Shown piece after piece: positions 1-64,000 of a stretch of 64,000 nucleotides of DNA. The notes under the pieces were generated by a model that did no database searches, was not told the origin of the DNA, and saw only the letters and a program-made list of their open reading frames with translations. Position numbers and translations under genes: made by a program. Numbering within the stretch: position 1 is the stretch's first letter; each line of letters begins with the position of its first letter. The DNA comes from Rhizopus arrhizus (Eukaryota > Mucoromycota > Mucoromycetes > Mucorales > Rhizopodaceae): positions 806,001-870,000 of the forward strand of contig JAKZZE010000020.1 in NCBI GenBank assembly GCA_024220505.1, written 5' to 3'.

Positions 1-325
1 ATAAATAATTATTCACGTCGTTTAAATGAAGCTCAGATGGTCTGCCAAGATGCTTTCCAAATGAAAGTCTTTGGTTAATAAAGAAAAGGGATGACTTTGT
101 CACCAAGATAGCCATCTCTTCCATTTTTTCCTATTTTAGATACATTTCATTAGTAAAACAAGTTACGGAGAGTACACTTTTAAAATTGCTACTTACAACC
201 ATTCCTAATAAGTTTTCAAGTGTACTCAAGAAGGGCTCACGTTCTAGGATTAATTATTCTAAGGGATGAGATCTCACCAGATAGACCTAATAAACATAAA
301 GTATACCGTAAGTAACAATTTTATA
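1..325. other. noncoding left edge
   Basis: A+T-rich sequence with no open frame of note and no recognisable RNA or repeat. It could hold the missing 3' part of the small gene fragment that follows on the minus strand. Confidence 0.5.
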
Positions 326-574
326 TTAATTCCTTAATAGTAATGTATTTGATAAAATACCCGAGGTTTGAATGATCATTCCCATTAAATCATCAATCGA
401 GAAATTAATACAATATTGTATCAATCCATCTAAAACATCCTTGCCCTCTCGAACCAGTTTGCCTTCATCGTGAATAATTTTTTCTTTGGAACAAACTTCG
501 GATGCGGCTTCTCCTGCTCCAACGTCTATCTCTTTTCCATCAACATCCACTACAAATCTGAAGTCCATTTTCAT
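326..574 (-). CDS. hypothetical protein fragment, 82 aa
   Basis: An ATG-initiated 82-residue frame starting MKMDFRFVVDVDGKEIDVGAGEA and containing HDEGKLVREGKDVLDGLI. The composition is protein-like (alternating charged and hydrophobic residues, no low complexity), unlike the spurious frames nearby. I recognise no enzyme or domain. The style resembles a large multicopy family of unknown function in Mucorales, perhaps the same family as the split gene at 9.6-11.2 kb; this is a memory-based impression. The tail after IQYCINF looks like read-through into noncoding sequence, so this is probably one exon or a truncated remnant. Confidence 0.4.
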   Translation of the reverse strand: MKMDFRFVVDVDGKEIDVGAGEAASEVCSKEKIIHDEGKLVREGKDVLDGLIQYCINFSIDDLMGMIIQTSGILSNTLLLRN

Positions 575-948
575 GCCGATGTTATTTTTACTTTGACACT
601 GAATTTTTTTGCCTCTGGTTGAAATAGGATTAACAGTTTCACCCCTATTATATTTACAATATTCAACGATTTAAATGTTAATAACTGCGTTAAACACGAT
701 TTTTTTTATCAATAATATTTACATTTTCAAACAAATCATGTTATTGTTCAGATAAATTACCTTTCTAATTAATGGGGTCCATATTGTACCCACATAATCA
801 TACTCAGTGTTTGTTAATGCATTTTTTTGTTTAAACAGATAGTTATTTTCTTCATATAAGTTCAGACTATGATAAAAAAAAAATAATCAGTAAATGACAC
901 AGTTTTTGTCTGTATTTATAAAGAGCAGATGGAATTTTCTCTGGTACT
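575..948. other. noncoding, A+T-rich
   Basis: No frame, RNA or repeat that I can support. It separates the hypothetical fragment from the truncated transposase. Confidence 0.5.
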
Positions 949-1016
949 TTACATGAATTCAAAGATTTTATAAATCTTTAATTGATAACTATCTGTTGTG
1001 TGGCCTATTATATTAT

Positions 1017-1856
1017 TTAGATATTTCTTGCTTTTGTCCAAGTTCTCGCTTTTGTTCCTCCATATACTTTTTCCTTTTTTGACGAAGCTAGTGCTCGGGG
1101 ACGTCTTACACTTATATTCACAACGCCGAAAGGAGAAATGGCACCTGGAATGGTAGTGGTCTTTGGTCTTGTTCTGGGTACCTTTACAACTGCGCGACTT
1201 CCTTCTTTGGACCAAGAAAAGTTTCTCTTGAGATTTATATGGAAGGCTGCTTCGTCTATGAACACACAATTGCTTGTGAAATCCAAGTCAGTCTCCATCC
1301 ATCGCTTAACCCATTCGTAGCGCTGTTTAATTTTTTCAGATGTATTTCTCTCAACAGGTTGCAGATGCGCTTTCTTGAAGGTAATCCTACACTTTTGTCT
1401 AACAAACTTATAGAAGCCACTTCTAGTGATTTGAAGATATCCAAGCTTTTCAGTCAAAGCATCAAGCATATCTTCTAGTACAACAGAGTCGGTGTTCTCG
1501 TCCGCTCACTGAATCATGTAATTCTTGTGCTCATCTGTTAGAACAGGAAGTCTACCGACTGGTCTTCCACTACCAGGCGACCTTTGAATATATTCCTGTG
1601 GAACTTTATTGTTCTTTGAAACCCATCCCTGTGTTGTGCGCACGTTAATGCTGAGTTTCTGAGCGGCAGCTCTAACACTCCTTCCTTTTTCCTCAACAAG
1701 AAAAAAAAGCTGCTCCTTCTCAACATCCTTATAATGCTTGTTTGAGCCCTTTTTATCATCCATTTGAGGCTTTTCAGCGGATGAATTGTTTCTCTCTTTG
1801 GCTTCTTTTTCAGATGGCTTCAAATCAATATAGTTGTCAAAATTTGTCACTTTCAA
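1017..1856 (-). pseudogene. Tc1/mariner (IS630-type) transposase, truncated
   Basis: The 5' half (1506-1856) encodes a helix-turn-helix region (EEKGRSVRAAAQKLSINVRT, then a GRPVGR linker). The 3' half (1017-1469) encodes the start of the DDE nuclease with the first catalytic aspartate in NCVFIDEAAFHI and a downstream WSKEGSRA block. The halves are in the same frame and are separated only by an in-frame TGA at about 1509-1511. The protein stops soon after a GGTKARTW motif, so the second aspartate and the glutamate are missing: the 3' end is deleted. This is a dead copy related to, but clearly diverged from, the transposase at 8.4-9.6 kb. I found no convincing terminal inverted repeats. Confidence 0.85.
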
Positions 1857-2088
1857 TCGGATACACTTCGTTATCTACTTCCATTTGAACACCCATTATT
1901 TTATTTCCGTTGTTGTCATATTGGTTTCCTAAGCCGTCTTCGTAAACAATGTTATCCTTTTTTTATGATTAACGTGAGAAAGAAAAGGTTGGAAAATGTG
2001 CCAATTTTTTTCTATTTAGTACGTGAATTTTTTTAGAAAATATGCTAAATGCGCAAATAATTTTTCCACATAGTGTATCACTGACCAC

Positions 2089-2090
<2 letters not shown>

Positions 2091-2133
<43 letters not shown>
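2091..2133. repeat. poly(T) tract, 43 nt
   Basis: Uninterrupted run of T just downstream of the ATP11 stop codon. Long homopolymers of this type recur in the window (also about 43383-43408) and are prone to length errors. Confidence 0.9.
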
Positions 2134-2135
<2 letters not shown>

Positions 2136-2217
2136 GACATCATTTTGGCAAAAGGCGTATGCTAATCTATTTTCTTTGCACGTTGCACACAAAAGTACAA
2201 TTTTTATTGTGCTGTGT

Positions 2218-3320
2218 TCAAAGAATAGAATCTACTTCTTTTAACAGTTTATGATAATCAAACTTTTCAGGACAATCATTAAATAATTTCACCAGCTTTA
2301 GTTTACGCTGATCATCAGAGGCATAAAACCTTTGTAATGCAAATGCTAAAAACTGAGCATTACCAGTAGAGAGCATCCTTTTTGGGTTACCATTGATGTC
2401 GCCCTTCATCAGCACAATACCTTTCTTTTCCAAAAGTTCAGGAAAATGCGTGATTGTTAAAAAGGGTCTTGCTTTCTCTCCTTTTGATTTGTATTCTAAA
2501 AGAGATGTGATGTAGCATTGATGCGATTGAAATTGAAGAAAGAAAAACTCCAATCCAGATTCGCGAGGCATAGGAAGAATAAACTATTTCGAGTGTCCGT
2601 AAGCTGCTGCTTAAAGTATAAAGGTATATTGCTTACCAAAGGGTATTTTTTTGATACTTCATACATTTTGCAATATATTCTTTCCGGTATCACTGCAGAA
2701 ATACCATCTTTATCAGCATGATATTGAGTCCAAATCTTAGCGATAGATTCTGCATCTTCTTTTAAAAGCATATCAAGTTTTACAATTTTATCCAAGGTCT
2801 AAAGGAAATTATTTAGAACGGTCTCATTTTTCTTGACTTGCTATAGCTTACAAGCGCGTCTGATTGATATTTAATATTTTGGCTTTGTTGCTCAGGTACA
2901 CGTTGAAGAATAGGTATCATCTTTGGTTCCAGTTTTTTTTGTACTGATAGAGTCTCTTTAAGCTCCTGAACAGTCAAGCCTTTCCTTTTTTTTTTTTTTT
3001 TACAAAAGTTAATTACTTTTTAAATATCTTCTTTGTGTGTATACTTTTCAGCTGCTTTTTTTAATTTCGATGCATATTTAGATTCATAGTTAACTTTTAC
3101 TTTATTTGCTTCAAAAGCAGCTTGTCTAATGCGTTCTGAAATAATGTTTCAAGAAAAGTTAAATGGACATTGAAAAAAGACGCTATGAAAGTATACCCCA
3201 TTTCTGACCACCAAGAAAAACTGAAGCGGGAGTATTTAGTACCTCGGCATGTCGTGTTTGTATGAAAAAAGTATCTAGTGATTTAAAATGGTTCAAAAAC
3301 GTGGTGGCTCTTTTCAACAT
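2218..3320 (-). CDS. ATP11: Mitochondrial F1-ATPase assembly factor Atp11 (ATPAF1)
   Basis: Chaperone that binds free F1 beta subunits in the mitochondrial matrix so that the alpha3beta3 hexamer of ATP synthase can form. Five exons (3197-3320, 3045-3135, 2852-2984, 2637-2798, 2218-2583) sum to 876 nt, 291 residues, in the usual size range. The N terminus MLKRATTFLNHFK is basic and suits a matrix presequence. The core carries family landmarks: TLDKIVKLDMLLKEDAESI, IWTQYHADKD, SAVIPERIY, then LPMPRESGLEFFFLQFQSHQ and KGIVLMKGDI. The intron between exons 2 and 3 ends in a run of about 18 A on the coding strand directly before its AG acceptor, where a pyrimidine tract is normal; the frame nevertheless requires splicing there. 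No frame breaks were seen. Family identity is from recognition of conserved blocks; exon limits are my own reconstruction. Confidence 0.88.
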
Positions 3321-6300
3321 TTAGTGCAACATGTGAAAAAAAAAAAAAGAGGAACAGTGACTTGGTGTTTAACAAAAAAAAGTTGTACTTGTTCTTTTTA
3401 GCGTCTGTTTTAGCAAACGAACTTACTAATTTAGAAAGGGACTATTTGATAACGCCTCTCCTTTTCTTTTTAACTAATGGCACCATCTGGTGATATTCTT
3501 GTCAAGTACATTATGTTTTGAGTTATTGTATTCTAAATAAAACGTAACACATGGGATTTTCTATATTGAATATGTTATCTATTACATATAGCCTAACGTG
3601 CCCAAACTCAAATTTTTGTAACAAATTTGATCATTTTATTCGAAATACGTTGCTTAGCATTAAGTAGCTCGTTTTAGTGGGAGTAAAAATAAGCTTTTGA
3701 AATTTTACAAGGGTACAGACTCATCTTGTTCCCTCAAGTTCAACTTATAATAATTTGGTTCCTATTTAAAAGGTAAATGTGGTTGTATCAAACTTTGTGA
3801 CCAAGAGGATTTGAGAGCGAGAATAGCTGATGATTATAATAAAGTCCTCAATCATCGCCTTGAAATTTTATTTGACTCTACTAATATGCTTCAAATACGG
3901 TTAAACAAAACTTGTTTCTATTATGAATAAGCTTTTTAGGTTACACCTTAAGATGAATTAAATGACAATTATGTAAAAGAAAATTACATTATGTTGATTG
4001 GAATCCGAGAAGGGGAAACAAACATTACCAAAGATGGTCTATATTTTTAAAGCAAATAAGCTGACGGGTTTGAGACTAGAAACGAAAGTAGAGAGGTTCA
4101 TTAAGCCTGGATAAGTGGTCATAATTATATCAGATGAAACAGTCAACAATGAAGAAAACAATTGTTATGATTATCCAAAGCTTTGAAGAAGCAATTAAAC
4201 AAGGCTCACAAAAAAAAGGTAAAGAGGTAGGAATAAACTTCAATCCTTGAACGCGGAAATCAGATCCATTTCGTCGTGTGAAAGCTATATTAAGAAAGTC
4301 GGTGATAATATAGTATTAGACGAAGTAATAAAACTTAAAATAGCCGAAAGTGGTGATTTTAAATACTGTATTATCTCGTAAGAATAACAAGACTATAAAA
4401 TCCAATGAGATTTAAAAATGTTGTGTTTTTATTTAGCATTATTGTATCTAGTATTTATAGCCTTTTCATAAAGATTCAATTAAATCCTTTTCAAGATACT
4501 TTAATTAATTATAGCCGTAGATCTATTATGAATCGATTTTAATATGAAGATCTGTTTCTGGTTATGTAAGAGGATTGTTTATAATTATTTCTTAAGTAGA
4601 TCTATTTTTCATCTATGTGTCATTGCATCAGGAGCTACATTAAAAGAATTTGCATTGAGTTAAAGGAGTAAGATTAGCTATGATCAAATGATAGAGAACA
4701 GTTGTAATAAAACTTTGTAAAGCATACACTACTCTAATTTCTTATAAATTGAATATGAATCATCTTTAAAGTATGTTGGGATACAACAAATACGTTATTA
4801 CCAAGATACTCATCTTCTAGTGTTATCGATCAATTGAGCTTGTAGTGCGAAATGAGTTGGTAAAAATATCAATGCAATGTAGATCTCAAAATTCTAGTCA
4901 GCATTAAGGAACCAAAAGAGGTAGCAGAGGATTATAGGAATAGCTCAGAGCCTGAAAATCACAAACCAGGTAAGATAAGGCTGATAAAAGGGATTGATCG
5001 TGGACTGGACATAAAATAAGTCGGAGCCGCAATTACTTTGCCTATTAATGCAGAAAAAAAAATGAAGTTCCACTGTCCTAAATATTGACCTCTTGTCTTT
5101 CATCATACGCTATTACGCACTACCTGTGGATAGCAATTTGGTTATTTATATAACTTCCTCTGTAATCGCTTTAAATAATTGATCTTACAACATGTAGCAA
5201 TAGTTATCTTTAAAGAAATATAAAGTACAATGAAATCAATATCAAAAACATCGAGAATGTAAAAAGATTAATGACCACCACAAATTTATGTTGGCTTCTA
5301 AAATAAGTTTAATTCTATGATCGAAGAGTGTAAATAGATATTATCCATATTTAGAAAATAAAAGATGTGTGACATAGTTTTAGCCTGCATTGTTCTACTG
5401 AATAATAAGCTATATGAATAGGGCGGTTGGCCACTGCTGCAATCAATGGATGCACGATCTTCAAGCATTTATTAGATTGCCTTATTCGTCTATCTCAGAG
5501 AATAAAGATGTCCATTTTTAAAAAAAAAATATTGTCATAAAGTCAAAGCCGCATGAATATTTACAAAGCGCGCTCAAGAGATCATATGTGGTAAGCACAA
5601 GTAAAGACATCAGCAGTGACATTTGAGAATTAACAATTATGTCAAAACATCCAAAGAAACCTCAAAGTCAAAAGTTTATAAGCATGTTTATTGATTTGTA
5701 AAGAAAAAAATTAGTTGTCAACAATGAACTCTACACTAAGCACCTTTACAAAAAGAAAGAAAAAAAACTGAACGCGATAATATATATCCATGTATTAATA
5801 CATCTGTAAGCTCTTTTTTTAATGAAAGTAATACAATGAATGAATTGAATAAAGTTGAGTTATTTTCAAAATTCATTACGTAAACTTATCTATTAATTGC
5901 ACAATAGGAACGATTTTGTATATTTTTTTTTAGCTTTTCTGGATACGTGAATATCTGTTCCTTTAATTGTAAATATAAAAAATAACCAAGTTTCTAACAT
6001 AAATTACGAGTTATATCATTTCAGAACTGACTTCTTTTCCAATTCACTTTGCCAATATTCTTTTGATACTTTTTCAACTAGCATTTTTATTTTTTTTCTC
6101 GAATTATGCACTGTCAATACCAAAAGCAGATACTTGAGCATCTTGATACTGAATTAATCCTTTTAAAACCTTTGATATAAAACGATCGGTTTCTTTCTCT
6201 TTATTCATCACATTGTTGCCTTAAACTTTTCACGGTATTAATAGTTAATTTTCAGACTAAAATAGGTAGATGTGAAAGTGTAATAAAAAAGAATGAAATT

Positions 6301-6418
6301 TAGAAGCCGCAAACATATATAGCAAATCCGCAAATTGACACAGTAAACATCGTAATACAAAGCATTTTATTACATCGAGTTGCTCATAATTAGTGTACAA
6401 GGATTTTTTTTATTATTA
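3321..6418. other. long intergenic region with decayed sequence
   Basis: No frame above noise. It contains the solo LTR at 4367-4788. Around 4900-5100 the plus strand has a short protein-like stretch (about 40 codons) broken by stops, possibly a gene relic, but I cannot assign it. The rest is A+T-rich filler. Confidence 0.5.
4367..4788. mobile_element. solo LTR (family C), copy 1
   Basis: A 422-bp unit beginning TGTATTATCTCG and ending GGGATACAACA, so it has the TG...CA ends of an LTR. It is flanked on both sides by the identical 5-bp sequence AATAC (4362-4366 and 4789-4793), the expected target duplication. A second copy about 90% identical by eye lies at 31115-31538 in the same orientation. 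No retrotransposon coding sequence adjoins either copy, so each is best read as a solo LTR left by recombination. The parent element is not in this window. Confidence 0.8.
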
Positions 6419-6829
6419 TTAATCAAGTTCCCAAGTGATTGAGCCAACGCCTTTGTTCATATCACCCACCACTTTTTTGAAAAGTGAAGGTGTCAAGTCA
6501 AGGTCGCCTTTGCCACATTCTGGACAGGCGTCCATTATTTTAGCAGTGGCAGTGCCAGCAGGGCCCGTAATCTTAATCGTCTTTCCACACCATTTAGAGT
6601 TTGAGTCGAGATTACCATACTGAGGATGGTTAAGTGCTACATAGGCAGAATCATTATCGATTTGTACACCATGACAGGCACCTTCAGAACCACCTTCAGT
6701 GGCTGGTTTATACCAAGTAGCAGTACCCTTGTAAGAATCTCCTCGCTTTAATAGATCATATGTAGGAGCAGCTGAGATAAAAGAAGAAAAAGCAAGAACA
6801 ATAAAGGAAGGGATGAGGAAGGTTTGCAT
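6419..6829 (-). CDS. secreted DPBB (RlpA/barwin-like) protein
   Basis: Small secreted protein of 136 residues with a clear signal peptide (MQTFLIPSFIVLAFSSFISA, cleavage near AAP). The mature part is a single double-psi beta-barrel domain: GTATWYKPATEGGSEGACHG, then ALNHPQYG, CGKTIKITGP, and AKIMDACPECGKGDLDLTPS. The MDACPECGKGDLDLT block is diagnostic of the fungal RlpA-like/expansin-like DPBB family. Four cysteines probably form disulphides. Family members act at or on the cell wall or are secreted during plant or surface interaction; the exact substrate is unknown. Single exon, with A-rich sequence at the start codon. A paralogue of the same architecture lies at 17452-17880. Confidence 0.85.
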   Translation of the reverse strand: MQTFLIPSFIVLAFSSFISAAPTYDLLKRGDSYKGTATWYKPATEGGSEGACHGVQIDNDSAYVALNHPQYGNLDSNSKWCGKTIKITGPAGTATAKIMDACPECGKGDLDLTPSLFKKVVGDMNKGVGSITWELD

Positions 6830-8197
6830 TTTATATGTTGAAAACGACTTGCGTTTTTTTTTTTAATTGAAAAATAGACAAAAAAAGGAAAGAGAGAGAA
6901 AAAGGAAAAGAGAAAGAGAAAACAATGTAGTTTTATATATTTTTTATTCTTTCATTTCAATTTCTAAACTCGGAATAGAATCAATTAAGAGTAGAAAAGG
7001 AAAGTTAGGCCAATAGGTTGTTTCAGTCATAGTAAATTTGAAGGGCTTAAATGATCACCACACACAATAACGTTGGCCCCCAATCCAAATTTTTTTTAAA
7101 AAAAAATACACGCGCCGCTGTCATACAATTGGTAACAGCCCCTAAACGTCCGAATATGAAAACAAGAATATTTATGTCCTGCGCAAAAAAAAAAAAGAAT
7201 TATTAAAGGGTTACCAAAATACAGTCAGAAGTAGATACTCACCTATGGCTGCCTTCTTTCTACTGAAAAGACATTGATAAAAATGTGAATTGACGCAGAC
7301 CGGTATACCTACCTTTGGCCCAACGAATGTGTCCCTGAGGATAGATCCGGAATAAAAATAGGTCTAGTATCAATTAAGACGGACTTTATTGTTGAACAAA
7401 TGAAAATGCGTCATATTGTCTATGAGGTCTAGCCCGCTTTAATGATTTTTTTAATTTTGTAACACACAATTATCAATTGATCATGGAAAGTCAATTATAT
7501 CATACGTTTATATTAAAAGGTCAATTGATATAAAGAGGAAGAATTTCTGGATAATTATAGAGTAACATGAGGTTGTTAATTAACATAAATATTTGTCCAG
7601 TTGTCTACTTTTCGAAACATGAATGTTGCTTTGTGATTGAACACAGTATGGCTGCTTCGTACACTCACTGATCAAATTAAATGCTCACACGATATCTAAT
7701 GAGGGGCACCTTAAAATACATAAGTCAATCTAAAAGCTATACAATAGAGACTCATGTTAGGTATTAAGAATGTACACAATCTATACAATCACTCTTTGAA
7801 TGCTCTCCAAGGCATAAAGAGAAAAGAAAGCATGAGCTCATAAAGTTAAAGTAAATCAAGTTGGACAAAAAAAACAAGATAAAGCATAACAAAACCTACC
7901 TCTATTTCATTATAGTCATTTTGTAAAACATTAAAGGAATACTGAAAGAGGGAAACCTATTGCTTATATAAATAAACTAATATGTAATCAAAAAGGGAAA
8001 TGTACTTTCTGTGTATCACTCAATCGTGGTAACAATAATAATAAAAAATGTTGAAGTATTGTATTTTTCAGCAATTAAGAGACAGTCTCAGAGAAAATAA
8101 GAGAAAATGATTGGATAAAATAAGAAAAAAACTCAGGAAAAATTAAGAGAAAAGGGCAATCAGTAGAAAGCACTTTTCTCACTATTATTAACAAAAA
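6830..8197. other. intergenic, no gene seen
   Basis: Contains the promoter side of the DPBB gene and an A+T-rich stretch leading to the transposase. No frames or RNA genes that I can support. Confidence 0.5.
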
Positions 8198-8422
8198 ATG
8201 GATATTGACTATGATATGAACGAGATCTCTCTACACGACAAAGATATTTAAGCTGTACCCGAGATTATTGTCAGTGTAATGTCGATGATGAGAAAAAGTG
8301 GGTGTATAACATCACTGCATCAGCCATGGAGTTAGATGAAGATGCGACGACGAAGCTGAAGAAAGGGCGACGAGGGTGATGAGGCCAGTAATAGCTCGGA
8401 CGAGGAGGAAAATGAAGCTGAT

Positions 8423-9580
8423 GTGCAGAGTAGTGAGAGCGATTTGAAAGAAGAGAAGCCTCTCAGAGACCTGACTGAAAAAAAAGACGACGCTGGCAAT
8501 GCTAGACGTGTATACACTCAGCAGGATATCAACAAGCTTATTGCTCTGTTAGTTAGACAGGCACCTATAAAGGATGCAGCTTTAAAGACAGGAATAAATG
8601 AAAAATCAGCCTGCCGTTTCAAATCGCAGTGGCAGAAAACTGGGGAGGTACCTCAACAGAAGAAAAGAGGATGCAGAGTGAGAACTGTCTCTGAGCTTAC
8701 TGAGAAGCACTCAAAGTTTATTATCGACCTTGTTGATGAGCGTTCAACTACAACTGTAGCTGAAATACACGAATTGTTGCTCATAGAGTTTCCAAGTTTC
8801 TCTGTAAGCCCATCCGCAGTATACAGACATCTTAGGACCAGCTGTGCACTATCTATGAAGAAGTTGGAGAAGATTTCAGTTGCTAGAAATTCAGAAGAAA
8901 CTTTGAAGAAGAGAAAGGAGACCATCCTTCAATGGCTAGCTGATAAAGAAATGGTCTTTGACAACAATTGCGTGCTTTTAGATGAAGCAGGATTCAATCT
9001 ACACATGACACGCACTCGTGGCTGGTCTAAGAAGGGAGAACCTGCTAGGACAACTGTCCCTGCTTCAAAAGGCACTACAATAACCATCCTTGTTGCCATC
9101 TCAAGTGCCAGCGTTATTGACATTTCTTTGAGAAAGCCAATAATGGTTTCGGGAGCTAAGAAGAGAAGAGTAGATGGTAAAGTTGTTACAACAACAGCCA
9201 AAGTTGAAACAAGGGCCGAGCATTGTCTAAATTACTTGAGTAATGTGATGGATGTTCTTGACCGAAACAACATGAGGGGCTTTTACTCGGTAATGGACCA
9301 TGCTCCCATACATAAGCCAGCTACAGTAAGAAATTTGATAGAAAGCAGAGGCTATAGATGTGCATATCTTCCACCATGCTCACCATTCCTAAACCCAATT
9401 GAGCTATTCTGGTCGAAGGTGAAGTATGGTGTCAAAAGAAAGCCTTTTGAAACTGGTGAGACACTCACACTCAGAATCATGGATGCCTGCTCCAAGGTAA
9501 CCAAGAAAGACTGCCAAGGCTGAATCCACCATTCCCTCGAATTCTTTGAAAAGTGCTTAGCCCTGGAGAAAAACTTATAA
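8423..9580 (+). pseudogene. Tc1-type DD34E transposase, nearly complete
   Basis: Cut-and-paste transposase of the Tc1/mariner-IS630 superfamily. The open frame 8423-9523 gives 366 residues: an HTH region (YTQQDINKLIALLVRQAPIK), a second HTH/linker, and a full catalytic triad with D in LLDEAGFNLHM, D in SVMDHAPIHK and E in NPIELFWSKVK. Thirty-four residues separate the second D from the E, hence DD34E. The frame ends at TGA 9521-9523, but the same frame runs on for 18 more protein-like codons (IHHSLEFFEKCLALEKNL) to a TAA at 9578-9580, so the TGA looks like a mutated tryptophan codon. Upstream in-frame sequence from an ATG at 8198 is interrupted by TAA, so the acidic N terminus may also be damaged. 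Terminal inverted repeats were not convincingly found. It could be barely functional but is probably decaying. Confidence 0.85.
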
Positions 9581-9613
9581 TGAGACTAAAGCATAATTTG
9601 CGAAAAACTCACC

Positions 9614-11179
9614 TTGACGCATTGTAAAAAAGTATTTCACTTTGGCACTTCTTTTTCCTCCGCTAATTCTTTGACTAAAAGTGAATACCAAGCATGCAGA
9701 GACGAACAAAAAGCAAACAAATCACTCCGATCGCTAAATTTGGTTGACTGCTTGGTCTCTTTGTTGGGCGATGAGCCTTTTGATACATATAACCAAATGC
9801 TTTGGTCGTTCAAACCTGATCACAGCTTAACACCTCAATCAAAAGCATTTTTAGAAATCATCAAACATAGTCTTTGCTTATTTCACTTAGTTTGTCGAAC
9901 TGTGCCTGAGTTTGTACAAAATCATGAAAGAACTCACTTTGTTGAAAATGTTATTCTATCTTTACTAGCTTTGACAAAAATTATTGGATTCGTTGAATTC
10001 AAATGGTAAGAAAAAAAGGGAGAGATAGAGAAGAAGGTAACTTCTGTATTGATGTTTTTTTTTTTTGTAGGTGTGAAACCCCCTTTTTATCCTCAAGCTG
10101 TCTGAACCTTAAAGACTATGATTATGATCTTCGTTCTGCCCCTTTCAATAAGCTTATTGATGCCCTTGGTGTTTTGAAAACCCAAAACAATATGGAACTA
10201 ATAATCGTGGAAGCGTCAAGGTAGTGTAGCACAAATGATGAAATTTTGGATTTGGAGAACAATGATGATCACAAGAACAAATTTTGACGTCCAGCGACAT
10301 TGATGTCCAGCGACATAGATAGCAAACAACATAAATAATAAGCCACGCCTTTTTTTATATAAATAAGATGAATATTTTTAACCAAAATACAGAATTTCAA
10401 TTCAATTAATCAAATCTTCTTGCGCTTAAAAAGCAATCTTTTCTTATTGGGTCACAATTACCTTTTCTTTTTTTTATTTTTATTTATCCTTTCTGATATA
10501 ATACCAGAGTTATCACGAATCAAGAAAGATCCCTTTTATTTTCATCTTTTATAAAACAATCTTACTCTTAAAGATCTGGTGGTCACTACTTAAAGCCAAA
10601 TTACTATATCAAAAGAACTGTTAAACGTTCACTCAATACTAACAAGTTACAATAGTATTATCAAATTCGATCTACAGTATCTTCATTCTTACTGATGCAT
10701 ATTATAGTGGTGCTATAAAAGAAAATACAGCACATACCATTGAAGACTCGCTAAAAATCCTTGAATGCAGTGTATCTGCTTTGAGAAAAGAGGTTGCTCA
10801 TTATAAAAATGCCTCCTTGGAAACATTTAAAAAGCTTAAAGTTTATTCATTGCAAGTAATCAAGACTCAAGTCACTCTGAGTGAGACATCTCTGTATGAT
10901 AAAAACTACTGGAAGTTTATCGAAAAAAGGTCTGCTAAACTACCAACAAACTGGAATGATAGACTTTGTTTTGTTCAGTATGTTGAACTTTTAGCAACTT
11001 TGTTCGTATGTATACTGCAACCGCGAACATGAAGATTTATAGGAGTTCTGACTTTTTTATAGGATGGCATTCTTACTACACAGCAGGTACAAAAGCAACT
11101 AGTAAAAGAAAACCTTGGGCTCGTTGAATTTAGTGGGCCATTTGTCGAATCAATTAGCCAAGAAGCAAGTATTTTTTAA
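9614..11179 (+). pseudogene. hypothetical protein gene split by a solo LTR
   Basis: Protein-like exons read in order: 9614-about 10006 (ends GFVEFKW), an intron with GTAAGA and TTGTAG borders, an exon to 10220 (MELIIVEAS), then a 427-bp LTR, then continuation from about 10690 (ENTAHTIEDSLKILE, SALRKEVAHYKNASLE, RSAKLPTNWNDRL), a short intron at about 11007-11062, and a last exon ending at TAA 11177-11179. The first codon of the protein-like frame is TTG (9614-9616), not ATG. I recognise no domain; it resembles a Mucorales-restricted multicopy hypothetical family, but I cannot prove that here. Both the lost start codon and the LTR indicate a dead gene. It begins only 33 bp after the transposase stop. 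Confidence 0.6.
10225..10651 (+). mobile_element. solo LTR (Ty3/gypsy family A)
   Basis: 427 bp beginning TGTAGCACAAATGATG and ending ACTAACAAGTTACA. Its first ~100 bp match the reverse complement of 63790-63894, including GATGAAATTTTGGAT and ACAATGATGATCACAAGAAC. Its remaining ~300 bp match 56749-57158 on the plus strand, including GCGCTTAAAAAGCAATC and GATCTGGTGGTCACTACTTA. Both relatives belong to the Ty3/gypsy cluster at the right edge, which identifies this as an LTR. The flanks (GGTAG before, ATAGT after) do not give a clean 5-bp duplication, so the insertion is old or one edge is misplaced by a few bases. Confidence 0.8.
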
Positions 11180-11902
11180 TTAAAAAGTGGTATTTTTCTA
11201 GTGTGATACAGGCTCCAAGAGACCTCTTTTCATTAAAATACTTATGGTGTATTTTGGCCCATATTAGTATGAAACAGTAGCATGTTTTGATGTTATCTTA
11301 CATCAACTTAAATAGCTTAATAAAATGGTTGCCTAGTCATTACATTGGTTTATATATTCAAGTAGCCGATTCTGTTTCCATCGCAGAAAAAAAACGTTGA
11401 AAAAAGTATCTTAAATAAATATGACAAGAAAGGGTTTCCATCGTTATGGACAATTGCAGAATTCATCACTCTTCTTTTGTTGTGGAAGGTATGAACGAAA
11501 GAGGCTATGTGGTTATTATAGAAGAGTGCCGGGTGAAGATTAAAATCGATATTAAAAGTAATCCACAGGATAAGGAGAACAAGCTCAGGCCTGACATGGT
11601 TGCAGCCTGTTAGACGGTTACTGTCAGCAATTGTCAAGGCATGATTAGACCCTCAAAATAATTACGATACAGAAATATCAACAAAGAAGTAAGAATTGAA
11701 ATGACCATGAAGTATCAAAAATGCTATTCATCTTATTTTATTCTTAAAAATAAATTGACCCACTTTTTTTTAACCTTTTATTCGGACGTCTTTAAACATG
11801 AAGTTCATCCAGTATTCTGTCAGTTATTTTCCTAAATACTTAAAGAGCCTTTGTAATCAATTTGACCAAAACATTGGTCAATTTATTTGCAAAAAGTGGT
11901 TA
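11180..11902. other. spacer between split gene and Fanzor element
   Basis: Mostly featureless. The last ~60 bp contain repeated TTGACC / GGTCAA words that also occur just outside the right end of the Fanzor element, suggesting the element landed in, or evolved with, another TIR-like repeat. Confidence 0.4.
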
Positions 11903-12013
11903 CAGTTAAAGAAACTAGGTTGGGCCAATGAAAAAAAATTTGGTCAATTTAAAATTGATTTTAAAATGTTTAACTCACCTTTTTTTGGAAAAAGTGAAAA
12001 TGGAAATCAGACA
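11903..12013 (+). repeat. left terminal inverted repeat of Fanzor element
   Basis: About 110 bp. Starts CAGTTAAAGAAACTAGG and ends near GGAAATCAGACA. It matches the reverse complement of 15269-15473 except for an extra block of about 90 bp in the right copy. Confidence 0.82.
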
Positions 12014-12147
12014 CAGGAGTTTTGTAGATTGAAGGTGGTTAGTATATTATCCGTAATCTGAAGAAAAAAAAACTTGTCCAACTTACACTGTACAGAAGTA
12101 TGAGAGAGTCATATCAATCACACGGAAAGCTGGCCACTGGGATCTGA
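11903..12147 (-). ncRNA. candidate Fanzor guide RNA (fRNA/omegaRNA) region
   Basis: Noncoding stretch between the nuclease stop codon (12148) and the left element end. In characterised TnpB and Fanzor loci the guide RNA is encoded next to the nuclease gene, commonly downstream and reaching the element end, with the guide taken from flanking DNA. By that rule, transcription on the minus strand would run through this segment and the left TIR, and the guide would be the flank just outside 11903. The part nearest the stop codon is less A+T-rich and contains a small TGGCCA palindrome. I see no proof of transcription; this is inference from locus architecture. Confidence 0.35.
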
Positions 12148-14881
12148 CTAACGCACAAAGGCATCAAGACGCTGATTTTTGTTTTTTGCAGCAAATAAAA
12201 ATATATCCAGTATGTTATGAGCAGTCATGATATCACGATTCCATATAACATTACAATTGTTTTGCTTACACTGCAATACCGTATGTACTCTTCGTTTTGA
12301 TTTGGCGGTTATAACATTGTCTACGTTTCTAGTCTTGCATTTGTTGCAGATTTGGCTTGTTAAGTATTCATCCACCATGCAAATATCAAGCTGCTTTCCA
12401 CAATATTTTTTCAAAGCCTTCTTAATCATCCGTACAGGAGCAGATTTATTTCCACGGAGGCTGGAACCAAACATACCATCACCAAAAGCAACGATGGTTT
12501 TCTTGGATCTTTTTTCGTGATCAATGGGAGCAGAAGGATAATATCTATTCTCTTTCTTGGTAGATATTCTTACACCTGTATTTGCTTTTTCATCGTATTT
12601 GGCACTGCCATGAATGAAGCGCTTACAGATCTCATGAACACCTTTTTGTTTTCTCATGTAGCATTTGAACTTCAGCTTTGATGACCTACACAGATTTTTG
12701 CATGTTGCTCAAGTAAACAAGTAAAAAAAAAAAATCATGTTTCTATTTACCAAGGTTTTTCATTGTAGTAACTTGTAATATCGTCATATAAACTTAGTCT
12801 TTCTTTGCAAGCTTTTAAAAATTCTGCCATATTGGATGTCTTCAACGAGCTTAAATTAGAAATTTTCAAAAACTGAGCCTTGTGTTGTTCTTGATGCTTT
12901 TTTCGTATAGAATTCGCATCATTATAGCCACACAGATGATAATACTCGTCCAAGCTTGTAGTTCTTTGCCTTCCGGATGTATCGATGGCAGTTACAAGTG
13001 TGGCAACACCAGGATCTACTCCCCAAATTTCACAGCCATTTTCAATATCTTCGAGGAAGTCCTCAGGCTGTTTTCCCAGTAGAGTATCTATTTGTTTTTT
13101 CTTCCTCACTCTAGAAAAAAGGAAAGAAACCGAATACCCATCGGTATATATAACGTTTCTATGTATAACTTGATTAGATTAAGGCTCTTATTTTTCAATT
13201 CAACTAAGCTAACTTACTGAAACTGTTTTTTCCCCTCTGAAAGGCTTTTTCGAGTTCGAAAACCCATTTTGGAAAAGTTAAAAAGCCTATAGTAGAAGTC
13301 CGAGAGAGCCGATTTATCCTTAACACCTTTTGGGATATTTTCAATACCAGATTGCTTCAACAGTCGCCAGAAAGCTTGGGCATCTATTTGTATTGACTTC
13401 ATCGCAAATGAGTATACAGGTAAGATGGAAAAAAAGCGATAGCCTCGCCGATCCGTGTATTTAGCAGGCGTGAATGTTCCATCTTCAATTCTAGACTGGA
13501 TACTTGTAATAAATTTCAAAAGAGCAGGTAAATGGGGCTCAAGCTTCTCTAATTTTTTCCCAAGCACTAGTGGTATTTTTGAATTAATGCTTTGCAGTAC
13601 TTGTTCCTGTAAAGACTTGAAGCTTCGTCTATTGAGTATTGAAGTAAACGTGAGTTCTTTTAGCTTCCTATAAATGTAGGACTTGGAGGCAAAGGTGGCT
13701 GGTTTTTCTTCCATAATATACACCTTCTCATTTATCTTTTGCTGAAGATAGAAAAACCATTTGAAGAATTCATGAGGTTTGGAGTACAGGTCTTCCGCAT
13801 CGCAGTTCATTGTCTGATATCGACTCCATAATACATTCATCTTCTCTATGGTTTCTTCTAAGCATTGATTTCTTTCTAAAGATGAGGGCCATATCAATTG
13901 CTGTTTCTGCTTTAATGTATAAACATAGTGAGAGAGTGCTTTTCTTTGGGTAACTGATAATCCTTTGCAATAGAAGGGAGAAGACATATCTAAAAAAGCT
14001 TCCAGAAAAAAGCGGGTTGTTCTCCTTTCATGGTTTTCATATACATGGTTGTGTATGAGTACATCATATTGTTTACACATAATAGACAGAACAGACGAAT
14101 ATCCAATACTCTTGAGGGATTGCAGCATTGTTTCATTGACTTGGCATTCGTTGCAAAATTCAACAAAGTAATCTTGACAGTATTTAGGGGCTTTTTTGCC
14201 ATTACCAGTTACAACAGTGAAAATAGAATAGACAAGGGTATGATCAATAATTGGCACTTGTTCCCCCTTGTTTAAAAGCTTCAAAAAAATATAGTTCATA
14301 AATAGTGAGCCTACGTAGATCGCTTTGGTTGTGTAGGCCACTACTGAAGCAATCTTTTCATAAACCCTTGTGTCCGTACATATATTTTTTAAGGAGGATT
14401 TGATTGCAAAAGTTTCCTTTTTCTCATCAGGATTGTAAGATGGCTCCTTTTGCTTCTTTTTTGGGCAAAGGTTGGATGATGATCTTGAGTGAGTATGCAA
14501 TCCGCAAGAAGGACATGTCTTTTCTGTATTGCTTTTTGTTTTCATTCTAAAGTCCTGCAAAGCAAGTTGTTTATCTATTTTCTTCTGTATCTTTTTGGAG
14601 GTAGGAGGAAGAGCACTAGGAGTCTGTGAAGTAGAAGCCTGTGAAGTAGAAGCCTCTGAAGTAGAAGCCTGTGAAGTAGAAGCCTCTGAAGTAGAAGCTT
14701 GTGAAGTAGAAGCAACGGAAGTGGTCAGAGCAGATGTAACTGATATATTATCAGAATTGACTTCTTGAAAAAAAGTAAGGAACATGATACCTCGCAATGT
14801 GTTATTTTGGTACTTACTCTTTAAAACCTTTCTTTTTGTTGACGAGCTCTTCGCAGGATCATTTTTATATCTTCGCTTCAT
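12148..14881 (-). CDS. Fanzor (eukaryotic TnpB-like) RNA-guided nuclease
   Basis: Four exons (14818-14881, 13218-14763, 12751-13110, 12148-12685) sum to 2,508 nt, 835 residues, with no frame break. The N-terminal part has a Ser/Thr-rich spacer of repeated ASTSQ/ASTSE and a CPSCGLHTHSRSSSNLCP zinc-binding motif, followed by a long helical region. The RuvC-like core is split across the last exons: RuvC I in WGVDPGVATLVTAID; a VAFGDGMFGSSL block; VDEYLTSQICNKC leading into a C4 zinc finger (CNKC ... CKQNNC); and RuvC III in IWNRDIMTAHNI with its aspartate. The glutamate of VDEYLTS may be the relocated catalytic Glu reported for Fanzors (inference). Known Fanzors cut DNA at RNA-guided targets. 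The 54-bp first intron is a multiple of three and open, so it can be mistaken for coding sequence. Intact catalytic motifs suggest it may be functional. Confidence 0.88.
14627..14716. repeat. 15/30-bp tandem repeat in the Fanzor linker
   Basis: Alternating units of the type GAAGTAGAAGCCTGT / GAAGTAGAAGCCTCT (plus strand), repeated about six times and encoding ASTSQ-ASTSE on the minus strand. Near-perfect identity suggests recent expansion by slippage in a disordered linker near the N terminus. Confidence 0.9.
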
Positions 14882-15268
14882 TATCTATTATAAGATTCAG
14901 AAAGAAAATAAATGTTTATAGATTTGTTCAAGTTCTGTTACTTTCTATTGAAATCCTTAATGACCAATGAAAATTTTGTGATATATAACAGTAGCAAAAC
15001 TGATTAATTGCTTTGGAGCATCTCAAAACTATAGCTTGTGGCGATCCAGCGTAATTACTAATCATATGCTTTTCTTGACTATTTAATTAATAGACTGGCA
15101 GGTAATGTAATTGGCTATATGGCTTATGTAATGTTATAAGATAATAAGCATTTTGCATAAAATTTATTTTACCTCATATTTTGTAATATACACAGTGGGG
15201 GCTAAGTAAATCTGTCCATTTTGAAGATGAATATTCATAACAAGCAATGGTTTCAGAAATTACTGCTT

Positions 15269-15473
15269 TGTCCGATTTCCATTTTCGCTTTTTCCAAAGA
15301 AAGGTGAGTTAAACATTTTAAAATCAGTTATTATTCGTCCAAAAAAAAAACTAACATTCTGTCTCTCCTTTGTCCCATTTTTGCATTGGTGTCTCATTTT
15401 GGCAACCGTGTCTCAATTCAATTTTAAATTGACCAAATTTTTTTTCATTGGCCCAACCTAGTTTCTTGCACTG
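15269..15473 (-). repeat. right terminal inverted repeat of Fanzor element
   Basis: Inverted copy of 11903-12013, ending at 15473 with TA outside. It contains about 90 extra bp (about 15327-15415) absent from the left TIR, with the word TGAGACAC twice and an A/T homopolymer. Confidence 0.8.
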
Positions 15474-17029
15474 TAATTTATTTTTGAAGAGATGGTCAAA
15501 TTAACTTTAAACATTTGGATAAAAGAGTCTCCTTTTTTTTGGTCAATTTAACCTCACACTATTCGTCAATCTTTTTCAAAAAAGTGGTCAAACTTTTCAA
15601 ACAATTGGTAAATTGAGAGTGGAAGCACTGTAATAATGACAAGCATGCAAAAAGTTTAATTTTCTTTCTTTTTTGCTTTACTTGACTAAATGTAGCCAAC
15701 TTATCGTATTGTGAAGATTGATATCATTAGAGATACAATTACACTATAAAGCATTTGCATAGTGATTGCCATGTTCGCAAATACTAAATCCTTTTATGCA
15801 ATTGTGAAAAAGTATGTATATCCTGTAATGCTTAATGTATAGATTTGCTTTCAAAATGGTTTTTGCTCCTATGTGAGCATTTGGTTGTAGCAGATTATCA
15901 ATATGAATGGTACCTTGAAAACATTAAAATTTGAAGTAAATTACTTTCACCACATAAAAGATGCTCACAGGTCTTGCGTTTATTGTAGTGAACAATGTCT
16001 ATTTAGTCCTTAATCAATGATAAGGAAGATTAGAGAAATAATACAATATGGGTTTTAGATAATGTGGGGAGTGGCCCCAAGGTGAGATTGAAGCAAAATG
16101 AGCATTTTGCATGAAGGACCCGAGTTAATAAGCTATGTACAACGACTGGCATATACCACTATTTTATCCCTTTTTTTTTTTTTTCCTAAACTATATTAAT
16201 TGACTTGCATAAATGAATGCAAAATGGACAACAGGCTATCATTGCGTGTAATCTTACCAATCTTGTTAAAATATGTTGATTACTGTATTATATTGTTGTT
16301 CTATGCTCCCCTTCTTTTTTTATTAAATAGATAAAAAGAAGCTAAATCAGACACTTTATATATACTAAATTCTATAACCTATCCACTGTTGAAAAGCACC
16401 TGAAAAGTAGCTGAGAAAATAGTTTTACAAAGATAAGTAATATGCTCACGTAAAAACAAATATTTATGAATTTGCTACAATTTAACAAGCCCGAGTTTTA
16501 TAGGAACTCTGAAACAGCAAATGGCATACTGGGCTACTGAATGAACTTTCACTTTTTCTTATTGTCCAATAATTCATCAACATCTTTAGAGACTTCAGGA
16601 ACCTACATTGATTTCGATTGTATCCATAAATCTTCTTTTGATCTTTCCTTTGTGGCAATTTATGAAAGCTTTAAGATGTTGTTTAAGGCATGCGAATGTT
16701 CATTCTATACTACATGAAACAAATTTATATATTTTTTGTACTTAACCAGAAAGGCAGAAAGGAACATCTAATCATGCATGACACTATCATTGAGCATTAA
16801 TTTCACTGTGCTGTGAAAGAAAGTCATTAAATTAAAATGGCAAGCAAATTCAATAGGCATCCAACATCAGAAACAAATTTTTCTTTTTTTGCTTCAATTG
16901 GATATCATATCATCAATTAACATCACTCTTCTCTTTCTAAAAATAAAAAACAAACAAACCAACAACAACAACAAAAAAACTTTTTTGTAAGCCTCATTTG
17001 CTTCTTCATTCTACATTTTTTATATCATA
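15474..17029. other. intergenic with an extra TIR-like end
   Basis: Immediately right of the element, 15474-15630 ends in a second TIR-like terminus: read inward on the minus strand from 15630 it is CAGTGCTTCCACTCTCAA, again with TA outside (15631-15632). No left partner was found. From 15640 to 17029 no gene or RNA is evident. Confidence 0.5.
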
Positions 17030-17394
17030 ATGTCCAACTCAAGTGGATTTAGAAATAATGTACGACAACTTCACAAAAAGTGAAAAATTCAAGTATTATT
17101 TAATATATAAAAAGAACGATGATATAAAAAGAATTATGTATTCATTCACAAATACAATCTTGCCACTGTACAAGAAATGTCTTCAGCTTACAGTAAAATA
17201 TATAACAGATGTTGATATACGCAAATTAAAAATCGTCTTTTTCAGCAAAGGAAAGAGAAAATATCTTGAAATCCAGACTCAAGCAGATAGATAATCAAAT
17301 TGTCAATCAGGAGATTAAAAAGAAAGGGGGAACAAACATAAAAGGGATCGGACCGATTTTGCCACAAAGAACTTACCCCTTGACCATCGTTTGA
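17030..17394 (+). CDS. possible small orphan gene with introns
   Basis: A frame starts at ATG 17030 (MSNSSGFRNNVRQLHKK) and meets a stop; the protein-like signal returns at about 17150-17200 and then after a TTTTTCAG acceptor near 17246, with KERENILKSRLKQIDNQIV followed by KKKGGTNIKGIGPILPQRTY and a TGA at 17392-17394. The C-terminal part looks like a coiled coil. Splicing out two introns can join these pieces in frame, but the first junction is ambiguous. I do not recognise the protein. The 83-codon frame at 17043 overlaps it in another phase and is probably spurious. It ends 57 bp before the DPBB gene on the same strand. Confidence 0.4.
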
Positions 17395-17451
17395 ATTAAC
17401 GGTTTGATAACATATTTAAAGCACTTCTTCTTTTTTTCTTTTTATTATTAA

Positions 17452-17880
17452 ATGCTTATTAAATTTGTTTTATTCACTGCTATTATTCTAACCTCATTTG
17501 TTTGTTTTGTATTTTGTGCTCCTGTCAAAGACAAGGTAAACAATTATCGATTGATTTCAAGGTCACCATCATCTCGTACCTTCTCTGGCAGTGGTACATT
17601 TTATACGCCAGGACTTGGATCTTGCGGCTGGAAGAATAGTGAAAAAGAAATGATAGTAGCACTAAATCATGCTCAAATGAGCAATGGTGGTAATTCAAAC
17701 AATAATCCTACATGCGGTAAACATGTTACAATCAATGGCCCTAAAGGATCTGTTACTGCCAAAGTAGTTGATACTTGTCCTGGTTGCTCAAATGGTGATA
17801 TAGATATGAGTCCAGCTGCTTTCAAAAAGATTGCAAATCTATCTCAAGGTCGTGTTTCTATTAAATGGTCTTGGTCTTAA
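17452..17880 (+). CDS. secreted DPBB (RlpA/barwin-like) protein, paralogue
   Basis: Single-exon gene for 142 residues. A hydrophobic signal peptide (LFTAIILTSFVCFVFCA) is followed by a DPBB domain: SGSGTFYTPGLGSCGWKNSE, ALNHAQMS, CGKHVTINGPKGSVTAKVVD, TCPGCSNGDIDMSPAAFKKI, ending RVSIKWSWS. The layout is the same as the gene at 6419-6829, but the middle is more diverged and it has an extra GSCGW segment typical of barwin/RlpA folds. Likely extracellular or wall-associated, function not established. The two paralogues flank the Tc1/Fanzor island on opposite strands. Confidence 0.85.
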   Translation: MLIKFVLFTAIILTSFVCFVFCAPVKDKVNNYRLISRSPSSRTFSGSGTFYTPGLGSCGWKNSEKEMIVALNHAQMSNGGNSNNNPTCGKHVTINGPKGSVTAKVVDTCPGCSNGDIDMSPAAFKKIANLSQGRVSIKWSWS

Positions 17881-18068
17881 AAATCTGATTTCCATTCTCC
17901 CCTTTTAATTATTTACATCACATATATTATAACTTGTACACACAAAAAAAGAACGTTTATCAAATGTAAATAGATCTATGGACTAGTCAATTCCCTTCTC
18001 CTCTGACAAATAAAAAAAAAGAAAAAGAAAACAGTAAATCAAGAGCAGATACAATTGTGTACAAATGT

Positions 18069-21000
18069 TTATTTTAGCAGTTGATCAATACAACCATTGA
18101 TAAACTCTTTCTTACAGTTCATGTCTATTTGAAATATATCAGACAGGATATCTCGCACTTGTTTTTTGCTTAATTCCATCAAGTCATTTTCGTCTAATAT
18201 TCTCACTATTTCTTGAAATATAGTTTCGTCATCAGGCATTTCGCAGTAAGAATCATGATCACTTGAGCACGTATCACCATCCCTATAGCCGTCAACTTCA
18301 CCTTCTGAACTTGTCTTGGTTTCTTCACTTGCTAACTCTTCTTCTTCTTCACGCGCCATTTCTTGTTCATGTTCAGACCATCTCTTCATAGGTATCACAC
18401 TAGGATCAAATGTACCTTCATCTGGACCCACTGCTTTCTTCTGCCCTTGTTCTCCTACAACAATACGTGTATTTCCCCAAGAGAAGTCATCAAAGTGCCA
18501 AAATGAGTAAAGAGGAATAAAGAATGAAAAGACTGGTATGGCCAATATATAAATAATCATCCATCCTACATGCTCCCACTATATAATATCGTAAGGATCT
18601 ACATACAAATAGCCTCATCTTTACCTTTCGCCTTATAATAAAGATGATTGCCTGAAGACCGTAGACACCTGCCAAGGTAATGATAGACATCAAAGGTACC
18701 TGATTTGTATTTGTACACAGCTGATAAATCAAATAACCTAAATAACAAACGACAGCAGGCATCACCAACGTACTCAACAAGTCCAACATGACAACAAAGC
18801 GCATTGAAAAGCAGCAAAAGCCACACAGCTGAGGTAAGAACATCAATTCTCCTAAATTGTGTATTGTGGAATTGATCCAACGCCGGCGTTGAGATAATAA
18901 CACTGGCCATTGGTCTGGTGCGTTTGTCATACAGGCAGCATCAGGCGTGAATTTTGTCTTGAAGTGAGGAAAGTGCTTCAAGATTAACGTAGTCAAGTAT
19001 CTGTCCTCACCTAAATGTAGCAAATTCTTTTTATGAAGTGTGTCTACCTGATTCTCTGCATAATCATTAATGATTTCATGAGATGCCAGCAAAGGTTGGT
19101 TGCGTATACTAGATCGAATACGATACATACAAAAGCATCCAGGTAAGCAAGTGACTGACCCAAATAAAGACTCAAAAGCCTTGGCTAAATGATGTGAGAT
19201 ATAATACTCATAGACTTGAATCATTGTCACCCAAGTGTCCTTTTCGTTCGAAAGCATCGTCTCTCCACATAAGCCAACGATCTTTGCATCATGCACAAAG
19301 CAAGAAACCATTCGATTTAGAGAATAAGGAAGGACTTCTGTGTCAGCATCCACCATCAAAACAAATTCATAAAAGCTTGGGTTGACACCAATCACGTTCT
19401 TGAGTTGATGATGGATCTCTAATTCAAGTGGTGTCATGAGCGAATCAAAATGAACTTTATTCAGGAACCGCATCAGTACCATCTGTGAATCACGTTTGCC
19501 ACGGTTGCCTGGCTTTTGCCGTTCCTCTGTCGTTCCCACCTTGACAACCACAACAAAGGGGACAACATGCCCAGAACATTCATAAAGTCCAGAGTACACT
19601 TTGCCCATATTATGCTGCTTTTTACCCTCACCCAAGGATAAGAATGACATGGGCTCTGGATCAAGATTAGGATCTACTCCCAAGATGTCCAAGACGATAC
19701 GAGGGGTTGATCTATCATTGCCACTGCCAACAATCATACCATCTGCAATCAAGAAGAGTAGCTTACGTTTGTCATCATATCTCAGTACAGTCAATGAATC
19801 AATGGTCTTTCTAAGTGATTCCTCTCCTTCAGTATAACAAGGCACTTGGCAGATAATGAACTTGTCATATTCTTCAATCACTTGCTCAGATCCAAGTCGT
19901 AAAGCAGCCAAGAACTTGAACAGGATCACACTACATAGGAATCCAGTAATCAGGAGTAAAATGTATTCGGAAAATAAACACTGAAGCGAGTTGCGACTGT
20001 CGACCTTACCAACCAGGAACAAATTTCTTAAACAGGTCAACTGTCGCTCACGCACCGTCTTGTCTAATGGCAAGGCATCAAAGTGAGCAGATATATCAGT
20101 ACCTGCTAGTTGACGAAAGAGCTCGGTGATGGAATTATCAATAAAATCCGTGTCAATGTCTGCTGAAACTGTTTGCCCTTCAGGTGCACGAACCACTCGA
20201 CCCCCCATCATGTAGGATGTGAGATCATAAACGCTATCATGTAGAATGGCCCAACGTCGCTGGGTACGGATACCTCCGATTTGTATAGGGTTGGTGGATT
20301 GGTCCTTGATGTCTACTGGATCATATCCCATGAAGCCAATACGGTAGTTTGTCCTTAGATACACCATTTGCTCAAAATACCAGTCTGGACGATAATCCTG
20401 TCTAAAGTATCGAAAGTCGTGATAGATCGAATTAGAGTCGGTTATATTAATATGAGTATCCATCGTCACTTCCTTGGCTACATAGCCATCGATACCATCA
20501 CACAGAGCAGATACTTGTACGGGAAATAAGTCGCTTGCATCTTGTCCCGCATATTGAAATAAGGCGCTGGTTGGTATCACTTCCGAGGCCCAGTGACGAG
20601 GTGCAAACGAGGTCAGATCAAATACCTCGCCTCGTATCACAATATAAGCATTATCTCGGCCACTCTTGGCTTGAAGCTCAGATTGGGTATATAAATCTTG
20701 GTGAGGACACACCAGTTGTCCAAAGAAGGCTATAAACCAAACCATTGCTGCACACAATAACAAAATGACCATACATAATGTCACTTTCTCTCGCCATGCC
20801 ATCCGGATATCGGATCTTCGCATGCCACATCCATGTGATAACATAAAGCTAGGGATCCACCATGTCGTAAGCCAAGTCAGTGTGACCCAAAACCCTCTAG
20901 ACGGGCTGATTCGTTTCTTTCTTGGTTCTTTTTCTTGTTGTTCAGAGGAATCATTGTGTTGTTCTTTGACTGCTTCTTCTTCGTCCTCGTCATCATCAAA

Positions 21001-23500
21001 TACGGATGCAACTGTAGTAGCTGTTACTGTAGTCGTACTATGATCGCAGGATTGAGAGTAAAATGATTCTTCACAGCATGCTTCGTAACAGTCCTCAGAA
21101 TAAATGGAGCCTGCCTCAGTCATGGATCTGCATGAATGTTGAGCATACATTGGATCACCAAATTCTTCCTCGTCATCCTCAACTATGATTCAAAGAAAAG
21201 ACAGCGTTAATGATTGTTCTAATCAAAATAGGTATGCTTTTTCTTTTACCAAATGGAATTCCTTTCGCAATACACCTTGCTCTTCTTTGTTCTCTTTTCT
21301 CAGTTGCACGAAGTTTGTTTTCTAAAAGTGCCCAAGCTGATTCCGTCAAAAACACCTATCAACAAGAAAGATTTTTTCTTTAAAAAAACAATTCCTTCAT
21401 GTAAACCTTTTTTTTCTCGTCACCTTTTCTTCATGTTGTATCATCATCTTTTCGTCCCAATCCAATACATCTTGCAAAGCCAAAAATTTTTCTTTGGGTT
21501 CAGCAGCCAAGTCCACAGCAGTTGCATGAATCAAATCAGCATATCTTTCACAAAACTCTAAAAGATCAATGTCAATCGTGTACTCCAGCCGAGACCTTTC
21601 GACAAGTGGAACTAGATGAAGTGTCTTTATCTGTGCCGCTAATTTCTTGGGATCACACGAATGTGGTAGCAGTAAATCGTTGGATCGAAGACAGGTGACG
21701 TACCAGTTTTTGGATGACGCAAGGGTTGAGAGTATCTTGTCAATAGGTCCCGCTACTGCTCTTTCACTACCAGTATCTGCCTGTGAGGAATTGACAGGTT
21801 TTTGTGAGAAGAGTTTGGTGACGAGTCGATTGGTAGGTGCCTCAGTTGCCTGTGGTCCAAAGAGGAGGATAAAATCTGTACAGAGCGTCTCGTGGGCGCG
21901 TGTGAGGAATTCTGAAGGTGAATAGGTTACAGTGCCAGTAAAATGTTGAACAGAAAACAGTGTCTCTTGTCCTCCAGTCTTGAAGCTCAAGCATGGATTC
22001 TTCCGGTGGTTTTGCTTTAGGATCTCCAAGAATCGGCTGGGTTGTTGTAGTGATGGTGGAGGGGTAGTCAGCAATCCTGTCTGTGGACGGTCAAACAGTT
22101 GTACGCAATCGTCTATTAACGTATTAGGAAAGGTAGGTGCTGGTACACGCAAGACAGAGTAAACTGAACTGTTTCTTTCATAAATCTGGTGAAGCATATA
22201 GTGGTAAAGTCTCTCATTGGCATAAAGCATCGATAATTGTTCAAAAGATCTGTGTCCAATGGGTGCTGCCCCAGGAAAGTCAATGATACCGATCGTATTC
22301 TGAAACTCTGCTTTATTCAGCTTTTTGTTGAACATCTCTATGAGCCAAGAAAATAAAAGTTTGTAGAGTGTCTCTGCAAGTGTATCTCGCTGAAGTGCGG
22401 CTTGTTCTGCATTAAGAAAGATTGTTGTTAGGTCCCGCTTGATAAGTTTTGTTTGATAAGTGAGACAAGTCTCTAGGGCTTTTGGTTCAACACCCAAAAG
22501 TTCTGCAGCAATTTCTAGTTCGGCCATGTTTTTTACAATAGCTGAATCCTGTATGTTTGTCGCATCATCTGCAAAATGAAGGTTGCCCAAGTGTAATATA
22601 GCAGCCAATATTTGCATCATTTGAAGAAAAGTACCTTTATGGACACCCAAGGACTTTAATAAGGTTCTTAGCTCATTGTATTTTTCTGTATCTTGTTCGA
22701 CGAGGGCAGCCGCGAGCCTTGCAGCTTCTTTTGTTTTGAATAAGTACGTGTAAGATGCTACTTCATCCAGATGTAATAACGACTTTATTTCTGGTGTACT
22801 TCCATGTAACATGTAGTAAAAGATGTGAAAATTTCGTTCATCGCCATTGGCTTGTGTAATTCTTGATCCTTCAAGCATATAGTCCATAATTTTCGCACCT
22901 ACCATTCTCCCCTTTTCATTAAATTGTAATTCTAGATGTTTCCCAAAGCGGGAAGCATTGTCGTGTACGGTCGTCTTTGCATGCCCAAATGCTTCTAAAG
23001 CACTATAAGCCATTTGTATCAGTTGCTGTAATTTTGTTGGCTTTTTTGGGTTACTGAGAGTAATTAAGTGATACAATATCCACTGGTTCATTTCTGATTT
23101 TCCACTTCCACATAGACCACTAAATATATATAAAAGGAGAAGTTTTTTTTTTTTTAGTAAGGAGCTTTCCTTGTTGCAAATTGCATGTATACCTCAGTAA
23201 AATAGATTGATCAATCCGAGTACGACGCATATGAAAATAAGCTTGGTTGACGTGTTGGAAGATGTGGACAGGCAGTCTTTCTTTAATATCTGTATTTTTA
23301 TATTCGGCCAAATATCTTTCACTGATTTCTTGTATTGTTTCACGAGAGTCTTTATATGGGTTGACGACGATTAAGAGTGAATGCTTCACTCTGGTATATA
23401 TTTGATCTTTTAAGAATCTCTCCTTTAATACAGATACAATTTTCTCTTCATTTACATCCTCAATTTCTGAAAGATCTTCAACTATCTGCTTTGTAGCCAT
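18069..23500 (-). CDS. Chitin synthase with N-terminal myosin motor (class V/VII type)
   Basis: Membrane glycosyltransferase polymerising UDP-GlcNAc into chitin, with a myosin-like head that helps deliver or retain the enzyme at growth sites. Five exons (23193-23500, 21424-23119, 21250-21355, 18625-21182, 18069-18578) sum to 5,178 nt, 1,725 residues. Order: myosin head with P-loop GLCGSGKSE and FGHAKTTVHDNASRFGKHLE; acidic linker; TM helices; cytochrome b5-like domain (GEVFDLTSFAPRHW); catalytic CHS domain with CQVPCYTEGEESLRKTID, MVDADTEV, LPGCFCMYRI, LGEDRYLT and the QRRRW signature; C-terminal TM helices; and a DEK_C-like tail (LSKKQVRDILSDIFQID). All hallmark catalytic motifs are intact. 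The myosin and synthase parts look like separate frames but are joined by two small introns around a 106-bp exon, with consistent phases. Confidence 0.93.
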
Positions 23501-23802
23501 CTATTAAAAAATAAAATTCTAATTCTAGTGCCTTAAATAAACAAAAAGGTGCTGTATAAAAAAAGAAATTTAACTTTTTATATCTTCTCCCTTTTTTCTA
23601 ATCCCCTTGATGTTTCTTTCCTTCCCCTCCCCCTTTTTTTTTTAAAAAAAAAACTGATTTCAGTTTCTATAGTCCCCTTTCTTGATCTTTCTTTAAACGA
23701 CCAATAATGTTTCTTAAATGCTTTAATATACACGAACAGTTTAATTTAGTTTATTACAAAGAAAAAAAGAGGGGGAGGAAATAATACAATGAAATATATA
23801 AT

Positions 23803-25787
23803 TTACACTTCATTGATGTCCATAACTGCGCTGTTTACAGTATCAAATATAAATGCCTCAAATGGTAATGGGTAATTTTGATAAACGTCACGGGCTGATA
23901 CAGACAATTCAGAAGTGGTCAATGAAGGAGATGATGAATGCAGACTACTCGCTAAAACATGATGATCTGGTGAGATTGATTTTTTAAATTCTTCCATACA
24001 TTCTTCTATCCTCTGTTTTGTTTTAAGATTAACCACATTATTTTTTATATGCATCAGAGACACAAGCGTATCTATGGATCTTAGTAGTAGTTTCGAAGCA
24101 GCTGTAATAAGCATGTCAGTAAACGTATATAAAAAAAAGTATTTGCATTTCTTACAGTAACAAAATGAATCAAGTTTATCAAAGTGTTTTGTTAAAGTTA
24201 TTATCATATCCGCTGCATATAACGCCAAGTAGGTTGCTTTTTCTTTTACTACGTGATGTGCACCACTTGCTGATTTTGGATTAATGAAACATGCTTGGAT
24301 ATTTATCACCAATCCATGAACATATAAGCACATCAATAGCGTTTGTGTATCAGTACAAGCTTCAATCAGTTCCTTTGAACAATCAAAAGGCCCTTTACTA
24401 ATTTTTAAGTAGTCAGGCAAGTTATGCCACCAATCCATGAGTATACTTTCATAACATACAATGTCTTCCAATGTCAATTGCGTCTTTCCTTCTAAGACTA
24501 ATTCTCGTGATTGCTTGTAAATGAGTTCTGTTATAGGATGCGATTCGATTATTACAATGTAATTAAACATCTCTAGCACGCTTTTTGTAAACGGTGGATC
24601 ATCAGGTAGGATATCGAGGTACTCATTAAATGTTTCAATTCTTTCAATTCTATTATCCATCGAAAAATCAATAATACCCATGATTATTTTTGCGACAACA
24701 GAGTTACGGTGAATAGACGCATAGAAAGTTCGAGTTGCGTGATTTGTTAAGTCTTTTCCATTTCTATAATTTGGGTACTTTTCTTTAAGATTAGATGCGA
24801 GGATTGTAGCTATACTAGCCCACTTTTTGCTATCATTAAACCGCATTGTGGTCATCATAAAGGGTTGTAAGATGTTTACAACAATAAGCGATTCTAAATG
24901 TCTTTCAGGTTCATCAAATATGTCTATTAATTTATCCATGCATCTATGATAAAAATATTCTCCAAAGTATCTCTTCTCATTTGAATCAAAAAAAGAATGT
25001 GAGCACAAATGTATGCTTGCAGAAGCACACATTGCTAATGTCACAGGGTCTTGCAGCTTATCTTCGAGTGTTTCAATATACTTTCTATAGCTTTTCTCAT
25101 GAACCAGAGGAATAAAATTATTGTAGCAGTAAAAGTATCTGTCAACTAATCTGTCCAAATAGACACTAGGCTGTAAGCATCTTATTACTGAACTGTTTTC
25201 ATATATACTCCTTTTGTTTCCTTGTGAGTTAAGCAGCTTGGATATAGTAGACAATATATTGTGTATTATACTTGGTCCAGCTCGTTCAAAAATTACCGAC
25301 GATGTTTGAAAAGTATGTCCAAAAGGTGACAGGTAGCGAATGAATGAATTTCCATAGAGTAATAATTCTTCAAAATCCTTTATTTCACTGTCGAGCATCA
25401 TATGACCATTTGCAAAGCGAATGTGCCAAACTGGTTCTTTTTTAACAAGTGCATTTGCTGATTTTTCTTTGTTTAAATCGATTTCAAGCTTTCGCATTTC
25501 ATTCTCCAATTGTTTAATTGTCTGATATATTTCAAAATAACGCTTTTCGTTGATTTCCTCTTCTTCCTCTTCTTCTTCATCAAAGCTTGAGCTGTAATTA
25601 AAAGAGGGAATTTGAGGTATACATTTTCTCTTCATTCTGATGCAGCGAACGCAGGGCTCCGATTCGTTGTCTCTTTCACATTTCCTTCTTCTCTGTTTAC
25701 AATCTATTATACAGCAATAGTATTTTAGTAATATAATTTATTTATTCATGATAATTTTTTACATTGACATGGCACTTTTCGAACCAT
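23803..25787 (-). CDS. Zn2Cys6 fungal transcription factor
   Basis: 641-residue regulator from two exons. A tiny 25-bp first exon (25763-25787, MVRKVPCQ plus one base) supplies the first cysteine of the binuclear zinc cluster; exon 2 (23803-25703) supplies the rest. The spliced cluster has the perfect spacing CX2CX6CX8CX2CX6C, with KQRRRKC and CVRCIRMKRKC. A poly-glutamate stretch and a short coiled coil (QLENEMRKLEIDLNKEKS) follow, then a long helical middle-homology region of the fungal-specific TF type. Without the first exon the zinc cluster would be incomplete. The target pathway is unknown. It is divergent from the carrier gene, sharing a 97-bp promoter interval. Confidence 0.88.
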
Positions 25788-25884
25788 TTTATGAAGAAAC
25801 TATTTTTTTTTTTCTCGATTTGCTGGTTTTAAAGTTTGCAGTATCTCTCAACAAATATTTCTTTTTACGATTATAAAGTAAAAT
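25788..25884. promoter_or_regulatory. 97-bp divergent promoter interval
   Basis: Only 97 bp separate the start codons of the Zn2Cys6 factor (minus) and the carrier-like gene (plus), so both promoters must share or overlap this interval. It is T-rich with a TTTTTTTTTTTCTCG run. No specific binding site is identifiable. Confidence 0.6.
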
Positions 25885-27167
25885 ATGACGTTGAGTGCCT
25901 ATTTGGGACTATTATCTATTGGAAGTACGATTCAAATTAGATCAACTGCAGAGAATCAAGAAGAAGAAGAACGTGAAGTTCAGCATTTACGCCGTTTATC
26001 TGAAGCAATAGCTGATGCTGAGATTGACATTGTTTCCACAATTAGTACTTATCATGCCCCTTTAGAACATAAAGGTTAAAAATACACACCACTCTCTATC
26101 CCGTTGCATTTTACTAAGGAAATATTGCTTTAGAAGTCAAAGAGAATATATCAGGCGTTATACTTGCGATTGGCTCTATGATTGCTAATTATACTCTATG
26201 CTTTCCCATCGTTGCAGCTCGGCATAGTTTACAGGCACTGCCCGTAAAAAATAGCTTCCAAAGAGACACACCAAGTTATGGAGCTGCAAAACTCTACTAT
26301 GCCTATAGAAACGGTGGCATACGTAAATTATACCCTGGATTCGGTCTCGGCTTACTCGGACAGGCAATCAGTGCTAGCTATGAATCGTTTCTTGGCCAAA
26401 TCATGTCAGCCTTTTCGGCTTCTGCCATAAAGATCAGCTTTCCTTTATATGCTATTACAAAAATAACGGCAAAGTTACTAGCATTGGCAATCAATGCTCC
26501 ACTTTATCCTCTGTACAGAAATGCATTGATTCTTCGTGTCCAGACAGATTCAGACATTAGCCGCATTGTCATTAGAAACTACTACGATTTCTTTCACATG
26601 TACAAGCAAAATTTAAAGTGTTTTCGTAGTTTCCGCACTATCCACCCAGCATTTATACCTTCTTGCATATTAAACATCCTGACAGAAAATCTACTCGTTT
26701 ACATCTATAGACATATTTTTAAATCATTTACCGCCCAAGAATCCTCAGCAGCCAAAAAAAATAACAGTACGACTAGCAGCAAAAAGGATTCTACTGTTTT
26801 GCATACATTTTATCCTGAAATTGCCTGTGGAGTAATCAGTAGTATCATTACTCGCACAGCAAGCTACCCTGTGGATACAATATTGTTCAAGCTCATGGTA
26901 CAAGATAGTGGATTATTAAAGGTGAACACAAACTATAAAGGGTTTTTTGATTGTATAAAGAGGACATACATAGAAGAAGGAGGATGGAAAGCGTTTTATC
27001 CAGGCTGGGGTATTGGAGTATTAGAGATTGGTATGGGATACTTTGTATTAGAGGCATCATGGTTGGCCTATCGCGGCATGCAATGGTGTTTATCTTCAGC
27101 TTACGATAATGACAATAATACACGCACAGTTAAAAAGGCACGCAAACTACGGGAAAGGTTATTATAA
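25885..27167 (+). CDS. SLC25A46/Ugo1-like mitochondrial carrier-family protein
   Basis: Two exons (25885-26074 and 26134-27167) give 407 residues. The C-terminal part has a degenerate mitochondrial-carrier signature SYPVDTILFKLMVQ followed by GFFDCIKRTYIEEGGWKAFY and PGWGIGVLE. The middle has several hydrophobic segments and a lone IYRHIFKSF. The N terminus (REVQHLRRLSEAIADAEID) is charged. The weak first repeats and single well-kept carrier motif resemble outer-membrane SLC25A46/Ugo1 proteins, which act in mitochondrial fusion and lipid contacts rather than solute transport; this subfamily call is inference. It converges with RPT4, the stop codons lying about 18 bp apart. Confidence 0.72.
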
Positions 27168-27185
27168 ATGAAGGGTTTCTCTTTA

Positions 27186-28545
27186 TTAAATCTTTTCGTA
27201 ATCCAACTTTGTTTCCAGTTTTTTTGCGTCTTGAAGTTTTCTTACTGCTTTCATAAAATCTTCTTGGATACAGTAATCACGCTCCTCTCTGATAGCAAAC
27301 ATTCCTGCTTCTGTACACACATTTCTTAAATCAGCTCCGTTGAATCCATCTGAAAGCTTTACAATAGCTTCATAATCTATATCGCCATGCTTTGCAATAT
27401 TGCCAGCATGGATTTTTAAAATTTCCAAGCGGCCTTGTTCGTTGGGCAATGGAATCTCAATCTTTCTATCCAATCTACCAGGTCGAAGCAATGCAGGGTC
27501 GAGTGTGTCAGGTCGGTTGGTAGCCATAATAAGCTTTGTCTGTCCAAGGTAATCAAAACCGTCCATTTGATTTAACAATTCCATTAAAGTACGTTGAATT
27601 TCTCTATCAGCAGATGTACCTTCAGAGAAACGACGACCACCAATGGCGTCAATTTCATCCATAAAAATAATACAGGGTTCATGCTCTTTTGCATAGCCAA
27701 ACATTTCTCTGATCAATCTAGCACTTTCACCAATATACTTATCAACAATAGCACTGGAAACAACCTTTAAGAAATTCACTTGAAGAGTACTAGCAACTGC
27801 TTTAGCTAATAAAGTTTTGCCTGTACCAGGTGGCCCATATAGCAATACACCCTTTGGAGGTTTGACTCCAACACGTAAAAATAATTCAGGGTTCATTAAA
27901 GGTAATTCAATCACCTAATTACGAGACACACATTAAGCCTTTTTGCTATACACATGTTGAAAAGCTAATTTACCTCTCGAAGTTCACGAATCTGTTCAGA
28001 AAGCCCACCAATACCTGCAAAACTGACATCGCCAGGATCTTCCATAGACATGTTGTATACAAGAGGATCAACTTCACGAGGTAAAATTCGCATAATAGTT
28101 AAAGTAGTCATATCAAGAGCAACACGGGCTCCTTGTTTTAATTTCTCTTTATCTATAATATTACGGCATCCCACAACATAACGAGGTCCACTTGTGTTTT
28201 TGACAATAACTGTATACATGTATAAATCTTCATGCCGAAAACAAAAACATCTACTTACATCGTTCATCGTCCAATTGTTTTAATACTTCGCCAATGACTT
28301 GACCTACACTTTGTAAAGCTTTAATGTCGTCTTCTGATTTATCATATTCTTTATCAAGCGTTCTCAATCCAAGACGCACTATAGGTGAAGTAGAGAATAA
28401 GAAAAACATTGCAGGTTATAATGTTACTGAAGTGTATATTACTTTCTTTAAGCTTGGCATCTAATTCACGATGTTCCAAAAGTCTTCTTCTATAGCCATT
28501 TAAGGCCTTGGTTTTTGGATCTTGTTCGGGTTGGCTTGAAGACAT
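27186..28545 (-). CDS. RPT4: 26S proteasome regulatory ATPase Rpt4 (PSMC6)
   Basis: One of six AAA+ ATPases forming the unfoldase ring at the base of the 19S particle. Four exons (28443-28545, 28259-28378, 27974-28209, 27186-27914) sum to 1,188 nt, 395 residues, matching the usual Rpt4 length. The N-terminal coiled coil [20 protein letters not shown] is characteristic of Rpt4 rather than other Rpt subunits. The ATPase has Walker A GPPGTGKT, Walker [13 protein letters not shown], the arginine-finger region [10 protein letters not shown], and the C-terminal [20 protein letters not shown]. No defects. Works with the alpha7 subunit at 50.1-51.2 kb in the same complex, though the genes are unlinked in expression terms. 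Confidence 0.96.
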
Positions 28546-30856
28546 TTTTAATTATTAAGTTTCTTTAAAAAATCAAGATATTAAAAGAGAAAGAGTCGTA
28601 ATACGCGTCCATGGCACTCAAAACCCGAACTTACTTATTTCGGTGAGTGGTGTTTAAAAAAGAGAAATTACGTAAGTGATTTGGATCTTGAATGTGACGA
28701 GTTTCAAATAAGCTTGAAAAGATAAAAGGAGGTCCGAGTGTTGACAAGAAACGCATACAAAATCAAGAATGATTTAATATATAGTCATTTCATTTTATTT
28801 AGCAGTACAAATCTACACCACTATTCATTAATATATTTCCAGTACTTCATGCAACTTTAAAAGAACTAAAGGTTTCGAAACTGCTTAAACAATCTATAAA
28901 AAGTATATCATTACTTTTGCTTATTAGCGCAATATAAGTGCTCGTCTATGATTCATATATAATTTGCCTTTGAGATCAGAAAATATGATATCTGAATAAA
29001 GGCTTTGCCAAATCAATAAAAGATATGCTTATTACAAGGATATAAAATCATTGCAAAGCTTCTAGGAGCTCCACAATAAGATTAGGAAGGCCAAAAACCG
29101 TATTTTGGCTGAAACCTTGGTATCTAACTGAACAAATTTGTAAGCTCGAAACTCTGCCTATTAATAAAATAAATTAAAAAAACAAATTTGAATAAAAGAA
29201 TTGGAGGGCATCTGCACTAAAGTCTTGAATGAGTGCTTATTCTCTTAATTGTTGATGGGAAAGGATTGAGCCACAGTTGTATAATACTACATGCGAGATT
29301 ATAGGCTACAGTTGCTCTTTATAATAATCTTATTAATCATGTCTTAAAGACATAGTACATATGTCAACTCAAGTTAATCAAAGCATCATAATAATTTACA
29401 TAGATTTATGTATCAATTTTTCCACAGCTACATACTTTGAAGGTTAATCAAAGATACAGATCCAACTGATATACCAGCCATTCAGACTAACAGCGCGAAT
29501 ATAACTATGACAAGTGAAGCAGCAACTATTTTCATTACTATAAATTTACTTCAAATAATGGAACTTTAAGGAAGAAAGGAGAAGTAATTCAACATAGGAA
29601 AACCAGAGATGAATTCTCTGAAAAAGAAGAAACCATAATAAAGTATAGCAAAAAAAATTAAAGTAACCCACAACTTATTTTTACAGTTTACTTAACTTTC
29701 TTGCACAGTCTGTAAAGTAATTGTGTTTATTCAAAGACACAGCAGGCCCATAACTTCATGGCCACTACGCACCCAAAGAGATTGTGATGGGTTCAAATAG
29801 GCTATATGTATGTCTAACTTTAGTCGCCAGCACCCAGCCGTTGATAGATGGCTAGAGCGTAGTAAGTAGTTAAGGGTGGATGAAATATATTAAGCCATAA
29901 TGGAAAGCCCGATTGCTTGATGGTGTTTGTAAAGAAGTATTGAAACCATTTTGTAGTCACTCCGTAGAAGCATGGCTTGCTCTTACAGAGAGTATGTCAT
30001 AAGATAATGAGCTAAAGATGCTTGAAAATGAGCGTCCTGTTAGTATTAATACTTTTTAGACCTCGACCATTAAGCAAAGCTGTTTTACTCACAAAAAAGG
30101 ATGATAAAGAATAAAAATTCAGTGGGATCAAAATATAAGATAGCTTCATCTAATAATAGATGTTTAGAGCATATACACTTTTCATAGTGTGGGTGTTTAT
30201 ATGCGTATTATGCACTTGGTGAAATATCGTATGTGTTATGCAAATGACTAAATGTTACACGCTATTATGCAGATTTCTATATACCTTAATATAAGCACTT
30301 ACTTCTCATTTGTCGATTTGTTTTGTTAAAGTGTACATATCAATAAGTTTACATTTTTATATATTCACATTGTTAAGCTTTAATAATGTCTGATTGCTAT
30401 ACAATGGTTATCTTTGATGCATAACATACAGTCCAATTGAAAAAACAATTCTTAACAATTGACTAATGTTTATTAACTAAACACATGAAGAATACTTATA
30501 CAAAAACTGAGGAATTTATCTATAATGAAGAATGCTTCTAGATAATTATAAGTATATCATTACTCTCTCTCATTTTGGCGACATTATGTCATAACATATA
30601 ATTGCTCTGAATATTTTCCATAAATTGATTGAGGGTTTAACAATACTAACTCAAGTTTAGGTTCCTTAATTTTTACATAGAATACACATTCATTGTATAA
30701 AATAAGAATTAGTCAATTGTCAGGTGTTATTTTTTCAATTGCACCATCTGTCGATTCATTTCTTTACTTACCTTTATTTCGTTCTTACTTGTCAATTATT
30801 TTAGCTTACTTAAACTTACAGTTTCTGCTCAAATCTTTCTTTCTCTCCTCTCTGGC
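28546..30856. other. intergenic, no gene seen
   Basis: Starts with the RPT4 promoter. The remainder is A+T-rich with no frame that looks like protein. A slightly less A+T-rich patch at about 29740-29900 might be an old gene or element relic, but stops occur in all frames. Confidence 0.45.
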
Positions 30857-31111
30857 TTGAAGCACAACTTGTTGCACACTACGCCGGCAACCATTAATAA
30901 ACCAAAAGTCTTGATTGGCATCATCCTTCTTCAGAGGTTCGAAGCAGGAAACATGAGCATTTACGAAACAGCCTATCATGAGGGCTTATTCAATACATTA
31001 CTAGAGCAATCTAGTAACGATGATCTCCTAGAGATAGCAACTACTACTATGACGAACCACATCAGGCAAGAAAAGTCAATTCGCTCGATAGTTTTGAATA
31101 TAATCCTTTAA
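30857..31111 (+). CDS. hypothetical fragment ending at a solo LTR
   Basis: 84-codon ATG frame (MKHNLLHTTPATINKPKVLI ... YETAYHEGLFNTLLEQSSND). Composition is moderately protein-like in the middle. The stop codon (31109-31111) lies 3 bp before the LTR at 31115, so any original continuation would have been interrupted by that insertion. I recognise no family; it may equally be a chance frame. Confidence 0.25.
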   Translation: MKHNLLHTTPATINKPKVLIGIILLQRFEAGNMSIYETAYHEGLFNTLLEQSSNDDLLEIATTTMTNHIRQEKSIRSIVLNIIL

Positions 31112-31114
31112 ATA

Positions 31115-31538
31115 TTGTATTATCTTGTAAGAATAAAAAGACTATAAAATCCAATGAGACTTAAAAAAATTGTATTTTTATTTAACATTATTGTATCTAG
31201 TATTTATAGCCTTTTCATGAAGATTCAATTAAATCCTTTTCAAGATACTTTAATTAATTATAGCTGTAGATCTAGTATGAATCAATTTCAATATGAAGAT
31301 CTGTTTCTGGTTATGCAAGAGGATTGTTTATAATTATTTCTTAAGTAGATCTATTTTTCATCTATGTGTCATTGCATCAGGAGCTATATTAAAACAACTT
31401 GTATTGAGTTAAAGGAGTGGAGTTAGTTATGACCGAATAATAGAGAAAAGACTATAATAAATCTTTGTAAAGCATTCACTACTCTGATTTCTTATAAATT
31501 GAATATGAATCATGGTTAAAGCATGTTGGGATACGACA
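31115..31538. mobile_element. solo LTR (family C), copy 2
   Basis: 424 bp, TGTATTATCTTGTAAG to GGGATACGACA, colinear and highly similar to 4367-4788. The flanks (AATAT before, AACGT after) share only the first two bases, so the target duplication is decayed or the copy arrived by another route. Differences from copy 1 are mostly single-base transitions spread evenly along the unit. Confidence 0.78.
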
Positions 31539-34500
31539 AACGTTTATAAATGTCCAGGACTTGTACATGCTATCTCAGAAGAAAATAAAAAATGACTTGT
31601 GATTACAAGTGTAGAAAAAGTCGAATACATTGTAGAAAATTCTGATCTTGTATATTTCATTTTAATATAAACTCATCCTTGTTTATTGTTATTAGCATTC
31701 GTTTATTAATCACATTTTTTTGTGTTTTAAGTATTGCTTTTTTGTATGCGTTTCTGACTTATCTGCATAATCATATAGACATTAAGTCTATATATGAATG
31801 AATTGAGTCAGAAAAAAAAAACATAGTAGACACTAAAGATGTGGTTATAACCAATTTAATCTGTGAATAGCTAACATATGCCAAATAGAACTGAGTTGTT
31901 TTACTTAAAAGGTTCTTATCCGCCTTCTATTTAGCGTTATATGACTCGGGCGCATAGTTCGCTCGGTGCATGGATAAAAAGGGTACAAGGTCCACTATTA
32001 ATTAACGGATAGGCTAGAGACTATTTACTATTTGGGATAAAAGCTTGATCAAAGACATTTAGGAAAATCTATCTATATCATCTAAGATCTGCTCGAATTA
32101 ACTAACCATGCAACAGTAGCCATCTAAAATTTCAGTACTTTTAACTTTCTCTTTAATCATACCTGCCAAGGAAGGCAGAAAAGCATGAACCTTGAGATAT
32201 AGGCGAAGTAAATGGTTAATCAATTGGATAAATTTTGATAACTATCGTATGTCAATTCTCGGAAACTGATGTTGGATACTATCTGAGGAAAGACGCTCTT
32301 CACAAGATTTCTATCTAAAATAACTTTTAGAAAGCATACAAATGAGAAGACGAGCAGTAGTAGAATGCTTTTTAGTTTTATTTGCTTGAAAATAAAATCA
32401 CTTTGCCTATATCTTATAACCAAACTTGTCTCTCAGTACTATGAATAAAAAATCTGCGTCTTTATATTTTGGCAGTAGCAATGCTAGTTTTTTATACCAA
32501 TTTTTTTGGTTAAACATTCTAAAAACGTTTAGTGTTTCTGAAACGTTTCTTTTCAATTGTGATATTAAACATATTAGTGGACGTATAAATAATGAGGCTG
32601 AAAGCATGAAAAAAATTTACTCTGCTACTACCAGGTTTTAGCTATTAGTAATCCCGGTAATAGCTTCGTTACTATAACTAATTGCGATCACACAAATACA
32701 CATTTCAGTTACATCTCTGTTACCACTATGATACACACGACTATACCCACTATCATTCCTTTTTGAATGTGGAAAAATATATGTCAAAACATTTGCTAGT
32801 GTCAAAAATAATTTTAACAAAAAATAATAATAATAAATATGAAATAAGCAATAAAAATAATATATTGAAATCAATTCAGTATGATTACTTGGTCTTGACA
32901 TTGCAAAATATACGCTACACACAAATATTATAATACAACCATTAAATGAGCATACATCAATTTATTCTGTTGTTAACGCTGGTGGAATTAATATAGGCGA
33001 TCTCCGACCTGATTTACAAATTTTATTTTGTAAAACTTGATCTTATGTTTATGATCGATTCGTGCGACATAAAACGTTTAAATGGACGTTATTTCCATTC
33101 TCTGCAAGTAATACATCCCTAATCTTACTGAAATTTATTAAATTTAATATTTTAACAAGCTTTTCGCGTCATCAGCCTATCGTACTATTGGCTCAATACT
33201 TTATACATGTTTTACTACTTAGCATTGATACCTTGAAATTGAAAATGATAACTTGGATTTATCAATTCAAATAACACTAGAAGCGCTATAAGCTTACTGC
33301 TTATTTTATGCTTTTATATCACTGATGTAGTTACTTCTGCTATGAATATTCTAATCCCCTTTCCCTCCCATTTTCTTTGAATTAGAAGCTATAAAAAGGG
33401 GAGGGGCAATTATGAGTCTCGAAAAATTGCAAGTAAATGATTGAACGTTTTGGAGTCGTACTAAAGTTAAGCATTGATACCTGGTTGTGTAATTAAGTGG
33501 TTTAAAGGAGGTTTCTGAATACAATCACATCGCGCAGTATTATGAAAGCACTCGATCTCTTCAAAATCATTTTCAAGACTTAACAATGAATTTACACTAC
33601 CACTAACATTCTCGTAAATGTAAAAGGCTAAACTACAAATTAAGGCACTATGAATCATGCCTAAGACTGTGGTTGCACGAAACTCACCAGATAACAATAC
33701 CTTGATTCTCATTTATATAGTATGCTTCTTTTTCACGCTTGATGATATCTACTAGAAGATCATAATTAAATTAGACCTCATTGCTGTTTACATTAAATTT
33801 TTATATAAATGTAATTGTTAATAGATATTAAAATTATAATTCATGATTCCTTGCAAGTGCTTTTCACTAAAAACAGTAAAACAATACATATTTGGGAACT
33901 TGCACTAATGCTGTGAGACATTGTACAAAAAAATCCGCAGCCCTGAGAAGTGATAAAGGGAAAGCAGTATATTTGTTTAACCAATTTAATAATCGGGATA
34001 TCAATTGATAATTTATGAAACAGCAGTATCTCGCCTAAATCAAGTTGTTGAAAAATTCTAATTGAGCAAAGAATAAAAATCTTCACAAATAGCCTTCAGT
34101 GGCTAAATGTAAAAGATTAACGTATTACCCTTAAAAAATCAACTAAATTTAGAAAATTTACAACAAAACTTATCGCCGCATAAACTACTATATTTGTATA
34201 TATGTACTTGGTTACTAATAAATAGGATTAGGGCATGTAATTCTTAAATAGGATTGCTTTTTCACATGGCAATTGAACTGTCATATTCAATGAAGCAGCA
34301 TTTTAAGTGGAAGGTTTGTATTAACCATTAGCTTATATCGTATATACATATTGAGCATTTAAGGCATTTAATTTACCTGCAAGTAAGCCATGTTAATTCT
34401 ACAATATCTTTACTATCTCTGTAGTATTCCCCTTAGCTTAAAAAAAAAACCACGCAATTTTATCATTGCACAAAGCTTAGCTTAAGGTTGGAAACTAGAT

Positions 34501-36392
34501 ATAATATTGCCTTGCATTATAATCCTTAAATGTTACTTTGAAGTAGTTGTAGAGTAATCCACAAAATCTTTGATGTAACAATCTAAAGTGTGTTCTTTTT
34601 TAGGTAAATGCCTCCAATGTTTTTTCTTATCAATTGAACCTTGTCACCAAGTTATATCTATGTGTCCCTTAAAATAAGGTTGTACTGAACCTTAGCGTAT
34701 CAAAATTTCTGTTGTCTTGCTATTTACTTTGAAATTTTACCGACATACAATCTAACACTTCTATATTCAAATTTGCTCTTGATAGATGCAATGTGCTTAT
34801 TCCGCTGTGCTAGTATTATCATCTTTTAATTTTATTAAATCATAAATCATCAATATTATTGAGTCTTCGATAATGAATAACTTGCTGGACTTTGTACACA
34901 AAAAACATAATTTTTTTATACTCAATGACTTGATCACTACATTCTTCTGTTCCTAACAGATGCTAAATGAAAAGCATCAAAACAGGAAATGTCATAAAGA
35001 AAAAATTGACTTATTTTATTAGCTTAGGCATTATAGTTAAAGAACTTTTTTTTAAAAAAAGAAAAAGCAACGGAAATAATCGTTAATAAATATAGCTGTA
35101 CCATTTCAGCTCTATGACCCAAGTAAAATCGAACCCCCTTTTGCGCTGAAAACCTAGTTAGTAAGTGGCATTTACATGTTATTCCATGTTAGCTAATATT
35201 GTACATGAAATAAATAATACCATGCGAACTGTTTAAAAATTGATGTGAGATAGACCGTAACTAGTTTATTAGAATAAATGGTTCATGATACACTTTCATT
35301 CCCGTTCCTATGAGAGTATTCATGTACAATAACCTTACGATGACATTGTAAATATGGTTTGTAATTTGTTTTTAGTTAAGCATTATTACAAAAGTAGCAG
35401 CGAGTATTAAAGAAATTACATCAGTAAATTTGATATAATATTTGCATAAAGCCATATATCTTAATCAATTTCATTAATGTTAATCCTACCATTTTATCTA
35501 TTGCCATTATCTTTTCTTTAACAGATATCTTTAAGAACTGTCCTTGTTAATATGTTTAACAATATTAAATAACAACATGAAACTTTAATCTATTTCATAT
35601 GATATAAAAAGATTGCAAAGAAAAAAAAATACTTATTAGTTGCTTTAATTTTTCAGAGACCTACATATGGTTAACCTTGCCTGTTTCTTTAAACAGCCCT
35701 TTTTTTTCTCTAAACTTGTATTCTACGACTCAGGCTTTATTTTTGGTGTGTTATAAATTCAAGTTAAATAAAAATTAAGAAACGCAAAGTATGCCATTAA
35801 CTTGTGCGCATGCACAAGATCCGACATCGAAACGTGACGTATTGAAAACAGAGTGCTTTGCAAAAAATCAGGTAGGAGTATAATACTAGAAAGAGATGAA
35901 GACAAGAATATTCATTACATATTTATTAATGTGATCCTACCTCTGTTTGATTGATAACAAATTAAAATAGACATTGGTTTGATTAAATGAGCGGCTTATG
36001 GAACAAGTTATGACTTGATTCAATCACGAGCCATTAGATTCAGAAGAGTTAAACCCAAGTTAACCTTTTACTTTAAGAATGCTATTTCTTGATAAATAGA
36101 TATAGTACGCAGCAATTATCCGCACATAAAGGTGATTATCAAGTTGTCCTGTCAACCTCCATGTGTTTGCATTATAAAAATAAGGCTATCCATTATATAT
36201 ACACAGAGAGTTGTCTTCAAATCTTACGTCACAAAAATAAAGAAAAAGAGAAATGAAATAGCAGCTCTAAAGGGAAACCATCAGTTACGTTCAAGCGCAT
36301 GAATTGACAAGATCAAATCCTGAATTTAAAAGCAAATTATTTGCATCTCCGCACCTTTTTCATTATTATTTTTTTCTTTCTTTTTCTTAAAC
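31539..36392. other. 4.85-kb gene-poor region
   Basis: Several frames of 60-94 codons occur on both strands (for example about 32638-32922 and 33467-33712) but they are Tyr/Ile/Phe-rich, overlap each other and show no family resemblance; I treat them as chance frames in A+T-rich DNA. No RNA gene or repeat pair was recognised. The last 200 bp are the ATG10 promoter. Confidence 0.5.
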
Positions 36393-36993
36393 ATGTCTTT
36401 AACAAAAGACGAATACAAAGCAAGTTTATTAAAGTTTTATAAAAGCTTGCAACTTATAAAATCAAATGAGTGGAGCTTAGAGACTGTATCTATATCAAAA
36501 GATGCTTATTTAAAGAAAGTAGTTTACATGAAAGTACAAATAAATAATGAAGAGGAGGAAGAAAATATAGAAATATTTATTAAAGTAGAATACCATATCA
36601 TTTACTCTGTTACCTATCAAGTGCCTGTACTCTATTTTCGACCTTCTTACTATCAAGGTAAACATAAATCATAAGAAACCGGAAGAAGGTCTTGTTTTCT
36701 AAAGTAAAATTCAATGAAAAGATGGCTCGCCACTCTCCTTAGATGATATATATCAATATATAGTTCCAAAGTCTTATCATCATGACTTACAAAGTCATCA
36801 CTACATTCCTTGCGTATCACAAGCAGAGCATCCTTTGTTGAGCACGCCCTTTTGGTACATTCATCCTTGCGAGACATCGACCCTGATGAAGACTATTCAA
36901 TGCGATCAAAGTGATTATATCAAAACATGGTTATCTTTTATAGGACCAGCAATTAAATGTCATGTACCCAAAGAACTTTTTATTAATAAATAA
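36393..36993 (+). CDS. ATG10: Autophagy E2-like enzyme Atg10
   Basis: E2-like enzyme that conjugates Atg12 to Atg5, needed for Atg8 lipidation and autophagosome growth in the cytosol. Two exons (36393-36657, 36722-36993) sum to 537 nt, 178 residues. Family features: N-terminal helix LTKDEYKASLLKFYKSLQ, the beta-sheet HIIYSVTYQVPVLYF (a hallmark of Atg10/Atg3), then DGSPLSLDDIY after the intron, and the catalytic cysteine in FWYIHPCETSTLM. It ends shortly after FIGPAIKCHVPKELF. The 64-bp intron has GTAAAC/AAAAG borders; without it the catalytic half is lost. No defects. Confidence 0.92.
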
Positions 36994-38433
36994 GAAAATA
37001 CTTCAAGTACAAAAAGACAAAAGTGACTTATTATGACTATTTTCTTTTCCTCTATTTCTCCTGCCTTAATCAACAAAGTAAGCATTATCATTTTATATCT
37101 CTTGTCAACTTGAACATCAATCAGTTAAAAGTCAACGTGAACACTATAGAACCAATTAACAAAGGCATAAACCCAAAAAAAAAATAAAGTCAAACTTTCA
37201 TCCGCCACTTTCCATCATTTTAACTTAAAAGCAAGACAAACTTTAAAAGAAGACCGTCGAATACTATGTATTACCACAATAGATTTGATTCATTAATCAA
37301 TACGAAAATACACAAAAAAAAGCAACCATACGTGAGCTATTCAAGTTACAGAAGAACAGGAGACTGTCATGATGAACAAATAGATCAAGACAGCATTTCG
37401 TTCAAAAGAGACAAATTGTTCATTTGTATGTACAAATTTAGTACTTTTGAAGACAGCATGACACACATGATGACTGTTCATAATTTATTATTTATTGTAC
37501 TGAGTGCTGGTTGGTTTGAAAGGATTGATTCATGAATTGAATAAAAATAATTAGCGTGAGCAATATTTGTCTATGTTGTGTTAAAAGTATGAGATCAATG
37601 GATGCTATTAGAAAGCAAAGGATAGCCATCATGCTGATTGCATCCATGCTTTCACATTTTGCACTTTCAGTGTAAATTGATAATATCGCACATAAAGTGA
37701 ACGATGGTGTAATAGAGTTGTGGTTTTTTGTCATCACATTCAATGAACACAAAAGCGTAATTGACCCATTAAATCTCATAACTAACATTTGCAGGTAATG
37801 AAATATCCCTTGTTTTATTCAGTGATGTTATCATTAGTCATAGACAGCTAAAGTAGCATAATGTCTAAGGATTGAATTCATTAGAGACAGCTTAGTATGA
37901 AAGAAAAGAGAAAGTATTCGTTCACTTTGTTGTTTATAGACGTGAAATTCAGTTTTAGTTGACAAATTGATTAGACAATACTTTAATTTATCTGTTTTGG
38001 AATCGATGTGCTGACATAATAGCAAGCCATTATCACTAAATAACTCTTGATACAAATTGTGTACAACGCAAGCATTTAAATACATCTTTGTGACCAACAT
38101 GAACATACCAAACTGAAATCAATCCAATATAGATCACAAATTTCAGAGTACAAATATTCCAATTGTGTATTACCAAAATAATAAAAAAAAAATGAAAATT
38201 ACCTGGGAAACATTGTATTGTGTTACATGACACCATATATTTGTTGTAAAACAAAATAGACCGTTTTTAATATGATTTAACTGAAAATAGGAAAAGAAAC
38301 TAAATAAAGTAAATAATGGGATTCTGCCATAAAAAAAGTTGTCATACAATCCTTTCATATAAAAGAAGGGTACTATCAGCGCTTTCTTTTTTTTTTTTTT
38401 CATTATCCAAATCCCAATTCCTTTCTTTTAACA
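36994..38433. other. intergenic, no gene seen
   Basis: Contains an 89-codon plus frame at 37266 and several minus frames at 37492-38403; none looks like a protein family, and they overlap mutually. The final ~60 bp are T-rich and form the protease promoter/leader. Confidence 0.5.
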
Positions 38434-39661
38434 ATGAAATTCACCTTGATTTCTTCCTGCGTAGCACTTGCTGCCATGGCCATGACTGTTGAAGCTGCTC
38501 CCGGTGCTAAAAAGATCAACATTCCTTTAGCCAAGAATGACAACTACAAGCCCAGTGCAAAGAGAGCCATTCAAAAGGCCTTGGGCAAATATCACAAGCA
38601 TAGATTGAATGCTACCAATGGTACTTTTGCTGATGGTGTTGGTTCTGTTCCTATGACAGATTATCTTTACGATGTTGAGTACTATGGTCAAGTGACTGTG
38701 GGTACACCTGGTGTGAAGCTCAATCTTGATTTTGACACTGGTTCTTCCGATTTGTGGTTTGGTAAATGAATTGATCGTGCAAAAGTTCTTTGGTCACTAA
38801 TATCTTATTTTAATAGCCTCCACCTTATGCACTGGATGCGGTGGAACTCAAACCAAGTACAATCCTAGTAAATCAAGCACTTACGCTGCCGACGGCCGCG
38901 CCTGGTCCATCTCCTACGGTGATGGATCCACTGCCAGTGGTGTCTTGGCCACAGACAATGTCAACTTGGGTGGTCTCCTTATCAAGAAACAAACCATCGA
39001 ATTAGCCAAACGTGAATCTAGCTCATTCTCCCGCGGTCCCAACGATGGTCTTCTCGGTCTTGGTTTCAATACCATAACCACTGTTCGCGGTATCAAGACT
39101 CCTGTGGATAATTTGATCAGCCAAGGTTTGATTAGCAAGCCTATCTTTGGTGTCTATCTCGGCAAGCAAAAGAACGGCGGTGGAGGTGAATACATCTTTG
39201 GTGGTTACGATTCCAGCAAGTTCAAGGGTTCTTTGGTTACAGTTCCTGTTGATAACTCTAATGGTTGGTATAGTATTACTGTAAAGCAAGCAACCGTTGG
39301 TGGTAGTCGCGTATCTGGTTCATTTGATGGTATTCTTGATACCGGTACCACACTCTTGATTCTTCCTAGCAATGTTGCTTCTTCAGTTGCTAGAGCTTAT
39401 GGTGCTAGAGATAATGGTGATGGTACTTATTCAATTAGCTGTAACACCTCCAACTTTAAGCCATTGGTATTCTCTATTGGTTCCTCTACCTTTGAAGTTC
39501 CTGTTGATTCCTTAATCTTTGAACAAGAGGGCAGTACATGTATTGCTGGCTTTGGATATGCTGATTATGACTTTGCTATTATTGGTGACGTCTTCTTGAA
39601 GAACAACTATGTTGTCTTTAATCAACAAGTTCCTGAAGTACAAATTGCTCCTATTGCTTAA
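38434..39661 (+). CDS. Secreted aspartic protease (rhizopuspepsin-type)
   Basis: Extracellular A1-family pepsin-like endopeptidase, active at acid pH. Two exons (38434-38761, 38817-39661) give 390 residues, the usual zymogen length for mucoralean pepsins. Signal peptide MKFTLISSCVALAAMAMTVEA; a basic propeptide (KKINIPLAKNDNYKPSAKRA); then mature enzyme with YYGQVTVGTPGVKLNLDFDT and the first active-site motif DFDTGSSDLWF, the flap region ISYGDGSTASG, the second active site GILDTGTTLLILPS and the tail AIIGDVFLKNNYVVFN. The intron falls inside the DTGSSDLWF-ASTLCTGCGG segment. Codon use is more G+C-rich than the neighbours, suggesting high expression. Confidence 0.96.
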
Positions 39662-39748
39662 TTTATTATTTATTGAAATAAAATAAAAATATATTCTTTT
39701 ATTTGTATGTGGTATAACAAAATGGTATAATAATTACTATTTACAAAG

Positions 39749-40589
39749 CTAACGAAACTCAAAACTAGAGCAGCCTCTTTGCTGTACATGATTTAGAGTT
39801 AATTCCTGGTACCAATCCTTGTGATGACGATAAAAATAAAATCCCTTGATCACATTTGTAGACCGTTGATAACAAATATAATAAAATCCGGCAAAACTAG
39901 CACCGTGAATGGCACTGACTCTGTGATCAGGCACAAGAAATTTCTCTTTCCATCTCATGTAAATAAAGTCACTATCTAAATCATCATAACAAAAGTCATC
40001 TTGATTGAATTTATCAATAAAAGGAGCAAATGAAGGAAACTGTTTCTAGTTACACACATCATTAATATATATATAGTATTTGTTATTATTAAATATTACC
40101 CAATGTGCAATATCACTCTTTTGATCTGCTTGCCATTTACGAGTATGAAATAAATATTTTGAACCAATAATTTCCGCATCAAAAAAGGTCTACTTACAGA
40201 ATAAATATAAACAAAATATGACTATAAGCCAAATAGACTTTACTGTTAATTCAGGATATTCAGTTGTTAATCCTTTAATATTTAAATAGCCACTTAGGGT
40301 ACTTTGGCTTATATTGACATCCTATGTAACCATCGCAATTATTGTTGTTAGTATTACATTTATTTCCAAGGTAACAACAATAGCTTACTTGAATATCTAC
40401 CAATACTTCATAACTATTGGATCCACATTTTTGATATCCTTTAAATTGACTTCCTGGATAAAGATGGCCAAGGATATTAGTATATTTTAACCTTTCATTC
40501 GATAAATCAAGCTCTTTAACAATTATTGACTTGTTTTTTTTGGATTTAATGGGTTGAATAAATTCAGTAATAAGAGAGGGAATTGGCAT
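39749..40589 (-). CDS. GID4: GID/CTLH E3 ligase substrate receptor Gid4 (Vid24)
   Basis: Receptor that presents Pro/N-degron substrates (gluconeogenic enzymes in yeast) to the GID/CTLH ubiquitin ligase. Four exons (40389-40589, 40244-40321, 40100-40189, 39749-40045) sum to 666 nt, 221 residues. The beta-barrel begins HLYPGSQFKGYQKCGSNSYE, then GYLNIKGLTTEYPELT, ALHTRKW-like FHTRKWQAD, FPSFAPF, MRWKEKFLVPDHRV, and GASFAGFYYICYQRST with the C-terminal HHKDWYQELTLNHV. These blocks are diagnostic of Vid24/Gid4. All exon phases agree. The N-terminal extension is short compared with the yeast protein. Confidence 0.92.
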
Positions 40590-40706
40590 TTTATTTATGT
40601 GAGAAAAAGAAAAGAAAGAAAAAAAAAAAATCAGGCAATTAAGGTTTTAAGGGAAAAAAGGTAAAAGGTCGCATAAAAAAAGAGTCACTTCTTTTTGTTT
40701 TTCATA

Positions 40707-41323
40707 ATGGACGACGATAATGTAAAATAAAAAAAAAAATAAAAAAAAGCAATGAATGTAATCAAGTAGACTTAATGATTATTGTAGGAAATTTTGGCTG
40801 CTTTATTATATAATGTAAGAGAAATTGTAGGAAAAGAAGGTAAATGCTGAAATAGAAAGAGAATTTTATGCTCATTTTATTAAAGCAAGATCACTTGGGA
40901 AAGAAGCATCCCCAGAGTTTATAGTATCACTCACCGAAGTATTATCTTCACAAATCAGTAAATATATAAAGCAATTACTCTAGTCGAGATGTTAATTATA
41001 TTTTAGAAACAATGGCACAAGATTTGGAATCATTTGCAAAGTAAAATTGACAAAATAATAATGACATGTATTAAATATGTATTTAGGCACGGTAAACGTT
41101 CAGTTATTTCAATGGAAGACGTCAAAGTAAAATAAATCTGATTATAAAAACAAATTTACTTATTATCATTTATAGTTATGTGCGCGTAGAAATGATACAT
41201 TGGTAATAGCAACAATAAATAACAAAAGAGAGATTTTGTTAACATCCTCAACAGTATGAAACTATTTCTGAATTAGCCAAAGATATTACAGAAGAGACGT
41301 CAAGTAAAAGAAGAAGGAAATAA
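40707..41323 (+). CDS. MHF1: CENP-S/MHF1-like histone-fold protein (frame break in exon 2)
   Basis: Histone-fold DNA-binding protein that pairs with MHF2/CENP-X, acting with FANCM-type helicases and at kinetochores. Exons are small: MDDDN (40707-40721); EILAALLYNVREIVGKE from 40788; AHFIKARSLGKEASPEFIVS; MAQDLESFAKHGKRSVISME; DVKLCARRNDTL; and a basic tail ending SSKRRRK, with stop at 41321-41323. DLESFAKH-GKRSVI and LCARRN are family hallmarks. Between REIVGKE and EREFYAHF the frame shifts at about 40838-40853 (GGTAAATGCTGAAATAG); removing exactly 16 nt with GT...AG ends restores it, but that is far below a normal intron. Either the gene is mutated, the sequence has an error, or the exon model is wrong there. 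Confidence 0.65.
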
Positions 41324-41480
41324 TAAATAAGAATGCGACTTTTTTTTTATAAAAGAAATTGTGTATCAATGCCATGTGTAAAATCATAAACAATTATTTT
41401 TCCAAGATTTGAACAGCAAATAATTCTTCCAAAATCAAATTGTAAATTTAATATTCTATCAACAAAATAAGCATTAGCAG

Positions 41481-43061
41481 TTATAAATCAATAGCATATG
41501 AGTACCTTCCAAGTGGTGCTTGACTTAGACTTCTTAATAGAATGCCACTTTCTAATCCCCAAATCTTTAAACTTCCATCATAACTTCCACTGATAATTCT
41601 CTTTGATTGACTGTCAAGTTGGAGAGTCCGTACGAGATCAGTGTGACTGATGAGTGTATGAACGCATTCACCTGTGATTGCATTCCAAACTTTGATGGTT
41701 TGATCGCTTGATCCACTCACAATGTACTTTCCATCAAATTCAATACATGCAATACCCCGACTGTGAGAATCCAATGTCCTCAGACACTCACCCGTGTTCA
41801 TATCCCAAATCTTGATAGCTCGATCACCTGAAGCAGAGACCACTCGATCTTCTTTGAATTGAACCGCATTCACCGCTGCCCGATGGCCTCTCAGTACCAG
41901 CCGAGTCTCTGCATCACCATGTTTGTGTAAATGCCATATACGCACTGTACGATCCTTAGAACAACTCACCAACACATCATCCTTAAATTTCACATTCAAC
42001 ACACTCTCTTCATGACCACGCAATGTCCTTATACGTTCTGCTGTATTTATATCCCATATAATCAAGGCCGCATCACTACTACCACTGATCAAGTACCGAT
42101 TATCAAATTGTAAACAGAGTACACTTCCCAAATGGCCTTCTAATGTCCTCAATAGTGTCCCGGTATGCATATCCCACATCTTGATTTGTCTATCTCGACT
42201 GCCGGTGACAAGAATAGAATCATTAAATTGAAGACAATAGATTCCTCCATTATGTTCACCCACTAGATCACTAGAAGAAGGAAACTGTCGCATCTTACAT
42301 TTCCCTTCCCGCCATCTTTTTTCAATCAATGATCGATTACGATAGAGTCGTTTCCAATTGATGTAACGTGTATCAGTGGATTCTTTGTAATGATAGATGG
42401 GTGTGTCATCTGCCTTGATATGGCGTCTAGGACGAGGTCGATTATATCTTTCGGTAATTAGATGGGATAGTGTCTCTTTATATAAAGGCTGTGATCTGGA
42501 TGAATAAACAACAGTTGGAAATCTAGATGGTTGTAGCGCTGTACTACTAGTACTCTTGGCTGGTTTCTTTGATAAATAATGGTGAATGGCCCTTTCATTA
42601 AATGACCAACCAGAATGAATAAATAAATCTTTCCAAAGTTGTTGATCCTCAATCATTGTTTTCCATTGAGTTGAAGTAGCTGACATGTGGACTAATGATT
42701 TAATATCCAAATAATATAAAACATCAAGTTTAATTTCATACGGTAGCAGCTACTATGGAGTATGAGATTCTTTATGATACACATATTGATTTTATATTTA
42801 CTGAAATATAGTCTTTATGAATTAATGGCCTTAATCGATCAACTACTTTTGTTGTATTTGATATTGGCACTTGCTTTAATAATTGGTATGCAAATTCTAT
42901 TCATTTTTTAATTATTTGTACTAAAAAAGTAGAATAAAAATAAAATAAAAAATAAAACCTGCTTTTTGTTCATCTGTCCAATCTTTCATAAAACTTGGTA
43001 ATTTAAAGGGTTGTTCTATAAAGCCTTCGTCATTGTGCTGTTCAACATCCAATAAACTCAT
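41481..43061 (-). CDS. F-box/WD40 SCF substrate adaptor (Cdc4/Met30/Pof1-like)
   Basis: Substrate-binding subunit of an SCF ubiquitin ligase. Three exons (42959-43061, 42802-42896, 41481-42749) sum to 1,467 nt, 488 residues. The N-terminal part has WTDEQKAEFAYQLLKQVPIS (the dimerisation-type helix before many WD F-boxes). The F-box LLPYEIKLDVLYYLDIKSLV spans the exon 2-3 junction. Seven WD40 repeats follow, e.g. LVTGSRDRQIKMWD, LISGSSDAALIIWD, LVSCSKDRTVRIWH, VVSASGDRAIKIWD, IVSGSSDQTIKVWN and IISGSYDGSLKIWG. Exon 1 uses an unusual GTTTTA donor but phases fit exactly. Which of the fungal families it belongs to cannot be settled by eye. Confidence 0.88.
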
Positions 43062-43382
43062 TTTTATAAAGAAAAAAAAATTAAAAAAAAAAAACAAAAG
43101 GAAAAGGAAGGGGGAATAACGGTATTTTTTTTACAAATTTATCTTTTGCTGTGTAACGACATTTTCATTGTTTTCTTACTCTTTTTGAACATTAATGAAT
43201 TTTTAATTTATATCCTCTTTTTTCTTTCTCTTCCTCTCCTTAATAATCACAGTAATGCATGATCTCTCACTCTCTCTTTCATTTGATCTTTTTTAGAAAA
43301 CAATTTTTTTTTCTTTCCTTTTTAATCCTTCTTTGAATCAAGCACTCGTTACATAATTACTAAATTAGGAAATCTAATTGCA

Positions 43383-43408
43383 TTTTTTTTTTTTTTTTTT
43401 TTTTTTTT
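43383..43408. repeat. poly(T) tract, 26 nt
   Basis: Homopolymer in the interval between the F-box gene and the SAM-domain gene. Confidence 0.9.
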
Positions 43409-43580
43409 GTTTCACCAGTTCAATGCAACTTATATAACATAATCTTTGAGTTTCATCCAAAGCATAATTACAAATAGAAAAAAAAAGAGTACGATGATGT
43501 ATGTGTTACAGGTACACAAGCGTTTATATTGCACGAGGAATGAAGAAAACAATTGTATCCACATCAATTATCATTGGCTG

Positions 43581-43954
43581 TTAATAAGGAGGGATAATAA
43601 TAGGAGTTGATACAGGCACACCTCTCACTGTAGCAATTGCCCTTTGCAGTAACTAATAATGATTATTATAAGCATCAGCATATATTAAATTTACTTACTC
43701 TTCTGTGTCCTCTTTTTACATTTAATGAAATCAGATCAGATTCTGTTATATCTAACAACTATTATAAACCATGAATACACTATTAAATAATATAAATGAA
43801 TTACACTTAATATCCTATCAAATCCCTCATTAATAAATGTGTCATAATATTGTGATAAATCATGAATATCAAGAAATACTTCAATTTGTTTCTTTCCTTC
43901 AAATTCATAGTGTTTTGAATATGAATCACAATTACAGCAGAACTCCTCCTTCAT
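43581..43954 (-). CDS. small SAM-domain protein, 90 aa
   Basis: Three exons (43807-43954, 43699-43751, 43581-43652) sum to 273 nt. The spliced product is a nearly isolated sterile-alpha-motif domain: VFLDIHDLSQYYDTFINEGF, then DRILNITESDLISLNVKRGH across the first junction, and RRLLQRAIATVRGVP after the second, ending in a proline-rich PIIIPPY. The E-D-L-x-x-L-N-V-K-R-G-H-R-R stretch is typical of SAM helix 5. SAM domains mediate protein-protein oligomerisation in signalling; the partner here is unknown. The short cysteine-containing N terminus (MKEEFCCNCDSYSK) may begin at an upstream ATG at 43976-43978. Alternatively it is the 3' part of a longer gene. Confidence 0.65.
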
Positions 43955-44453
43955 TAAAAATATATATAAAAAAAGCAAAAAGGAAAAAAGTATTATTATT
44001 ATTATTTACAGTTGCATTTGATAAACCAAAAAGAATTATTTGGAATAAAATCGAAAAAAAAATACAGCAATTACCTTTTAAAGTAAAACCCCCATCTAGA
44101 ATACAACCTATTTTATTAAGAGAAAAGAGAGGAGAGGGGGGGATAAGTAAAATAAAAAAATAAAAATGAAAAAAGATATAAAAGAAAGAAACATTTATTT
44201 TCCCTTTTTCTTTACTCCCTTATTTGCTTCCCTTGAGTTGTTCTCTCCTTTTGGTGTGTGTGTGTATGTGTGTTTTTTTTTTTCCCTTAAACTCGTGTGT
44301 ATATGTGAATATTGACGTCTTGTTTATAAAGTAAACTGAATGATTCTAAATTGAGCTTTTTTACCTCCTAAGATAGGTTTGTTCACTTAAAAATAGAATT
44401 TTAAAAAGTATAAAATAAAATAAAAAGTTTATGTCTTTTTTTCTATCAATTTA

Positions 44454-45093
44454 ATGAATTCAATAATAAAAGAGCAAGAAAGAAGGTTTAGTTACACAAG
44501 TATGTTGTCAGATCCATGTTATTATCTTTCAGGTACCATAGCAACGATGGATTCAATGTATCCAGAGCAACAGAATAGACAACAAGATCTATTTATAAAC
44601 ATTCAAAGACCCCATCATCCTTACTATAATCAGCATGATGATTTGATATTCAATCATCGTCCAGTGTCACCTATATCTCCACCATTGACACTCAAGGAAG
44701 AAGCAGGACATTTGGAAAAGAGACCAATTCGTTCAAGAGGACGTAGAGTATCCAGTATACCTGGACCTGGTACACGCATGTTTACTTGTAATGCAGATGG
44801 CTGTGGAAAAGTATTTAAACGTTCAGAGCATCTTAAGAGACACATAAGATCCATTCATACACTTGAAAAACGTAATTAAATCATGTTCTTCTATGCCTTT
44901 ATTCATTTTATTTTCTATAGCATTCGAATGTCCTTATCAAAATTGTCATAAGCGATTTTCAAGATCAGATAATTTAAATCAACATATTCGAATCCATCGT
45001 CATAATAAAGACAATAACAAAAAGACAGCAGCACCAGGAATATTGACACCAAAATGTAAACAAGATTATTTCAACTATTCAAATTTTATTTAA
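44454..45093 (+). CDS. C2H2 zinc-finger stress regulator, Msn2/Msn4-like
   Basis: Nuclear transcription factor of 196 residues from two exons (44454-44871, 44921-45093). Two C-terminal C2H2 fingers: FTCNADGCGKVFKRSEHLKR with HIRSIH, and FECPYQNCHKRFSRSDNLNQ with HIRIH. They are joined by the classical linker TLEKPF, completed only after splicing the 49-bp intron. The DNA-contacting residues (RSEHLKR / RSDNLNQ) match those of yeast Msn2/Msn4, which bind the stress-response element AGGGG. The N terminus is short, with a proline-rich stretch (PVSPISPPLTL) and a basic RPIRSRGRR just before the fingers. A long pyrimidine/GT-rich leader precedes the ATG. Confidence 0.88.
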
Positions 45094-45118
45094 CCTATGT
45101 TTTCTCATTAAATAAATT

Positions 45119-45142
45119 CACACACACACACGCACACACACA
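45119..45142. repeat. (CA)n microsatellite
   Basis: Imperfect CA repeat just downstream of the zinc-finger gene; a GT-rich counterpart (about 44256-44273) lies in its leader, so the two could pair in a transcript spanning both. Confidence 0.85.
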
Positions 45143-45358
45143 TCACATACCATACTTACATATTATATATACGCTTACTATATCATCTCTCTTATGACAA
45201 TAATAAACATCACTTTTTCTTTATGTTTCTTTTTAAATGTCTTCTCCCTCCCTTTTTCCTTTTATAGTATCTGTCAAATATGCTGTCAATGCTAAGCCAT
45301 GTTTGTATATCAAAAAGGACAGGTTTCTTTTTTTTTTTTTCTTTTTTTATATAATTTA

Positions 45359-46700
45359 ATGCATAAAATACTTTTTCGATCGTTCAATAGAAACTATTCC
45401 ACAGAAATAAAGAAACTTAATTTACTCGGCCTTACATTACCTGAATTACAGCAAGAATTAAGTACTGTGCGGAATGTTAAACCTTATACAGCTTTACAAT
45501 TATGGCAGCACATTTATAAGCAAGGTCATGTCGATTTCACTCAAATGACCAATTTATCCAAGGATCTCCAGGCTGATCTATCAGAAAAATACACCATCTA
45601 TTATGGCGATATCAAGTTGGACAAAATAGCCAAGGATCAAACACGCAAATTTCTTATTGGGTTCAATCGAGACCCAAGAGCTATTGTTGAAACCGTCATC
45701 ATACCAGAACCCAAACGATCCACTCTTTGTGTTTCTTCTCAAATCGGATGCTCACTTAACTGCAGCTTTTGTCATACAGGCACGCAAAAATTAGAACGAA
45801 GTCTGACTGCAGCAGAAGGTTTTATTTGTACAAGTGTGATGGATGTGAATACTTATCAGTTTATGTATAGTGGTTGGACAGTACATGACAGCGGCGAAGC
45901 AATCCAATGACTTTCCAATAAGAGAAAAACGTGTGATTTCAAATATGGTATTTATGGGCCAAGGTGAACCTCTTTATAACTGGAGGCAAATCAGTAAAGC
46001 CGTAAAAATATTGACAAATGAACAGGGACTTAACTGGTCCAAACCCAAAATCACCATATCAACCTCAGGTGTTGTACCACTGATACCCAAGATTGCTACT
46101 GAATTGGGTGTCTCCTTGGCCATCTCACTTCATGCTACTAATAATGACTTGCGAAATGTGTTGGTGCCCTTGAATAAAATGTTTTCATTAGAAATGGTGC
46201 TGGACGCCTGTAAATTATATGCTCAGAGTATGGGAAATAGGGGAAAAAGGATCACATTTGAGTAAGAGAGAGCAAGGAAGAAAGAAGGTTAAGTAACACG
46301 TTGATTTGATAGATATGTCATGTTGAAGAATGTAAATGACTCATTATCAGAAGCAAGAACCATGGCTAAACTTTTAAAACAATTACCTGCTCATGTCAAT
46401 TTAATGTAAATCATACTTTTACATGATAGCTCACCTTGGATATTCATTTATATATGTAGACCTTTTAATCCATGGCCAGGCAGTGAATATGAATCAACGC
46501 ATATAGACCAAATCGAAAGATTTGCTAATATTGTATCATTAAATGGCATTCACTGTACTATTCGTAGACCCAGGGGACAAGGTAAAAATAATAAAAATAC
46601 GAAAAGAGATAGGCTCATCCATCTATCTGCAGATATCATGGCAGCTTGCGGTCAACTGAAAAGCTCTACATTGGACAAATCAAAAAATAAGATGATATGA
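45359..46700 (+). CDS. RlmN-like radical SAM RNA methyltransferase, probably mitochondrial
   Basis: Family members methylate C2 of adenosine in rRNA and tRNA. Five exons (45359-45818, 45871-46261, 46313-46405, 46460-46581, 46633-46700) sum to 1,134 nt, 377 residues. N terminus [19 protein letters not shown] looks like a mitochondrial presequence. The 4Fe-4S CX3CX2C motif is in [14 protein letters not shown]; the GEP motif in [16 protein letters not shown]-site segments in TISTSGVVP and [14 protein letters not shown]; and the catalytic methyl-carrying cysteine near the C terminus in [10 protein letters not shown]. All are intact. An in-frame upstream ATG at 45299 would add a hydrophobic poly-Phe segment and is less likely. 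A bacterial/organelle-type enzyme, common in bacteria and patchy in fungi. Confidence 0.9.
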
Positions 46701-46769
46701 TTGGCTAATGGCAAAATAAAAATTTCACTCTTTTTTTTTTCTTTTTTTTCTTAATCTTACACATAAAAT

Positions 46770-48239
46770 ATGTTTTCAACAAGTAAAATTAAATAATAAA
46801 TAACGTTTGCTGGAATACTAAAGCTTTCTTGTAGATCAACAAGCTAATTCCACAGCACCAACGTTTGGTTTTGGCTCACAAGCAGCTAATCCACAAGGTG
46901 CCTTTGGTTCACAAAACAATACTACTTTTGGCTTCAATACCTCTCAATCTCCCTCTCAACCAAGCACTGCATTTGGTACTCAACAACAACCAACCAATGC
47001 TTTTGGTGCCTCTACACAACAAAACACGGGATTTGGTAGTAATACATCAGTTGGATTTGGAGGTACAAGTGGATTTGGAACATCTAACAATGCTACAGGT
47101 GGTTTTGGAAATGCTCAAAACAATGCTACTACTACAGGCACCTTTGGAAGCAATATACAAAATACAACTGGATTTGGAGGGTTTGGAAGCAATAGCGCGT
47201 CATCTCAGCCAGGTTCAGCAACAATTGGATTTGGTGCTGCAACATCTCAACCTGCAACTAGCACTACATTGTCTAGTTTTGGCAGCACCTCTCAACCTAT
47301 TTCCAATACCAGTACACTATTTGGAAGTACTTCTCAACCTGCAACTAGTAGTACTTCAACATTTGGAGGATTTGGAACATCCCAACCTGCTACTAGTAAT
47401 ACCTCAACATTTGGTGGTTTTGGTAGTACTTCTCAACCCGCTTCGAGCACAACCACATTTGGTGGCTTCGGTAATACTTCGCAACCTGCAACCAGTAGTA
47501 CTTCAACATTTGGAGGATTTGGAACATCTCAACCTGCTACTAGTAATGCCTCAACATTTGGTAGTTTTGGTAGTACTTCTCAACCCGCTTCGAGCACCAC
47601 CACATTTGGAGGATTTGGAACCACCAAGCCAACTACCAATATTGCACCCTTTGGTGCTACTGCTACAACCAGCAACCAAACAACAAATACAGTTCAGGGC
47701 AGTTTATTAGATTTAAAGAATTGTTTTCCAGAAACCAGTGGACCTCAATTTATCATTCGACCCGACGGCATCACACGTTCTACAGTGACACCCAATATTT
47801 TTATGTCTGAACCAGAAGTGGCAGAGTGCAGCAGCAATCACAATTTATCAGCCGTTCCTTCTACTGTCTCTTTACCTAAACCTAAAGAATTACCTCGTTT
47901 CTTGACATCCGGTTTGCTTTCGGTAAATAAATATAGAAAACAATGCAATATGCAATCTGTATAAAATCGTTGTGTACTCATTACTTTTTAGCCTGGAAAT
48001 GGAAAACGCAGAACAATAGACGAACTTGTAACCAAGAAGAATGACAGAGAAAAGAATGAACAAGAAGGGTAATGTATATATACGTGTGTATTATGTATTT
48101 ATTAACTTTGTTCTATAGTCAAAATGTACCACAATATAAACCTGAACCAAAGACGCCTAAAGGAATTCTTGCTGAAAAAAATACAGATCCATATCAAGGT
48201 TTTTATAGAAACCTTAGAAAAGATGTGACTAGTGTATAA
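46770..48239 (+). CDS. FG-repeat nucleoporin
   Basis: Four exons (46770-46782, 46835-47922, 47992-48068, 48119-48239) give 432 residues. Nearly the whole N-terminal two-thirds is phenylalanine-glycine repeat: TFGFGSQAANPQGAFGSQ, SVGFGGTSGFGTS, and tandem FGGFG(S/N)TSQPA units from about 47270 to 47640. Such natively unfolded FG domains form the permeability barrier of the nuclear pore and bind karyopherins. The C-terminal part (LPRFLTSGLLSPGNGKRRTI, KPEPKTPKGILAEKN) is charged and may anchor it; no Nup98 autoproteolytic domain is visible. The first exon codes only MFST plus one base. The exact nucleoporin is not identified. Confidence 0.85.
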
Positions 48240-49076
48240 ACCATTGTTATTCCCCTCTCTATATTGTTGTGAATATATTTAACAATTGCAACTTATGAAA
48301 TACAATTAGATACGCAAACAAATTAAAAAAAGAAAAGATATATAGCACATTTATAAAACGCATCAAGAAAATAAGTTTAATGTATCATAAATACTTGTGT
48401 ACAAGTACTGTTAAACTATTTTTTGAGTCTTTAATCATCTTATGATTGTTCCTTTTTCTCTATTCTTTTATTCCTTATGCAAAGTAAGCTCATAGTTTCT
48501 ATTTCGACTTTTTACAACGAAATTAAACTAGTTGATTGAGGGTATTTTGCTCCATTCATGCACTTTCAAAAGTATCCAAATTATATTGTCATTATTGCCT
48601 TCAGCACGACTGTTGTTATTAGTAACCCTTCTTTTAATTTCATTCAATTTTAACTCATGATATGTATCTTGTTTAAATTTGATATAAAAATAACGGAGGA
48701 GAGATTAGATCAATTTGATATTACCTTTACAAAAGGCTTTGATTGATTATATCAATTTAATTCAAACATACAAGAGATACCATTAGAATTAATCCTATAC
48801 AGTCCTTCAACATTGATCTATGATGTACTTTGATTACTCAAGTTTCGTCTTTGTGAAAGTTAAATCGAATTGATCAAGAATTGGACTCAGTTGCGTATCT
48901 ATTTTCTTTTGTAATATTAAAGCAAATCTCAGTCTTTCATCCAGACTATATTGGAAGAGTGCGATTTTATCAACCATGTATTTTAAACATGTCAAATGAA
49001 GAAAAAGAGAAAAGAATTGTATATTTGATTTGTGATATATAACTTAGAGTGATAGACTCACTACTTCTCATTTTTA
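48240..49076. other. intergenic, no gene seen
   Basis: Shared 3' flank of the nucleoporin (plus) and Smr gene (minus). A+T-rich, no repeat or RNA recognised. Confidence 0.5.
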
Positions 49077-49976
49077 TTACATTATGAGACAGCCTTCTCC
49101 ATTAGCCATTTTATCAGTAAATCGATCGAGCCAAGAGAGATCACCAGTACCTTTGCCAAACTCAACAAAGAGACAGCCTGGATTAGGAATATTGGGTTGA
49201 CAACTTACATTGTACTTTTTAACAAGTTCAATAATAGCTGGCTTTAATTTTGCAATTTGACCTATCACATACACGCATTATTATAAGTTCTTTTTCTCAC
49301 CATTGTCGTTTCCTTACCAGGACTGTGAAGGCCTTTTCCAACAATAATAACTAAATTTTCTTCTCCTGAAGCTTGGCATCTTTGAATAGCTTCTTCTACC
49401 TTTTCACTCGCTTCAGTAACAAATAATCCATGCAAGTCAATCTCGTTCGTAGGTCGTCCCTGATTTTTTTCTAAAGTAAGTAAATATCTGCTTTCCCTCC
49501 CCTTTTTTTTTTTTTTTGCTTATTTACTAGCATAAATATATTCAGCAGCCTGTCTATTATAATCTTTCATCCTTTGATCATGCTTATGACCTTCAATAGA
49601 TAGCTCCTTGGCTTTTTTTTTTTATGTGCTTTTAGTTAGTTTAATCTAAACATAATCATAAGTGTGTGTCACCTTCTCCTCCGTCACCACGGTGATAAGC
49701 TTCTTGACTTTGAGAATATAGTTGATTCCTCTTCTCTGCTTCTATATGTGCTTTTTGACGTAAAGAGGAGTAATTTTCATCATCATCTACATCAGCAGAA
49801 TGATGATATGTAGTATGCTGTTCATAGTGCTGCTCATAGTGTTGCTCATAATGGTGTTGTTGATAATGATTTTGTTGATGGTTCTCCTGTTCTTGTTGTT
49901 TTTTTACGGTTTCATAAATTTTGATCCCTTCCTTGACAACCGTCTGTACTTTATCAATTGATTGAGAATTACCCAT
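49077..49976 (-). CDS. DUF1771-Smr domain protein
   Basis: About four exons joined in consistent phase. The N terminus MGNSQSID fits an N-myristoylation signal. A His/Gln/Tyr-rich repeat (HYEQHYEQHYEQH) follows. Then comes a DUF1771-type helical segment (SLRQKAHIEAEKRNQLYSQS, SIEGHKHDQRMKDYNRQAAE), and a C-terminal Smr domain with NEIDLHGLFVTEASEKVEEA, LVIIVGKGLHSPG and PGCLFVEFG. Smr domains bind nucleic acid and some are nucleases; DUF1771-Smr proteins in fungi are linked to mRNA surveillance (Cue2-like) or have unknown roles. One intron of about 45 bp precedes EIDLHG. The LDLHG and GKGLHS motifs are intact. Myristoylation would suggest membrane association and is inference. Confidence 0.85.
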
Positions 49977-50060
49977 TTTATAAATAAATAAAAAAAAACA
50001 ATGGATAAAAGGAAAAAAGGGGGAAAAAAAAAATTTTAATTTTAAAAAAAGTTTTTTATT

Positions 50061-51150
50061 TTAATCTTCCATTTCATCGTCTGAAGAAGACTCCTTTGCT
50101 AATCTTTCAGCTTCTGATTTTAATTCATTTGGTACAAATTGATGCTTATATTTTGATTCTGCACAAATCCAACTTAATTCCAATTCAAATTCTTTATCTT
50201 TTACGTCATCATGGCAAGTATAAATACTACATTATATTGTTAGATATACACAATCAACCAATGAATCATGATCTTACATTCTCGTAATTTCATTCACTGC
50301 TTCACGAACCGTCATATTTTCCAAATCCAACTTTTCAATTTCTGTCTTGGCAACTGATTTACCCTTTCCAACAGCACAACCACGGTATCCCTATCTCCTG
50401 TAAGCTTATGCCAAATTTTTCTAACACATCTACTTACCCAATAAACTCCAGAGGGTTCAATCATATATAAAGAAGGTTGCTCCTTCTCAGTCATTGTAGC
50501 AACAATTGTGCTTGTACCAAAAGGACGAACACTGGAATATAAAGTATAAGCAGAAACATATTGTCCTAAACGATCAGCAATTGTCTTTTGAGGTGTTAGA
50601 CTAACATGAAACCAAAAAGTAAAAAAGCACTTTTTACCTTTCCTGGAATAGGTTGTCTATAAATATCTCTCCAAGCTTGAGCTTCATCACGAGCACGGTT
50701 AACAACATGTCTGCCATCGGCTAATAAACCTGCTGAAGCCTATATAAAATAACGAATCAATATATTTCTCTTTTCTTTTTTGCTTTAAATTTTTCATTTT
50801 ACAATGCCAATATGAAGATCTGCACTTTGAATACGACGATTAGCTCCTTGAACAAGCAATTTCGATTGAATAAGTTTTTCAACTGCCAAAACAACGCCAT
50901 CCTTTACACGAAGACCAATAGCAGTTCTATTCAAAGAAAGAAATAAAGAAAAAACTTTAGAAAAGAAAGATTGAGCGTGTTATGACCACTTTACCCACTG
51001 TTGTCCACTGCTTTGTTTGCATATTCGACTTGAAAAACACGTCCATCAGGAGAGTAAGTAGAAACAGATAAATCATACTATGAATGGTTTATTATAACAA
51101 CAATTTGCAATGCACAATTATAAACCTACTCCTGTGCCGATGGAAGTCAT
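50061..51150 (-). CDS. PRE10: 20S proteasome subunit alpha7 (PSMA3/Pre10)
   Basis: Non-catalytic subunit of the outer ring of the 20S core. Six to seven short exons. The N terminus MTSIGTGYDLSVSTYSPDGR followed by VFQVEYANKAVDNS is the alpha-subunit gate region and the YDLS...VEYANKAV form is specific to alpha7. Then KDGVVLAVEKLIQSKLLV, ASAGLLADGRHVVNRARDE, YIRP-like FGTSTIVATMTEKEQPSLY, and GCAVGKGKSVAKTEIEKLDL. The acidic C-terminal tail (ESSSDDEMED) is the alpha7 hallmark. Introns split almost every domain block. Located 22 kb from RPT4, another proteasome gene. Confidence 0.94.
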
Positions 51151-52922
51151 TTTATATTAAAAAAAAATAAAGAAAAATAAAAAAAAAAGCATTAGGGCCG
51201 CGCGTACGATTGATTTAATGTGGCAAACTCCGAATTGAGGTGACATAATGTCTTTTGTGAACCACCTCAATTATGATAATATGCATCAAATTTGGTTAAT
51301 AATGGCTATGATAAGTTCATTATTGACTTAAAAAAAAAGACAGACGATCAATGATACTTCAATCTAACGAATAGAATATAAAGTAGTATTCTTATAAGAA
51401 TAAAGCAGAATCTTCTATCTTAAACGTATAAAGAAGCATACTTTTAATTTAATCTTTTTTACAGAGTCAATATTATTGCTTTTAACTTTAAAAGATAAAA
51501 CACATGCATAATCCAAAACACAGTAATCAAATAAGCTGTACTAAGGAGTTTCTTTTTTCTTTCAAAAAAAGCTTTTTAGGTTATTCTTACACAAATTTTA
51601 GCTTAAAAAAACAATGGAAAATTTGTTTGAACAAATTTAATGGATTTGAAGAGGTTTTTGTATGCGTAATTGTCTCCTTTTCCTTTTTAATTCAGATTAG
51701 CCTACCTTTATTTATCACGCGTTGTATGAGCCATTTATGTATCGCATATTCATAAGCAAGGAGAGCAAGTAAATCAAAGTTCCTTTTAGCCAATTTAACA
51801 GAGCACTAGATTTAATTGACAACTTTACAAGAGGCGACCACAAGACTTGCTAAGCGCCTTTTTGAAAAATGAAATGATAACAGCAGATTATAAGGAATGA
51901 GACGATTGAATTACAGCGCATCAGGAAAAGAGTTAAGCAGCAACTTATAAAGATTAAGAATATCATTTTCATTTTGAACTATTTAAATGATTGATTTTAA
52001 AAGTGATTAAGAATTTTTTTTTTAAAAAAAAAGGAGAAAAGAGAAACCTTCCTTACTTGAATACTTTCTTATTGTGTATACAACCATACAGTATGAATTA
52101 GCAAATGCTCAGCGTCTCAAAAGAAATCGCTTTGTTTACCAAGAATTAGCTTTAAAAATGCTTATAAAGAAAAAATTGCAGTGAGCACTTGTCCCGTCGA
52201 TCAAATTGATGTTATGGAATAGTAATACTATATGTTTACAGACCTCAAAATGAACCTTTGTGTGTATTGTACTATCTTTTATTCTTTTTTTAAAAAGATT
52301 TTTCAAGTGATTTATTATCTTTGTTTCTTTTACTATACGACAAATGAAAGAACAAATTTAAGCAGTTGAATGACACAAGCTATACACAAAAACAGCTCAA
52401 CACAAAATTGTTTTAAAAGAATCAATACTCCTGAATAAATCTCTTATTAAGTTCATACATATTTTTTTTTCGTTATACGCTACATTTTAAACCATATATC
52501 TTTTTTAGCGCATTATTTTTTTAATATTCAAATAACCAATGCTCTTACTATCATAAAGAGTACTTGATTCACTTTTGATGTAATAAACATGTAAGATTTG
52601 GAAACTGTTTTACGACTTTTATCATATGAAATTAGCTTCTTTTTCTTACTGTTGATATTTTTATTATTTTTATATTAAATGCTATTAAGCCAATAAATAA
52701 AAAATGAGCAAATTCACTGTGTGGTTATGAGAAATATCATTTGCTTATATAGCCGCTTGTTATTTAATAAAATAAATGGCACTAGTTGTTCTGTTTTATA
52801 CATATACACGTATACATATATAATTTATTTATTAAAATCAATAGTCCATATATACTCTTATTATTGTTCACTATTAAAAAAGTAAAATTAGCAAAAAATA
52901 ATACAAAAAAGTTTTAAAGTTC
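51151..52922. other. intergenic, no gene seen
   Basis: Begins with the alpha7 promoter. An 83-codon frame at 51504 is Phe/Ser-rich and not convincing. No repeat pair or RNA recognised. Confidence 0.5.
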
Positions 52923-54575
52923 TTACGTAAAAATAAACAGATTGTTAGTTGCAGCAATAGCAATTGTATTTTCTCTTGGGTGCCATGAAGAGTGTAAAAC
53001 CTTTTTACTGAAATCCATATTATCAATATTTGCAGCTGAATTTCTTGCGATAGGCATCTTTTTCGTAGCACCGGCATGTTTGGATCTAAAAGCACTTTTA
53101 TCTGCTTGAAGTGTAATGTCCGTTTTACCTTCACGGTCATATAGATGGAATGTGTTACTATATGATCCTGTCATCACATGGCTAGAATAAAATAAGTGAC
53201 TGGCAATTTGTATGCAATATAAACTACCTGTCATCACCACTAAAGGTACACTCAAATTTGTCAAATATACAATCATTTTCATACAAATCGCATAATCTTG
53301 ATCTCAGTTGATCATGAATATTAATAGTTTGAATAGGCTTATTGTTCATATTAAGATCCCAAATCTTTACAGTAAGGTAATCTCTTGAAAGAATATATCG
53401 TCCATCATGACTAAAATTAATGTCAGAAACAGATGATATAATTTCAGAAAAGAAGGATCTGTGTGCAGGATCCTCTGCTTCTTCAAATACTATATACATT
53501 CTATTAATATCTACTCCTCCATTCCTATTGTATAATTTACCTTTTGCTTGTCGATCACATAAAGCAGATTCTCTCATGTCACATAGTTTGATAGTACCTT
53601 TACTGCTGCTATACATAAACATACTACAGTGTTGAGGATGAAATTCAGCTGCTGTAATTACTTCTGTTAACTCTTCCATATTAGCTGGCTTAATATCCAC
53701 AATATCTAGTATACAGTTTAGTTTCCTTTGTTATTCTTTGTTGCTATTTTCTCTTTACTAAAGCTTTGATCAGAGACGTCTAAATTCCATAAATTAATTC
53801 TTAAATCATCAGCAGAAATATATGTTTCTCCGTCCGAGTTAATAGATATAGAATTAATATGATAAGTATGAGCTAACTAGTAATTAATAAACAGTATTCC
53901 CACTTGAATAGCTTTAAATTACCATTAGCATAAACTTTTCTTGGTACAGCAGCCACAATAGTATCATGATGGGTCAATTTTGGTAAACGAAGGGTATTAG
54001 TAGTAGCTGCAGCAGGTGCAGCACTATGCTCAGTTACCAACTTGAGAGTCTTGTCAAATATCTTCCACAACTTGATTGTTTTGTCTAATAAACCATTAAT
54101 TTTCTATAATGGACGCGTATGTATTGGGATAACTTACCATTGGTAGATAATAAAAAATGTGCTGAATTTTGTCTTTTACACCACTTGATCTTGTTGATCT
54201 TTTCTTCAATCTCCAAGCTCTTTAAATAATCAAACTCGGCTTCGTGAGACTGAAACTCTGTATAGAATCGATACTCACAATTTTTTTTCTATATTAAAAG
54301 GTTGAGCTAAAAAAGTCGGCTTATGCTCATGTCTAACTATTACGCTTTCATTCCTTTCAAACAAAACAACACGGCCTCCTTTATCTCCTGTTGCAAGGTA
54401 ATCGCCTGTTTGATTAAATTCCACCGTTGAGATGATATCAGCTGCAAACAATGTTATTCAATCTATTTATTTTCGGTGTGTATGTATACACTTTGTTACC
54501 ATCAGTAATGTCATCTGAATCTCCTTTATCACCAAAGCATTGGGCAAATTTCCAATCGTGTTGTTCTTCTGACAT
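52923..54575 (-). CDS. CDC55: PP2A regulatory B subunit B55 (Cdc55)
   Basis: WD40 beta-propeller subunit that targets protein phosphatase 2A to substrates in mitosis, growth and stress control. Read from the start ([20 protein letters not shown]) through many small exons: [145 protein letters not shown], and the terminus [20 protein letters not shown] followed by FIFT. These are among the most conserved B55 blocks ([20 protein letters not shown] type). No break seen once introns are removed; small introns and exon edges were checked by eye only. Confidence 0.94.
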
Positions 54576-56045
54576 TTACTTTTCCCTTTTATAACACAAT
54601 TATTATATGTGTATGAATATATATAAAAAGAGTACTCGAGAATAAAGTAAATAGAAAGAGTTCATCAGATTTAAACGCCGGTATATGTAGGGATTATATA
54701 TTTTGTTGCTATTAGAAAGCTACTTCTTATATGCAGCGTATATAGTTCCCGCAAAAGTATTAGTATACAATTAATATTTTCTATATTGTAAGTTACCAAA
54801 GCCTAATGTGTACAAATAATGCTAACTAAATTACCAAAAAGAAACCTAAAACAAAATGGAATAAGATAAAAAGTAAAATGTCTTCAGTGGTGGCTGCATT
54901 TAACCAAAAGCCATATGAAAGAAGAGAAAGCTTTTTTTTTGTCCACATGTTCATAATGAATAAGCTGGCATCAAGGTATTATTCACAAGTGAGAAGATAT
55001 AGTTGATCTGGGCCGCACACAGTAGTAGCCTGTAATATAAGAGTATTAACAAAAAATGGGACAACTGGTACTTGGCTATTTTTATATTTTTAGTTTCAAT
55101 ATGCATTACTGCTGCTCTAATGCTGCAAGTAGAGACTAAATTTAATACAACTGGCATGTTCCAACTTACTTTAATATCGCTTATCTCTAAATTACAAAAG
55201 CAGAGTAGTGGATGCTTTACAAGGACTTGCATACTCTTTTCCCTATTATTAGATCACAACTAATTATGTTCCTTTCACTCAATACAAATTGTTTTAATAG
55301 CTTCTGAAGCAATAGTACATAAGTAAAAAATAGGATCAACTTAAGAAACAAATGTAGACAGTTCACTTTTATGACCAGTAACAGATTCTTACAGTAGACT
55401 TTATTCAACCTCGATCTACAGTATAATAATACATTCATAATAATCTAGAAGCACTTCTCAGTTTTTGTACAAATACTCTTTATAACTTTATTTAATAAAT
55501 ATTAGACAAGAATCATAAGTGAATCTTTTGTCTATTCCTTCTTGATTACTCTTGATTTAGTCTCAATCCAGGCATCTGATTTTATTCAACCCTATTGACT
55601 ATAAGCTCTTAACACCACCGTCCCTAGTTCTCAACTGTACCTAACAGTAAATATAGTGAACCAAACTAGTTTCATACATCTTCACTATGATTGCTATTAA
55701 ACATAATGACCCTACAATTATTACATACAGTTATAATTAATTAAAAGTACCTTGGAAAGATTAAACTGAATCTTTATGAAACGATACAAATACTAGATAC
55801 AGTGATATTGAACAAAGAGGTATTATTTTTTCAATCTCGTTGGGCTTTACAGTCTTTTGTTTTAACGAAAAGTCACATAGACGTAAGTCATATTTTGTCA
55901 ATAAAAAAAAAAAAAAAAAAAAAAAAATGTTAGATTTAAAGAGGAAAGCAATCAATATCAGCGGTATGATTACAGAACTTGTGAGTGATAAAACCGAGTC
56001 TTTTTTTTATATTTTTTATTTATTTAACTATTTGCAATAGTATTT
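54576..56045. other. intergenic with possible element debris
   Basis: Several 60-90 codon frames on both strands are not protein-like. A 25-nt poly(A) run lies near 55903. The right end merges into the Ty3 protease relic. Confidence 0.45.
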
Positions 56046-56295
56046 GTTGTATAATGATAATAATAATCAAGTAAAAGGTAACAACAAAGATTAAGAAATA
56101 GCGTGAATACTTTTTGAGACTGATCTTTATTTCAGTTTAAGTTAAAATAAAAATTATTCTAATAAGAAGAATTGTATGATGTTATTTAAATAAACTTGTG
56201 TTTTATTTTAGTTATGATATTGTATTATGGTATATTTATCAATATCAGCTATAATCAATTACTGCTCTACAACAATATTTATATGTTTTTCTATA
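56046..56295 (+). pseudogene. decayed Ty3/gypsy protease-region fragment
   Basis: Plus-strand relic matching the minus-strand protease region of the element at 60.3-60.9 kb. Shared words include GTTGTATAATG, TACTTTTTGAGACTGATC, TTTATTTCAGTTTAAGTTAA, then TTATTTAAATAAACTT and the stretch resembling CAATTACAATCAGTTGCTGTTCTACAAC. It contains a shortened version (about 100 instead of 430 bp) of the noncoding block that splits the protease at 60.4-60.8 kb. No frame survives. It lies 130 bp upstream of the tRNA-Arg gene. Confidence 0.7.
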
Positions 56296-56428
56296 CTGAT
56301 TGCATATCTTTCAGTAAGCCCTAGACTAGACAAAGCGATTGAGGAATATGAATTTATTCCGGCTCGCACTTGTCCGATCCGGAGCTCTATTAAATATATA
56401 ATTTTAAAATGTGAAAAAAAATTGTAAA

Positions 56429-56502
56429 GCCCGATTGGCCAAATTGGATACGGCGTCCGCCTTCTAAGCGGAAGATTGCGGGTTCGACCCCCGCATTGGG
56501 TA
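56429..56502 (+). tRNA. tRNA-Arg (anticodon UCU)
   Basis: Folds into a standard cloverleaf without intron: acceptor GCCCGAT/ATTGGGT (two G-U pairs), anticodon stem TCCGC/GCGGA around loop CTTCTAA with anticodon TCT, T stem GCGGG/CCCGC around TTCGACC (B box GGTTCGACCCC), and discriminator A. A box TGGCCAAATTGGATACGG is recognisable. Reads AGA codons, which are common in A+T-rich genomes. Confidence 0.95.
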
Positions 56503-56503
56503 C

Positions 56504-56508
56504 TTTTT
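56504..56508 (+). terminator. Pol III terminator
   Basis: TTTTT one base after the tRNA discriminator region, a normal RNA polymerase III stop. Confidence 0.7.
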
Positions 56509-56748
56509 CAATTCTTTACCTGGATAAATATTTATCCTTTTTTTTAACGTGTTCTGTCGTTTCTTTTTTTCCACTGTGACGAAGCAAGTTACAATGTTAG
56601 TGCCAATGATGACTGCGCCTTGTAAATTCACTATGTTGGATCTATTGTAATGTAACACGAACAATGATTTAGTCCCCGATACAAACATGTACAATTACAG
56701 TTTGGATGAAGAACATGAACTTTAATTTACAGTTCAGGACAAGAGACA

Positions 56749-57158
56749 ATAGGCACCCCATATTTTTTATATAAATAAGATGAATATTTTGAACAAAATA
56801 ACAGACATTCAATAAATCATAGTTTCTTGCGCTTAAAAAGCAATCTTTTCTTATTGGGTCACAATTACCTTTTCTTTTCTTTTTATTTTTACTTATTCTT
56901 TCTGATCTGATACCTGAATTATCACGAATCAAGAAAGATCCCTTTTATTTTTATCTTTTATTAAATAATCTTACTCCTAACCTTATTGATCTATAAAGAT
57001 CTGGTGGTCACTACTTAAAACCAAATTACTATATCAAAAGAACTGTTAAACGTTCAATCAAGTTAATCAAACTCAAGTCATTCAAGGCTTCAAACTTCAA
57101 ATTAAACAAATCTACAACACTTTAACACAATCCAAATCCCAAGTACTAACAAGTTACA
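56749..57158 (+). repeat. 5'-truncated Ty3 LTR (family A)
   Basis: Matches the last ~300 bp of the solo LTR at 10225-10651 (ATATAAATAAGATGAATATT, GCGCTTAAAAAGCAATC, AATCAAGAAAGATCCC, GATCTGGTGGTCACTACTTA) and ends ACTAACAAGTTACA at 57158. The first ~110 bp of the LTR are missing, and it carries about 75 bp near the 3' end that the 10-kb copy lacks. It starts about 250 bp downstream of the tRNA. Confidence 0.75.
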
Positions 57159-57990
57159 CTATTTAAACTTTTGAACTTTATTCAATATTTGGACCTTATT
57201 TCAAAAAGTAAAGCTTATTTCAAAAAGAAAAGCTTACTTCAAAAATCAAACTTTATTTTCTTTTGTCTATAAAATAGACAAACTTTTATTTTTATTTACT
57301 TCACTTATCTTAACTTCTCTTAACACTTATCTTAAATATATTTTATCCAATAAATCACGTATCTTTATCCCTGAATCTTTTGGTATAACATTCTTAAAAT
57401 ACAAGCAAGACAAGTCCCTTGAAGCCAATTATCTTCATTGTAAACATTCTTAAAACTCTTATCAAGTTACTTTATTACAAATAAGTTTGATCTACTTAAC
57501 AAGGTCTGGTGATCACTTACAAGCGAACCTAATATCAATACTCTACCCAACTCTTATTTTTTTTTTTTTATCCATTTTCATCAACTTTACTCTATTTCAA
57601 AACCGTTAACTCTTACAAGCCATTAAAGCAACAAAAAATTACAGTAGCCAGTAAAGAGGTTACACTGTAACTTTTGAGGAGGAGGGACATCAATCCCTGA
57701 AGGTAAACAAAAAAGTTCAAAAATAGAAAAACACAAAAAAAAACACAAAAAAAAACACAATCATATAAATATTCCCTTTATCCTTTTACTTTTCAATTTA
57801 ACTTCACTTTGATCTATTTTACTTTTAACATAACTTCAATAAAAAGAATATCTTCAAGGATCTACATGTAAAAAATAAAAAAAAAGAATAAAAAAAAAGA
57901 AAAACTTCCTCCATGTAGTTTTTGATATAATATATATAAGTTGATATTGTTATTTATATGTCTTCATTGTTGTGTATCTTTAATGTCCTA
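57159..57990 (+). repeat. second Ty3 LTR/leader segment, plus orientation
   Basis: 57554-57642 (CTCTTATTTTT ... CAACAAAAAATTACA) is an inverted copy of 63909-63999. 57700-57870 (AAACAAAAAAGTTCAAAA, TTTACTTTTAACATAACTTC) is an inverted copy of sequence at about 63230-63370. A purine-rich GAGGAGGAGGGA lies at about 57678-57691. The whole block thus resembles an LTR plus 5' leader, pointing the opposite way to the gag-pol remnant beside it. It marks a second element that truncated the first. Confidence 0.6.
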
Positions 57991-58011
57991 GCCTTGATAA
58001 AAATCGGCGCT

Positions 58012-59153
58012 CTAGTTCACTCTTCCAGGTCGATATTTTATTTCAAATTCGTATTCGGCAAGTGCTATGATCCATCGTGCGATAATTCCAGTAGGATTTG
58101 GCGATTTGAGTAATCCGTGTAATGCTGAGTGATCTGTGATTATTGTGAATCTCTTTCCCAAAAGATAAGGACGAAACATGTTTACTGCCCATATGACTGC
58201 CAAACATTCTAGCTTTATCGGTGCGTAATTTATTTCACTGGACCTTAGTCCCCTACTCGCGAATATGATCGGATGCTCGTGACCATTATCATCTAATTGT
58301 GTAAGGATACACTCAAGCCCTGCTTTTGAAGCGTCCGTGACCAAAATAAAAGGCTTACTAAAATCGGGTCTAGTTAAGATAGGAGCTGTTGTAAGCAGTC
58401 TCTTAAGAGTTTCAAAGGATTCAGTGGTCTTTTCTGTCCATGGAACTTGTTTGATCGTTTTTGTTTGATCATGTAGAGGTCTTGCTATAGCGGCAAAATT
58501 TTTAATAAATCGCCTATAATAAGAAGCCAAGCCTAAAAATCCTCTGACTTGTTTGAATGTCTTTGGTTGTGGATATTCGATGATTTTCTTGATTGTTTCC
58601 GGATCTATTTGCACACCATCTTTTGTTACGATATAGCCAAGAAATTTGAGATGATCTTTGAAGAAAAAACACTTTTCGGGATTTAGTTTGAGATTTGCAA
58701 TTTGTATACATTGAAAAACTTGCTCCAAGTGGTGTAAATGGTCTTGTTGGTTGAATGAATATACATTTAAGTCGTCTATATACTCTACTAGACACTTATT
58801 AATAAGTGGCTGAAAACTAAATCTATGAGCCTCTGGAATGTGGCAGGAAAGTTTACAAGTCCCATTGGTAAGGTATTGTAATGGTATATTCCAAATTTTG
58901 TTGTGAAGGCGGTTAGTTCTTTACTATCTTCATCCATCGGTACTTGATGAAAACCAGCTCGCATATCTAGTACTGAGAAAACTTTAGCTTTTCCTAACAT
59001 GTCTAGCAAGTCATCAATTCGTGGCAATGGATATGCATCTTTTTTTGTAACTGCGTTAAGCTTTCGATAGTCTATCACCATTCTATATTCTCCATTTTTC
59101 TTTTTAACTAAGATGACTGGCGCAGCCCACGGACTGTTTGAAGGGGAGATCAC
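58012..59153 (-). pseudogene. Ty3/gypsy reverse transcriptase-RNase H, frameshifted
   Basis: RT begins PWAAPVILVKKK with YRKLNAVTKKDAYPLPRIDD, VFSVLDMRAGFHQ and TLPMGLVNFPATFQRLID; a one-base frameshift near 58795-58806 separates these from the catalytic YIDDLNVYSFNQQDHLH and the rest (LNPEKCFFFKDHLKFLGYIV, QVRGFLGLASYYRRFIKNFA). RNase H follows with FILVTDASKAGL and TIITDHSALHGLL and stops at KYRPGRVN. The codon after it is TAG, and the next codons (SADF...) resemble the normal continuation but contain further stops. Another frameshift lies just upstream of 59153 and a TAA interrupts the HKI-IV junction at about 59251. The catalytic YIDD is present, but expression as one polyprotein is impossible. 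Confidence 0.88.
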
Positions 59154-59250
59154 ACCTAGTTTTGTGTATTTTTTCTAGTTCCTTTTGTAAGTGTTCCGCT
59201 TCCAAAGGGCTAATCCGATATGGTCGGTGACTGATAGGCAAGGTGCCTTT

Positions 59251-59991
59251 TTATACAATTATTTTGTGTTGTAATAACCTTGTATGGCCGATACTGTCAT
59301 TATCCCAGTCGAAAATTTCTTCGTATTTCTTTAAGAGCCTTTTTAGCTTTCTTGCTATTTTTCTATCCATTTCTCCAACTTCAAGCTTATTGTACTTTTC
59401 TGTTTCTAAAGTTTCTTTGTCCATTTCGTCGGCCATTTCCATTGTACAGAGATGAAGGCTTTTTTCAACATGATATGCTTGTATAATTGTATCCTCTTTA
59501 AGATTGAGTTTTTTCAAGATTCCTATTTCTTCACCTGGATCCAGAATTATACTATCATTAGAGCGATTGTATATTCGAATTTCCAAGCTTTTTCTGTTGG
59601 TAATAAAGTTGTGACAAGGATCAAGGACACTGGATTTTTCTAATATTTTGGTACTGGTTATTTCAAAATTATACATTAATTCTGTAAGTTCATCTTTAGG
59701 TTTCTTGATTATGATAGCCTTTGATGAGTTTGCTGGAATAATTAATACATCTGATGAGGCTTCCATAATGCATTGATCTTTAAGATTTTTTATCTGTATG
59801 TCTTCCTTGTGGTTGTTTTCAAGCAATAATAGTGAATGTTCTTCATCATCAGCTTCTTCTTCTTCAGTAGATTCTTCATCCACTTCATCTTCTTCTGAAT
59901 CTGTTTTATCATCCTCGAAATGCACTTTTTTCGTTTCTTTTGAATTTGTTGAACTGATAGGATGTTGGTAACTTTGGATGTAACTGGACAT
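59251..59991 (-). pseudogene. Ty3/gypsy pol linker, protease-to-RT region
   Basis: 246-codon frame with an acidic N-terminal part (EEDEVDEESTEEEEADDEEH) and a conserved-looking region LVIPANSSKAIIIKK ... DPGEEIGILKKLNL ... LLKKYEEIFDWDNDSIGHTR, the segment that normally precedes RT in gypsy polyproteins. It ends with TAA after HKIIV, where intact elements read straight into RT. Confidence 0.75.
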
Positions 59992-60015
59992 TTTTGGTAG
60001 AGGTGTATTCTTACG

Positions 60016-60369
60016 TTAAAAGAATATTACTATTTCTGTTTTTTTGTTTTTATAGGACACCTTCAGGGTTGAACTATTAAAATCAATTTTGGCCTTTGCT
60101 ATGTTTAACCAATTGTTTCCGATAATTAAATGAGCTGGGCAAGATGGTAATACTTCAATAGTGCACGGAATAACTAAATCCTCTTGTACTTCAATAGGTA
60201 CATCATATATTACTCCCAAAGCATGATGTTTAGTATCGTTTCCTAAGGTAAATACGCTTTCTGAGGCGGCATCTATTTCTAATCCTAGAGCGTCTGCTAG
60301 GGATTTTGACATACACGTCTTGACAGTGTTGTAGAACAGCAACTGATTGTAATTGACATCGATAAACAT
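60016..60369 (-). pseudogene. Ty3/gypsy protease, C-terminal half
   Basis: Contains SKSLADALGLEIDAASESVF, TLGNDTKHHALGVIYDVPIE and HLIIGNNWLNIAKAKIDFNS, the C-terminal half of a retropepsin (the IIGNNWL block corresponds to the ILG(M/L) region). The active-site half lies on the other side of a noncoding insertion (about 60370-60835). Confidence 0.75.
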
Positions 60370-60798
60370 AAGTCTTAATACAAGATCATAATTAAATAAA
60401 ATAAAAATATAAGTTTATTTAAATAAGATCATACAATCAATTCCAATTAAACATGTTCTTTTAGAATATGTTTTGTATTAATAAGAGTTCTTTGATAAGA
60501 AGAAGTATCAACTAAAATAACAAGATCCAATCCAATATCAGGAATATTGCTAATCTTTCACATAATTGAAATAACGCGTAAAATAACCTTATTCAAATCA
60601 GTGAGGAATTCCCAGAATAAAAGATAATCTATGACAGACATACAAAAGAACAAATGAAAAGTTTTCATAATCATAATTATAGATGACACTTGCTAAAGTA
60701 CCTGAATATTAGAAGAACGCTTACAATAGAAGATATCAAGCCACTCACTCAATAAGATATAAATACCTACCTTCAATTAGAATAATTTTTACTTTAAC

Positions 60799-61287
60799 TT
60801 AAACTGAAATAAAGATCAGTCTCAAAAAGTACTCACACTGTTTCTTGATCTTTGTTTCTACCTTTTCTTCAACTACTTTTACCATTATACAACAGACAGC
60901 ACCACAGTCGACAAGTACCTTCACTGTTTTGTCTCCGATATTGATTTTCGAATATACAGCAGTGGTATTGATATCATCCTCTTCTATTACAGCCATAGTC
61001 TCCTTTGAAGTTTCTGTTGCATGTATTCTTTTGGGTTTACATGCATTTGCCAAACTCGTTCTAAGTGTGGGTGCAGCTACTATCAGATCTGCTACAGATA
61101 TGTCTGCTTTTTGATTCATAACATCTGATACAATATCATATATGATAGGTGGGGCCTTCGTTTTCCTTCTTATCGATTTTGGCTTGATTTCAATAGGGAG
61201 ACCAGAGTCTACTTCCATACTTTGTGTATTCTGTATAGGTTGTTTGGGCACGTTGCTTGTTTCCTTGACTTGATTACGTTTGTTCAC
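60799..61287 (-). pseudogene. Ty3/gypsy Gag C terminus and protease active site
   Basis: Frame with KADISVADLIVAAPTLRTSL and NACKPKRIHA (typical of gypsy Gag-protease junctions), then INIGDKTVKVLVDCGAVCCI. DCGA is the protease active-site triad in a D-C-G rather than D-S/T-G form. After this the frame runs into the noncoding insertion and stops. Confidence 0.75.
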
Positions 61288-61550
61288 ACGCTTAGTAACT
61301 GAAGTACTACTTGGTTGTTTTCCTTTTTCTCTTGTTATAGGCTTAGAATAAGGCTTGGAGCTTAGAACTTCAGGTGGATGTTCAGGTCTTATAGCAGCAT
61401 AAAGATCTTGAGCTTGATATGGGTTATCGTATTCATTTTGGGTAAGTATGACATTGAGATTATGTTGTTGGTTTTGTTGTTTAATGGGTTTGTTGTTATG
61501 ATGGGTGTTCGATTGACCATTCTTTTGATTATCAAAAGCAACCGACCCAT

Positions 61551-62781
61551 TTAGTTTTTTGATTGTTGGTTTTGATAGCGAGGCTGAGAGGTGCCTTGCT
61601 GGGGTTGATTATTATAATTATCGGTTGGCTGATTTGGATTACGATTTTGATTGCTATATTCATATCTTCCATAACTATGATCATAGTTATTTCTGTATCT
61701 GTTGTTGCCTCTGTAGGTATAACCGTTGATTTCATTTCGATTATATCCATTATTGTAATCATTGTTTTGAGAATTGTTATAGTTATCGTATCTTGGACGT
61801 CGATTATAATTTCTGGTAGGTTGTGATGAATGTTGATGTAGATTCAATTCACTGCGTATAGTTTCTTGAATAAGGTTAACCAAGTCGTGTTGTGAATTGG
61901 TATGCACTAGTTGATTGTTATGTCTATTCATCATTGGCTGTGTATACAAGTGACTATTATTTGCATTGCCTTTTACTTCCATGGTGACTAGTTGGTTTGG
62001 ACCTGTGATCAATTCAGAATAAGGAGCAATATAATTACTTCCAGCATTGTTGCGTAAGTCATTAATAGGTACAGCATGAATATGTCTTTCTTCTGTGTCG
62101 ATTAATTCTACATTATGATTGTTTACACCATGGTGTCTTGTATATCTGTTGTCATCATGATATATGAGGGCATTGTTGACGTTTCTTGGAATAAAAGGAT
62201 TATCCACCATGGCTATTTTGCGTGGACGATTGGCATTCCACCATCCATCAGCATGATTTATCCATTCTTGGAATGTATGGGCACTACTTTGTATGCAGAA
62301 TTGTTTAATTTCTTTAAGGAGACCAGCACGAAAACGACTTTCAACAACTGCTTCACTTGTAATGTTTGCAAGGTCAGCAGCTTCACGGAGTCTCACCAAA
62401 AAGATTTGTGGATGTTCCTGTTCATCTTGAAACATTTCGTTAAATTCTAATTCATAGCTCTGAATTAGTTCAGGCGTGATGTAGTGTTGCTTGAGTAATT
62501 CCATAACATTGTCATATGTGACATTAGGGATTTCTCTGGAGTATTTCTTTTTCAAAATAGATTTTAGCGGCTCGGTGTAATTGAGATTTGAGTACGATAA
62601 GTTTTCTGTCATCACTGAGAGTATTAGTGATTGCAAGGTATGAATCAAGTATTTCTTGAAAGTGATGGAAGTCTTCCCCTTCATAGCCGTAAAATTCAAT
62701 TAATCTTGGGCGATAGCCTTGGTTAAAAGTATGGTTGCTAGCATTAGCTAACGCGATTTGTCATGTAGAGTATGAGGCCAT
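61551..62781 (-). pseudogene. Ty3/gypsy Gag
   Basis: The main frame (61551-62699) has the Gag_retrotrans capsid-like region (TYDNVMELLKQHYITPELIQ, QIFLVRLREAADLANI) and an Asn/Tyr/Arg-rich C-terminal tail with no CCHC zinc knuckle visible. Its first ~45 codons are out of frame. The true N terminus lies in another frame, starting at ATG 62779-62781 (MASYST), with an in-frame TGA after six codons, then GYRPRLIEFYGYEGEDFHHF and a frameshift near 62560. Hence one stop and one frameshift in Gag. Confidence 0.75.
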
Positions 62782-63385
62782 TTTTAAATTTTTTGGTACG
62801 TTTTGTAGTTCTTGAAGTAGGGTTTTGATAGTTTTCTTGATGATTTGTTTTAATTTGATAGATTTTTCCAATTGCTTGTTAATAATGTTTGTAATTTGTT
62901 GATTTGTTCCCTCGTAATGACCACCAAATGTAATTTTTTGTGATAGGTATTGTTTCGTTTGTTAAATGGCCATAAGAGTTTAGATGCAGTTTAACTTTTC
63001 TTTAAAGTGTAAAAGAATTTGAGATCAAAAGTACGTGTTTATATTGATAAATTTGGTTTGCTTGTAGTAAGTGATCACCAGATTTTGTATTGTAGATCAA
63101 ACAGTAAAAAGTAATAAAAGTTTTCTTGATAAGAGAATATAAAATTGATACGATGAAGGTAATTTGACTTCAAAGGACTTGACTTGTTGTATATGTAAGG
63201 GATCAGAAAGATTTTATATGTCTATTCTTGAACACATTCTTTCTATTGTAAGTAGAGATAAAATTGAAGTTATGTTAAAAGTAAAGTATATCAAAGTGAA
63301 GTGATAAAGGGGATATTTATATGTGTGATTTTTTGTAATTTTTTATTTTGAACTTTTTTGTTTATTGTTATTTTATTGGATGTCT
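62782..63385 (-). other. retrotransposon 5' leader
   Basis: Noncoding between the LTR and gag on the minus strand. Contains a second GATCACTTA / TCTGGTGATC word like those in the LTRs, and an inverted homologue at 57.2-57.9 kb. Confidence 0.5.
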
Positions 63386-63894
63386 TGTAGGTTTGTGTTT
63401 TAATTGAGTAAAGTTTGCTTGTAAAGCTTGATTGTAAGGTTAAGATTGCCTTATAAGTTGTTGCTTTATATAGAATTTAAGCGGATGCTTGTTAAGTAGT
63501 AATCACCAGATCTTATATGTAAGATCAATACGATGTTTTTTTGATAAAATAATATAAAAAGTAAAGTAAAATAAGAGATCAGGAACTTTTATGAGAAGGT
63601 TGCCTGTTTATTGAATAATAATAATAATAGAATATATGAGTAGAACTGTCTTTTTTCTTTGACTAAATGGTTGTGATATTTATATATATATATATTTTTT
63701 TCTTTTCTTTTTGACCTTTCTCATTTCTTTGACCTTTTTCATTTTTTGACTTCTTTCACTTTTACTTCGTGTAACCTCTTTACTGACTACTATAGTCTCA
63801 CTATGTCGACCGACATTAATATCGCTGGATATTAAAATTTGTTCTTGTGATCATCATTGTTCTCCAGATCCAAAATTTCATCATTTATGCTACA
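63386..63894 (-). repeat. Ty3 5' LTR (minus orientation)
   Basis: On the minus strand it begins TGTAGCATAAATGATG at 63894, matching the start of the solo LTR at 10225, and plausibly ends CCTACA at 63386. It contains the GATCTGGTGATTACTACTTA motif shared by all LTRs of the group and a TATATATA tract at about 63683-63696. The 3' boundary is provisional. Confidence 0.65.
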
Positions 63895-64000
63895 ATACTA
63901 AAAGTGGTGTAATTTTTTGTTGCTTTAATGGCTTGTAAGAGTTAACGGTTTTGAAATAGAGTAAAGTTGATGAAAATGGATAAAAAAAAAAAAATAAGAG
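63895..64000 (-). repeat. LTR end of another Ty3 copy, cut by window edge
   Basis: 63909-63999 is an inverted near-identical copy of 57554-57642 (ends AAAAAATTACA on the minus strand). The family-A LTR starts only about 14 bp after it, so one element sits directly next to or inside another. Continues beyond the window. Confidence 0.65.

Follow-up and report, generated by a model that had tools for sequence, protein, structure and literature searches.

Fanzors are proven RNA-guided nucleases. Their biological role, according to Saito et al. 2023 (PMC10432273), remains unknown. A locus of Rhizopus arrhizus bears on this question: within a window of 64,000 nt (assembly GCA_024220505.1, contig JAKZZE010000020.1, positions 806,001-870,000, forward strand), a Fanzor-like gene lies in a transposable element that contains no ORF of at least 100 aa besides the Fanzor exons. 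Is the nuclease a passenger of its element, or does it take part in the element's spread?

Here, we compare the copies of this element in the genome. We propose, with a probability of about 0.6, that it is a non-autonomous element of Tc1/mariner type, whose Fanzor1 cargo would home into empty sites by cutting and repair copying. The flanking motif and junction scars described below are absent from the first-pass annotation of the sequence and are added by the present analysis.

Anatomy of the element and its gene

The gene is on the minus strand, so position 15473 is the left (5′) end of the element and 11903 the right (3′) end. The features, numbered within the window, are as follows.

15474-15475, no strand: TA target-site duplication, left (from sequence)
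11901-11902, no strand: TA target-site duplication, right (from sequence), and predicted final two bases of the guide-RNA scaffold (precedent described in PMC10711439)
11903-15473, minus: whole element, CAGT...ACTG, 3,571 bp (from sequence and at least 27 further copies)
15415-15473, minus: left outer terminal inverted repeat, 59 bp, 95% identical to the right arm
11903-11961, minus: right outer terminal inverted repeat, 59 bp
15262-15343, no strand: left inner inverted repeat arm, 82 bp, 87%
11939-12020, no strand: right inner inverted repeat arm, lying further out than its left counterpart
14818-14881, minus: exon 1, with ATG at 14881 (splice model and copy comparison)
14764-14817, minus: intron 1, GT/AG, 54 nt, in frame if retained (52-56 nt among 24 copies)
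13218-14763, minus: exon 2, with an STSEAST repeat tract near 14620-14715
13111-13217, minus: intron 2, GT/AG
12751-13110, minus: exon 3, with the RuvC-I motif VDPG (D569)
12686-12750, minus: intron 3, GT/AG
12148-12685, minus: exon 4, with E763 (alternative RuvC-II glutamate), zinc finger, D808 (RuvC-III) and stop

Tc1/mariner elements are defined by a TA target-site duplication and inverted repeats beginning CAGT. Direct reading confirms both, with TA on the two outer sides, as the first-pass annotation had it. Its single, near-identical repeat of ~110 bp is to be replaced by an outer repeat of 59 bp and an inner one of 82 bp whose register differs from one end to the other.

The annotated gene structure also holds, the four exons joining in frame through GT/AG introns into an uninterrupted protein of 835 aa. 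Intron 1 leaves the frame open when unspliced as well (853 aa), so that the window sequence alone is no proof of it. Among the 12 copies with ORFs intact when spliced, five have an intron 1 that departs from 54 nt by 1-2 nt; such shifts fit an intron and not coding sequence, and the comparison of copies supports splicing.

The protein is an apparently intact Fanzor1

Residues typical of RNA-guided nucleases had been read from the translation – RuvC I, a zinc finger and RuvC III – and all are present. RuvC-I carries D569 within WGVDPG, and the DPG motif is described as a Fanzor1 signature (PMC10711439). The RuvC-II glutamate is rearranged, E763 (in E763-YLTSQI-CNKC) standing six residues ahead of the zinc finger, and a homologue profile aligns it with the DEY of SpuFz1. 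The zinc finger comprises CNKC and a CX4C pair, and the RuvC-III aspartate is D808 (NRD).

Database comparisons agree with this assignment. The zinc-finger (TNB) domain scores over the cut-off of the Pfam family Cas12f1-like_TNB (PF07282, E 5.1e-7), and an NCBIfam search gave nothing above cut-off. The best homologue of the window protein has an E-value of 2.8e-211. Searching with the window protein alone did not match SpuFz1, but a profile (A2) of 16 homologues, from which the window protein itself was excluded, found it in the PDB (8gkh; whole-sequence E 3.1e-7, best stretch 3.5e-5), which shows the catalytic half to be homologous to that of a proven Fanzor. No Parasitella chain stood among the matches listed in either the single-sequence or the profile searches.

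The original proposal had been made to depend on a profile match to TnpB/Fanzor, and this was obtained both for the zinc-finger domain and for SpuFz1. Its reading as a Fanzor RNA-guided nuclease in a TA-flanked element with terminal inverted repeats (TIRs) is thereby supported, the element carrying TIRs, TA duplications and what appears to be a complete gene for a Fanzor1. It is a further member of the known SPu-1 type, and is predicted to be a good candidate for a programmable nuclease.

The element belongs to a family under selection

At least 28 copies of the element are present in the genome. The expected sharing of ends among copies was found: the same 13 terminal bases recur in 25 of 27 right ends, whereas the left ends are canonical in 8 of 19. 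An intact four-exon ORF is present in 12 of the 24 near-full copies, among which intact ORFs mean dN/dS is 0.33 and mean dS is 0.05. The first-pass annotation had suggested recent arrival or selection; the intact copies and dN/dS bear out selection, and the at least 27 other copies and mean dS speak against a recent or unique arrival. The evidence thus favours selection, in a family that is not newly arrived. The family also includes small 'ghost' copies that lack the gene. In a search of a second Fanzor family, one pair of facing ends was found, 7.1 kb apart.

A one-sided ATTA flank

The flank upstream of the gene (left) reads ATTA in 18 of 19 copies and ATTG in the remaining one, against a background of 10.2% (p 2e-17), and the right flank reads TAAT in just 5 of 27. 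A one-sided motif of this sort would be expected of an RNA-guided homing element, and ATTA predicts the target-adjacent motif (TAM) of this Fanzor:

15474-15478, minus: predicted TAM, AATTA (ATTA in 18/19 copies, including the TA duplication)

For comparison, a conserved CA precedes the left repeat of SPu-1, whose measured TAM is given as CATA (PMC10432273), and the TAM of PpFz1 of Parasitella is given as ATN (PMC11423790).

Target-derived bases at the left ends

Five of the 19 copies have target bases directly after ATTA in place of the element's own end, with common prefixes of left end and target of 11, 10, 6, 5 and 4 bases; compared within the Fanzor family alone, these have the form of scars from repair of a break inside the target. 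The summed prefix over the 19 copies is 42, a value reached in 0/20,000, 1/100,000 and 0/100,000 permutations in three runs. The frequency is 6/100,000 without L009 and L024 (in each of which one base decides), 18/100,000 without the two longest patches, and 15/100,000 without the five LINE-associated copies. The patched set is small (five copies with at least 4 bases, seven with at least 2), and these statistics are drawn from Fanzor family copies alone.

Shared bases tend to mark the inner edges of the patches. Their total is 14 across six copies (simulated p 3e-5), or 10 across five copies (p 1e-3) when L016 is left out; the patch in L016 lies 3 bases out of register, and of its four 'shared' bases three are absent from the copy itself. 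The L004 patch is shifted by one base, that of L012 ends at no shared base, and the L008 left end matches its target at one base only. The pattern is absent from the 5′-truncated copies L010 and L018 and, by eye, from L041-L043. One-ended copying was considered for the 5′-truncated copies and dropped because the left junctions examined carry no target sequence.

Origin of the flank and the patches

We infer that the left-end patches are repair scars of RNA-guided homing. The strongest alternative, although an unlikely one, is that a Tc1/mariner transposase acting in trans moves the element and imposes ATTA as its target preference, the patches coming from routine repair of breaks at fragile or re-opened sites with Fanzor uninvolved. 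The TA duplications and CAGT termini resemble those of mariner elements, the conservation of the right ends could come from transposase binding or scaffold constraint alone, and a transposase ORF lies within the same window: the earlier statement that all other mobile ORFs there are broken was too strong, since a 366-codon DDE_3 ORF is open at 8423-9523 (it ends at a TGA followed by 18 more open codons in the same frame, and may thus be cut short). However, so one-sided a preference is odd for a transposase acting on the symmetric TA, and excision would leave a left stub without target sequence, so that target-derived left ends are unexplained. An end-core scan (20-base core, at most 2 mismatches), whose 47 matches were all family copies, short fragments or a single related end (L046), gave no transposase partner with the same ends; Pfam found no transposase domain in two of the four ORFs of L046.

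Chance mutation of the left inverted repeat is a highly improbable source of the patches. The left ends of L007, L015 and L017 do also hold changes that are not target-derived, but at most 1/100,000 permutations in the longer runs reach the summed match, at most 18/100,000 do so without the strongest copies, and the inner patch edges lie at shared bases.

The empty site can be deduced from the patched copies, in which the target bases after ATTA are the same as those after the right TA, so that it read ATTA-target with a single TA. It counts against homing that no match across the joined flanks was found for the 12 of 19 copies searched (40 of 158 and 40 of 79 candidates scored). In L002, L003, L006, L009 and L011 one flank matches a dispersed LINE whose end abuts the element; in L002, L003 and L009 the match is explained by the LINE having inserted into the element ends. 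Insertion without duplication, ATTA and TA being part of the element as in IS200/IS605 or IS607, would suit the almost invariant ATTA at the left end but is the least probable reading of all, given both this single-TA empty site and the occurrence for L006 of ATTA-ATCTATGA beside a LINE without the element.

A proposed model for homing, and its predicted guide RNA

That the nuclease is active, uses a guide RNA and homes is our prediction. In homing by cutting and repair copying, the scaffold would consist of the transcript's 3′ terminus, right inverted repeat and TA included, and the guide of the ~15-20 nt past it. A guide taken from the flank beyond the right end would aim the nuclease at the element's own unoccupied site, ATTA followed by target, and the cut would fall to the right of ATTA, within the target itself. 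Repair from the occupied chromosome would then copy the element into the cut site. The left stub, ATTA with some target bases, would be a 3′ flap opposite the element's left end, and incomplete removal of this flap would leave target bases there. The flap model would account for the patches being on the ATTA side, mostly in register, mostly ending at shared bases, and not as long as the known cut distance of SpuFz1. For a stub to retain target bases, an intact empty site would have to be broken internally; excision alone should leave no target on the left. Transposition to new sites would probably be by a transposase supplied in trans.

11881-11900, minus: predicted guide/protospacer, 20 nt directly past the right-hand TA (by analogy with Fanzor/TnpB anatomy)
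12082-12092, minus: TACAGTGTAAG in the 3′ UTR, proposed closing stem of the scaffold, pairing with the right end CTTTAACTG plus TA (11911-11901)

TACAGT is kept in 26 of 27 copies. Folding of the 3′ UTR of the window copy gives z -0.44, which lends the closing stem no folding-energy support in that copy, and folds of the last 80, 110, 140 and 200 nt in six copies (24 folds) range from z -2.27 to +1.51, with no general support for RNA structure; the putative stem is therefore proposed from complementarity and conservation. At gathering thresholds, Rfam identified only a tRNA in the window.

Relationship to known elements

The closest parallel is SPu-1 of Spizellomyces punctatus (SpuFz1), described (Bao & Jurka 2013, PMC3627910; Saito et al. 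2023, PMC10432273) as likewise a lone Fanzor1 between TIRs, multi-copy and with TA duplications. Its intact full-length copies are given as 9 of 17, against 12 of 24 near-full copies here, and it too has two conserved bases ahead of the left repeat and 'ghost' copies without the gene. SPu-1 as described differs in its flank (CATA, not ATTA), in having a single ORF where the R. arrhizus gene has three introns, in a smaller protein (633 versus 835 aa), and in repeats of ~30 bp instead of the compound 59 + 82 bp; the homology of the two proteins is seen by profile only.

Parasitella parasitica is a mucoralean fungus. Its PpFz1 is also a fungal Fanzor1, whose reported TAM, ATN, is compatible with ATTA; the protein is described as carrying an FRI/cyclophilin domain (PMC11423790). 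The Fanzor1 Mariner elements PUl-4 and PGv-1 have TA duplications and mariner-like ends as here, and some are described as being without a transposase gene (PMC3627910); the R. arrhizus element has no transposase, and none sharing its ends appeared in the scan made. The proposed logic, cutting the empty site and copying back by homologous repair, is that described for TnpB of IS200/IS605 (PMC10432273, PMC11870625), whereas the R. arrhizus element is eukaryotic, with DDE-type ends and a TA duplication, and its homing is read from junction scars.

The family supplies a dozen intact natural variants together with a predicted TAM, ATTA, and its junction scars make Fanzor homing a testable question. 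We tentatively suggest that the R. arrhizus genome holds fossil evidence of a eukaryotic Fanzor acting as a natural RNA-guided homing drive at ATTA sites, in which trimming of the left stub is incomplete. If this is true, patched copies may still home, though a transposase can no longer use their left repeat.

A Fanzor1 gene in a TA-flanked element

The predicted RNA-guided nuclease is encoded on the minus strand of a terminal inverted repeat (TIR) element, whose ends are named relative to the gene: left is 15473 (upstream) and right is 11903 (downstream). Four exons joined across GT/AG introns give, on spliced translation, an open protein of 835 aa, and retention of intron 1 gives one of 853 aa, likewise open.

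Features of the window
1017-1469 (-): ORF of 150 codons, by eye like a piece of an IS630/Tc1-type transposase; no Pfam match at E 0.001
8423-9523: ORF with DDE_3 (IS630/Tc1-like) transposase domain, 366 codons, open; ends in TGA, then 18 more open codons
11903-15473: TIR element, 3,571 bp, from the sequence; CAGT at the plus-strand left, ACTG at the right, TA outside both; gene on minus strand
18490-21150: chitin synthase gene with cytochrome b5-like domain
21397-23091: ORF resembling a myosin motor domain (by eye)
56429-56502: tRNA gene (Rfam)
58012-58728: retrotransposon remnant with reverse-transcriptase RNase H domains

The protein contains the TNB zinc-finger domain of Cas12f/TnpB (Pfam E 5.1e-7, exceeding the curated cut-off). 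Two database searches, with 8,000 candidates scored in each, provided 16 homologues, and the 12 with organism names are from Thamnidium, Cokeromyces, Pilobolus, Rhizopus and Mucor, all of them Mucorales. A single-sequence search of PDB with the window protein found no Fanzor; the 16-homologue profile matched SpuFz1 (8gkh) in PDB at E 3.1e-7 (best stretch 3.5e-5), spanning RuvC-I to III. The Fanzor signature as described by Yoon et al. (PMC10711439) – a DPG, a glutamate six residues before the zinc finger, and a third acidic residue – is present as the RuvC-I DPG (D569), E763 six residues N-terminal of the zinc finger, and D808. Fanzor1 genes within TA-flanked TIR elements have been known since 2013, and ten Fanzor1 families are counted in Mucor circinelloides (PMC3627910); the window element is an additional member of this group.

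Copies, splicing and selection

The window's own assembly (50.3 Mb, 41 contigs) holds at least 28 copies of the family (labelled with L numbers), including four that are clearly partial (L025-L028), and short end fragments besides. Of the 24 near-full copies aligned, 12 have the four-exon reading frame uninterrupted and every splice site in place; under a three-exon model the frame would stay open in 8. Five of the 12 intact copies have an intron 1 that is 1-2 nt longer or shorter than 54 nt, in support of its splicing. An STSEAST repeat tract lies in the N-terminal region of the protein (exon 2, 14620-14715), and probably accounts for the length range of the intact copies' proteins, from 815 to 870 aa.

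Among the 66 pairs of intact copies, dN/dS has a mean of 0.33 (range 0.18-0.55), biased downward by the selection of intact copies, and dS has a mean of 0.05. Across all 24 copies variability is highest at third codon positions (0.035 vs 0.020 and 0.019). The first-pass annotation had proposed either recent arrival or selection; the intact frames, dN/dS, dS and third-position excess indicate that the family is under purifying selection and did not arrive recently as a single copy.

A second, divergent Fanzor1 family is also present, with about 32% protein identity to the window family (E 1.6e-8). Its right ends (L047-L050) finish in ...AAATACTG, followed by TA in three of four, and despite this protein identity the two families have in common a subterminal module of ~80 bp at about 80% identity. 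One second-family end pair 7.1 kb apart (C14:856087-863202), with TA on both sides, could be a putative autonomous partner. Many contigs also carry further matches to the Fanzor C-terminus that are more diverged still, so the genome probably contains several Fanzor1 lineages.

A one-sided ATTA flank

Of the 19 copies in which both ends can be read, 18 have ATTA immediately before the left end and one has ATTG, with an A (17) or a G (2) one base further out; for L002 and L009 this flank was taken from beyond a LINE insertion. AT precedes TA at 10.2% of the 11,316 TA sites in the window, giving p 2e-17 for the left-flank ATTA, and on the right AT follows TA in only 5 of 27 copies. Left ends outside the 19-copy set read ATTA (L044) and ATTG (L040, a 69-bp ghost). 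In SPu-1 a conserved CA precedes the left repeat and the measured target-adjacent motif (TAM) is CATA (Saito et al., PMC10432273), and the PpFz1 TAM is ATN (PMC11423790); on these precedents the predicted TAM of the window family should be ATTA, with the TA duplication included.

LINE insertions at element ends

In five copies (L002, L003, L006, L009, L011) one flank is a LINE, recognized by eye from a reverse-transcriptase motif. It lies inside the left inverted repeat of L009, with a 13-nt duplication, and inside the right inverted repeat of L003, with a 16-nt duplication, at mirror-image positions eleven bases in from the terminus, and in L002 at the corresponding left-end spot, directly behind an 11-base patch of target sequence. 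The flanks of L002, L003 and L009 were corrected on the basis of these readings. The recurrent spot suggests a site preference of AAGAA/ACTAG, and the LINE may be a candidate Grem-LINE1-type element, a name from Mucor papers.

In L006 and L011, ATTA is found both adjacent to the element and beyond the LINE piece. The L006 left flank (about 1000-1500) reads ATTA-ATCTATGA, the latter being eight target bases, plus six extra bases, then the LINE, then a canonical left end; either the LINE came first and the element entered its duplication, or the repair process picked up LINE cDNA. In the left flank of L011 (1233-1500), AAAATTA and the element's left end are separated by 267 bp from the interior of a LINE, with no poly-A, an arrangement that resembles the filler DNA of repaired breaks.

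Some left ends carry target bases

Right ends are near uniform, with GTTTCTTTAACTG in 25 of 27 copies; L014 has one base changed and L017 carries a left-type end. Left ends are heterogeneous, and only 8 of 19 have the canonical 13 bases. The bases after ATTA equal the target – the sequence after the right-hand TA – over 11 (L002), 10 (L016), 6 (L019), 5 (L024), 4 (L009), 3 (L004), 2 (L012) and 1 (L008) positions, and over none in the remaining eleven copies. The left-end deviations of L007, L015 and L017 do not derive from the target.

The matches add up to 42 positions, a sum that none of 20,000 right-flank permutations attained; with two flanks corrected for LINE insertions, 1 and 0 of 100,000 attained it in two runs. 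The observed match is reached by 6 of 100,000 permutations without L009 and L024 (where the patch is one deviating base each), by 18 without L002 and L016, and by 15 without the five LINE-associated copies, which is somewhat weaker without the strongest copies and in the same direction. Foreign bases replace an equal number of element bases in L002, L009, L012, L019 and L024; the register exceptions are L016, which is three bases short, and L004, with a one-base shift. At the patch's inner boundary, target and element agree over 2 bases in L002, 4 in L016, 3 in L019, 3 in L024 and 2 in L009, and over none in L012 (simulated p 3e-5 over these six copies; 1e-3 without L016, three of whose four shared bases are absent from the copy).

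Predicted guide RNA region

Pairwise variability, computed in windows over element positions 1-640 and 3200-3571, is among its lowest (0.006-0.019) in the final ~65 nt of the ORF and the initial ~70 nt of the 3′ UTR. The 3′ UTR contains TACAGTGTAAG, which is able to pair with the right end CTTTAACTG plus TA; 26 of 27 copies retain its TACAGT. The distance from stop to right end ranges from 153 to 355 nt, varying widely between the two potentially pairing segments, and folding energy gave no general support for RNA structure at the 3′ end. The Fanzor1 scaffold is predicted by Yoon et al. (PMC10711439) to include the inverted repeat and TA.

A proposed origin of the scars

Target bases to the left of the element would imply that the left stub of a break held ATTA plus target, and thus that an intact empty site was cut inside the target. 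Repair copying from the occupied chromosome would begin on the right side, the target there being homologous, and finish on the left, with the target bases of the stub forming a flap opposite the element end; partial trimming of this flap and extension from a paired base would leave an in-register patch on the left side only. For SpuFz1 the cut in the non-target strand falls after bases 16-17 (PMC10432273), a distance that leaves room for the longest patch of 11.

The Fanzor/TnpB literature searched, a scope with most subscription journals outside it, yielded no report of junction scars from Fanzor homing, and Saito et al. (PMC10432273) describe the biological role of Fanzor cleavage as unknown. 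The natural candidate for the cutter of the empty site is the element's own nuclease, guided by the right flank; less probably, the break may be random or made by another enzyme.
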